From Cucumis sativus (taxonomy: Eukaryota; Streptophyta; Magnoliopsida; Cucurbitales; Cucurbitaceae), in NCBI RefSeq assembly GCF_000004075.3, contig NC_026657.2, positions 12,214,001 through 12,278,000 of the forward strand: DNA of 64,000 nt. The letters run 5' to 3'. The notes under the pieces were generated by a model. The model saw nothing but the letters and a program-made list of their open reading frames with translations. It was not told the DNA's origin and ran no database searches. Shown here piece after piece: positions 1-64,000 of this stretch. The first letter of the stretch is position 1. Every line of letters starts with the position of its first letter. Made by a program: the position numbers and the translations under genes.

Positions 1-356
1 TTGGTTCTTGATCGGATAGAGGTAAGTTGTCAGTGGAGGAGATTTTGAAGCCCGTCACAGGGGTAGGGGACGGTGGATTATGTTGTTCTTGATAGGACGG
101 CGTTGTGAGAATAGGCTTGTTACCACCAGCATACATTGCCTTCATTTCTTCACCAGTAATGGTGTTGACGGGAGGGAAGAAAATCGTTGTGGATTCGTTT
201 CTAGGTTTTTTTGGCTTTTGTTCTTGCTGGTGACCTGGAAGGAAACTGCCGACCACAATCTGGTGAAAAGTCAAGTGATTATATCATTTATCAGAACATT
301 CTTTTTAAACACAAATCAACGGCTACAACCAAAACATTGATCTGTAAAAACACACT

Positions 357-388
<32 letters not shown>

Positions 389-3300
389 GTTGTCTTACTT
401 GCACAGGACCAGCAGCTACCAACAAACCAGCAAGTCCACCGCCGACGACTCGTCCATCTTGACCCGCTAGTGAGACACTCATCCCACCACATCTGCTCTT
501 TGTAGCTCCATTCTGTGTGGGCATATATGATCCGGTCAATGCAAGTATTTCAAAACGACCCTGCCAAGACAAGTTGAAAGCCAGATCAATAGAAAGTTGT
601 CAACAGTTTTAGGACGACTGGAGCAAGTCATCTTGATCTTACGTTTCAAAAACAAGTCAATTTGGATTATATGAAGATCTTCGGATATTCAACCTCGCTA
701 CTTAGACAGGACAACTAAACATTTAACAACAGAGGCATATAATAAAAGTGAACCCTTTCATGTATATTAAATTTCTAATCTTAAATTAATAGACGAGATT
801 ATTCAAGGCATTAGGCAATCTGACTTCAAAGAGTTCACCAACAAAGTAATGGGAAAGGCACAAAGAAGGGAAATTTTGATGCATTCACTATTAGTTCAGA
901 CTGAACCATGCCAAAGGAAAAAAGAAAAGGCTTTTGTACATGGACTCTGTAACCAAGTACAGAAACATCAGCAACCCACATTTGAACTAAGTGATCGAGA
1001 GACAATAAGAATCTCAAAGGTGCTAGCGATATCAAAAGAAGCCCAAAACTCATAATGTTGTACATAGGATATACGAGCATACAGAAATATATCCACAAGA
1101 ACATAGTCATACCTCATATGTTAAGGTACCTCCAGAAGAAGTTGCCTGCCGAAGGGTAACATTTGAAATTGTCCCATTTGCAGAAAGAATGCAAATAGCT
1201 CGGGATTCTTGTTGAGAGAAAGACATAACCTTCATTGTAATGTCCTGATACGAAAGGATAAGGAATGCAGTAAACAGCTTAGTTGCGAGTGCATTAAATT
1301 TGTGTAGGAATTCATTTTAGTATGTAGGTAACTGCAGAGCTTTTTGGAACATTTTATATATTTCTTCATCAATAAAAATTCTTACATAATACTTGATAAT
1401 GGGGAAAAGTAGTTCCAAGTAAAAATGTATTCTCAAACTCAACGGAGGTCATTTCTTGTTCCCATCATCTCACTCCTCCTTCCCTCTCACCTCTACAGTG
1501 AAAGATATGTATTTGTAGTCTCTGAATTTAGATACATAGAGATGTCGTAGAAGAATTAGAGGACCAAGCTTCTAGACAAGGTTTGCTTTTATATATTTCT
1601 CAACCCACACCATTTTCATAATGACAATAGTTAAATTTTCCAAACTGGCTAACTGTTACTATACCAATCCTCAAGCATGCAACGAATGACAATGGTGTCC
1701 AAACTCTGAACTTCTCAAACTAATCCCACAACAGAAAGAGAGACCAAAACCTAATCAAACCGTATTATATTATTGACCCACTTGAAAAATAGAAAAGGTT
1801 TTTGCTTTACAAATTCCTGAAGCATACCTCTCCAGCATTGACAGTGATCACATGGGGAGTAAAATTTGCACCAACAGAGTACGCAAGTCTCTGACCTGCA
1901 AAAAATGAGAAAAGCAGTGTTATTTTGACACAAAAAATTGCTTAATCGCAATCACCCAGATTTTGCAGTCTAATTTTCAACTGAACTTTTGAAATACTAA
2001 CCCAGTAACTGTATCACATAATAAATGCAATTGAATGTACATAACATTATGAAACATGGACCTACAAGTCCATGGCTAAACCTATCATGCAGATGAAGCA
2101 TTAAATCGGTGAAGACAACACTCGCTTTTAATACATATCTCTGAGTACATTAAGAAAGGACCAGTAAAATGGTTTACCAAAAAACACAAACGTTGTCTTA
2201 AAAGAAAAAAGAAGCCCCAAAAGTTTGTGTCTTGGTCTTTCTTAGGGTTGAAGAGAAATAACTACGAAGCAAGAGGTGGAAGACTATAAGAAGTTTTGAA
2301 TGTGCTATTAGTGAAACAAAAAGCATAATCTTTGACGAAGAATAGTTCAGGATCTTTAAGGTCTGCATGGATAAACCAACTCTATACTTGCATTAAATAT
2401 TTTAAGAAGTTGCACATGTTAATAATGTTTCCAGAGTTAAGCTTAGATCTTAATTAAACTTTTCATTTGGTTACTATTACAATACATTATTAATTACAAA
2501 CATTTCCATGCATGCATTCCATGCATTATATTATTATACCGTACTCTCAAAAGAAGCAGTGCGGTACCAACCATGTACACTTCCACATTTGATCACACAC
2601 AAAAACCATTCACATTTATGCAAAAATAATTACAGCACCAATATTATTACTGCCTACTAGAAGAAAACAAACATGCATCCCTTTTCCTAAAGATTGGAGA
2701 TTCAAATCTTCTTTCTCATAAATAGTTTTTCTTGCTTTTGAAGGCGGCTAGATAAGATAAGCAGCTACTTCTTCTCCAGTCTCACTATATTTAATTTTCA
2801 CCATAATTTATGTCACCTCCTCATTGAAAACAGATAAAGAACTTATTGTTCTGGTGGTTCACACTACAAAAATAATTGTCTAATCTACAGTAACTTTAAC
2901 AGAACCTCATTTGCCTAGCAAGTACAAAAGAAAAACCAGTTTTGAGGCTAAAGGGTCCACTACCACACACACACACATCAAAAACTGACAAACAACCCTT
3001 TGAGTCAATGTCCACTGTGAAAACCCAAACACTGCCAATTACAAGTTGCAAAATAACACTTCCCCACCTTCCACTTCACTCATTTTCCCTTGTACTTCAC
3101 TCACATCACAATCACCAAAAATATTTTCCCGTAAGTTTCTCAACACATTCAGCAGCCATCCCAACAGATCTAAGCTCAAAGCACTACAGTAGAAAACTTG
3201 TAAAAGAAGCTTTCAAAAGATAAACTTACCGGGATTCTCAAACTCGAATCTCTGCGGCTTCTTCACTATCGCTTGAGAAATCTCGTTATCTCGTTTCCAA

Positions 3301-3623
3301 TTCGGGAACTCTCCGGTCAGTGGAATTGACGACGATATCGGCATCGGCGACAACGCTAATGTCAGTGACCGCTTCCCATCCGGTCCGTACTTTCTCGGTC
3401 TCCCTCTCTTCTTCTTTGTTTCAGTACTAGATACCGCTACACTCACCGGTGGTGTATCAGTCGCCGCTACAAACCCCGGTGGTGGAGCAGCTACCGCGAC
3501 CTCCGTTACTTTAGACTCACTGGTTGATTTTAGGGCTTCTGTTCTTGGAGCTAACTCGAAGTTGTCTAGGGCTTCATCATTTGTAACTGTAAACCTAGAA
3601 ACTCCGGTTTCTTTCTCCTCCAT
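1..3623 (-). CDS. AHL: AT-hook motif nuclear-localized (AHL) DNA-binding protein, 3' end outside window
   Basis: Five exons are seen: 3623-3230, 1895-1828, 1244-1113, 560-399 and 259 to beyond base 1. All junctions are GT-AG and keep frame (338 codons visible, no stop yet). Residues 73-83 form one AT-hook of the RGRPRKYGPDG type. From about residue 142 a PPC/DUF296 domain starts with NFTPHVITVNAGED and continues through ILSANGTISNVTLRQ, GRFEILALTGSY and GGGLAGLLVAAGPVQIVVGSF. AHL proteins bind AT-rich matrix-attachment DNA in the nucleus and form multimers through PPC. The introns and a single Arg-Lys-Tyr-type hook point to the intron-bearing AHL clade. A lysine/serine-rich tail follows the PPC domain. 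Intron 1 is long (about 1.3 kb). An acceptor-like site just upstream of the ATG (about 3634) suggests a 5' UTR intron. The ATG is chosen because it opens the only frame leading to the hook. Confidence 0.93.
356..385. repeat. (GA)n microsatellite
   Basis: About 30 bases of nearly pure GA dinucleotides lie in the AHL intron, a few bases past the donor of exon 4. It is read as CT on the coding strand. Confidence 0.9.
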
Positions 3624-5009
3624 AGCTACAGCTTGTAGAAACCAAGTGAAGTATACAGAAACTTAAAACCCTATAATTTAATAGTTTTGAACTTTTTATT
3701 AAAAAAGAAAAAATTCCTAAAATGGATGATGAGCTTTGAAGTGGGAGATAGCAGAACCGCAAAGATAAAGCAAAAATGGCTGCCTCAATTTCAAAAACAA
3801 AACCAAGAAATTCAACACTAAAGTTTTAGAAATGCTACAAGATGAACACAAGAAGAAGATTTGAGTTTGGAGTTTAGTGAACAGAATTCTGAAGCTTGAC
3901 TTTCCGCCATTGAAGTCACTGCAACAGAGCTTCAACAGTGCAGCAAGAAATTCCAAAAAAAAAAAAAAAAAAAAGATTATTTGTAAGAAAATTGCAATAA
4001 TTACGGAGAAATAATAAAAACAAAATCTTTGTGTTTGAAATTTGAATACAGAAAGAAATCATGAATTTTTGGGTTTGAATGAAAAACAAGAGAAATAAAT
4101 AAATAAATAAACTTGGAAGAAAAAAAAAAGGCAAAAAAAAGTAAAATGGAAATATAAATTAATTAAATATGGTAATTTTTTTAAAAAGAGATGGCAATTT
4201 TTTATTAGAATAAATTTTGGTTAATAAAATGGTTCACGTCCGTCTTGGAAATTTAACAAAAGGCAAATTTTAATAAATGGCAAAGCAACCAAAATTGAAA
4301 TGTTTAAAATGGAATTTAAAAAGGAAAAAAAAAGAGGTTTATTTTAATTTTAAGAAAATAAATTAATTAGTTGAAAGAAAGAAGAAGAAGAAAAAATAAT
4401 AATAATTGAAAGCTGTAAAGCTAAGATTGGAGCAATGGCATTTTCCCACCTACTGACAAGTTCTCTGTCTTTTCAGTTTTACTAAGGTTGACCATTTGAA
4501 TTTTGGCAGTTAATCTTATACTAACTACCCTTCCTACTTCTCTATTTTACTGTTCATGCCACTCTTCTTCAACTTACCCCATTTTTTATTTGGCCAAAAA
4601 AGTTATGGACCATCTTATATAATTTGCATGTACTTATGGCTAAAACATATAGTCATGCACTCATTCTTTTGCATTTTGTTATATGATCGATCATACACAA
4701 GACAAAGGACATATATTTGTCAAAAGATAATGTTGTCCTGTCTCTTCGTATTGACTCCTGGAAACTTTAAAATCATACCGCTGTCTTTTTCACACTTGGG
4801 ACAAAGATATCACAAATGAATGGATTTCAACTGAAACTCAAGACTAAACTTTCGAAATCAACAAGTACATTGAAAATCTTAACCCTTAAATCAAATTTGG
4901 GTTTATATGTACACACATCAGGTAAAAAGCCAATTAAAATTGACTTTGGAAAGAGGAAACAATAAATTTTTTATTCTTTGTAAGAGAAAAATCAGGTTAA
5001 CTGGTTTGT
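3624..5009. other. Intergenic: AHL 5' region and MAP65 3' flank
   Basis: About 1.4 kb between two minus-strand genes. It should hold the AHL promoter and 5' leader (rightward of 3623) and the 3' UTR of the MAP65 gene (leftward of 5010). There is a 17-base A run near 3956 and long A-rich stretches at 4120-4400. No coding potential was seen. Confidence 0.6.
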
Positions 5010-8000
5010 TCAAACTTGTATCATTGCCTTGATGTGGAGCGCTTTGGGAAGTACAAATCCAGCTCTTCTTTCCTCAAATGAGTATTCGACGACTTCGGAA
5101 ATATCTTCACTAATACGAGCAGTGAGATCCACAGGATGTGGAAGAGCTGGCGTCATGGCTGTCTGCATTGGAACCGACACGGTAGAAGGTGTGGATGGCA
5201 GTGGGATAGGTATAATCTTTGGTGTTATCACTTCCTCTGATATTGAAGTTGTCTTTATCGGAGTCTTGGAAGACGACATATTCAGTTTCTGCAGCTTCTC
5301 ATTCAGATCATTCAACGAATTTGATGAATTTGCGGAGTTCGAGAAAAGTGCGGTAGGGGTAGGAATAGGAGCAAATGGCTTTCTAACCACCATTGGTGAT
5401 TCTCCTTCACCAGCATTGGCACCTAATGAATGCTTCTTTACAGGGAGGAGACCATCCAAGCCTCTCTTACCTTTAAACAACACAGGAATTTAACCATTCA
5501 GAGACAAAATGTTAGGGAAACGGTGTCATCTTTAGGAAACAACCATGCTTTTTTAATCAACCAGCACAGAACTAGCAACTAGCTCCTCAGCAGGAAAAAA
5601 AATAAGATGTGATATAAAATTCAATACTAGAGAAGACAGAAATCATGAATGTTCACAACGGCTACTGCAATTTCAGAAGTTGAGTCATACCAGCTGACAA
5701 AGCTTCAACAAATCCCTCATCAAGGTGAAAAGCCTGGTTGTTTTGATGTCCTCTGTCACTTTTCCTGCCTGGTCGGAGGCCTTTATGATCAGGCTTCGGA
5801 GTTTGAAGCAATGCTCCTCCAAGGGAAAATCTTCTACTGCCAGTACCGGCAACAGCACCGGCACCACCAGTAGACATTCTAGGACCTTTTTTCACACTCT
5901 GAGGCTTTGATGGGCTAGGTTTTGACCCATAAAGTGCCTCCTGTTCGGCAATTAGTTGCCCTTGGAGTTTCTTCTGGTCCTAAAGTGTACAATTGAAATG
6001 AAAGCAATTGTGAAGGGGGCATTTTAAACATGAAAATGTTGAACAACTGGTAAAAATTTGGAAAATAAAAGTCCGTACCCGCTGCCTGCGTTGTTCTTGC
6101 TCTTTCTCTTGTCTTAAAATTGTGTATTCCTCAAGCATTGAGAGAAGACGAACCTAGAAAACATATGAGACAGTTGATAGTGCTCGTATGAATCAGGAAT
6201 GGCAGTAAAAAACCATTTATTAACAAACCCATATGGATATCAAAATCTACTTACACCATCATAGGTGAATTCAATGCCTCTTTCTTTTTCCCATGACATA
6301 GTTTTTGAAGTCAAAGCACTAACCATTCCTGTAAGAATTAATCAAGTTACAAGCAAAAATTGTCAAAATGGAATCAACGGAAAGATATTGGTTGGTTTCG
6401 TTGTACAATTGAAGGAGTTACATTTGCCAAGTAATACTTGACAATCAATTTTTTGACCCGACAATGACAGTACATAATCGTTCATGGAACAAAAAGGTGT
6501 TGTAAATTGGAATCATTATTAGAATACTTCCAATCCTTTTGGTTTACGTTTACAGCTCAAAACCTCATAACTCATCAATGTTCGAAGAAATTTCACTTCC
6601 ATGTCATGCTCATAGAAAATAAATTTATAAAACAAAGATTTCGTTATATTTGAGGCCAATAGTCTTTTACCTGGAAGTTTATTAACCAATGCCCGAGCCT
6701 TTTCAGCACGTTTGAGAGTAAGATGAGCTCCTCTTCCCGCATTATAACGGTTTTCATCCTGTATAAGTTGAAAAGTAACGAAAACTAAGAACAGAAATGT
6801 ATTTAGCAATCGGATGGTGTGAACAAGATAAATGCCTATGTATGTGCGCATGTCCATGAATAAACATTCTTTAGAGGAAATGATAAAATTATGAGAGTTT
6901 AGAGAGTAACCCTGTTATATTCCTCAAGCCAGCACTCCTCTTCACATGCACCCAGCCATCTCTCCACTTTCTCAAGAATTTCTTTCCTGTCAAAAGCTTC
7001 TTCTTTGAGCTTATGGATTTGACTGTCAATTTGTTCAAGCACACAAGCAGGGTCCAGAGATCCTGCAATGGAATTATAAATGCACAGGATAAGAATGAAA
7101 CGCAAAAAATAATAATAATAATAATAAATAATAAATAATAAATCATAAAATAAAAAATCATAAACAAATGTTAGCAGAATAGATTTGATGGTCGTGATCT
7201 ACCACAATCTATGGCATCAATAACATATTCAATAGCAGAATCTTCTGCTGGTACCACATGCAGTTGCCTACACATTTCCTCTAGCTCTAATCTTTTCTTC
7301 AAAACAAGTTCCTTCATTCTGCTTGACTTTAACTCTTCCAATCTGGAGACTTCTGCTTCAACCTGCACAACATACATTTTATTCAATCCCCCATATAAGC
7401 AGTGAAATCATGATGAATAGAAGCCAAAACAAAACAAAACTAACTACCAAAATTTTCATTATTCAGAATAACTCACATATATGATAACATCAGTAGCTAG
7501 AGCATTAGGTTCAATTATTTCGTGTTCTGAAGCAGCGACGTTGCAAGTTATATTTTGAAACATCTGTTGTTCTTCATCTGGAGTATCCATTAGTTCCCAC
7601 AGGTCGAACATTGTACTTGCAAGATCTTGAAGCTGCACGAACAATGGATTATCACAGGTCCAGTTCAATGGCATTACTAAGCTTTAGAAGACCAAAGAAA
7701 CATCTAACCTTCTGCATTCTTTGTAATTTGATATCTCGCAGTTTTTCAATCATAGCAGCCAACTGCTTGATGGTATGGATAGTTATATTTGTTGGTCCTT
7801 CAAAATCACCCAAAGATGGATGAACTTCAATGGCTATCTGCTTGGAATCCATGCCCAGGACTAAACAGAGTGAATCCAGAGTACGCATGTGGTTATGAAC
7901 CAGCTTCATCCGATCGCTCTATTACAGAAGAAATAAGTACTTTTATGAATATGTGAGAGAGAGAGGGATCTGAATAGCCAAAAAAGAAAAGCACATTAAT

Positions 8001-8835
8001 TTGAACCCAAGTAACCAACCTTCTCCTGCTGAAGTGCATGCAGCTGTCTGGTCAATTCATCAAGCTTCTTCAATGATAAATCAGTTTCATCCAACGCTAT
8101 CTTTGATGCTGAATGTTCACAACCATTTAACTCATCTGAAACCTTTTGTATCTCCTGTAGAACTTCAAGAAATTGATTGCTTCTCTCGGATTTCATCTTC
8201 CTCATTTCATCCAGTAGTGGATGAATTTGCTTCAGTTCATCTTTCAAACTAACAGCCTTTTGATCAGACTGAAAGGACAACAAATTGATAAACCAACAAC
8301 TCCAGTGGTCGCATAAGTGAAATTGAAGTTATTTGAGGAAGGAGGGGAGTGGGTTAGCAACTTTGTTATAATGGTAAAACTAAGGAAGATGCTACAGCGC
8401 TACTCTTCTCACCTGTCTTATTTGTACTGGCCGCTCTCCCATTGCAGAACAGATGGCAGCAAGTTGTGCTTCAGAATCTGCAATCGCCTGCCTCAGATGA
8501 GCTCTAGAATGGTTTGCTTGATCAACCTTTCTTCTGTAAACCTCTAAACACTCTTGTTCAAGCTCAAGCAACATTCTATCTCTTTCAGCTTCACCCTCAC
8601 CAACTTCATCCCATATTATCTGATATTAAAAAATATTGCGTACAGAATGAGATCAGCCTCCAAAAGAGAGAGTTACATACAAACTTCAACAGATCAGCCT
8701 AAAAAAAGAGATTTAAATACAAACTATGTTTTACTAAGGACGATATTGAAGTTCGAGACAAACCTGAAGTTCATAAAGAAGTGAACCACACGTGGTTTCC
8801 ACTTGCAGGAGTGGATCATTTTGAGTGACAGACAT
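5010..8835 (-). CDS. MAP65-3: MAP65-3/PLEIADE-like microtubule-associated protein
   Basis: Twelve exons: 8835-8764, 8619-8413, 8268-8020, 7918-7709, 7632-7477, 7362-7203, 7062-6911, 6758-6671, 6328-6255, 6153-6079, 5979-5691, 5470-5010. They sum to 2193 nt, 730 aa plus stop, close to Arabidopsis MAP65-3 (about 707 aa from memory). MAP65/Ase1/PRC1 proteins cross-link antiparallel microtubules; MAP65-3 acts in the phragmoplast midzone during cytokinesis. Residues 1-400 are the coiled-coil dimerisation rod, starting [17 protein letters not shown]. The conserved microtubule-binding motif [20 protein letters not shown] sits near residues 405-424. The C-terminal 240 residues are basic and Ser/Pro-rich, with several SP/TP sites (KPSPSKP, LLQTPKP, KTPIK) of the kind phosphorylated by CDK/MAPK, and end with a [10 protein letters not shown] block. 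The near identity of the N-terminal third to MAP65-3 rather than MAP65-1 decides the clade. Confidence 0.95.
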
Positions 8836-8909
8836 CTTGAAGATATTTCACCCGGGAAAGAAACAGTTTTCTCTCTGTTCTCCTCTAAGTTCTGATGGGT
8901 TAGCCAAAC

Positions 8910-9309
8910 CTACAATAAGCAAAACTTAGAGAAGCATACTAACAAAGAAATCAAATTTTGAAAACCCCAAATTGTCAACAACATCTAAATAAGAAAATTC
9001 TTGAAGAACTTCCGCCAGCTAAACGAAACGATGATACCACCATCACAAAACTCCATTTCCCACTCATATATCTACAATGTGGTTAAATCTTTGCTAATAA
9101 CCCAAATGGAAATGTTCAAATTCATCATAATCCAACAAAATTCCAGGCCAAATACATGGGGGGGAAATTATGTACAAAGCAGCTCATAGTGTTCGAACTA
9201 AGAAACAACATAATTGAAGCGAACTAACACAGTGGGTCATGCCAGATTATCAAGAAATTAAAAAAGAAATCGAAAAAAAAAAAGAGAGAGTGTGGATCTG
9301 AAAGTGAAC
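8910..9309 (-). other. Probable 5' UTR intron of the MAP65 gene
   Basis: Just upstream of the MAP65 ATG an acceptor (TTATTGTAG/G, exon restart at 8909) pairs with a donor (CTTCAG/GTTCAC, exon end at 9310) about 400 bp away. The region 9311 to about 9600 would be a pyrimidine-rich leader exon. Inferred from splice signals only. Confidence 0.45.
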
Positions 9310-12300
9310 CTGAAGTAGAATCAATGTGGTGAAGCTTGGGGTAAGAGAAGTGATTTGAGAGGGGAAGAATGAAGGGATGGAATTTTCCTGGGAAAAAGTG
9401 GTTTTCTCGAAATGTGAAGCTTGGAAGAAAGCGATGCGAGAGGGGAATTTGAAGGGGGAGAGAGACGTTAAAAGGAAAAGGGACCGTTGAAAGAGCGGTG
9501 GAAATGAAGCCATGGACCAACTGGAATTTGAATTCAAACTTTCGTAGAGGGAAGATTGTAGAGAGAGAAAAGATAGGGTTTCCAATCGCTTTCTACCCTT
9601 CTCCTTCCACAAAATTTCAAATTAAATATTAAATGTAACATTTTACTTTTTTAAAAAAATAGTTTTTTATTTTATTTTAATATGTTTGTAGAGATACCAA
9701 TCCTCTCTATAGTAATTAAATAATTTCATGTACCATTTTATTTGGCTCCTTTTTAAAGGTTTAAGATTCTTCTTTTTTTTTTTTTAATTACTAATTCACA
9801 GATTTGAATGAACTATTTAATTTTGAAAATATTAAAGTTTAGTTTAATTGTTTTTTTCCCTAAATAGATTAAACAGGAAAACAATTTTTGTGGAACTTCA
9901 TCCTCACGAGGGATCTCTCTCAGTCTTTTTTAAATTAAATTGATAATTTCATAGAAAAGAAAAATGAAATGGAGACAAAAATCCGACTTATGGACAAACC
10001 AGAGCATTGGTAGTATAAAGCTCAGGTGGTATAATTTATATATACCTTTGAGTAAGGATTGTTGACGTAATAAGCTCAAATGGATTATGATAATTTTAAT
10101 TATATCAACAATTTAGCATATTTTTTTAGCTGTGAGCTTAAAAATTTATTGAATATTGAACAAAGTACAATAAATAATATTAATTAAAAATAAAATGGTC
10201 CAATTATAGTAATTCAAACACGATACCTTTTACTTTCGATTTTTGATTTGATGTTAAATCAATAATCAACTTAAAACCTAAAACTAATTGGACATGATAA
10301 ATTTAATTATAAAATATGTGTCTTCCCAAAAGCAAAAGCTTAAGCTTAAGTGGAACTGTTAAACAATTTTCTTATACAAATTGTGGATTTTTTTTTTAAA
10401 ACAATGTAAATAATATATAAGAGTGCCTTTCGGTAGGAAAAGAGTTTTGAGAGAAAATGATTATGATAATCGATCCTATGGTTATAATAATTCTATGTTA
10501 TGGTAACATGCATTTGAGGAAAATAGTATAAATAATAATATGTGTTTGAAATAATGAATATAATATGTAGTGTTATGATAATATTTGTGTGGGGGATTGA
10601 TTATGTGAAAAAAATTATGAAAAAAAAAAAGATACCTATAAAACTCTATCGTACCCACTCATATAGTTGAAAAGAATTCCTTAGGTTAAGGAATAGAAAA
10701 AATGGGATGTTTACAAAAATAACCATAAAAGGAAACTATGTTAGAGTGAATGTCCCTATATTTTCTAAATTACAAAAATAGTAAATTTAAAAATGAATAA
10801 CCATTCAATAGCGGTATGATAAATATCATTAATTACTTATTATATCAAGAAAAAAAAAGGTGATATAAGTTGTTTTTTTAATTGTGCTACAAATAAAATT
10901 TTCATGTAAAAAAGAAGACGAGCAGGTTAATATTTTTTTAATAGATAAAAAAGAAAAGAAAAAGCAATTAATTTTAAGGTTCTAATAAATAATATAGTTT
11001 TTAAGTCCTAAGTTAACTTTTCTCTCAATATATCTTTTGTTCTTTAATTTGAAATATATCATCGTGGGATTCTCTCCTTGGCCTAGTGTGACTTCTGTTC
11101 TCTTTTTGATAAAATGTATTTTTTTTTATAATATCTTTGTTTTAACATAAATTAGAGATAAAATGCAATATTTTTTTTAAAACGTTAATGTTAAAAAAAA
11201 TAAGGAATTTTTTTATTCAATGATTTAAATGAGAAAATATATAAGATATTATACGAAGATAAATCAGAAATCAAAGGTTTTTAATCCACGTTTTATTTAA
11301 TTAATATAAATGTAAAAATGGACTCTTTCTATTAATGTGAATTGTATATATTGAAAATATACTATCATTTAATGTGAATAATAGGTTTTTAAATAATATG
11401 AAATTTTGCTTTCTTTTAATGTAAACTAGTAAACAACACGGGTGATGCACATGAAAATCACACAAAAAAAACTATAATTTTAACATAACTTTATGAAATT
11501 GAAAAAGTCGTCTATTCACATCCTAATGAGTGAAAAATGAATTTATTACGTAAAGAAATAATATTGTCATCTTTCGAATGTATTTTTGAATTTGATTAGT
11601 TTGCACAATTCAAATTTCATTAACATTTTGAGTTTACACGTTGTAACTTAACCATCTAATCTATATATATTCAAAAAGTGGAAGATAGGAAGGTTGTTAG
11701 TAATAGAGCATTATACAATATCACTTATGAAAGATGGAAAAGTTACATCGTGACCCTAATAACATAGAGAATTAACTAATATTAGTTATGGAATCAAAAC
11801 TTTTTTTTTTTAAATAAAGAGATGAAAAGTTAATTGTAATATCTATCTTGTTGAATGTGAAAATGATTATAAACATCAAATCTATGTGAATGATACAATT
11901 GCCACTAAAGCAACACTAAAAAAACATAATAAAATAGTAAAACATCCACCAAACTCATATTTCTTTTGAAGTTATGAAATTCTAAATGTGAATTCATAAT
12001 TTATTTTTAATGATTTTGTAGGTAAAAAAAGTAAAAGGAAAGACTTTAATATTTTTTCTTTATACACGTTTTATTACTTTTATTTATACTTAATAAATTC
12101 CAACAATATTTACGTTGTTTTAACAGATCAAAGTATAAGTCACTCAACGATTTCATTAATAAAAAAAATTAAATGAAAAAAAATACATGAACAAGATTCT
12201 CATTGTTAAGTGAAAAAATATTCTCAATATATTACACACGATTTAAACATAAAGAGCACAAACATATGTACATGTGTCAACCACAAAGTTGATGGTTCAA

Positions 12301-12959
12301 GTTTTTCCAACTTATATATATTGTGTACTAAAAAAAACCTATACATGAAAGAACAGACACAATCATACTTCTATATAAAAAATAGAAAAAAAAAACATGA
12401 TTTGATTTATTCTTTACTCTTAGCATTTTATCGTGACTTGTGAATATTAATGAAAAGAAAAAGAATGAGATCTTTATAACCAAAATTTGAAAAGGAAGAA
12501 TGTGAAAGGTTAGGGAATGCGAATAGTTGGGAAATAGAATATTAAGAGACATAGATAAATGTAAATGAATTTGGATAAATTTAAATGACATAATTAATTG
12601 TAGTGAAAATTTTTAATTTTTGAGAAAAGTTATAATAAGGAGATGAAGAGTAAAAAAAAAATATTTCCACTAAAGCAATCGTTAAAAGTTATAATTAAAA
12701 TTACACAAACATTAAATTTATGTAAACGACCAAATTGCCACTAAAGCAAAACTAAGAAAAAGTTATAATAAAAGGGTATAATGGGGCTAACAAATTTCTC
12801 AACTTCCATTCTTTTATATATACTATAAATTATTGATAAAATGTGATTAAAAAGAATTGTTAAGCAAAAAAATTCGGCCAATTAAACTTCATCATATCAT
12901 AGTAGCAAAATAATTATAAATTGATTGAATTTGGATAATTAAGTTTTCTCATATCCAAC

Positions 12960-13385
12960 TCAATTGAGGCCCTAGATATACAAATTGGACCAACAAGAAT
13001 AATGCGCATAAACCCAAGTCCAACGAGCATAGGGCCCACAAGCCCACCAAGTAAAAAGGCCCAAGTCCACCTAAACCTCATGAAAATTCTCTATAAATAG
13101 AGACATTTGTCATTCATTTGGCGTCTTTAGTTAAAGGATGAATTGAAGCTCTTAAGAACTAAAGTCATGAGATTCTCTGCAACATTATGAAAATCGAAGA
13201 ACAAGTTCTAAGACTTTCTGAAAATCAAAGAACAAGAAATTCTAAGTTTAAATTTGTATTCAAGATAAAACATCAAATGAGTAAATACTAGAGATTGTGT
13301 TCACAATATTTATAAATCAATATACAAAGTTCGATTTCACGAATTACATTTCTTCAAAATTCTCGTGTGAACACTTTCATTTTGT
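12960..13385 (+). mobile_element. LTR-like fragment (solo LTR or TRIM remnant)
   Basis: The segment has the layout of a plant LTR: a GC-richer start with several GGCCCA-type words, a promoter-like CTCTATAAATAGAG near 13090, then an AT-rich transcribed part ending in CTCGTGTGAACAC near 13377. Its last 125 bases recur inverted at about 15486-15590. No flanking target-site duplication was identified, so exact ends are uncertain. Confidence 0.5.
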
Positions 13386-13595
13386 GTAAATTAGAGATTA
13401 AAGATAAAATGTGATTTCTTAAAAAAATATTTATATTTTGGATCAAATGAGAAATTCTTATGGTTAGAAAAAAATTGAAACCGTAAAAAAAGTTAAAATG
13501 ATTTTGATAGAATTTTCTATATTTTGTAAATAGTTTCAACGATTTGACGGTATTTGAAAAAGTACCATCTTTGAAAAAGGTTGAAAGTAGATTGT

Positions 13596-13598
<3 letters not shown>

Positions 13599-13630
<32 letters not shown>
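13599..13630. repeat. Poly-T tract
   Basis: An uninterrupted run of about 32 T within AT-rich intergenic DNA. It may be the reversed poly-A tail of an old retroposed sequence, but no matching body was recognised. Confidence 0.8.
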
Positions 13631-13633
<3 letters not shown>

Positions 13634-15485
13634 GTTGGACAGAATTAGAGATAAAATGTGATTTGAAAAAAACTGTTTGCATTAGAGTAAATTAGATATT
13701 AGAGAATAAAATGAATTAAATATTATAAGATAAACTGATGTAAGGAGACTATATAACAAACACACTAAATAATGTTTTTTCAAAAAATATTAATAGCTTC
13801 AAAAATTAATTAATTCAATATATATTACATTAAGTTGTAATTGGTTAAGATTTTGGACCTTTTTGTCCTCAAACAAAAATCATAACACCCATTTTAAGAA
13901 CTTTAATTTTATGACTAGTGCAAAAATTAGAAATCATCTCCAATAATAAATTCCAACCCGACTCTCTAGCTCATTGATTATAGTATATCTTTACAAAAAT
14001 TAACGGAATTCATTGCATTTACAATATCATGATCTTTTATTTGTAAGACTCGAGACAAGTCATTTGTGATTCATAATATATTTGAATCACAATATTTTTC
14101 ATGAGATGCATATTGAAAACAAAGTCAAATGACAATATTGAATTCATTAGAATTCGTGCTTTTATACTTTTGTTCTGAATTCGATCGATTGTGCACCGTT
14201 GTTGATCTTACTAGTAAATTGATATGATACTTATATTATAATAATGAACAGAAAGAAATTATATTGTATCATTTAGTTAAATAAAATAAATATGAACATA
14301 AGTAATGTAAATATGTAAATTTAAAAATTGCATACAAAAAATAATACATTTTTCTTGAAACATTACTGAGAGAGTGAAAGTTTGGATCATCGACTTTGTT
14401 GATTTTTTTTTTTCTAAATATCTGTTAGATAATAAATGAAGACTAGGAAATAAGGTAAAGTTTTATCTTAAATGATTTTTTTTCTCAAGTTATATTTATT
14501 TTAATAAATCAAATTATAACCCTTTTATTGAAATCATTGAAATTTTAGGAAGAAAAATCAAATAGAACTTTGTGATTTTGCATGAGCACAGCCTATGCAC
14601 GAGTATATGAGGGACACATATTTTACTCGCTTAGTAAATCCTTACGAGAACTGCAAGTATTTTAATTTTAATGATTTAAATATGAAATTATCTAGGATAT
14701 TTCTATCACTATCGCGAGTAAAATGAACAAGTTGGAAAATCAAAAGTTTATCCAAACCGTTTTGGATAATACATTTTATTTAACATGGGTAGAAATTAGA
14801 GATTATAACAATAATCTAAATTTTATATTTTAGAAAGCAAAATTATTTTAAATACAAGCCCTACATTTACATTATGTAAGTTATAAACTCAATCTATTTT
14901 TAAATAAATAAATAAATATATATATATTATAAATTATGTAATAACAATATAAATTTTTAGATTAAATTATAAATTTAGTCTGTCACTTTAAAAGTATATA
15001 ATTTAGTATCCACGGTTATAGTTAGAATTTAGTCTTTTTGGTTTATAAAATTATAGAAAATAGTATTGCTAGTAAAAACTATTTATAAAAATCAAAGATC
15101 ATGTATAAAATTTTATCAAACTATAGACTAAATTTTAATTTTCTCTAAATAATATAAACTAAAATTATAATTTAATCCATCTTTTAAACATGAATTACAT
15201 TTATAAATAAAATAATAATTACGTCCACCAAATATTATTGAATAAGTAAAACCATTTGTGTGATTTATAAATATATAATATAAAATACATTTAAACATTT
15301 TAAAATCTATCACAAAACACACGTTTGGAAACATAAAATATAAGCTTGTTTTAATTAAATTGAATCTCTAATTTACAAAATTTATACTAAACCTATCCTA
15401 GTTACTTTAGAAAAATTTAAACCATTCAAAAATATAATTGGATCAATTATAAGAAAATATAATAACATTTTGGCCGAATATTTAT

Positions 15486-15800
15486 TGTTCACACGAGATT
15501 TGGAAGAAATGTAACTCGTGGAATTGAATTTTGTATATATCTAATATTTACTCATTTGATACTTTCTCTCAAATACAAATTAAATTCAATTGTAGTTGCA
15601 AATCGATTTAAACTTCAATATTCTGGGATCCAAGGAAAGTTTAAAGTCGATTTGAACTTCAATCTTTTCGAATCAAAGAAAAATTTAATTTTCCATCGAG
15701 ATGGATACGAACAAAGAGCTTGTAGTAATTTGAATCTCCAAGCTTCAAAGCTTCAATTTTTCTTTCAATCAAGTCCAAACCCAACGAACAAATAGACTCA
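15486..15800 (-). mobile_element. LTR-like fragment, inverted relative to 12960-13385
   Basis: Read on the minus strand, 15590-15486 matches the end of the fragment at 13255-13382: shared words include CAAATGAGTAAATA, TTACATTTCTTC and CTCGTGTGAACA. The remaining bases up to about 15800 resemble a diverged LTR body. The two fragments may be separate insertions or the ends of a rearranged element. Confidence 0.45.
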
Positions 15801-16094
15801 AATCGAAGTTCACCAAGTAAATGAACTCAAGTTAATATTTATAAAAAATAATGTGTAATAAAATTTAGTTGATTAAGTGTAAACTCATATTTAAACATTA
15901 TTTTTTTATTTTTATAATATACTTAATTCCTCATATTATCCAACGCTTCAAAAGGACCCTAAGCTGCGCCCAATTCGGAGAGCAAGAAGCTCACGAAACG
16001 CCATAGCCATACCCATCCAAAACTATCTTCCGTCTAACTAAATATCAACTCTGCTTTCATTTTCCTTCAAAATTGAGCATTTCTTAGCCTTCTA

Positions 16095-19000
16095 ATGGCT
16101 GCTACTCGCTTCAATTCTCTTTCGTTTTCCCCACTCCCATTATCCCTTCCTTCTCAATCTAATTGCCATTCTTTAGAACACAAACCTCCACTCTTTCCCC
16201 TCAGCCCCCTTATCCAGCTGAAGCTCGCAATTAAGCGTTCTAATGCCACCCATCCCGTCTTGAAGTTCAGTCGCCGTGCCACCACTGCAACCGTATCGTT
16301 TAGCCTCCCGGCTTCGTAGGATACGACTACTCTCTTGCTTTAGTTGCCGTTTTTTCTCAAGCCCTCATACCTAATATTTTCTTTGATTTTGCAGGAAACC
16401 TGAGGGCGTTCCTCCCGAGAAACTTCCGAAGTAAGTTTACCCACGAATGTTCCCCTTTTCAATTAGTGTCTTTATCCTGCATAGGTTGTGCTTAAGCGTT
16501 GTAAATTGGAGTTTTTCTTTTGTTGCATGTCTTCATTATGTGCTAATGTTATTTTTTAATTTAACTAATTATTTTGAAATTTAACGAGGGATGATGATTA
16601 TTTGGGTTGAACTGTAACTTTAGTCCTTATCAATTAGTTTTAAGACTTCAATTTCAGTGCCTGTCTGGGAGGTTTGGAATTAATTTTAAGGACTATGGTT
16701 GAAAGTACCATGTTGTGTGTTTGGAACTTTTTGCTGATATGTTGAGTAACCACATTCTAAAGTGGCAGATGTATGACCTCTTACTCACTGCATTTCATAG
16801 AACGACCTATTATTTGTTTCTATCGGGCTGTAGGACATTTTCATATCTATGTAAATTGCTATTTTATCATAGATGTTGAATCATTTGTTATATGACTTCT
16901 CCTTTTCCGCATTAGATTGTGAATTATTGCAGAACTTACAGTGATGTTAGTTGTTTGTTGAATTTGTGACGTATAAGATGGTCGGCAAGAGCAATAAAGT
17001 CATTTGCAATGGGAGAATTGGAAGCAAGGAAACTCAAATATCCAAATACTGGCACAGAAGCATTGCTAATGGGAATTTTGATTGAGGGTTAGTATCCTTT
17101 CCAACTTTGAGGTTACACCAAATTCTTTTGTAATTATAGCCTTTTCATGATTATTATCAATTGGAGGGGTCTTCTTGATTAGTTTTGTGGTAGGGGTTCT
17201 CCTCAACCCTCCGCCTGTAGGCTGTGATTCTTGCTCTTTTGTTGAATATATCTTCTGTTTTCTATAAAAAAAAAGGTTATTTCTTATTTACATTTAGGTT
17301 TAAACTTACATATTAATTTTGTTTAGTTGAATGCAGTTAAGTTACAGAACTATATTACTCATGGTTCTTTTATTTTATTTTATTTGAATGGCTTGCATTC
17401 AGTATGTGGCACTACGAATGTTCATCCTTATTAGTTGTGCCATATTGTATACTGAAACATTTTTTCTAATAATATTTGTCCTCTCTACCTGTGGACGTAA
17501 CTAACACATTGTTAATAAACCACGTATATCTATGTGTTGATCTTCACATTCTTCATATTGATTAATTGTTGTTTTCATAACGTTTATTTATTTTTAAAGC
17601 TAGTATTCTAAAACCAATAAGAAAAAATCAATAGAATCTGATAAGAACCATATGACTCAGCTCCTTAGGAGTTAACATCTGAATTACTTTTAAAATCTGA
17701 CTACTTTTTCCCACGTCCCATTCCAGCATAATTTATGATCTCTTCCATTGTATCTGATTCCTCTCATATTAAACTATAGAATTGTTTTGAAAAACTTATT
17801 TATGTTTAAGCAATTCAACATTGAAACTTATATTCATGTTAGCTCCTGCCAGTCGATGATTATGAGTAACCTATCTTATGGCACTAGGCTTGGGGCATTG
17901 CCCATATGCTTTTGGAATGTCCGTATGCTTAATTGCTAACAATCATGGCGAAGTGAACCACAATTTTCAACCTTGTTCAGAGAAAAGGGGATAGGAATAT
18001 GATAGATAGCCTCAATTATATTTGACAACAGCATTGGGGAAGGATTTAAGAGCTCCCCAATCCCTTTAATTTTCATAAGAGAACCCAAATACAAATAACC
18101 CCAGTCACAATAAACAGTCCCCCTAAATACAGTCCTTCCACTGCCCAATCTAACTAACACCACCTTGGGCCCCACCTAAACACGTAAAAATTTACCCTTT
18201 AACTCTGTTTGCACACCTTCCTCCCTTCCAACGTGTATACACCTTATTAATTGGGGCATATCACAATTAAAGAAAAAACAATAAATTTGCATATTCCCTT
18301 TGATTGCAATCTTGTCATGCGTCATTGCTAGGTAATTTTTATTTTCTTGAATATATATATTCACATTCTTTTCAGGAACGAGTACTGCTGCCAAATTCTT
18401 AAGGGCTAATGGAATTACACTTTTCAAAGTAAGGGAAGAAACTGTAAAGCTACTTGGAAAAGCTGACATGTATTTCTGCAGTCCAGAGCATCCTCCATTG
18501 ACTGAGCCTGCCCAGAAGGCACTTGATTGGGCTGTTGCAGAGAAGCTAAAGTCAGGTGAGATATTCTTCCTAATCATCCAGCAAATGAAATTCTTATTTA
18601 GCTTGAAACATGAAAGTGAATGATGATACTTGAGTTTTTTGCTGAACCCTTTATGCATTCACAATAGAAAAGAATGAGATGTTGGGATGACCAGTCTTCT
18701 GACTGCTGGTTGAACCATATTTTTAGTATTGCCTATTTCTACGAAGGGAGGTTTTGCATATTTTTGTCACGCATTTAACAGCTTGGTTGGAAAGTTAATC
18801 AGATTATTCTTCCTCGGCTAGGATAGTGAATAAAGGATTTCTGCATCACCCTTACCACAATAGAAAAGTGAATAGAGGATTTTAGAACCACCATTTTAGT
18901 CTAATGGTCAATAGTAAAGGTATTAGCAGGAATGAGTTCAAGTTATAGTGGCTGCCTACAGACATAGGATTTAATAGTTACTTTGACAACCAAATATAGT

Positions 19001-19742
19001 AGGGTCGGACAATTCTCTTGTGATAATAGTTGAGGAGCATTGGTGTTCCTGAGCACTCGTCAATATGTTTGAAAAAAGAAGAGATTATTATGCACTGCAA
19101 GTTATTGGCTGCCACTTCTTTCAAATGGTTTACAAGTTGTGCTTGCTTACAGGCAATTAAGACTTAGTTGTAAAGCATTTATTTTCTCATGTATCAAGTA
19201 ACATCCACTTGCATAGATTTTTGCCAACTTTTTTGGCCATTTTAGTGAAGAAGGATTTTAGTATATGGTCCATCTTAGTAAAGAAGGATTTCAGTATACG
19301 GTCCATTTTAGTGAAGAAGGATCTCAGTACATCTTATCATCTAGTTATTCATAAAGGATGTACAATTGTGCACACGTATGCATGGACTTCTTGATGGTAG
19401 ATTTCAACTACAATGATTATCACCTATGTGCATTTTGTTATGTAATTTTGCTTGTGGCAGTCCTCTGTAATTGAACCTAAGGACCTATATGCAGGCCAGT
19501 CTGGAGAAATAACTACAGGTCATTTGCTTCTTGGTATCTGGTCAGAGGAATCAGCAGGTCGCAAGATCTTGGCCACCCTTGGCTTCGATGATGAGAAGGC
19601 AAAAGAGATTGCAAAAACCGTAAGCATTAAGTTGTTTTTATCTAGTTAGTACTGTAGCATCCTCAGTACTTGATGATATACTGCATTAAAACGTCTTTAT
19701 TGTTCACAGGTGGACAAGGATGCAACTTTCAGTTATAAGTAG
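16095..19742 (+). CDS. CLPT: Chloroplast Clp protease accessory protein ClpT
   Basis: Six exons: 16095-16315, 16395-16430, 16978-17087, 18376-18555, 19495-19619, 19710-19742; 705 nt, 234 aa. Arabidopsis CLPT1/CLPT2 are about 240 aa. Residues 1 to about 70 are rich in Ser, Arg and hydrophobics without acids, a typical stroma-targeting peptide. From about residue 86 the sequence is a ClpA/C N-domain-like fold without ATPase modules: WSARAIKSFAMGELEARKLKYP, TEALLMGILIEG, TAAKFLRANGITL, then a second repeat, GEITTGHLLLGIWSEESAG. In Arabidopsis, ClpT proteins bind the ClpP/R core rings in the stroma and help assemble or stabilise them; they were once called ClpS1/2. Which of the two paralogues this is cannot be decided. 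The ATG gives the transit peptide, and an AT-rich leader precedes it. Confidence 0.93.
19237..19332 (+). repeat. 33-bp minisatellite, three copies, in ClpT intron 4
   Basis: Three head-to-tail copies start at 19237, 19270 and 19303, each beginning CCATTTTAG or CCATCTTAG followed by a GAAGGAT word. Because 33 is divisible by three they read as a repeated peptide in one frame, but they lie in the middle of a well-supported intron. Confidence 0.85.
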
Positions 19743-22217
19743 ATGGATCATGTAGGAAGATGTGATGTGATTTTCATATTTTTGTGGATGGAATCCTCAC
19801 AAAGGACCCTCCAAATGAGATTCACATGATTTGGATCCTCGTGCATCCATTTGGTGATATAGTGATTTGCCTGTTTAATCAGCACCTGCCGTTCGACATT
19901 ATCAGCTTCATTTTGAATTGACTATTCTTGTTCAAACTTGTGGAGTGCTGGTATGATACGCTGCATTTCAGTGATCTCAGGAGTGTTCTCTGGCTTTTCT
20001 TGAACAAGCAACTTAAGTTGAACGGGAATAATTACCTCAATGATTAACACATCCCATTCTTAATTTAGTATTTGCAAGACATCCTCAATTACTTTTCAAT
20101 TTTAGTATTTAATATTTTATCTTTGTTTCTTTAATTCTCCTTAATATATGGGGTCTTGCGTGCCAAAATTTGAACATTTTTTACTTTTTGATTCCTCCCA
20201 CCTGTTGAAGCTTGTATGCCCAGGTAAATTCTTTTTGTGAATTTATAGGTAATTTTGATTTATGAGGTTAAGATTCTAGCCATTTAAATACGAAACATGC
20301 TCTACTTGACCTTTTCTGGATAATGCTCTTAGAACTTCATTGAGTATGCTATTTTGGATGTTCGAATTGTATAGCTATATATCTGTTTGAGAGAATAATA
20401 GCAAAAATAGTTGGTCGAAGGTTTAACAGTAATGGAAATTCTTAGCTTTCTGTTAAATTTTATTTGATCAGCTGTGTGTTAGATATCCATTAAGAGGCAC
20501 GGCAAATTTCCAATTTTTTAAATTTGAGTTATGGTTTGACTCGAGAGATTATTGTTAAGCTGGGCCCTTTAGCATTGTTCTAATAGTTTAGTGCAATATC
20601 TAGTAAGTGGATGCAGATGTAATGATAATGAGTGCATTTTAGACATATCTTAATAAATATGATCCTCATTAAAGTGTTTCTACACTGCCTATATCTTTTT
20701 GTTCTCTTGTGTTTTAACAGGTTGAATTGAACAGTTTAAACAGCATTTTCCGTTCTCTCAGAATCTATTGATCCCAAATGGAGGTGAGAGATTTGAATTT
20801 AAGCAGAGAAATTTCTTCATGTCTATTCTTTTAGATGAGATTGCTATTAGTTGATATGATATGATTGGCATGGTGTAAGGGACCAAGTTTAGTGGACCGA
20901 CTTAGGAATAGATCCATGCATCAGAAACAACCATTTTTGTTCATTTCAAAGTTTCTAAAAGCATTCTGATTCAGCCATTTAACGAATCCATTGTCTCTGG
21001 TCACTTTCAATCCACTACCCAAAAAACTTGAACAGTACAAGTTTGTCTGCTTGAGACTTTGCATCTAGTCCATTTGAATAGACTTTGGAGTATGAAGCAA
21101 ACCCATCTTTTTGACTTCACAGGAGTGTTCTAGTGAAAGTTGATGAGCCTTCCTTTGCGAAATTGTCTGTCATTTCTTCTTTTCCCTCTCTGTTTTGCTC
21201 AAATTGTTTTTTTTTTTTTCCTTTTTTGGGTGCATGCACGATCCTCATTCTTGATTGTGTTCATAGCTTTTTTTTTTGTCTTGTTTTAGTAGATTTGGGA
21301 CAGGGGGATTCAAATCACAAATCTTGTGGGTATTAACACGTTTACATATTAGTTGAGGTATGCTCATTTTGATTTTTTTCTTGTTTTAATTGAAATGACA
21401 TGGGTTTATTATTGTGTATTAGAAGCACATTTTCAACTTTATTATTGTACATGTTATCGACAAAAAGAAAAGATTCAAGATGATAGAAACATAAAACAGA
21501 AGAAAATGACACGTTGAGAGAAAAGAAAAATGAAAGATAAATAGGCGATTAAATGTAGATGAAGTGACAATGATCTACATGATGTCCTTAATAAGGAAAA
21601 AAAACAGGCAAATAAGAGGGAGAACTTTGCAAGTTAAGTAGGACCTCAAGCACGTGTATAGTACATGGAAGAGGGAATAATTGTGTGCTTAAAATGATGA
21701 TGGCACACGTGCGTATTAGGTCACTCTTAGCAATAAAATAAAATAAAGAAAAAAAAAAAAAACTAAGCACAATCTCATTGGGTATGTTCCTAAAGTGTTT
21801 CTTCTTTGGGGCCATTATCTTTATGGGGATGTCTTGTAAAAGTGAGGCAAAGCTTCCTCAATTTAAGTTCAATAAGTAGTCCCCCCCTTTCTTCCTCTCC
21901 TCATCTTCCAAAACTATATAGAATTATGGAAATTGTATTTGTAATTTTAGGGTCAAAAGAAGAAGTAGTGGGAATCTTAGCATTCCACACTTAGGTCACT
22001 ATCAAACCCAATAAGAGGCAAAATGAATGTTTAGTTTGACATGGAATCAAAATAATTAATACCCTTTTATTTTTCTCTCAAGCATTTCTCCAATTCGAAA
22101 TAGAATGAAAGATGGTTCTTTACGACTTTCAATTTTGTATTAAATAGATCGTTGAAAATTTTTAAAATTAGTTGAAGCTTACGTGAATAACAAAGACATG
22201 GATTAAAAACACAATTA

Positions 22218-22260
22218 TTAGAAGGTAATGAAAGAATGTTAGAAGGTAATGAAAGAATGT
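22218..22260. repeat. Short tandem duplication, about 21 bp x 2
   Basis: The word TTAGAAGGTAATGAAAGAATG occurs twice in direct succession, apparently a replication-slippage duplication. Confidence 0.8.
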
Positions 22261-24550
22261 TTCCTATTTTTGTGGTTTAATTGATATGGGTGAAGAAGAT
22301 AAGAGAGGAGGCATTGCATTAAATAATAGGAAGATGAGTGATGTGGACATGGATGATTATTAGGGCATGCACCCATTATTTAAAATTGAAAGGAAAAGCA
22401 AAGGAAGAAGAAGGTATATTGAGGAAAATTGGTTAATGATGTTGTTTGTGTCGTGGGTGTGGAGCCATGTTTCAATGTGTGTGCGTGCGTGGCCTGGCCC
22501 TTCCCAAGCCCTCATCCCGTCCGCACCATCCAGATCATTCCGCTCCGCATGTCCTTCAACCTCAATTATTCACATATCAAATTAAACCTTTCTTTTCCTT
22601 AAGAAAAAAATTATTAAACCTTATATCCCTTTTCTTTATTATTATTATTTTTTTTTTACAAGTAATTCAAGAAACTAACAAAATCATTAAGCAAAGTAGA
22701 ATCTTCCCTTGAAGGGGTGGCTTTTCGAGCCAGATTGTCGAGAGATGGAATTTTCGAGTGTTGTTGCTAAGTTATGTGTGATTGAGTTATTTCTTATGTT
22801 TGATCAAAACAAAGCCTTTAATTAACCCAGAGAGATAAGAGAGATCAACAAAAAGTTTGAACCTGGTTTGCTTAGAGAGTTAGTTTCATCTTAAAGAAAA
22901 GATAAATTAAACCCAGCTTCAAAAACTTTGGACAGAGACTACGATATAGGGAATACGTAACTTCCTCTTTTTAATACTTTATTTTTTTTCCTTGTTAATT
23001 TAATCCACTTTTCTTTAGTGATTAATATCTATACAAAGTAAAGAGACATAAACCATTTCCTATGAGCTGTTTTTCTCATCTTTGTGGGCGACTTTTCTAT
23101 ATATCTCTTTACTTCACTAATATTTAGACAACCCGACCCTACTAAAAACAGTGTTTTTATTGTCTTTGATATGTAGTCTCCATCGAAATTTAACGTTTGT
23201 CCTTAAAATCTCACCTCTCTTCTTTCGCATCCATTACTGTAGACCAACCCATAAGTAGTTGGGTGCATGATAAGTTAAAGAGTAATACTTAAGATGCAAT
23301 TCAGGCAACTCTATTCTTAGAATTTTCGTACGGTAACTCATTTTTAGGCACAAAATAAAATTTGGTCCACCATTTAAATAAATTATAATTTGACGTTTTC
23401 CTTGACACAAGCTCGTTGTAGAATTATCAATTCAATCAACGGACATGCTTGATGGACCGAGGCGCTAGTATGAATGTCGTTTGGATATTATTGCTCTTTT
23501 TCTCTCATCAAATTTGCAGTTTTTTCTTTGATTTTTCTGTTAGTTTTGCATGCTTCTTCTTCAATTCGTTTGTTTTCCTTTGTCCTACACATATCTTCTT
23601 CGATTTGTTTCCACTTCGTATTGAAACTATTTTTCCCTCTCGCTTCTTGGTCTTGCTTTCACTCTTAATCTCATTCTAATTCATATTCCATCTAATTCCA
23701 TTCCAAAGACAGAGGAAGAGGTTGTAGAAGGGAAGAACGAAACAAATTGAAGGCCACAGCGACTTGCATGCAAAACAAATGGGGAAAATACATTTTGGTC
23801 ATCCTCTAGTCATTTCACCCTAAGCTAACACAAGCAAAAGACACAAAATAAAAACACAGGCTCGATCATCTAATAACCACTTAAAAATAAAAAAACTATT
23901 TTAAAAAAAATCCTCAACACAAATTGTAATTTAACATTTGAACTATTCCATAAGTTGGACAAAGATCCCTTGAAGTTCACAATGAAATATTATGATCATA
24001 ACTAACTGAATTTTGATTAAAGTAGCAACACCACGATAAAAAATGTATGCGGATTGTGCATGAATTTGCATGCACTAGAAATTTTAATTATATACAATAA
24101 GTTCAGTTTTTTTTCCTCTCACACCTAAATAGTAACACTTGACAAAAAGAATTTAAACCTTAAAAGTCGGTGAATGAATCAAAAGAGATATTCTCATGTA
24201 ATTTTGTACATTGAATTCGTACAAAACGACAAGTAAAAAACCATATATATTTTAGCCTCAAATGTTATAAAATGTAATATAACCAAAGTCCAAGAGCTTG
24301 GCAATTTGTTAAAACTAGTCAACCATTACACACCTCCATGAATTAATTAAACATTACTAAATAAACCAATAAGGAACACAAAATCTCTCATACTTAGAAT
24401 TTCAAGAGATTGCTTAAAACAAAGTGTGTTTAGTTGATTTAAATAATGAAATAATGAATGATCCTATACGAGATTTTGCAATTTCAATTACGAACCAATG
24501 GCAAAATGACAAGTGGCCAAGTTTGTAGGGTTTTGACAATTGAAACACAT

Positions 24551-24584
24551 GGGCAAAGGCATGGGGAAGGCCTTCCCTTTGCCC
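24551..24584. repeat. Near-perfect inverted repeat (hairpin)
   Basis: GGGCAAAGG at 24551-24559 is the exact complement of CCTTTGCCC at 24576-24584. The interior contains the palindrome GGAAGGCCTTCC. A transcript could fold into a short stem, but the arms are too short for a typical plant miRNA precursor. Confidence 0.6.
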
Positions 24585-24948
24585 ACAAATCTTCTAAGCA
24601 ATAATAATAATCTCTAGAGGATGGATTATATTTCATATATATTCATCTCTTTATATATTGGACATGTGCATTTCTTGGTTATAATTCCCATTATATTGCC
24701 TATGGAGGATGGCTTCCCAATAAGATTTCTTTCCCATTTCTAATTGTGAAAAAGATTTTGACTTATTAAAAAAAAATGTAACTCCTTTTATCAAATTCTA
24801 TCCTATTATATTAAACTTATATGCAATTCATGTGATCATAGACAACACTTACATTGTTATGAATTGTGTGTGATATGCACAAATATTTTAAAAACTGACT
24901 ACGTTAAATAAAAATTACTTTAGTTTATCTCCCAATTTTGAAGGAGTG

Positions 24949-25039
24949 TCAATTAAACTATATCAATTTAAACTTAAACTTTTAAAATAAAATCAATTAA
25001 ACTATATCAATTTAAACTTAAACTTTTAAAATAAAATCA
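24949..25039. repeat. 44-bp tandem duplication, two copies
   Basis: Two apparently identical copies, each starting TCAATTAAACTATATC, begin at 24949 and 24993. Intergenic and AT-rich. Confidence 0.85.
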
Positions 25040-25798
25040 ATTTATTCATTTTTTTTATTTATTCAGTGCATGTCTGTGAGTGCAATTAATGTAGTGATTG
25101 TATGAGTGACTTTTATTTCATGCAAATCATTTGGTTATATTTAAACGTGATTTCAAAATTAAATGTCATTTTTTGTAAGATAAATAATTTAACTCAAAAA
25201 AAGCAAAAAGTATTCTTAAGATCAAATTTGGTGTTTCAATAAATAAATTAAATGAAAAGAAACTTTTTGTTTTGGGGTGAATTTCCAATCCATTACCCTA
25301 TCAAGAATTACCCCTAAACTAATTATTGTCACAGTAAAATCACTCACCAATACCTTTACTCCCTCTTTTACATAAATGATAAAAACTAACACTTTCAAAA
25401 AAACCCAAACCTTTTTTCCCCTAAGTTGATTACTCACTTTTTATCTCCATCATAAAAAAAAAAAATTGAATAATAAAATCATCATTCAAAACAATATATT
25501 TATCAATATATACACATCATCTCTCCCCTCTGTCTCTCCCTCAACCACAAATCCAAAATTTTCAACCCCTTTGCTTTTTAACATTCATTTATATATATTG
25601 AACATTAAAAGAATAAGATGGCATATGGGTGAAAAAATAAAATAATAGAAAGCAAATTGAATAGTCAATTTCATGTTTAGGGGTAAGAGAGAGAAACAAA
25701 CAAAAATGAAGGGTAGAGAGAGAAAGAAGGGCACTTTTACCAAAAGGGGAAGTAAAGAGAGAGATAAGGAGAGAGGTTGAAGGAGGTTTTGCCTAATC

Positions 25799-25865
25799 AT
25801 TTACCGACAACTCAACAGCCATATCTTCCACTGTTGTTCCATTGATACCCAAAAGCTCAACCACT
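25799..25865 (-). other. Exon-like stretch encoding a short acidic C-terminus, unidentified
   Basis: On the minus strand a good acceptor (pyrimidine tract, then CACCAG) is followed by a frame reading VVELLGINGTTVEDMAVEL and four more residues before a TAG stop. Amino-acid composition is protein-like and unlike the surrounding low-complexity DNA. No upstream exon or family was recognised. It could be the last exon of a small gene, or chance. Confidence 0.2.
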
Positions 25866-28800
25866 GGTGAAAAAACAAATACACACCATATACCATTTTT
25901 AAATATAATACCATTACTTAAGATAGATAGATGATGATTATGATGATGAAGAAATTTGAAAGAGGGATCATCTTAATAATAAAAAAAAATATATGCAGAA
26001 AGTGCTTCCAACATAACCAACCCTAAAAGTGGTTAGTAACGCTCTTCGGTCTGAGATTTTTCTTTCTCCCTCTAAGTGGTTCTTGAGACAATTTCTTTGT
26101 TGAACTGGGTGTGTTCTTTTTACAATTTAATATACTTTTGGAAAAGGAATATTTAAATTTCCACTAAGCCATGTGAGTATATGGATGAATAATTAAGAAC
26201 ATGATGGTGCTGCCCATTTCTGTATTGTTTCTTTTTATGTTGCATTATTCAATAATAATCCAAAAGAGAGAGAGTAAGCGTAAGGTTGCCGTAGTACTTA
26301 CTATACCATATACCCTCTTCACGTTCTCATATCTTCATTTTAAATTATCAATACCCATTATCTAATTCTTTAATATTAAACTCAAATATCTCTCAATTTT
26401 TTAACTCTTATTATTATTATTCATGGTCTATACTTCAACTTGTTAAATGCATATGTGCTATTAACAAATATTTAATCCTCTCATTTTTGTTGTTAAAGAA
26501 TCATTTTAGCTTTATATTAAGAAAAATTCCATAAATAAACTTTGCACACTTCATTTTATATACCTTTTGTAAATAAACTTAGCACACTTACATTATAGAC
26601 AAACGACATCTCTCTCTCTATATATATAGCCAAAGCACGCATGTAAACATACTAAAAGAACAATAAAAACAGTTAAATACAACTCATTGATCTCATAGGT
26701 TTTTAATGTGTCTGTTGATGTTGATGATAACTATTTGGATTTTTGAAAATTGACTTTATAAACTCTATTTCAATTTATGAGCTCCTTTATTTTGTTACCT
26801 ACTTAAAAGAATGATTTGGTTAAAATTTTAGGTTCGATCGAGAGACTTAGAAACAAGTGGTTTTATTAATTTTTATTGACAAATGTAGAGTAAGAGATAA
26901 CGTAGTGGATCTAGATTATAGACTTATTTGATTGAGAACACATAGAAATAATGTCGTTTAAAAGATATTTCATTGTTCATGTGTCATCATTAACATAACT
27001 CAAATGACACATAAAAATTTAATATACTCTTCGATCATCTTGAACTAAAAATTTAAACCCCAATCCTTATTAAGAGAACCAACTATATTACAATAATAGT
27101 GGTACGAAATCATATTAAAACGAATATAACTCAACAATAATGATATGTTTTTGTCAGAAGTACAAAAGTTTCACGATAAAGATCAATGTTAATTAAAAAT
27201 ATACAAGTTACGTTCTTTTGATGAATTAATTTTGAGTTAAAACATAAGTAATCCTAGCTAAAATTTGTTAATTGTAATGATAGATTATGTCCAAATGAAG
27301 ATGTTTGGAAGATTAAACATCAAATTAGAAAGGAGAGTAGGCGAATGTTTTAGAAGAATCTCTTTGTCTCAAGCGTTGCAACAATATGTCATATGGTGTT
27401 GGGTCAATTACAAATAACTATGTGAAGCAAATAGACAAAAAGAAAGTTTCCTTACAATTTATTTCAGTTCAAAAAAATCACTAACTAAAGATTTCAATTA
27501 ATAATAGTGCTCTAAATCTATAATGTTACCTACTACTAGCTTTATTTGAAAACCTAATATAAATAATAGAAACGTTTTTAATTTGAAAATAATAAAATAT
27601 TTATTTACTAATTTAAATTTACTTTTTAAAATTAAAACTTAAGCTGGGCTGAGAAGATAATTTTAATATAATATCTAATAGATGTGTTGTTAACAATAAC
27701 TACTCTATATTAAATTGATTAATCTATGGTCAATTATAACCTACCGAGTAATTTCCTTGATTAATGATGGTTATAGGATGATTATTATTATAATCTTTCG
27801 ACCTCTTTATATACTAGTTTTACTAGAGTTATTAATAAACCCTAATCAAATCTAGAAAGAAAAACTTCTACCTATTTAGTCTATATTCAATTAAAAATGT
27901 AATGATTTAATAAAATAGATCACATAATATAATTAAACTATTAATCTATACTTAATATATGGAACAAATTTCAATAAAATAAAGACGTTTGATGTGGATA
28001 TTTTAAACTTGAATTAGATTCCATAAGAAATGTAGGAAAGGTAACAATTAATTTTGGGGGAGAAAAAAGAAGGTTTGATAATTGAACTAAAAAGAAGGTA
28101 AAGAGAGAAGAAGAAGAATTAAAATGGGTGAGACATGAGAATTAACAAAAAGGAAGAAGCCAAACCAATAATGACACAATGCCCTTGCTTTCATTTTACA
28201 TTCAAACAGCATATGCAAAAAAAAAAAGGTTCATGCTGCCGACTTGGAGATAACCATTATTTATTATTTTAATCATAAAAGAAAAAAGAAATTAAACAGA
28301 AACATATCCCAATAAATAAATTAAAATAATTAATAGTAAAAAAGAAAAAGAAAAAGGGAAAAAAAAAGGAAAAAAGAGAGAGAGGGTGATATTATTGTTC
28401 CCCCCACGCTCATCCCAAGCGTGTGTTGGGTTGAATCCACTACATGACAAACTACCCTTTATTTATATATTCTACACGCGCTTCCCATCTCTTTCTTTTT
28501 TCTTTTTCTTTTTACTCTCCACTCCCTAAATATTACCCCTCATTTCTAACATGATTATTTTTTAAAGAAAAAAAAAAAAGAATACCACGTTTTTCAAATA
28601 TTTATCAATTTAGCCACACATCACATCATAATAAATCAATTAAATTATTTTTCAGAACTGTATATAAATAATTTCAATATTTTTTCTTTTCTTTTCTTTC
28701 AAACTTATTGGGTTTTGATTTTATAGTATATATTGTAAAGGGGTATTGAATTAATGGGTATGATTAAACTAAAATTTGAGGATTCTACAGATATGATCCT

Positions 28801-29691
28801 ATCTTTATAATTTTTGTATTAAAATAAATAAATAATCGATGATTAACATGATCTTATAAGGTATGATTCCCTCACTTCATAATCTTTATATCAAAATAAA
28901 TAAATAAATTATACTACTGTTCAAAAGTTGAACTCTTTGTGAAACTGAAAAGTCATCTCCTAATTTAACATTTAATTTATAATAATTTATTTTCGTTGTT
29001 AAAAAAGAGTGTAAATTCTTTTAAATATATATTGCATTCAATAGTTAATATATATACTCATCTTTAAAATTAAAATATATAAAAAAAGAAGTTGTTTGTA
29101 TTATTTTATACAACTAGGTTCCATTTTAAAATTAATTGACAATGATCGGAGTAGTTCGTCTCTTTGTTTTTTCCAATGTGAAATTTTCAATCTGTTCTCT
29201 TAAGATGGTGTCTTTTTAGGTTTATTAATCTTGTCTGAAATAACTATGTTTTGAGTTTATATATTTAGACTTTAGGTAAGGTGAGTTGCATCAAATTTTT
29301 TAAACTTAGGATATTAGCTAATGCACTTAAATAACTTCTATATGAATTTTTTTTTAAAAATTCCCCTACTTCCCTCAAATGTAATATAATAATTCAAAAG
29401 TATGGAAGCTTTGCGAATGGGAAATTCCATAAAAGAAAAACTATTTTATTTGTATTAATTAATAATACCTTCAATCCAATCGAAGTCATAAAAAATTTGA
29501 AAACAATTTATTATATTTATGAAAAAAAAAATACACTCCGGTCTCCAACTGTCTCTGTTTCCCTCTTTTCATTTTATTATTACTATACTAATAAATAAAT
29601 ATGCCATTGTCATCGCCATTGCCATTGCCTTTGCCATTCCCATAGTTAGCGGAAGCTCTCAAAACTCTTCAATCCTTCCAAATTCAAAACC

Positions 29692-31220
29692 ATGGCTCTC
29701 GAAACTTGGCTAATCAAGGTAAAAAACGCCGTCTCTAACAAATTCGATGTCGTTCGAGCTTCTTCAACCGCCCCCAATTTCAAACCCACGTCCTCTAAGA
29801 AATCCCCAAACGTCGCTGTTTTGTCCTTCGAAATCGCCGGCCTCATGTCCAAGCTTTTGCATCTATGGAACTCTCTCTCCGATCACAACATTACTCGTCT
29901 TCGTAATCAATCCATTTCTCTCGAAGGTGTCCATAAAATTGTCTCTAATGATGACGATTTCCTCCTTGCTCTTGCTTGTGCTGAAATCACTGAAAATCTT
30001 CGTCTCCTTGCTAACTCTGTTTCCCCTTTGTGCATCAAATGTGACCATCCTGATCTTCGCTCCTTCCATCGCTTGTTTCTTGAATTTGCTGACTCCGGTC
30101 GCGATCTTCACAATTGGGTATGTCTTATTTAATTAACCACTTAACTCAAAAGCTCGCTCTGTTTTTTTTTTTTTTTTTATAATGTACAACAGGAACGTTG
30201 GTGTTGATTTTTGTGTTTTTTTGTTTACAGCTATTGAGCGAGAAGGAAATGGAGTGTAGGAATAAGAGAATTGAGAGATTAGTTACACTGACGGCGAATC
30301 TTCATAGAGAAATGGATGAGCTTTCAATAATGGAAACTGGGTTAAGAAAAACAGTTGCAAGTTTACAGTTATGTCAACAAGAACAGAGCAATAGTTCCAC
30401 TCCACCATTAGAGATTTCTCTTAAAGAGCAAAAGATCTTGGATCTACAGCAGAAGATCTTATGGCAAAGACAAGAAGTAAAGTATTTAAAAGAAAAATCT
30501 CTTTGGAACAGAACATTCGACACAGTGATATCAATTCTAGCAAGGTCAATTTTCACAACACTAGCAAGAATTAAACTTGTTTTTGGTTTAGCACATCAAT
30601 TCCCATCTTCTCTCCCTCGTAGCCTCTCCGCCTCCGCCGCCGTTCACCCGCTCAAGAACTTAAACGACAACGCCAACGATTCTGATCCCACAACAACTAA
30701 AAACGGATTCTTCGAATCAAATTTGAAACTTTTAAAGCCGCCACGGACGACACTAGGAGCAGCGGGGTTGGCCTTGCATTATGCCAACTTGATCATAGTC
30801 ATGGATAAAATGATCAAGTCGCCACAACTTGTAGGTGTGGACGCAAGAGACGATCTATACTCGATGCTACCGAATAGTGTAAGGACGTCACTGAGAGCGC
30901 GGTTGAGAGGGGTCGGGTTCACGGCTAGCGACGCGTCATTGGCAGGTGAATGGAGGGAGGCAATGGGGAGGATATTGGGGTGGATGTCGCCATTAGCACA
31001 AAACATGATAAAATGGCAAAGTGAAAGGAGTTTTGAGCAGCAAAATTACATGGCACCAAAGACTAATGTAATGCTTTTGCAAACGCTTTATTTTGCTAAC
31101 AAAGACAAGACAGAAGCTGCCATTACGGAATTGCTTGTGGGGTTGAATTATATTTGGAGATTTGAAAGAGAAATGACTGCTAATGCCTTGTTTGCTTGCA
31201 GCAATTTCATTACCTCATGA
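29692..31220 (+). CDS. DUF3475/DUF668 protein, PSK-simulator (PSI) related
   Basis: Two exons, 29692-30117 and 30231-31220, give 471 aa. The intron is GT-AG with a long T tract. Residues about 43-100 (SFEIAGLMSKLLHLW...LALACAEITENL) match DUF3475. Residues about 316-400 (TTLGAAGLALHYANLIIVMDKMI, then LYSMLPNSVRTSLRARLRG) match DUF668. Between them is a predicted coiled-coil (about residues 143-250) and a hydrophobic-basic stretch near FTTLARIKLVFGL. This two-domain layout is that of the PSI proteins, which in Arabidopsis promote phytosulfokine-linked growth. The N-terminus here begins MALETWLIKVKNAV and lacks the glycine for N-myristoylation seen in PSI1, so this belongs to the shorter sister group (At5g51670-like). 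Biochemical function is unknown. The leader contains a degenerate CCATTG repeat. Confidence 0.9.
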
Positions 31221-34200
31221 AGATGGACATATGGATTCAATTTCTTTTTTTCTTTTTTTTTGGTTTGGTAAATTCTCAATATCATTGGAAGTGGACACTA
31301 GGGTTTGTTTTGGGCTGATCTTTAACTCTGCAACATGTATATTGTAAACTTTTATCTATGTAAATGAATATGATGATAAGTTTAATTTTATTTAGTTATC
31401 TGAAGAAAATTAATGCTATAATGTTGGGTGATATATAGTCATAAATTTAGTTTAGTGATGACGTACGAAGTTATTCTATATGGATTCTTTAAAATACATT
31501 CAAGTGTTTAGTTTACAAAAACAAGTTATTTTGAAAAAAATTAGAGTGCTAGACAATCACTCAACAAAAAAATCTTTTGAAGTGTATTTTAAACCAATTT
31601 TATAAAAAGAGTTTATTTTTAAGTCAATCCAAACGGGTCCCTAATTTGTAAAGTTTTAAAAATGTTTAATAGGCGTTTAAACATCTTTTAGTTCAAGACA
31701 TAAGTATATCTATTATACATGTAAACTTATTTTTACTTTTAGTAGTTTGTTTGTGTTGGATTTAGAACCAAAGAAAATAACTGTAAATGATAAATTTCTC
31801 AAAATATTTATAAAATATAACAAAAAAATTCATATTATATCGCTAATCGACACAATTTTTTCCATTCTCCTATATTTGAAAATGCCACTAGAATGGATTG
31901 TATATTCATATTATTTTTTTAATTAAAATAAACAAACTCATGAAGTTCAAATTAATGTTTTAATATTTTGAATTACATTTGAACCAACAATTCGATTAAC
32001 TATATCACAATATAGTAATTAATCCAAAATTTGGGCAAAAATAAATAGGATCATAATGATACAAGGTAAACTAAATGAGAGTTGTGATTTAATAGTCCAC
32101 TTTATAAACTAACATTTCAAAAAGGAAAAAGAAAAAAAGAGAGAAAGATTAATAATAATAATATAATATTATTAAAAAAAAAAAAAGAAAGAAAATCAAA
32201 TGAGGATGGGATGAGGTGTAAAGAAAGAAGAATGATAAATATAAAGTGGCTTAGGTTGTTCAAATCTAAAACATTAGAAGTTTGTTAAAATGGGACCAAA
32301 CCACTCTTCCTCTTTCTAATCTTTGCTATTTACTTAATGGAACCTTTCAAATCCATTAATCATCACTTAATTCCCCCTTTTCTCTTATATAATTCCAATT
32401 CTTTATTTTTCTTTTTTTTAAAATTCTTAAACCTCACTTCATTGTTGAGAGCCCCCTAAAGTGATTGTGTGCCCACAACAATAGGTGATTAATTCTTTTT
32501 TCTTTTTGACAAAAGTGATTATGTGTCCTTTCATAAGTTATAAAAGGAATTACAAATATATTAATCAATATTCATATATTTGCACCCATTGTTATAAGAA
32601 TGAAGGTTGAATATTGTTTTGATATTATGTGTGTACATTTTTCATTCTTTTAAATATCAACTACCTAATTTGTCACCTAATTTGTCGTGGTTGAATATAT
32701 CATTACCAATTTTCATTTGTTTTCTAACTATTATAGACAAACAAAAAATAATGAATTTTATCTTTTAGAATTTTGTTGAGGGTAAATAGATTGTTTATTT
32801 ATTTATTTTGAAAAAATCCACAAAATTAGTTAGCAAATGATATATGTATTATCTTCTTTTAGTTGAAGGTTCAAACTCTTCCATATCTATTTTTAGTATA
32901 AATTATTATATGATCGTAACTCACTTACTTTGAACAAAACATGTTATAGATATAAAATTTAAATTCTCAAATACAGTGGATATAATATACTTATGTTATC
33001 AGACAAACGGCTTAATATGTCCTACAACTATGATTGAGCATAGGATATAGTAAATATAATATGATGGGAAACAATTATAAATAAAATAATAAAATGAGTA
33101 ATAAGTATTAGTTGCTATTTAATAACTTTGAAAATAAAAATAAATAATTTTGTTAGTTGTTAACCACTTAAAATTGATTCAAATTCAACCAAGTCATCAA
33201 CAGAGAATAAATAACTTATAATTGATAATATTTAATTGAGATATGCATTCCAATTTACAACTTTTATGATATAAAGTTTTCAAATAAAGTTTAGAGAATA
33301 TATTTATAAATATAGTGAAATATAATTAATAGAAGTTTAATGGATAGAGTCTTACGATTTTAAAATATTTTCAACTAAACTAAAATTTAATAGCGTATAT
33401 ATATATACTAATAAGTTTTAATGGATGATTTTTGTAATGTTTGAATAAGGAATGGTTGAGCAAATATAATTTGTCACAATAATTTTCAAATTAACGATAG
33501 AATTAAGGACTTTTCAACCATAAAAGACTTCATAAATTCTTGAAATTGAACACAATTTGAAAACTCAAAACTGCTTTTGATTATTAGAAAAACTTTTATC
33601 AAACTATGATTTTAAGAACATTTACCTGCTCCATTTCATAAGTGACGCATGCACATTCAATCCAGAAAAAAATTATAAAGCATCAAGGGTAAAGATTATT
33701 TTCTTTTTACAAGCACACCTAAATAACGAAATTGTTTGAAATTATATGTCAGTAAAAGGTAAGGGATAAATTTTGATCAATAAATTAGTGTGTGAGTGAA
33801 ATTGTTGGAGAAATAACTTTTTTTTAGAATTACTTCATTGTTTTTTTCTAGGCAAAAAAACAAGCAACCAACAAACACCATCAACTATCACTTAGAACCA
33901 GAAACACGAGAAAACATATTTTCAAATGAAAGAACTACTTAAAAAAAACGTAAAAACTACAATATTCATGAACATAATAATGTACTTTTTGAGAGATGAA
34001 TAATGTACAAAAGAAAATTCAATAGTATTTGTAAAAACAAAGATATGAATTCTTGGTTGAGATTAAGAAGTGTTGGTAGTAGCAAACCACATTGGCCCAT
34101 TTATTTGTTTATGAAATCTGCTGTATGAACCGGCCCAGGCCAGAGAACTCAGCTCTAATGAAAAGATACACGAAAATGGGACTGAAATCGAAAATTAAAT

Positions 34201-35039
34201 TTCAAAACAAATTCAAATCATGTTAAATAATTTTGAAATTAGCTTAAAGTTAATTAAAAACACAATTACTGATATAGTAAAAATAAACATAGTTCAAACT
34301 ATATAGTTTATAAAATTTTATAATATAATTGATACGTGATTTTATTAAACCTAGTTAATTTAATATTATATATATATTTACCTGTTGAGAAGGGTATGCT
34401 TTTTACTCCTAATATACTAGCTTCAAATTGAAATAAATTAGTATTTTAATATTGAATTCTATTATCGAAAAATTATAATAATTTTATCAAATTGTACTTG
34501 AAGAATAAAAGGATCATAAAGTTTTAAAAGATAATTATATTCTTTAGATTCGTTAAATTAAAAAAATTGTTATTAAACTAAATTAGGTATTTCTCTACCT
34601 AAATAAATATAGATGATCCAAATGTATTTCAAAAATTCATTTTCATCTAAACCGTTTCTTTAACAACTTGTTAAAATAAAAACTCAAATGTGTTTTTATT
34701 TTTTTCAAAAAATAATTTGTATATATTCAAGTTTTTGTTATATATACTACACATATTTTTATTACATTCTTTCAAGAATGATGGGTAGTGATGGAAGGTT
34801 GGTTGGTAAGGGTATTCGAAGATTGCCGACAACGATTACGGAAGATTGTCCTAAATCCTAAAAATACTCATTTTATTCGATAACAATAATTTAGAAATAT
34901 AAGAAAATTTTATTAATAAACTATTAACTGTCTATTACTAAATTGATAATCATCCTTTCTATTCATTCAAATTATAAGAGAAGAGGGAAAGAAAATGCTT
35001 TGAAAATTATGAAATATGACTAATTATATTATAACATTC
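31221..35039. other. AT-rich intergenic region, nothing recognised
   Basis: Holds the 3' UTR of the DUF668 gene (to about 31400) and the 3' flank of the first SAP gene. No ORF, RNA gene or defined mobile element was identified. GC content is visibly very low throughout. Confidence 0.6.
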
Positions 35040-35073
35040 TCAGTAAATAAAAAAGAAATAAAACAATATCATT

Positions 35074-35529
35074 CTAAATTCTAAACTCCAATTTATCGGC
35101 CTTGCGTTCAACCATTTGCTTGGCCAAAATCTTGCGCCCAACCTCCTTGTGATCAAAGCCGCACGAATGCTCTTCAGGATACCTATGTTTGCCGCAAAAA
35201 CAACCTCCACATTGGCAGCTAAATCCAATCATTCCGACCTTCTTCTGGCAAATTTCGCATCTATTTTGGGTTTTCGGTGGCGCTGGATCATTGTGATCAC
35301 AAGTTTCAAGATTCTCCGATACACCAAAATAAGAAGATTGTCTCGTTTCAAGATTAATCTGACTTTTTGAGCTCTTTTGTCGTTCAAAATATTTTGCCCC
35401 GGTTTCTTTAAGAAAAGCAGCATAACAAACGGAGCACAAGTTTCGATTGTTCGGATTTCCATAAAACCCACAGTTGTTGGCGCACAGAGCATGGTCGTTG
35501 CCATTCTTTGAACTTTCAAAATCCGCCAT
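35074..35529 (-). CDS. SAP: A20/AN1 zinc-finger stress-associated protein, copy A
   Basis: Intronless, 151 aa, as usual for plant SAPs. The A20 finger has Cys16, Cys20, Cys32 and Cys35 (spacing 3-11-2). The AN1 finger has Cys91, Cys94, Cys105, Cys107, Cys112, His115, His121 and Cys123, exactly the AN1 spacing. A Ser/Gln-rich linker of about 50 residues joins them. Plant SAPs are cytosolic/nuclear stress-induced proteins; some bind ubiquitin or act as E3 ligases through A20, but the target here is unknown. This is the left member of a three-gene direct array. It is 5' similar to copy B (including about 0.9 kb upstream), while its 3' flank is diverged from B and C. A TATA-like ATATAA lies about 105 nt upstream of the ATG. 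Confidence 0.95.
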   Translation of the reverse strand: MADFESSKNGNDHALCANNCGFYGNPNNRNLCSVCYAAFLKETGAKYFERQKSSKSQINLETRQSSYFGVSENLETCDHNDPAPPKTQNRCEICQKKVGMIGFSCQCGGCFCGKHRYPEEHSCGFDHKEVGRKILAKQMVERKADKLEFRI

Positions 35530-35634
35530 TCAAATTATTTTTCGATCTTCTTATTGTTGAAACTCGTATCGATTTGAGTGAGGAAGAGGATTTGGTTTGT
35601 ATTTTGATGATGAGAACGAGTGAGCTCTCTCTCA

Positions 35635-35640
35635 ATATAA
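35635..35640 (-). promoter_or_regulatory. Candidate TATA box of SAP copy A
   Basis: TTATAT on the minus strand, about 105 nt upstream of the ATG, in a block conserved with copy B (39571-39576). Copy C has a longer TATATATA version at about 47708-47719. Inferred from sequence and spacing only. Confidence 0.4.
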
Positions 35641-35991
35641 AGAGAAAGATTGATATCTGAATCCAATTAGGAAACTGTTTAGATAAATTAAATCCCAAAA
35701 GAAATTGGAAAATCAAACATCTTTTCTCTCACCATATATTTTATTTTGTTTTTCCAATATTTAAATGTTTGTCTTTTTTGTTTGCACTTTCCAAAATATT
35801 TTTTTTTTTATTATAACATGACCTATGTCACGCTATTTCTAAAATTGCAAAGTAACAAATTTAAAAGTCGAGAATCCTATTATTTTCGTCTAATAGTCTT
35901 GTGATTTGGTATTATATCACGGATATATTTTGTCATATTTTTTAAAATTAAGTGTCATGCGTACATTTTTCTAAATATTTTTGTCAGTTTC

Positions 35992-35996
<5 letters not shown>

Positions 35997-36031
<35 letters not shown>
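35997..36031. repeat. (TA)n microsatellite upstream of SAP copy A
   Basis: About 17 TA units. The equivalent site upstream of copy B (39932-39950) has only about 9-10 units, so it has changed length since the duplication. Confidence 0.9.
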
Positions 36032-36033
<2 letters not shown>

Positions 36034-36433
36034 GAGAACCTTTATAGATTAAGATATAACTAATTCTCATTCTTTTCCTCAACATAAACAAATAATAATC
36101 ATTATAATCCTAATCATATATTATATTAGTTTTAAACTTTTAACTATGTTCCGTTATTTATATTAAATATAGTTATAAAAGTATCCTTAAACTTTGTAAC
36201 TTATATAAAAAATATTCTAAGCTTTAAAAAGTTTAAAGAATGTTATTAAATTTTAAAAATGCTAAAAAATATCTTGGGAGGGAAATAGTTAAAAAGTTAT
36301 TTTAAAAATACTCCCAAAGTATTGAAAATTTTGATACTTACCAAAATTTAGAAAATACTCTCATACTCTTATTTTTTACCTCGAAAATAAAAACCACAAT
36401 GTTAAATTAAAATCATAGTTTTAAATTTCCATC

Positions 36434-38969
36434 AAAAATAAATTGAACATTGCAATCAAAAATTTAAAAATAAATTTTTTTCAACCATTAATATTTTGTC
36501 AAAATATGACAATCCATAATTCAATACTTTGTCAAAATATGACCAAGAATAATTCTCCAGTGTGCCAAGGTTGATGAGTTATATATTAAATTTCATTTTG
36601 GCATACCAAAATAAACAAAAAAAAACAATTACATATACAAAAAAATGGTTAACTCAATTAGAAAGTTTTTTAAAAAATAGTCATCCATCGATCATTCAAA
36701 CTAATATAAACCTGAAAAAGGTATAGTAAAATTAATAATTCCCAAGTGCAAAGTGTTTTAACTCTCAAGGTCGACTACAAAACAAGTTTCAAATGCCTAA
36801 GTTTGATCATAAAAAGCAAAACCAACTACACAATAAATTTAAACAGTTTCTTACTTCGACAAATTATCTAAAAAGCTAAAAAATATCATATACCTTAAAA
36901 TGTCAAGTATGTTTCAAATCATCCAACAACTTAAAAAAATATCAACCAGCCAACCAATAAACAACTTAGTATGACTACCAAAACTCAAAATGATCAACTA
37001 CGAGATATTTATAAAAGATGTATAAGTGATAGTTCAACAAAGCATCCAAAAAGCTGAAAAAAATATCATACGGTTCAAATTAAACAAGATGCATAAATGG
37101 CCTAAGTGTGACTTTCAAACCCATAATCAACCTAAAAAGTCGTGAAAAAGTGTGTTGACATAACTATCAAAACAACACTTTCATGCCCCAAGTGTGACTA
37201 AAGACATGAAATTTGGGAAAACATTCATATTTTAATCAATATAACAAATAGAAAGAATTGAAAATGATATGACTATTAGGTGAAAGACATATAGACAAGG
37301 AAGAACCAACAAATATATACTATAATAAAGATACTTGTTAATGTGATAAGACTTACCAAAGTAAACAACATGAGCAATTGAAAAGTATTAAGAATCTCAA
37401 CATCTTTTTCAATCACCTAAACGAACATCTTTACCTTCCTCAAGCGACCCCTTGACTTGAAAATGTAATTGCATTTATCAATTGAGCTCATTGAGCATTA
37501 ACAATATTGTTTTTGTTCATCAATATCAATTAACCTTCAATTAGTTACTATGGTTATAGTAAAAGATTATGTCCGCCTAGGCCAAAGGAGTTGGTTTGAA
37601 TTTGCCCTCCAATGGGAACAGATAAGTGTGTGAGTTTGTCCACCTCAAATTGGGAGTCGAACCAATTGAATGTCCAAGTGTTGTCCACCTTTATCTTGTC
37701 CTCACCCATAGCTCTGGGGTAAACTAAAATAATATCTAATTAATATTTATTTAAATCATACTTAAATCATATCTCACGCAAATGTATAGTTTAAATTCAA
37801 ACAATTAAATAATTTATCAATTAGTCAATTATTAAGTTAATCCATATTTTTTAATCATATACAAATAAATATTTTCATAGCCTAAAGTTGTGTATCTATT
37901 TAACGTTACATTATTGTCTAAACTCATTCAAATATTTTATTTTTTAATAAAATTCAAAATTAAATATATATTATAAATTTTGTGCATCATCATAGTCTTA
38001 GGAATTTGAACCAACTCAAATTTTATTCAAGATATAATAACTCCATTATCCCTTACAATTAGAAAAGAGATAATTGTAAAGAGATCTAATAAATTTACAA
38101 ATTAAAAGGTACCGACACAATTTAATATTAATTGACTAAACTTATTAACAATATTAACCTAATGGATCTACCAACCATATTTGACCATTGTAAAACTAAA
38201 GAAAACTAGAGATTATTCCATACTTTTAAAATTTAGTAAAATTGTCTTAAATAACAAACTCTCGAAAATATTTATTAATTTAACAAAATTTTACTTGTTA
38301 TAGACTCGTATATTTACTATCACTAGAATGATAGATGTTTATATGAATCTATTGCAAACTATCACATATAGAAAATAAAATTTTGCTTATGTTAGTAAAT
38401 AAATAAGCTCATTTTGCTAATTTATGAAAAAAAAAAAGATTTATAGTTAAATTAAAACAGTATTGGTTCAAAAAATGAAAAGATATAATGCCAGTTTGAA
38501 GCTAAGCTTTGTTTAGATGCTTCTCCCCGTTGATCTCTACGTTTTGTTGGTCAATTTGTCTATTTCGACCCCCTTGGATATTGAGGCTAAAATGTTTATA
38601 TTAATGTTTTGCTTTTTTGGCTTCCACCGGATGTTTTTGAAGGTTGATCAGTGGAGGTCGCTTGAGTTGGTAGTTGGATGTTCGCTGCTGTCAAAGTAGC
38701 CAAAGTGATAGACCGAAGGTGAGGGTGGTGGGGCGTCAAAAAGTTGGCAGAGGAATTTCTTATTAAGGTGTAACCAACGGGTTAGAGTTCAGTCTTATTA
38801 TTGGTTCTAACTTATAGCATGTATAAGTAATCCAACAAACACATAAAATCAAATTGACACTCCTCCAAAACTTATATTCATTCACTATTTATTCAAATTA
38901 CACAAGAAAATCCTTTGAAACAATGAAAGAATATATTTTTATTATCCAAGTAATTATTATTACATTGTC

Positions 38970-39000
<31 letters not shown>

Positions 39001-39150
39001 ATCAAATATCTAAATCCTAAACTTCAATTTATCGGCCTTGCATTCAACAATTTGTTTGGCCAAAATATTCCGCCCAACCTCCTTGTGATCAAAGCCGCAC
39101 GAATGCTCTTCAGGATACCTATGTTTGCCGCAAAAACAACCTCCACACCG
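36434..39150. repeat. Duplicated block, left copy (SAP downstream flank)
   Basis: Reads almost base for base as 44590-47351, with scattered single differences and small indels. It covers the downstream flank of copy B and the B 3' coding end. Neither copy has a recognisable gene other than SAP; a 60-codon ORF at 38517-38699 is identical in both but looks spurious. A sub-segment at about 37560-37720 (word TTGGTTTGAATTTGCC) also has a diverged relative near 42340-42430. Confidence 0.9.
38970..38998. repeat. Poly-A tract next to SAP copy B 3' end
   Basis: About 29 A (poly-T in the transcript sense), about 12 bases beyond the stop codon of copy B. The matching tract by copy C (47146-47169) has about 24. 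Confidence 0.9.
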
Positions 39151-39465
39151 GCAGCTAAATCCAATCATTCCGACCTTCTTCTGGCAAATTTCGCATCTAT
39201 TTTGGGTTTTCGGTGGTGCTGGATCATTGTGATCACAAGTTTCAAGATTCTCCAATACCCCAAAAGAAGAAGATTGTCTCGTTTCAAGATTAATCTGACT
39301 TTTTGAGCTATTTTGTCGTTCAAAATATTTTGCCCCGGTTTCTTTAAGAAAAGCAGCATAACAAACGGAGCACAAGTTTCGATTGTTCGGATTTCCATAA
39401 AACCCACAGTTGTTGGCGCACAGAGCAGGGTCGTTGCCATTCTTTGAACTTTCAAAATCCGCCAT
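39010..39465 (-). CDS. SAP: A20/AN1 zinc-finger stress-associated protein, copy B (hybrid gene)
   Basis: Intronless, 151 aa, with the same A20 and AN1 ligands as copy A, all intact. The gene is a mosaic. From the stop codon to about 39150 it matches copy C base for base (final residues GRNILAKQIVECKADKLKFRI). From about 39182 to the ATG and on through about 0.9 kb upstream it follows copy A, including the SSKSQINL linker that copy C lacks. The switch falls inside the AN1-finger codons. The open frame suggests a functional product. It should inherit copy A's promoter and copy C's 3' end, so its expression would follow A unless 3' UTR signals dominate. Confidence 0.95.
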   Translation of the reverse strand: MADFESSKNGNDPALCANNCGFYGNPNNRNLCSVCYAAFLKETGAKYFERQNSSKSQINLETRQSSSFGVLENLETCDHNDPAPPKTQNRCEICQKKVGMIGFSCRCGGCFCGKHRYPEEHSCGFDHKEVGRNILAKQIVECKADKLKFRI

Positions 39466-39931
39466 TCAAATTATTTTTCGATCTTCTTTTTGTTGAAACT
39501 CGTATCGATTTGAGTGAGGAAGAGGAATTGGTTTGTATTTTGATGATGAGAACGAGTGAGCTCTCTCTCAATATAAAGAGAAAGATTGATATCTGAATCC
39601 AATTAGGAAACTGTTTAGATAAATTAAATCCCAAAAGAAATTGGAAAATCAAACATTTTTCTCTCACCATATATTTTATTTTGTTTTTCCAATATTTAAA
39701 TGTTTGTCTTTTTGTTTGCACTTTCCAAAATACATATATTTTTTTTATTATAATATGACCTATGTCACACCATTTCTAAAATTGCAAAGTCGCAAATTTA
39801 AAAGTCGAGAATCCTATTATTTTTGTCTAATAGTCTTGTGATTTGGTATGATATCACTGATATATTTTGTCATATTTTTTAAAATTAAGTGTAATGCGTA
39901 CATTTTTCTAAATATTTTTGTCAGTTTCTCT

Positions 39932-39950
39932 TATATATATATATATATAT
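39932..39950. repeat. (TA)n microsatellite upstream of SAP copy B
   Basis: Shorter version of the repeat at 35997-36031, in the duplicated upstream flank. Confidence 0.85.
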
Positions 39951-40357
39951 TTTTCGAGAACCTTTATAGATTAAGATATAACTAATTCTCATTCTTTTCC
40001 TCAACATAAACAAATAATAATCATTATAATCCTAATCATATATTATATTAGTTTTAAACTTTTAACTATGTTCGGTTATTTATATTAAATATAGTTATAA
40101 AAGTATCCTTAAACTTTGTAACTTATATAAAAAATATTCTAAGCTTTAAAAAGTTTAAAGAATGTTATTAAATTTTAAAAATGGGAAAAAATATCTTGGG
40201 AGGGAAATAGTTAAAAAGTTATTTTAAAAATACTCCCAAAGTATTGAAAATTTTGATACTTACCAAAATTTAGAAAATACTCTCATACTCTTATTTTTTA
40301 CCTCGAAAATAAAAACCACAATGTTAAATTAAAATCATAGTTTTAAATTTCCATCAA

Positions 40358-43300
40358 TATCATGATATTTCTATCTTTTTTAATTTATTGTTTTTATAAT
40401 TTTTTTTATAAATATCCATCTTATCGATATATTCATTAACATTGAAAACATAAATATCCATCTTATCGATATAAAATTTCACCACTTCTCACGAAGATTA
40501 AAAAAAATTTCCTTAAGACATACTAAATCAATTACTAGTTAAATAAACAAATTTCATATTGATAAATCTATGAGACGATTACTCTGTGTTAATAGTCAAC
40601 CATATTTCTTTATTTAACAATTAATTGTATGTTAATTACAACACCAACTATTGAGATTATTGGTTGGGTTCGTGATCTATGGTAATTGTGTGTTAATAGT
40701 AAAAAAAAATTAAAAAATGTTTTAACTTAAAATTTGATTTTTATTTTGGTTGGTAAGAAAATTTGTGTAAATTTTGAATAAATGAGTATTATTTTTAACT
40801 TTTATTAAGCTCAAGGGTAATTGTGAAACTTTTCAATAGTTCATGTGTATTTTTTAAAACAAAACTTTAATGTTTTCCATCCAAAACTAATGACAAGGGT
40901 ATTTTTTTAAAAAAAATATATACTATGGGTCAGTAGATGCACTGGAACATCTTCACTAGATGAATACCTCCTTAGCACCCGCTTTATTGATAATATGAGA
41001 TCAGTACAAGAAGCAAGGAATACACACAAAAAAAGCTAGAGAGTAGCCTATGAGACCCGAAACCTCTAATCCTCAATGAAAGCATTAAAAAACATTGAGG
41101 TTTAAAGTTATGCTACTAACATAGTAGTTCTCCTAAAAATGGGAGAACGACTAGTCCAAAAGCGAGTGAGGACTTGTATATCTTCCTATAATGCCAGTAG
41201 AGATATTTCTTCCCCGTTAAACATCCTCTTGTTTCTTTCTAACCATGTAGACAAGAGGGTGATGACAACCATGTTTAAGTGGATAACCTGTTTTTTCGAC
41301 TTGGGTCTAGTTTTGCAGATATATTTACAAAGAAAAGCACCATTGTCAAAGTTGTAATGGTGGTGTAGAAGAACTCCCACCTTTTCCCAAATACCTTTTC
41401 TATAAGGGCAATTGTTGAATAGGTGATTTCTATTTTCTTCATTAGCTTTGTAGATTACACACCAGGAAGGATTCAGATTCCACTTAGGAAGTCTTTTCTG
41501 TAAGATTTCAATCGTGTTGATACATTCACGGAGAAGAGACCATATGAAGATTTTGTATTTCTTTGGAATAATATATTTCCATAGGTGCAGGTATATTTCA
41601 TATCCCACGTTTGGCTCCCTTGTATTTTGTCTGTGATGACTTTTTTAATCGAGGCAATGAAAAATCATCCATTTGTATTTAGGTTCCACGTGGGGATGTC
41701 TCTGTCTTGAGAAGGGATGAGAGGATGAAGTGTGCTTTTCGTTTCCTCCCAAATTTGTATTTCCACACTTTTCAACGGTCTTCTAGGGTGTAAATCCCAG
41801 TCGATAGATTCTTCATTCCTCAAGTCTTTGATTGAACTCAATTTTTTGGTTGTAAGCGCCTACAGTCTTGGGCTTCGAATGTAGAGAGGGTTGTGTTCAT
41901 GCCAATTTCCATGCCAGAAAGAGATGACTTCTCCATTATTTATCTTCCAACTAATCTGAGGTGCCCTTGGTTATAGACTTCCATGGGACTTTTAGGCTAC
42001 TGTAATTTCCTTTGGTAGGAATGTCACTCCATGGGGCTTTTAGGCCTACTGTATGTTCATATTTTTTTCTAATGGGAAGGGTATTTTCTAACTCTTTTTT
42101 AAAGTAGTAACACTTTTAAAACTTTTGAAAGTTTTGAGATATTTTTGATCCAACCTACAAATTAGTTTAGAGACATTTTTTGTAATTTATCTTATAGATT
42201 TGAGGATTAAAATTGCTAAACTGTTTTTCTTGAAAATGATATGTTCTTGACAAAAGTGTTTTTAAAGCATTGGTGTCGATACTCTGTTCTAAAAACTGGG
42301 CTCTAATATGCACATAAGGGTATCAGGCAGTCAGGCGTTGAGATGCATGTGTCCGCCAACACAAAGGAATTGGTTTGAACTTGACCATCAAAGGAAACAA
42401 CTAAGTGTGAAAGTTTGCCCACACTAGTAGCTGAGGGTGTAAAATATGTTTCAGCATTCAGGTTTGAGGTGTGCTGAAGATGTGTTTGACCTAAAAATGA
42501 AAGGGATCAGGCTCATGTGAATTTGGCATTTGATGCTTAGAGAATGACTTATCATCAGACGAGTGCCTAAGCAACAAAATGATTTTCAAAACGTATTTTC
42601 CCAAGCATTGAAAATTGGATTTCATAGAAAAAAAAAATTCAAAACTTGTCATTCACTAAACATTTGACTTACATTTTAAAATGTTTTCTCCAAGGTAGTA
42701 AAAAGTTCCCCAACAAAAGCTGCTAACTGTCTGGCCTGTTAGTGAAGCTTGAGTCCATTTCAACACAGTTTAGAAAAGCTTGTAACTTGTGTGTGTAAAC
42801 ATTCATAGCCAGTCTGTAAAAGAATTGATACTTGCATACGCGATGTCTATTTGTAAACTTTGGATCATAGGCGTTAATTGTACTAAGTGTTCGGATGTTC
42901 ATCATTTGTATTTGTCATCACATAACTAAAACTCATCACAAGCAATGTGCATAAAGCTTAGATTCACAACGTCATTTCTTTTCTTAATTAAACGTGTAAA
43001 ATAATGTTAAGTTGTGCAGCAAGGAGAAGTTTCACCTGGCATCTGAGTGTCACTGCAAGTAGGGATATATATTGGCACTTCACTCACCATATGCATTTTC
43101 TCTTGATTTAAGTTGGTAAATCGAGAAGGGATTTGACACCAATAAAATTTACCACGTGACAACAAAGTTTTAAAAGCAGCTGTGTATTATTTATCTTTGT
43201 GGGTAAAAGAACTAGATGCCATAATTAGGTGCAGCCTAAATTACACCAAATAATTGTCCAATATAGAAATGGTTCATATAAAATAACGTTCACTTTCTAA

Positions 43301-43560
43301 ACCTTATGAAAAGTTGGTACCTATACTCTATTATCCTACTACAATATTTGATGAAACAACTTGAATTATAATTGCAATTACAAAGGGGTTGTTCGAAAGT
43401 TGGCAGTCAAATCTCCTACATTTAATTAAACAAAAAAAAGAAGAGATTGAATTCAAACTCACAAGATAGACCCAAACCCAAATAATCAAAGGTCGAAGCT
43501 CTGCAAGCCTAAAGCAGTGATTGCATGGAACTTGGGACGAATGCTCTTCTTAATCCTTAA
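40358..43560. other. Sequence present only between SAP copies B and C
   Basis: Has no counterpart between copies A and B. Contains the LINE relic, a short tandem-like pair around CATGGGGCTTTTAGGC (about 41980-42055) and a diverged relative (about 42340-42430) of the repeat at 37560 and 45730. No intact gene. Confidence 0.6.
41186..41960 (-). pseudogene. LINE (plant L1-type) ORF2 C-terminal relic
   Basis: The minus strand carries the end of a non-LTR retrotransposon polyprotein. At about 41960-41900 it reads WKINNGEVISFWHGNW, the typical block after the reverse transcriptase. At 41608-41380 a zinc-binding zf-RVT domain is recognisable (YKIFIWSLLRECINT, then WCVIYKANEENRNHLFNNC). Stops near 41866 and about 41660 and a frame change break it. 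Downstream (about 41000-41180) may be its 3' UTR. Dead and 5'-truncated, as usual for LINE copies. Confidence 0.75.
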
Positions 43561-43564
43561 AATA

Positions 43565-43810
43565 AACACCTGATAAAATCAAGTTGACACATTCTTGAAA
43601 ACTTGTGTATACTCAAATATGAATACACCGATAAGTGAAACAAAATCCTTTGAAAGAAATGAAAGAATATTTTTTTACTATCCAAGTAATTATAATTACA
43701 TTTTGGAATTTTGGAAAATGTTTAGATAAATTAATTCCCAAAAGAATTTTGGGAATTCAAATATCTTTCTTCTTGCCATATATATATTTTTTCCGGTATT
43801 AAAATATTTG
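43565..43810 (-). pseudogene. Remnant of a fourth SAP locus without coding region
   Basis: 43565-43706 is a diverged version of the SAP downstream flank (compare 47010-47145; shared ATCCTTTGAAA, ATGAAAGAATAT, TATCCAAGTAATTAT). 43715-43810 is a diverged version of the upstream flank (compare 35670-35770; shared GTTTAGATAAATTAA, CCCAAAAGAA). The two flanks are fused directly, so the entire gene has been deleted. It is more diverged than A, B and C are from each other, so it is older. Confidence 0.65.
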
Positions 43811-44106
43811 TTTTCGTTTTGGAAATTTATATAAATAAATAACAATTTTTTTAAAAATATTTATAAATATAGCAAAATATATCAAAACCAACTAGAAGAT
43901 GTTATCAAAATATCTTAATGGCTCGACATAATAAAAATACACGAATGAGCATCCATATTAACTATTATACTTTTAACTAAACTAAATAATGTCATGCTAA
44001 TTATTTTCCTCAATACATTGCTAAAATTTTCTTAAACTTTGTCATTCAATGGTTAAATTTGCTAAAATGTTTTTCGTGAAAATGATGTTTTGACAAAAAA
44101 TGTGCA

Positions 44107-44280
44107 CACTACAAGAATTTTCGTCTTTACTGACGTAAAAAAACGTGGATAGTTCTTATGAAAAACGTGGATAGAACTTCGGACGTTTTTTTTGTCCATG
44201 TTTTTATGTTGGATCAGTAGAAATCTGTGCAAATTAAAATCTTGGGCACAAAAGATATTTTTAACCACGAAGAAAACATC
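44107..44280 (+). mobile_element. CACTA (En/Spm-type) transposon terminus
   Basis: Begins CACTACAAGAA, the usual terminal motif of plant CACTA transposons. Subterminal repeats follow: ACGTGGATAG occurs twice, along with ACGTAAAAAA and GGACGTTTTT. The matching right end (TTCTTGTAGTG) was not found, so only one end remains or the element was truncated. The 3 bases before it (GCA) would be the target-site duplication. Confidence 0.6.
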
Positions 44281-44589
44281 CTCAAGAATGTATTTTGCTC
44301 ATGATAATCGCATCACTTTGACAAAAATATATTTTCAGACAAAAAAAAACGTAAAGGTATTTTTACCATGATCATAACAAAGATAAAAAAACAAACACCA
44401 CATTTGTTTCAGGGGCATGTTTCAGTAAATAATATTTGTTTCTTTTTGCACAAGCAAGGTCGCTAGAGGTGATTGCCAACATATTTCTAACCACACAAAG
44501 AATGTGATGAAAACAATTTTTTCCACATTTATTATTAATATTGGATGCTTCTAAATTAAATTCAAATATACAATAAATTTCACGCCTAT

Positions 44590-47351
44590 AACAAAATAAA
44601 TTGAACATTGCAATCAAAAATTTAAAAATAAATTTTTTTCAACCATTAATATTTTGTCAAAATATGACAATCCATAATTCAATACTTTGTCAAAATATGA
44701 CCAAGAATAATTCTCCAGTGTGCCAAGGTTGATGAGTTATATATTAAATTTCATTTTGGCATACCAAAATAAACAAAAAAAACAATTACATATACAAAAA
44801 ATGGTTAACTCAATTAGAAAGTTTTTTAAAAAATAGTCATCCATCGATCATTCAAACTAATATAAACCTGAAAAAGGTATAGTAAAATTAATAATTCCCA
44901 AGTGCAAAGTGTTTTAACTCTCAAGGTCGACTACAAAACAAGTTTCAAATGCCTAAGTTTGATCATAAAAAGCAAAACCAACTACACAATAAATTTAAAC
45001 AGTTTCTTACTTCGACAAATTATCTAAAAAGCTAAAAAATATCATATACCTTAAAATGTCAAGTATGTTTCAAATCATCCAACAACTTAAAAAAATATCA
45101 ACCAGCCAACCAATAAACAACTTAGTATGACTACCAAAACTCAAAATGATCAACTACGAGATATTTATAAAAGATGTCAAAGTGATAGTTCAACAAAGCA
45201 TCCAAAAAGCTGAAAAAAATATCATACGGTTCAAATTAAACAAGATGCATAAATGGCCTAAGCGTGACTTTCAAACCCATAATCAACCTAAAAAGTCGTG
45301 AAAATGTGTGTTGACATAACTATCAAAACAACACTTTCATGCCCCAAGTGTGACTAAAGACATGAAATTTGGGAAAATGTTCATATTTTAATCAATATAA
45401 CAAATAGAAAGAATTGAAAATGATATGACTATTAGGTGAAAGACATATAGACAAGGAAGAACCAACAAATATATACTATAATAAAGATACTTGTTAATGT
45501 GATAAGACTTACCAAAGTAAACAACATGAGCAATTGAAAAGTATTAAGAATCTCAACATCTTTTTCAATCACCTAAACGAACATCTTTACCTTCCTCAAG
45601 CGACCCCTTGACTTGAAAATGTAATTGCATTTATCAATTGAGCTCATTGAGCATTAACAATATTGTTTTTGTTCATCAATATCAATTAACCTTCAATTAG
45701 TTACTATGGTTATAGTAAAAGATTATGTCCGCCTAGGCCAAAGGAGTTGGTTTGAATTTGCCCTCCAATGGGAACAGATAAGTGTGTGAGTTTGTCCACC
45801 TCAAATTGGGAGTCGAACCAATTGAATGTCCAAGTGTTGTCCACCTTTATCTTGTCCTCACCCATAGCTCTGGGGGTAAACGAAAATCATATCTAATTAA
45901 TATTTATTTAAATCATACTTAAATCATATCTCACACAAATCTATAGTTTTAATTCAAACAATTAAATAATTTATCAATTACTCAATTATTAAATTAATCC
46001 ATATTTTTTAATCATATACAAATAAATATTTTCATACCCTAAAGTTGTGTATCTATTTAATGTTACATTATTGTCTAAACTCATTCAAATATTTTATTTT
46101 TTAATAAAATTCAAAATTAATTGTATATTATAAATTTTAATTAAAATATAAATTTTGTGCATCATCATAGTCTTAGGAATTTGAACCAACTCAAATTTTA
46201 TTCAAGATATAATAACTTCATTATCCCTTACCGTTAGAAAAGAGATAATTGTAAAGAGATCTAATAAATTTACAAATTAGAAGGTACCGACACAATTTAA
46301 TATTAATTGACTAAACTTATTAACAATATTAACCTAATGGATCTACCAAGCATATTTGATCATTGTAAAACTAAAGAAAACTAGAGATTATTCCATACTT
46401 TTAAAATTTAGTAAAATTGTCTTAAATAACAAACTCTCGAAAATATTTATTAATTTAACAAAATTTTACTTGTTATAGACTCGTATATTTACTATCACTA
46501 GAATGATAGATGTTTATATGAATCTATTGCAAACTATCACATATAGAAAATAAAATTCTGCTTATGTTAGTAAATAAATAAGCTCATTTTGCTAATTTAT
46601 GAAAAAAAAAAAAGATTTATAGTTCAATTAAAACAGTATTGGTTCAAAAAATGAAAAGATATAATGCCAGTTTGAAACTAAGCTTTGTTTAGATGCTTCT
46701 CCCCGTTGATCTCTACGTTTTGTTGGTCAATTTGTCTATTTCGACCCCCTTGGATATTGAGGCTAAAATGTTTATATTAATGTTTTGCTTTTTTGGCTTC
46801 CACCGGATGTTTTTGAAGGTTGATCAGTGGAGGTCGCTTGAGTTGGTAGTTGGATGTTCGCTGCTGTCAAAGTAGCCAAAGTGATAGACCGAAGGTGAGG
46901 GTGGTGGGGCGTCAAAAAGTTGGCAGAGGAATTTCTTATTAAGGTGTAACCAACGGGTTAGAGTTCAGTCTTATTATTGGTTCTAACTTATAGCATGTAT
47001 AAGTAATCCAACAAACACATAAAATCAAATTGACACTCCTCCAAAACTTATATTCATTCACTATTTATTCAAATTACACAAGAAAATCCTTTGAAACAAT
47101 GAAAGAATATATTTTTATTATCCAAGTAATTATTATTACATTGTCAAAAAAAAAAAAAAAAAAAAAAAACTATCAAATATCTAAATCCTAAACTTCAATT
47201 TATCGGCCTTGCATTCAACAATTTGTTTGGCCAAAATATTCCGCCCAACCTCCTTGTGATCAAAGCCGCACGAATGCTCTTCAGGATACCTATGTTTGCC
47301 GCAAAAACAACCTCCACACCGGCAGCTAAATCCAATCATTCCGACCTTCTT
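44590..47351. repeat. Duplicated block, right copy (SAP C downstream flank)
   Basis: Partner of 36434-39150. It starts abruptly at the word AAAATAAATTGAAC and runs into the 3' coding end of SAP copy C. Differences from the left copy include an extra stretch near 46135-46150 and poly-A length. Confidence 0.9.
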
Positions 47352-47606
47352 CCGGCAAATTTCGCATCTATTTTGGGTTTTAGGTGGCGCTGGATCATTG
47401 TGATCACAAGTTTCAAGACTCTCCGATGCACCAGAAGAAGAAGATTGTCTCGTTTCAATCTCATAATATTTTGCGCCAGCTTCTTTGAGGAAAGCAGTGT
47501 AACAAACGGAGCACAGGTTTCGATTGTTCGGATTTCCATAAAACCCACAGTTGTTGACGCACAGAGAAGCGTCGTTGTCATTCTTTGAACTTTCAAAAGC
47601 TGCCAT
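47181..47606 (-). CDS. SAP: A20/AN1 zinc-finger stress-associated protein, copy C
   Basis: Intronless, 141 aa. A20 (Cys16, Cys20, Cys32, Cys35) and AN1 ligands are complete. The inter-finger linker is 10 residues shorter than in A and B: KYYEIETRQ where A has KYFERQ...NLETRQ. The N-terminal half is the most diverged of the three (MAAFESSKNDNDASLC), and upstream similarity to A/B fades within about 200 bp of the ATG (beyond about 47790). The last 85 codons and downstream flank are almost the same as in copy B. It is probably the older parent of B's 3' half. TATA-like sequence lies at 47708-47719. Function is as for other SAPs, unknown in detail. Confidence 0.95.
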   Translation of the reverse strand: MAAFESSKNDNDASLCVNNCGFYGNPNNRNLCSVCYTAFLKEAGAKYYEIETRQSSSSGASESLETCDHNDPAPPKTQNRCEICRKKVGMIGFSCRCGGCFCGKHRYPEEHSCGFDHKEVGRNILAKQIVECKADKLKFRI

Positions 47607-47799
47607 TCAATTTTTTTTTCCGATCTTCTTGTTGTTGAAACTGGAATCGATTTGAGTGAGGAAGAGGAATTGGTCTGTATTTTGATGATGAGAACGAGTG
47701 AGCTCTCTTTATATATAAAGAGATATATTTATATCTGAATCCAATTAGGAAACTGTTTAGATAAATTAAATCCCAAAGAATTTGGAAAATCGAATTTCT

Positions 47800-49900
47800 T
47801 TTTACTGAATTAACTAACTCTAATTATTTTCCTCAATAAATAAATAGAATAATTATAACTCTAATGATATATTATATACGTTTTAAAATTTTAATGATAT
47901 ATTTTTATTATATAATAATCATTATTAATTAAAATTTTAACTCTAATAACTTATTTTGACCTTTAAAAGATTAAAATAATAATTTGTAATTGTAAATTCT
48001 CTAAATCGTTTTCTCAAAAAAAAAAAAAAAAAAATCTAATCTAACATCCAAACTATCTGATTTTGTTTTATTTTCGCCATGAAAGCTTGACCAAGATGAA
48101 CACTGAGTTTGTACATAATTATAAAAATAGCACATCTAATTTCTATTTCCATAATTATTTATAATTCCAAATACATTTACTGATTATCCAAATATTAAAC
48201 CCAAGAAAAAATCAATAGTTAAACATAAAGGAAAAAGAGTTAAAAAATTTATTTGAATCACTCTTGTTTATCTTGGCCCAAACTTAGAAAAAAAGTATTT
48301 TAACTTCTCGTAGAGTGTGCTTGTTGTGAGTATATACATATATATATACTCTAGCATTCATACAAATCGAACTAACTCTAAGTAATTTTGCCTAATTATA
48401 ATCATTGCTTATCTCCCTGTGTATAGTTAATGTCATCCCCAATATAAAATAGATACATTCTATTCCAATAAATGATTAGTCTTTCATTTTTTTTTTGTAG
48501 ACCTACTTATTCTAAAAAGTTTCATACTACCTATTATTCTCATTCATAATTTGATATGTCATTAAATGATATATTAATTATTTGGTAAACTCTTTAATAT
48601 TCTTAAATCCTAAGCAATATTGAGAACACTATGTTCTTTGAAGTTTAAAGATCGAAGCTAGAAATTGAGGCAATTTTTTTGGTCATTAGAACATTTATGT
48701 TTGAATGGTCAGTAGAACAAGACGTTGAGATTTATAAATTTTGTACACTTTTTTCCCATAAGTTTAGGGGATTGATGTTGAGTGTTTTGATCCGATCTCT
48801 TGGCCAAGGGCACATTTAAATCTTGTTCATATGTTGATAGTATTAAAAATACACTATCTTATTTCATTTAAATTAGGATTGTTCCGTTGTTTTACATCTC
48901 TACTCTATGGTTTTGTAGGTATTGAGCTTAGTTCAACTCATTTGTTCATTTCGGGACTAAACGAGCATTATGGAGCAAGGATTCATCGATTGACATGTTG
49001 GAGGCACGACACTCCATGGTACTAGACACAATGCCAAAAGACGGAGAGCACCCTTTTCGTGCATGTGGTTGTACTTTTGGAATTGTCATAAGGCGGTTGT
49101 GCGACACTTGTTCCTGCTCGAGAACAAATCATTCAATCCAAATCCAAATAGCCAGTGGCACAATAGATGTAATTTGCAACCTCCACCCCTATTCTTGAGA
49201 AAATGTTTAAGAAAACGAGTCTAGAGGAAAAGGTTTTCACAAATATTTGAAAGCATGTTTAAGAAAAGAGACGACATTATAAGGCTATAAGCAATAAGGG
49301 ACAAAAACTTTATATCTTTTAACTCATGGGTATAAAAGTACAATGATAAATCTTATCCCCATATAGCATATTCTGAACAAAAAGGGAACGGGAAGGCTCG
49401 CGTACATTAATGTGTGAGATGACATACTTAATAAAAGTATTTGAAAAATAAAAAAAGACAATGCGAGGAGTCAGAGTGATCATAGGACCACATGCAACAT
49501 GCCTTGAACAAGCATGACTGTGACACACAACGTCGCAACAGTGCACTTGGGCACCATGACTCTCTGAAGTTTAATGGAACTATTCGCGCGCGGCTTGGTC
49601 CCGCAACACTGCCCTAGGGTGCCACAACACCGTTGTGTTTTATTTCGTTGATAACTTTCAACCATCATCTTTAGATTTGTGTTCTTTGTCCTTTTTTTCT
49701 TTGATTCACTCATAATTTGTGTGGTTCGTCTTAAAGAAAAAGCGGTTGGTTATCTCAGATCGACCTGTTACTAAGCTAATACTACAAAATTGGTGTGAGA
49801 ACGGAAAAATTATTCGGTTTCATTGAAAGCCTCAACAACTTTCGATCACAATATTTACTGCTTGTGATTTCACACCAAGAGAACCAAATATGTGCTACGT
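47800..49900. other. Intergenic region with degenerate repeat-like GC patches
   Basis: AT-rich up to about 48980, then two GC-richer patches (about 48990-49140 and 49500-49640, the latter with CGCGCGCGG) that look like decayed retroelement interior but lack a recognisable coding domain. Short ORFs on both strands show no family similarity. Confidence 0.4.
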
Positions 49901-50232
49901 AAAAACCTATCGTCTTTCTTTTCCTATGAGATGAAGATTCGGAGAGCACGGCAAAGAACAAATTCAATTCTCCAATTCAAGCAAACACCACCGCAACCTA
50001 ATAGTTGAGTAAAATAATCAGATCAAAAGAATATGAAACTAAAATTTTCAAGAAAATCACTAGGTATAAGCTTAGCAGAAAATAAGTCCCCTTACTATGT
50101 TTAAATGCATGTGATACAATGTTGGCAACTGGTCTCTTCACAAACACAGCCACAACCACCATGATAGATGCTATCAAAACATCTGTAGCTCCACACACAA
50201 AAAAAAGAAACACAAATGAACATTAATATACA

Positions 50233-50388
50233 AGTTGTAAACTAGTTGTTCCTCCTGAAAAACCAAACTTGATAAAGCTTATCCACATTTAGAAGCCTAA
50301 ATAAGAGGGAAGTTGTAAACTAGTTGTTCCTCCTGAAAAACCAAACTTGATAAAGCTTATCCACATTTAGAAGCCTAAATAAGAGGGA
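50233..50388. repeat. 78-bp tandem duplication, two copies
   Basis: Two copies starting AGTTGTAAACTAGTTG at 50233 and 50311, apparently identical, inside an intron of the KEA pseudogene. Confidence 0.9.
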
Positions 50389-50644
50389 ATATGACTCGTG
50401 TAAAATGATTAAGGGCATGTTTGGATATTGAGTTTTTAAGTTCATAAATTCACTTTATTGCATGTAGAAACATTTTTATTTTTTTCTAAGTACATACAAA
50501 TTCAATCCAAACAAACTATAAGTAATTTACTAGCAATTGAAAACTGGCAGAAGCAGGTCCAATAATTCAAAGCAAAACAGCCTTCAGTCAATTTCATTTC
50601 ATGACACTTCCCAAGCTCATATCTCTTTAGATTCAACTTCATAT

Positions 50645-50760
50645 TCTAAATCTTAGGCCTCTCAATCCAATATTGTCAATCACACAAATTGTCATTACTT
50701 TATCTAAATCTTAGGCCTCTCAATCCATTATTGTCAATCACACAAATTGTAATTACTTTA
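50645..50760. repeat. 58-bp tandem duplication, two copies
   Basis: Copies start TCTAAATCTTAGGCC at 50645 and 50703 and differ by a couple of bases. The unit contains the CCTCTCAATCCA word also present once in the intact KEA intron (about 63297). Confidence 0.85.
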
Positions 50761-50764
50761 TCTA

Positions 50765-51340
50765 GAGTGTTCAAATAACTCAACACAAACAACCCAAACT
50801 ATCTAACCCAAATGTAAGGGTTGGGATGGGTTAAACATTTTCTACCTTGTTGGGTTGGAATAGGTGACAAGTTAGCTAAAAAGAAATTTGATTTCACTCA
50901 ATCCAACCAGAATTATATATAAATAAAAAAATATATATCTATTTTTCTTTGTTCAAATTTTGACTAACTTTGATTGATTAATTAGTGAATTTTAATATAT
51001 TTTTTTAGAATTGTTATAATATTTGTCTTTGTTTAAAGATTAATTTGTATTAAATATCATATATATATATATATATATATACCCAGTATTTTATATTTGA
51101 ATTTAATGAGATTTTTGTTGTTAATCACATGTTATCAATAAATTTACCCACTTAAAACTAAAAGTTAAAAAGAAAAAAAAAAAACTATAACCCACCAACC
51201 CAACCCAAATTTTTTCGATTGAATTGGGTTGGAAACTTTTTTTTGGGTATTTAGGGTTGTCAACCCAGCCATCTCAAATTTTGGGTTGGTCAAGAAAACA
51301 CTCTCAACCCAAGTCCACCCAACCATGTATACCCCAACCT
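50765..51340. mobile_element. Probable non-autonomous insertion with CAACCCAA-rich ends
   Basis: About 570 bp absent from the corresponding position of the intact KEA intron. The left end is rich in AACCCAAA/GGGTTGGG words and the right end in CAACCCAA/TTGGGTTG words in partly inverted arrangement. The AT-rich centre holds a (TA)n run at about 51058-51082. It resembles a MITE, but exact termini and target duplication were not resolved. Confidence 0.4.
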
Positions 51341-52379
51341 TTATCCATTATCTAAATCCAAGTTTCTCACCATGCTAATAAGTAATCAACTTAACTTCAA
51401 GACTACGATATTTACAGTCAAGAAATCACTGTACTCCTTTTAAGATCAAACACTACAGCAAATCAAATTTTACTAAATGCTTGAAAGATGCTCCTCGAGT
51501 AAATGTTATTGTACTCTGTTGCAGCCACAACATTTTTTTTATTGGAAAACATTTCATTGATAAATGAAATAAGGGGGAAAATGTCATTACGCTAGGGGAT
51601 TACATCAAAGATATCCAATTTGAGATAAAAAGGATTTGAGAAATAACCAGTGTTTTAAGATTGATGCATGTTGGGCTAAAGGTATCACTAATCAATCTAA
51701 GAACCGGTTTTAAAGATTAAGGTAAATGAATTTGATAAATGACTCAATGCAGCACGGAACATCCTTATGAATCAATCAGTAACCAAGGCATGTAAAATTT
51801 GACATATGGGCTTATCCAAGCATACATCAAGTAATATGTCACAGCAGGAAGTCTATACAGCTCATTTGTCTGAATCACAGAGAAAATATATGATAAGGTT
51901 GATGAGTCAGTACAAAATCAAAGCTAAGAAGAGGGACCCTGCTTACCAAGTCACTCGGCAGCTGTGTCATCAGATATAAGACGTTGGATTATGTTGCCAT
52001 GAACCATAGCAACATAATCCACCTGTAGAAACACTTTTCAACAGTGATAGCCATATGTGTTCACAGGTTCTTTAAAGCAAATGTTTAAACTACATAGTCT
52101 TTGACCACCCATCATACACACATATGTGAGAAGGGGTAGACCGAACCAGTGTTAAGTAGGGTTGGGTGACGTGTACTGTTATATATATTACTTTTGTGTT
52201 GTAGTGGGACTTATGTTTTTTGGTCTGTGATATTTTGGTACTGCACTTGGAGAGGAACTCCCTCTTGAAAGGAGCCCACTGTATTTTTCCTAAGTAATCT
52301 AAGTGCGAACTCTCAGTTGAGAGTTGTTACACACAGTCATAGTCATAGTCATAGATGCAGAAGGCTCATTACTCAAAAT

Positions 52380-54848
52380 TCAGACATACGTCTCAGACAA
52401 AATAAGTCGCGCTTCCTGAAACCTCCCCTCTCTCTTGAGACCATCAATGAGTTGATTGCGAACAGGGGAATTTAACAATAAGTTGTTTTCAAACATCTCT
52501 TTATACCATGTATGTGCCTCACTATAATCACCAAATTCACAAAGTCCCTTAACTAAGATATTGTAAGTGTCAGCCTTAGGAGTCAACCCTCTAGCCTTCA
52601 TATCCTCGACAAGTTTCCTTACTTCTGTAACCTTACCACCTCTGGAGCATCCTAAAATCAAGCTGTTGTAAGTTATCTTGTCTAGTTGGACTCCTTCAAC
52701 TATCATCTTATTGTACAAAACAAATGCCTTCTGAACATCTCCGTTTTCTACATAGCAAAAAATCAGTCCATTATATACAACTTTATCTAGAGCAAGATCC
52801 CTGTGTAACACTTCATTGAACAGTTCCTCCATAGTATCTAGACCAACCTTGCTACGTCCGGATATTAAAAGATGATAGGTTATTAATGTAGGATTGATGC
52901 CTTGCTTTTTCATAGTTTCATATAACTCAAGGCCTTTTTTAGAGTTCCCAGAACTACAATAACCAGAGATAAGGGAGTTGTATGTGATCACATCAGGTGT
53001 AAGACCACTCTTTGTAATTTGGTTGGCTAACTCTTCTGCTTCAATCACCCTCCCTTTCTTGCACAATCCATTGATGAGTGAATTGTATGTTGCAAGGGTT
53101 GGGGTGATGTCCCTATCAATCATTTCATCAAAAGTCTTGAAAGCATCTTGCATCTTCCCTGATGTGCAATTACAATCAATCAGCATATTATAAATTTGAG
53201 CATTTGGAAATACTCCTTTTCCATCCATATCAGCAAAAACTGCTTCAGCTTCAACAAATCTACCAACTTTGCACAGACAGTTAATGAGAGCTCCATAGCT
53301 TACAACATTTGGCTTTATCCCTTTACTTTCCATTTCTTCGAGAACTTGGAAACATCTATCAAAAAGACGCATCCGTCCATAACCATCAAGAAGGGTGTTA
53401 TAGGTTTCAATACTAGGGCAAACTTCCCTCTCCATCATCTTTCTCAACCACTCCTCTGCCTTGTCCATCTCTTTTATTTCACAAAATTTATGGATCAACG
53501 AATTAAAAGTGATGCAATTGGGTGTTAAGCCTTGATTTTCCATCCTTTGGATGGTTGATATAGCACCATCAATATTTCCTTTTCGGCAATACCCATCCAC
53601 TAGTACATTAAAAATTATTTCATTCGGAACCAATCCATTCATCATTAACTTCGTCAGAAATTCCTCAGCTTTTTCTGCCTTACCATCTTTACATAACCCA
53701 TTCAACAAAATACAACAAGTGTATTCATTTATTCTCACCCCTTTTTTAACTGCTTCTTCAAACAGAACCACTGAGGCTTCACCGTCGCCAGACCTCAGAT
53801 ACCCATCAAAAAGTATGCTATAGGTAAATCCATCTGGTGCAAACCCATGAGTTTCCATCTCAACCAATAACTTTTTGGCTTCTTCCATCTGCCTTGCCTT
53901 ACAGAGCCCACTTAGCAAAGAGTTGTATGTTACAAGATTAGGTCCCAAATTTTCAAGCTTCATCCTCTCCTTCAAACTAAAAGCTTTATCCAGTTTTCCC
54001 GCCTTACAATATCCATTGATAATTGTATTATAAGTAACCAAATTCGGGGACATGTTTTTGGTGATCATTTCATCAAATATCTTTTGTGCATCAACCATTT
54101 TCTTTTCTTTGCAAAAGCCAGAGATTAACACATTATAAACAAAGAAAGTAGGATCAATCCCTATCTTCTTCATGCAACACACCAGATCACATGCCTTATT
54201 CATGTTCCCTAGTTTCATCGCGGCCTCAACTGCCTTACCATACATGAATTTATCTGGTAGAATACCAGATTCAACAAGTTCAGAAAAGAAGTCAAGCGTT
54301 TTCTTAAACTCTTTTGAAGACATTAAAAGTTTAAATAAAACATTAAGGGTATCCACCACGGCAGGAACAACACCATTTTTCTTCATTGAGGTGCATAATC
54401 TTATAGCATCATCAGTCATTTTGAGATCCAAAAACACCATAAACAACGTCTTTGAAAAAACATGATTCAAGGATGGAGCATGGACAGAAAAAAGCGGAAT
54501 GAGATCAGAAGGTGATGAGAAAGGAGATTTGGAGAGAATTACCGACTTAATGAGGCTCTCGGCAGCACCCGTACGCCCCTGTTGAAGTAAAATCCGAAGC
54601 TTTTGAACTAACTCAAGGCACAAAGGTTCTAAAGGGTTAGAATGTTGGCTGCTGGTGGTGCTCAATGTTACTTCCTGAAGACTAGAAACGTGTTCAAATT
54701 GATTAAAATTGTTCTGGTTCTGGGTAGAAGTAGAAGTAGAAGTAGAATCAGAGCAAAATGGTAGCGAGCTGGGAATAAAAACAAAAGGGTGTGTTCTGAA
54801 TCGTCTAGTGATAGGAATTCTAGGTAAGTAATATCCATGGCTTCCCAT
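52380..54848 (-). CDS. P-class pentatricopeptide repeat protein, organelle-targeted
   Basis: Intronless, 822 aa from the ATG at 54848 (an in-frame ATG 24 codons upstream exists, but MGSHGYYLPRIPITRRFRTH starts a typical organellar presequence: basic, Ser/Arg-rich, no acids). After a Ser/Thr/Gln-rich stretch, PPR motifs of 35 residues run nearly to the end; their signature pieces include YNVLISGFCKEKKMVDAQK, TYNTIINGYCKAGKLDKA and TYNSLINGLCKKGRVIEAE. About 17-18 motifs can be counted by eye. No E, DYW, SMR or LAGLIDADG tail is present, so it is P-class: a sequence-specific RNA binder for processing, stability or translation in mitochondria or plastids. Closest from memory is the At5g12100 type (about 816 aa, mitochondrial). 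It is not part of the conserved gene order around it. Confidence 0.93.
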   Translation of the reverse strand: MGSHGYYLPRIPITRRFRTHPFVFIPSSLPFCSDSTSTSTSTQNQNNFNQFEHVSSLQEVTLSTTSSQHSNPLEPLCLELVQKLRILLQQGRTGAAESLIKSVILSKSPFSSPSDLIPLFSVHAPSLNHVFSKTLFMVFLDLKMTDDAIRLCTSMKKNGVVPAVVDTLNVLFKLLMSSKEFKKTLDFFSELVESGILPDKFMYGKAVEAAMKLGNMNKACDLVCCMKKIGIDPTFFVYNVLISGFCKEKKMVDAQKIFDEMITKNMSPNLVTYNTIINGYCKAGKLDKAFSLKERMKLENLGPNLVTYNSLLSGLCKARQMEEAKKLLVEMETHGFAPDGFTYSILFDGYLRSGDGEASVVLFEEAVKKGVRINEYTCCILLNGLCKDGKAEKAEEFLTKLMMNGLVPNEIIFNVLVDGYCRKGNIDGAISTIQRMENQGLTPNCITFNSLIHKFCEIKEMDKAEEWLRKMMEREVCPSIETYNTLLDGYGRMRLFDRCFQVLEEMESKGIKPNVVSYGALINCLCKVGRFVEAEAVFADMDGKGVFPNAQIYNMLIDCNCTSGKMQDAFKTFDEMIDRDITPTLATYNSLINGLCKKGRVIEAEELANQITKSGLTPDVITYNSLISGYCSSGNSKKGLELYETMKKQGINPTLITYHLLISGRSKVGLDTMEELFNEVLHRDLALDKVVYNGLIFCYVENGDVQKAFVLYNKMIVEGVQLDKITYNSLILGCSRGGKVTEVRKLVEDMKARGLTPKADTYNILVKGLCEFGDYSEAHTWYKEMFENNLLLNSPVRNQLIDGLKREGRFQEARLILSETYV

Positions 54849-56718
54849 TTTCAGCTTTAAAGATTTTGTAAATGCGATAATGCCCAGTTTGCAAATGAAA
54901 GCATACTTACATATCTGCACAAAAGAAGAAGGGAAGAAAAAGAGTTACATTGTGGGTGGTTGGGTAGCGATGTGTAGCTGTGAGCCCCCCGCTACAAAGA
55001 TGGGAGATAACCAAATAGAGGATATTAGAAAAAGAGTGAAGAATGAACGAATTAACAAAGCGTCAGTCCCCCTAGGTTACTTTTTTCCTTTTCTTTTTTA
55101 ATGTAAACATAAATATATAGCAAAACTTTATATATATAACAGTAACTCTAAAATATTTTTTTTCAGCACTTTCAAAGCAAATATAGTATAAATTTGAAAT
55201 TGAGTTATTACATATAAATATTAACGTTGATTTAACATATAAAGTAATTACATAAAATTTGTCCATATTAACATTTTAATTATTTTTAGAACGAAATTTT
55301 AAATAAAAGACTCAAATACGAATTTGATAGTTGGATTGGATTCATTATTTATTGGACAATTGTCTTGTATAGCAAATACGGTGGTAATAATTACAAAAAT
55401 TAAAAATTAGACTACTTTATTATTTGTCAAATTAAAAAAAAAAATGTGTATTTTATGTAAAAAAAAACTTAAACTATAATCCAAATTTTACACCAATCAA
55501 AATTTTAAGTTAAATATATAGTTTTAAATCTATTTGACTACCAACATAGGTTGATAGATCACATATACAATCAATCTTAACAATAACTAACACTAACTAT
55601 CAAACAAAAAAGTATAAGTAAATTTATGAAAGAAGGAGGAGGAGGAGGAGGAGGTCAGGCAGGAAGGGGTAAAAGTTAAGAAGACGAGTGATAGTGTTAT
55701 CTCATGCGAGAGATTAGCTTTCGGAAGAGTTTTGGACCTTTCGCCTGAGCTAAGAAAACCTTTCTCCCCTTTTGGCAAATTTCTTCTTTTTTATACTTGT
55801 AAATAAAATAAGTTGGTCCATTTTCTCATAATAAAATCATTTTTTTAAAATGAACTTATTTATTGATTTGTACACAATCCAATCCTTTAACTTCAAACTG
55901 TTTTATGATTTATGAGCGCACACAATAATAGTTCAGGTCCCAAACTTAAATGCACAATTTCATCTACCAATGAAATATTTATTAGAAAAAAAAACAAAGT
56001 TGCAACTTGAAATAATTACAATACCATATGAATTATCCTACCCCCAGAATCCTACATTAGAAAGAATACATCATGGTTAAGAAAAAGAATAAAATTTGCA
56101 ACTAAAAGAAGAGACTAAATCTGTCCATCCCAACTAGCAACAAAACATTACTGCCAACTAACTACAATTTCTGTAGTCTAATGGTTATAATCAAAATCAA
56201 ACACAGATGTCCTATCCCCATGTTTAAACCAAATTGGAAGAGAGCAGCAGCTTTTGTTCTTCAATATTTCAACTCAGTTTCTGGCTTTCTTTATGGGAAG
56301 CTATAAAGTGGAGCTTGTTTGCTCCCATCAAAAGCGAAATCAAATCCTGTCATTGGTATTTAAAAAGGCATCTCAAGTATGTCATGCAAAACGAGCCTAG
56401 CAGGAAACTGTTAGAAGAAATGCAGAGGAGAACACAAGCCATGACTCAAAGATCAGGAAGAAAAGACATTTTATGGGTGTTTTTCACCTTACTCCGTTCA
56501 ATCATGGAGGGTATGCCTCAACTTTCCAAGTTCTTGGCACTCAACATTTCAAACAACATTGCAACTTCCACCGAACTAACATCATCAAACATTTCCTGGG
56601 CAAGAGAATTGGAATAAAAGACGCACAAATTGAACAAATCAGTGATATTAGTTTAGGCTCTCGAAACAGAACCTGAAAGAAATTTGGTCCTTCAAACTTC
56701 TGCTTCCAAAATGAGAAC
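54849..56718. other. Intergenic between PPR and aminotransferase genes
   Basis: Contains the PPR promoter side, a GGA trinucleotide run at about 55635-55652 and the 3' UTR of the aminotransferase (about 56230-56718 reads as ordinary untranslated sequence). No gene seen. Confidence 0.5.
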
Positions 56719-59151
56719 TCAGCTGGGAGACTTGGAAGTACCAGCAATTTTTTTAATCCTTTCAATAACTATCAATAAATCTTCTCGAGAAAGCGTAGTA
56801 AAACAACATCTAAACCATCCGGGTTCTATGCAATGACAAGCAGATCCAGGAGTTGCATTAATTTTAGCTACATTGAGCAGCTTCTCCCATAATTCAAGCT
56901 CCCCCTTCTCGCTATAAGAATTCATCAGTCCACTCATATCAACCCAACAGAAAAAACCAGCACTGCTCTTTGCACACTTAATTCCCAACTGTTTCAGACC
57001 AGCCACAAAAAGAACATACATCTCACGAATTCGCTTTTTGCTCGTCTCCAAGTATTCATTGATAAAGGTTCTGTCTGAAAGCATCAAGGTTACAAGCCGC
57101 TGGGTTGGAGCGGAAATCGGGCAAAATCTTGTCATTTTCCTAGCAGCAGCCAAAACATTTTCATTTTGTGAATAGATAACACCAACTCTAAAGCCAGGAA
57201 GAGAGAGGTCTTTTGACAGCCCATACACAATATGAACTCTATTCTTGTCAATATCTTCTGAATCAATAATTTCAGCCATGCTCACAAACTCATCGTTTCC
57301 ATAAACTGACCCTGCAAATATCTCATCAGATACAACATGGATGTTCTTCTCTTGAGCAAAATCCAAAATACTGTATAGCATTTCTCGGGGCAACATGTTG
57401 CCAACAGGATTTGCAGGATTAGATAGGAGAATTCCACGAACTTTGACTCCTCGTTTCCTGGCTTGGTTGAATGCCTGCTCGAGAACGGTGATGTTCAAAT
57501 TAAAGTTGTCAGCACTGCGACAGTGAACCGGTATTAAATCCACTCCAGTTCTCCACTTCATATCTCTATCAAAGCTGCAGGTAACTTTTCTAATTAAACA
57601 ATCAAATACTTAGGTAGCTAGATTCCTTTTGTGATGCAACGTTTTCTTATAAAAAAAATTGGATACTAAAATAGATGATACTAACCCAGGATAATAAGGA
57701 GTTGGGACAAGAAATGCATTTCCAGGGTCCGCTAAGCAGAAACAGAGTACCTCAACTGCGGCAGTTGCACCAGATGTTAACAATAAGTGTGATGGATCAA
57801 AAGCAACTCCACCACCCATTACCTGAGACATGAAACCTGCCATAGCCTACAATGATTGAATTGTTTTTTAGACAAGAGCCTGGATGACTGAATGCAAACT
57901 TGCTAAGAAGGTAATACAACAAAAGCAATATTCAGTACACACACACAGACAGACACACAAAGTAACAAACAGAAAAAGGTAATTGAATATGTTTAAGGAA
58001 TGGCAGACAGCAACGAGCAACCCACTTCTTGAATAAGGCAAAAAGACAAAAGAAACAAAGAGAAAACAGAGAAGTTGGATACATAAACAATCATAAGAAT
58101 AATTATCAATAAATCCTAGTTAAGAATAAAACGATTGATAAAGAAAGAAAACAAGATGATTTAAGTTCAAAACTTTTATTAACTCAGCCTAAAAACATCA
58201 GTTTAAACTTTCAACTTTCATCACATTGAGCCCTGCAAAGCCCTTTAAACAGCAATGCAGGTATATGAGGGAAACAAAACATGACATGGACAATATATGA
58301 ATACCATGCATTGCATTTCACAGACGAGTTTTGGTTCATCAACTTCAGATTAAATACAAACAGTGACATTATGATATAATTTTCAAAACACTTGTGCAAG
58401 TTAAAAAATTACATTCCTATTCACTCCTCAACCTAACAATCCAACATCACAGAACCAAATGTTTAGAGGAAATATGTGTTTCCACCACAAAAGAATGGAT
58501 GGAAAAGAAAAACAAAATATTAAATATAAGTACCATTTTAAGCTCCCACAATCCATCGAAAGGCTGATAAGTGGCTATCCCCGTAATATTCAACTCAACG
58601 CTATTGCCTCCATTTATGGAACCAGTATAATTCTCCGATATCCATTTCTCAAGCAAATCAAAGCACAGCTTCACACACAAGAAACAAAAACAACTGAGTG
58701 TTTTAGAAAAAGAAACAAATTGTGAATTGAAAAAATAAAAGAGTTCGAATGAGAAAGAAAAAAAGAGTACCCTGTTCTCGGACAAGCCAAGCTGAATAAT
58801 CCCATTCGGATTATCCAACCTATCGTAAGGATCCTCCCGAACGCGATCCAATCCAATATAGTAGGGAGAGTTATTGGGTTTAGCAATAAAACTGGCTCGA
58901 GAAGAAAGGCGAGGTCGTCCAGTGGATCCACGAGCCAGTAAATTGGAGCGGGAGGAGGAGCGGTGGAGGTCGACGAGGTTAGTAGAAGAGTGAGAATGGG
59001 ACGGAGGATTCGAGGAAGAATCGGAGTTGGGCGAACGGTTTCGCTTGAGATAAAGTTGGAGGAAGTAGAAGAGAGCACAGGGAATGAGAGAGCCTAAAAG
59101 GAGACCTCCACGGCCTTGGACTACGCCTTGCAGAGGCACTACAAGCCTCAT
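56719..59151 (-). CDS. ACS12: ACS10/ACS12-type aminotransferase (ACC-synthase-like)
   Basis: Four exons, 59151-58771, 58668-58534, 57846-57686, 57574-56719, give 510 aa. PLP-dependent class I/II aminotransferase: aromatic box [46 protein letters not shown], and the PLP-binding lysine at about residue 347 in [22 protein letters not shown] carries the substrate-carboxylate Arg. True ACC synthases have FQDYHGLPEF and NPSNPLGT at the first and third sites. The forms here and the long N-terminal extension (residues 1-100, with a hydrophobic segment at about 16-36 and a Ser-rich linker) are those of ACS10/ACS12, reported in Arabidopsis to be aminotransferases without ACC synthase activity. The N-terminal hydrophobic segment may anchor it to a membrane. 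A direct role in ethylene synthesis is therefore unlikely. Confidence 0.93.
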
Positions 59152-61177
59152 GGCGGTGGCTCCGCCGCAGGTTCAGGTTAAGGTTGGATATTGAGGATTA
59201 GGAATCTGAGTTCGAGGTGTAGGGGGTATATGGTTGAGCGGAGATGGATGTGGAGGGGACCGGCAAGGGAGGGGGAGCCAGGAGGGAGTGGTGGAGCTTT
59301 CAATTTGCGGTATGGATTTGGGAGATGCCAATGCTGTGACCCAAAACTGAATTTTCTCCTCCGTCTTATTTTTTTCTTTTTCTTTATTATAATTATATAA
59401 TTGTTGTTTTGATGTTGTTGTTATTATTATTTTTGAAGTGAATTGTAAGGCGAGAATGCGAGGGAACCCAACCTAGGAATATGGAATATGGATCATGGAT
59501 CATGGGATGGGGGGGATGGGATCAACTGAATGACTCAAATACCCTTCTAATTTTAATTTACAAACTATTTCATCTGATTACTCTTCTCTTTCTTTTAACA
59601 AAAAAAAAACTTACCTACCACTTGATATTCTAATTCACCATAATTGAGATTCTAATGTATATGTGTTTACCACTTAAGGCTGCTTATTGCTTAATTTAAC
59701 ATTCCTACTACTACTGACAAATAAGTGAATATTAACAGACAAAAAGTTGTTGCTTAAAGAGTAAAGAGTGATTTCATTTATTAATACCATATCAAGGGAG
59801 TAGAAATCAACAAAATACTGGCATAAAACATATATCCATTCATCCATCCCGAGGACAATTACGACTTTGTGCCATAACAATTACAATTGAACTTGTCAAA
59901 ATGATCGGGTTGAAAAAATAATTGAAGTTAGTAGATAGCACAAACTAGAATACAAAGTGAATACATAATTAATAAAGAGTTCTTTCTTGCATAGCTACAT
60001 TGTAGGTATATTTTCAACGTTTTTTAATTTATAGAAAGTTTTTTTTAGTACAACAATGGAGAGTTGAAAGATTCAAACATCTCATCTTGGAGATGATAAA
60101 TACATCAGCTACAATTGAAAAACTCATTTTTTCAATTTTATAAAGACTTCCAATGAAATTGACTATGTCAAATGTTTGCAAGCATGTCTCATCCACTAAG
60201 AACACACATGATACTAATCTCCTACATTTTCACTTCATCACCACCTTTAAAATGGGAAAGAGGGCATTTCTTTTTCCTTTTGACTTTTATTTTGGTGATG
60301 GAAATGCACTATCCGAAAAATAAATACTTAAGCTATATATATACACACACACACACTAATAATATTATTTACATAAACTAATAAAATAGATATAAATTAA
60401 TTCAATTGATTAGTTCAACTAAATTATGCCTACTGTACTACTTAATATCTAATATATTAACAAAAGAAATCAAAGCATTCACAAGTAGTTGAACCCAACA
60501 ACGAAAGAAGAATTTGGGAGAAACCCAGGAATTGTCTTATCATCAACTTTATCAGCTATTATTCTAAAAAACAACCCTTCATCATAATGGTAATTTTGCC
60601 TTTTTCAAAAGAAAATACATACATAGCAATTTATGTGATAATCTAAAACAATCATACAACACATAAAATTTATATACACGGTTAAACCCTTTATTTGTTT
60701 TGTTTATTCCACAAAGGTGAAGAAATTTGAAGCTCTGATATTTTTTGGTCTTACGAAGTAACATTCATGTTAAACAATTGGATATATAACAAATAAGATA
60801 TGGTTTTCTGATCTGGGAAGGATTAAACATAAAATGAATGGGGAGCCATGTACTACCGTACACTGATTATAGTATTCAACAGTGAGTATACTGTTCAGCT
60901 TTGGGATATTCAAAGTTAACATCTCAAAAAGGCATTTGAGAATCCTATAAATTAATATTTCTATTTACAGCTGTCAGAGAATTCTATTTTCCGTTTTCAC
61001 TCCCAAAAAAAATTATATGTACTTTTCTGTACATTAGCCTAGCTGAATCAATGGTGAAACTAAAGCAACTTAGAAAAGAATCTCCAAAACCAAAATCGAT
61101 TAAGGCTGAGAAATCGGCTCTGATATTCACAAACCTTTCGGAAGAGGGGAGACAACTATACTACGTTTAATGTCGAG
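59152..61177. other. Intergenic between aminotransferase and KEA genes
   Basis: About 2 kb. The first 200 bases (GC-richer, purine-rich on the plus strand) are the probable aminotransferase leader and promoter; the last few hundred bases are the KEA 3' UTR. A short (CA/TA) run lies at about 60336-60356. No gene seen. Confidence 0.55.
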
Positions 61178-64000
61178 TCACAACATTCTGTTATGTGCTT
61201 CAATCATTGATACTTTCTCCTGCAGAAATAAAGTTGGAAAAGGGAAAATGGAAGTAAATAAATCAATCACTTCCTAAAAGGATTAAGTGCTTGTTTGGAA
61301 AGACTTTCAAAGTCTAAAAATTGTTTTTCTTTAAGCATTTCGAAAGTCATCTCAAACCGACACTAAAAAGATGGTGTGAATTGCAATCTAAAGAACTGGG
61401 AGAGAGAGAGAGACCTCGTTTTGTATGTTGTTTTCAGAAGGGAACCAATGCATGAGAACCCCTAAATTTAGAACGGCAGGAATCAATTTGAACAGAAGAG
61501 GGGTGGTCACCTGTGCAACGTAACATTTAGACTTTAAACACATTAGAATGCATAACAGACAGTTCCGCTTCCCCTCTCTCACCATAAGAGCAGGAAAGTA
61601 CATCAGAGTACAAAGGCAATCATAACTCACCAGACTAAGTGCCGTTGTTCCAAGAAGAAGAAGATAAACCTTCCCCTGAGTAGGAGGAATAAGAAAGAGT
61701 ATAAATTACTGCCACTATTGCTCAAGTAATGAATCGAATAAAAATTATACGAAATCATTCAGATGCATAAAGGAGAAAAATGAAGATGGCCTATTCGGGG
61801 GAAACTACATTCCTAAAAGTACTCAAGAGGAAGTTGTTAGGGGCAATATTTATTATTTTATCTTTGTACTTTATGTTCGTGTGGCCAAATATAGCAATGA
61901 AATCTCTTGGTCTACTATTGCAAGAATGTTAAATAAACGCCTAAGGCTGAGACTCATTACTACATGCAGAGTTTTGTTAAGGCTTGAAACTTCACGCTCG
62001 GAACTAAAAACATGATATGTCAAGGTCTGTCGACGTATTTTGTTTTCGTGTCACATAAGATATGAGGAAGCTGGAGAGAGAGAGAGAGAGTGAGATAACC
62101 CCAATGAGATGAAGGTTTGAAGCACGGCTTAGGAGGACAAAAGCAAATTCTCCAATTTGAGCAAGCATGACCCCGACCTAAGAGTTAAGGTAAATATCAA
62201 GATTAGAAAATCATGAAACTATTTTCTTCATAAAAAATCAGTAAGCAAGCCTACCTGGAAAGAAGTCCTAATACCGTATCCAAATGCCTTTGCAACAATG
62301 GTAGCAACTGCTGTCTTGACAAACACAACCAGCATTACAGACGCTAGCAAAATGTCCAAATGGCTCCACAGAAAATGTACATGAATGAGCATTCCAATAC
62401 TTGAAAGGAACAAAGCTGCAAACAAATTGCGGATTGGTTCCACCTATAAAGAAAGAGACCGTCAAACTTTAACCTTCACACCAATTTAATAGCCCAATGT
62501 TAGAAGAAATATGCCGCTAGAAGATAAAATGACAATTGCAGCATGACAACATCTACAAAATTGTAGCAACCTGATCACTCCTTTCCTGACACTATAGTAC
62601 ACTTTATATTACTTAATATAACTTGAACCCAACTTGACAAGCATAAAATTACAGCTTGCCACTCTTACTTTTGGACAACCCAGAGTGGCATGAAGATTTT
62701 TAGAAATATATACTAAAGATAGAAATCTTTGTCCATGAATCATCACAACGCACACAAGTCAAGAAACTAGCAGCATGCATTATCATTGGAATACCTGATC
62801 TAAAGTATGTTGACCGAAGTCAGTGGTAGATACCATAACTCCAGCTACAAAGGAACCCAACTCAAGACTGAGGCCCAGCTTATCACTGCACTGAAAAAAG
62901 TTTTAAAAAAATGCACAAGAATTAATTTGGTTTCAATATGCAAATACAAAGCAATATATTGCAGTTTATGTCATGTTGCACCAATTCAGCAATCCAGAAA
63001 GAGGTCAGATCCAACTTTTCAAAGAAAACCTATGGCTATTATATAAATCTATTAAAGCCTTCTATATAAATATTACTCGGGACTTTTCCAAATTCAATAT
63101 CAAGACCTTCAAATGCAGATCTAATTATTCTAATAAAAAAGAAATTAACAAAACACATATAGTACCACCAGAGAAATATTAGCATATATTAGGCAGAGAC
63201 AGTAAAAGTAATAAAAAAAACCAATTTCTTTCCCAGATTTTCTACCTTCCAGGCATGCATATCACTTATTCTTCCCCATATTCTCAATGTCTTCAGACCT
63301 CTCAATCCAATATCCACTATCACAGACGTTGATTACTAAGTAACCTCAAGGAGAAATCCTCCAAGAACCAGAATTGTGGATCTCTTATTAGAATGAATAA
63401 TGTGCTTCATACAAAAGGAGAAGACTCCTATTTATAGAGTTATATTACAACTAGGGGTAAAAAGGAAATTAACCTAGAATATTACCTAATTACCCAATTA
63501 ACCCTTAGTCTTCTAACATCAAACGTTGCATTTCCTTAATCCATTACCTAAATTCAAGCTTCTCACCAAACTCATAATGGATCAACTTAAATTCTAATCT
63601 TCAGTCTTCAGTGTTTACAGTCGTCATCTATAGTCGGTATATAAAATAGAAGTATAGAACAGTAGGTAGAAATAGTCAAATTTAACGATATCATGTACTC
63701 TTTGCTGCTACTGTGAAGGGATTATCCATTAAAGAACATTTAGTGCTGCTACTGTGAAGGGATTATCCACTAAAGAGCATTTAGTAGTCAAATCAATTTT
63801 ATAATGATGCATACTGGCTCAATGGCATCATTGATCAATCTAAAATAGACAGTAAACGAGGTAAAAAAACTGATAAATAACTCAACAACAAACAAGAATC
63901 ATCTATCAATGTCAGGTTGGATCAAAAAGTAGCTAGGGCATGCAAAATTAGACATGTGGCTTTACCCAAGCAGACAGCAAGCAGAATGCCACAGCAGCAA
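61178..64000 (-). CDS. KEA5: K+ efflux antiporter of the KEA4/5/6 clade, C-terminal part
   Basis: Seven exons are visible: 64000-63966 (continues outside), 62890-62795, 62443-62255, 62177-62100, 61675-61631, 61510-61415, 61219-61178. The encoded C-terminus reads SDKLGLSLELGSFVAGVM, EPIRNLFAALFLSSIGMLI, AQIGEFAFVLLSRASNLH, LLLLGTTALSL and TTPLLFKLIPAVLNLG, ending with a short hydrophilic tail (EKVSMIEAHNRML). These are the last membrane helices of a CPA2-family monovalent cation/proton antiporter. KEA4-6 lack the plastid extension and KTN domain of KEA1-3 and work in Golgi/endosomal membranes, where they adjust lumenal pH and K+. The last exon is only 14 codons and is supported by its match to the family tail. 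The donor before it (GAG/GTCTCT) is weak, and readthrough would give a different short tail. Confidence 0.9.
63330..63521 (-). mobile_element. Short solo LTR (TRIM-like) in a KEA intron
   Basis: A 192-bp insert begins TG and ends CA on both strands (minus-strand reading TGATGTTAGAAG...TAGTAATCA). It contains a TATA-type CTCTATAAATAGGAG followed by leader-like sequence, and is flanked by GACGT (63325-63329) and AACGT (63522-63526), a 5-bp target duplication with one mismatch. The equivalent intron position in the KEA pseudogene lacks it. Confidence 0.65.
63704..63785. repeat. 41-bp tandem duplication, two copies
   Basis: Units starting GCTGCTACTGTGAAGGG at 63704 and 63745, with two or so differences, in a KEA intron. 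Confidence 0.85.

Follow-up and report, generated by a model that had tools for sequence, protein, structure and literature searches.

Within the window, a stretch of 64,000 nucleotides of cucumber (Cucumis sativus) DNA, three SAP genes lie in tandem, and the middle one, copy B, is a hybrid of the two others: from its upstream flank to the middle of the AN1 finger it agrees with copy A, and from there through its 3' flank it agrees with copy C. We consider it very probable that B arose when a C copy and an A copy underwent unequal homologous crossing-over; this confidence covers the crossover origin itself, which is common to the explanation that we prefer and to a simpler one with a single crossover, discussed below. 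The genes and the two fingers of B are as follows (finger coordinates converted from amino acid positions).

35074 to 35529, minus strand: SAP copy A, an intact 151-aa A20-AN1 frame
39010 to 39465, minus strand: SAP copy B, the hybrid, an intact 151-aa A20-AN1 frame
47181 to 47606, minus strand: SAP copy C, an intact 141-aa A20-AN1 frame
39358 to 39423, minus strand: A20 finger of B, A-type (aa 15-36; PF01754)
39082 to 39195, minus strand: AN1 finger of B (aa 91-128; PF01428)

In all three copies PF01754 (A20, near the N terminus) and PF01428 (AN1, near the C terminus) scored above the cut-off, and by pattern match the Cys/His spacing of the AN1 finger is that of the zinc ligands. Each copy reads as one open frame (151, 151 and 141 codons), as in the mostly intronless plant SAPs. 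When the genome was searched at the DNA level with the B locus, the A, B and C loci came up (at least three places), and a search for the AN1 family returned 13 loci. The order is A (35074), B (39010), C (47181), so that the hybrid sits between its two parents. On the plus strand, long open frames at 38854-39306 and 47223-47588 run antisense to B and C, respectively, and are probably a by-product of codon use.

To locate the switch, A, B and C were aligned three ways and the ungapped columns were counted (A positions 35027-35725). Among 63 variable columns, B agrees with C in 22 and with A in 37; three hold a base private to B and one, 39489, a different base in each copy. Left of the switch (38961-39149) B carries the base of C at all 19 informative sites, and the 3' flank is C's for 2.5 kb, as an earlier note on this DNA had claimed for everything downstream. 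The other half of that claim, A-likeness from about 39178 upstream, holds at 37 of the 40 informative sites to the right (39182-39655) and fails at 39266, 39428 and 39527, where B equals C; these three exceptions would fit changes private to A. The bases private to B, suspected by the earlier note near 39250, lie at 39217, 39254 and 39259 and are as expected if B changed later. In a walk of the 3SEQ type the observed clustering was reached in none of 200,000 shuffles, and the best split, picked post hoc, gave a Fisher P of 1.1e-12. The switch itself falls in one short tract, which the earlier note had put at about 30 bases common to all three genes, between CCACACCGGCAG (39143-39154) and CTTCTGGC (39178-39185), both of which it had located exactly.

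39150 to 39181, minus strand: tract of 32 bp identical in A, B and C that holds the switch (B codons 95-106)

This tract falls within the AN1 finger, between the second and fourth cysteine (C94 and C107), and B joins the Gln95 of A to the Arg106 of C. The switch keeps the register exactly, with no base inserted or lost, and the tract adjoins the longest tract in which A equals C, 77 bp. In the 3' coding part dN and dS between B and C are both 0, as against 0.040 and 0.152 between A and B; in the 5' coding part the values are 0.017 and 0.034 for A-B and 0.070 and 0.227 for B-C. The last 105 sites left of the switch (39043-39147) contain no B-C difference, and A and B differ at 21 of 220 sites on this side (A 35027-35246). 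To the right, A and B differ at 24 of 1172 sites and B and C at 39 of 475. The two halves of B are therefore not equally distant from A and C, which the earlier note had named as evidence to the contrary; the distances swap at the switch. When C on the left and A on the right were spliced at the tract, the product matched B at 98.7% (3862 of 3912 columns), compared with 96.8% for A alone (1347 of 1392) and 98.0% for C alone (3115 of 3180), each over its own shorter span.

The division of B between its neighbors extends into the flanks, which were delimited by alignment.

35530 to 36435, minus strand: 5' flank of A, common to that of B (to 40357)
36436 to 39009, minus strand: 3' flank of B, common to C (44593-47180), a mosaic of identical and 2.5%-diverged tracts
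39466 to 40357, minus strand: 5' flank of B, A-type
44593 to 47180, minus strand: 3' flank of C

The A-B similarity spans 35027/38955 to 36435/40357; it ends 0.89 kb beyond the start codon of B, which bears out the 0.9 kb of A-type upstream flank first noticed by eye in the letters. The B-C similarity starts at 36435/44593 and continues via the 3' flank into the gene. These long flanks bear on the alternative that three full copies existed beforehand and that gene conversion alone gave B its C-type end or its A-type front. B and C have likely undergone conversion, and the switch coincides with the edge of one identical tract; however, C-likeness runs on through 2.5 kb of 3' flank, 2.5%-diverged stretches included, and A-likeness spans 0.9 kb of 5' flank up to the segment that we call X (see below), so that conversion would need to span one whole side. 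We judge this alternative very unlikely. Farther out, the 5' flank of C at 47811-47996 resembles that of A at 36057-36257 again after a gap of ∼0.3 kb (0 of 200 shuffles); the older A-C homology would thus extend further upstream than the first alignment showed, or this similarity may be a dispersed repeat. The 3' flank of A has a weak collinear similarity (34940-35014) to the 3' flank of B and C, a level that 13 of 200 shuffles also reached.

The A-B and B-C spacers are homologous apart from 4.2 kb more in B-C, and the gene-to-gene distances are 3936 bp (A-B) and 8171 bp (B-C). A bare crossover would be expected to leave the two distances equal, and the difference most likely reflects a loss of 4.2 kb from the A-B spacer.

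40358 to 44592, no strand: segment X, 4235 bp, present only in the B-C spacer and judged ancestral
36435 to 36436, no strand: putative deletion junction, at which the A-B spacer lacks a counterpart of 40358-44592
43561 to 43887, no strand: relic, within X, of an additional SAP unit, gene body absent, with a 3'-flank piece (43561-43702) beside a 5'-flank piece (43710-43887)

The repeats at the ends of X suggest that X was lost rather than gained, since those that cross its junctions run on elsewhere in the genome. At the right end (44592/44593), 37 of the 91 other listed repeat pieces cross by at least 20 bp on each side. At the left end (40357/40358), three other repeat copies cross in one piece, 11 further pieces stop 17-18 bp past the junction, and most other listed copies begin further right or stop short of it (all counted by eye). 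Six spanning copies, three for each end and chosen because they span it, were fetched, and all six were confirmed to cross; in none of these six was the A-B junction 36435/36436 crossed by 20 bp. X is most likely the older state, with the A-B spacer carrying a 4.2-kb deletion. The relic pieces inside X are 72-77% like the flanks of B. Similarity of the 3' flank of A to the relic was matched by 6 of 200 shuffles, and beyond 43888 the similarity of relic and A is insignificant (26 of 200 shuffles). We also considered that the relic is a gene-free ancestral unit into which a SAP gene was later put. The homopolymer adjoining the SAP gene is poly-T on the sense strand and so is no sign of a retrocopy.

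An insertion of X as a transposon into the B-C spacer after the duplication was rejected: repeats cross both ends elsewhere (strongly at the right, in three copies at the left), no target-site duplication was seen by eye, and X contains the old SAP-unit relic. The deletion junction in the A-B spacer, with a 1-bp overlap and no target-site duplication (by eye), is itself end-joining-like. This is the one feature that speaks for an origin of B in a tandem duplication produced by end joining or template switching, whose ends fell by chance inside both genes; the junction within the gene, however, is base-exact in a 32-bp identical tract, which random ends rarely achieve, and we regard such an origin as extremely unlikely.

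Several other elements were observed in and around X. A dispersed repeat at 44107-45208 runs across 44592/44593 and is cut off at 36436 in the A-B spacer; its terminus near 44107 is CACTA-like. Also within X, 42350-42422 forms a second collinear anchor, 78% like 37570-37643. The minus-strand open frame 41186-41608 carries a zf-RVT domain (PF13966) and is probably a fragment of a LINE-like element, and further copies of the stretch ∼40914-42027 occur in the genome, the six longest matches being 68-80% alike. Outside the array of SAP genes, the window contains a direct repeat pair (49923-50179 and 62101-62352, 71% alike) and an aminotransferase class I/II frame at 56719-57561 (PF00155), part of a gene resembling an ACC synthase.

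If B arose in one duplication event, its A-like right part and its C-like left part should have diverged equally from their sources. Overall they did not: B and C differ at 26 of 2705 positions on the left (0.96%) and A and B at 24 of 1172 on the right (2.05%; Fisher P = 0.008). Differences between B and C fall in clusters (dispersion P = 0.0001, longest gap P = 0.0155), those between A and B less so (dispersion P = 0.018, longest gap P = 0.198, in a run started at 35212 that took in two sites left of the switch). A two-rate model divided the B-C alignment into identical tracts at 36436-36995, 37250-37698 and 38528-39181, plus one of 35 bp, and diverged tracts, in which 26 of 1048 bp are substituted (2.48%), near the 2.05% of A-B. 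Its fit was equalled in none of 100 shuffles. In the 680 bp beside the switch there are no B-C substitutions, with P = 7.8e-7 at the A-B rate and 1.4e-3 at the B-C mean rate.

38528 to 39181, no strand: B-C tract without substitution that ends at the switch, a candidate later conversion tract

The lower divergence of B-C on the left than of A-B on the right is not predicted by a lone crossover; later conversion or a mosaic between homologues is needed, and the patchwork favors one duplication followed either by B-C conversion or by a mosaic of alleles. As an identical tract ends at the switch, a later B-C conversion may have set the present switch point. The position of the original crossover would then be narrowed no further than ∼38955-39181, the stretch left of the switch over which A and C are homologous. 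The simplest account, with one crossover located precisely in the 32-bp tract and no later conversion, would ascribe the B-C patches to allelic differences between homologues or to chance. An exchange between homologues, one of them with the 4.2-kb deletion, would yield the gene, the flanks and the spacer lengths in one step, and a haplotype mosaic could still produce the patches; the clustering of B-C differences, the two-rate fit that beats every shuffle and the substitution-free 680 bp nevertheless argue against it. We hold this account possible but not likely. At substitution rates between 6.5e-9 and 1.5e-8 changes per site and year, a divergence of 2.05-2.48% would give a rough age of ∼0.7-1.9 million years; this figure is too high if the parental copies already differed as alleles.

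The explanation that we prefer adds later exchange to the crossover. The older array would have been A - X - C. The C gene on one chromatid would have paired with the A gene of the other chromatid, presumably in meiosis, and an in-register exchange in the 3' part of the gene would have given A - spacer - B - spacer - C, with B receiving the promoter, A20 finger and linker of A and the AN1 end and 3' flank of C. The A-B spacer would have lost its 4.2 kb either before the crossover, as a deletion allele that joined in it, or afterwards; a crossover of a deleted with an undeleted homologue would produce the present array in one step. Later B-C exchange, probably by conversion, would then have erased differences in some tracts, one of them ending at the present switch. 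Unequal crossing-over accounts at once for the hybrid gene, for flanks that are C-type on the 3' side and A-type on the 5' side, and for the duplication of the spacer. The crossing-over proposed in the earlier note, which would have combined the promoter and A20 finger of A with the AN1 tail of C, is thus supported by the gene mosaic, the flanks and the duplicated spacer; the hybrid origin stands, and the proposal is amended by the unequal spacers and by the later B-C tract identity.

Two of the three genes could be matched to published cucumber SAPs. CsSAP2 is described as a protein of 151 aa, 17.05 kDa, pI 8.43 and GRAVY -0.793, and CsSAP3 as one of 141 aa, 15.68 kDa, pI 8.21 and GRAVY -0.643 (PMC7154871). 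We computed 17.051 kDa, pI 8.43 and GRAVY -0.793 for A and 15.681 kDa, pI 8.21 and GRAVY -0.643 for C, and from equal length, mass, pI and GRAVY we identify A as CsSAP2 and C as CsSAP3. B (16.889 kDa, pI 8.40, GRAVY -0.689) is absent from that published list of 12 (CsSAP1-12), which was built on v2 proteins; the list holds A and C, gives CsSAP2 and CsSAP3 as a tandem pair, and comes with no description of a hybrid in the part of the source that was available (PMC7154871). The spacing of CsSAP2 and CsSAP3 in v2 is 8272 bp, against 8185 bp predicted for a two-gene A-X-C array and 12107 bp in the present array. Because v3 and the earlier assembly both represent one inbred line (PMC6582320), a collapse in the v2 assembly is a likelier reason for the missing B than its real absence.

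The opposite error, an assembly chimera that created B, might be suspected from a gene list, based on the older v2 proteins, that contains only two of the three genes. Even within the shared parts, however, B differs from A (24/1172) and from C (26/2705), and if the assembly used here is v3, its error rate is below 0.00024 per base and 239 tandem duplicates are reported among the genes newly assembled since v2 (PMC6582320). We give a chimera almost no credence. CsSAP2 and CsSAP3 reportedly showed no expression in the tissues tested (PMC7154871), and with the promoter of A, B may be quiet too. As the published list lacks B, RNA-seq reads or primers intended for 'CsSAP2' may mix A and B. A search of the open-licence literature found Csa3G177900 in PMC7154871 only, no paper giving v3 gene numbers together with A20/AN1 names for cucumber, and no report tying SAP genes to unequal crossing-over.

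Hybrid genes of the anti-Lepore type in the beta-globin cluster are likewise made by unequal crossing-over and sit between two intact parents. SAP copy B belongs to another family in another kingdom, and ∼2% divergence has accrued since its origin. Cucumber itself has a locus that changes in copy number by unequal crossing-over, the Femaleness (F) locus with CsACS1G (PMC7072070). Like the SAP array, it is a tandem copy-number locus of the same species with a recombinant extra copy; its unit is 30.2 kb long, and the extra copy has a distal promoter from another gene (CsBCAT) with its coding part unchanged, as described in the accessible text (PMC7072070). In the SAP array, by contrast, two paralogues recombined within the coding sequence. 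Newly assembled tandem genes of cucumber v3, e.g., TPST, resemble B as extra tandem copies missing from the older gene set; the SAP case goes unmentioned in the abstract and the Data Description of the v3 paper (PMC6582320).

The hybrid also differs from A within the AN1 finger. Codon 106 (A 35212-35214, B 39148-39150) encodes Gln in A and Arg in B and C, and the Arg106 of B stems from the end contributed by C. Among the other pattern-matched AN1 fingers of the genome this codon encodes Arg in 7/8 and Lys in 1/8, and Gln occurs in A only; 2 of the 13 AN1 loci fall outside the pattern and were not counted. The solved structures of relatives comprise nine distinct sequences, including AN1-type zinc finger protein 5 and several single AN1 domains, so the AN1 finger can be modelled. 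As judged from the reading frame and flanks, B most likely makes a full-length A20-AN1 protein under the control of A, with the AN1 arginine that A misses. A bolder reading is that B is a working, repaired gene, with the promoter and A20 finger of A and an AN1 Arg106 obtained via C, and that ongoing conversion between B and C keeps their AN1 ends alike as the fronts diverge; we think this unlikely, though not negligible. If it were true, fingers would be shuffled between promoters within the array. Unequal crossing-over that yields a hybrid gene is a well-known route of gene-cluster growth, to which B adds an example. It represents natural, domain-level recombination of tandem paralogues in a crop, in which the promoter and A20 finger of one gene have been joined to the AN1 finger of another.
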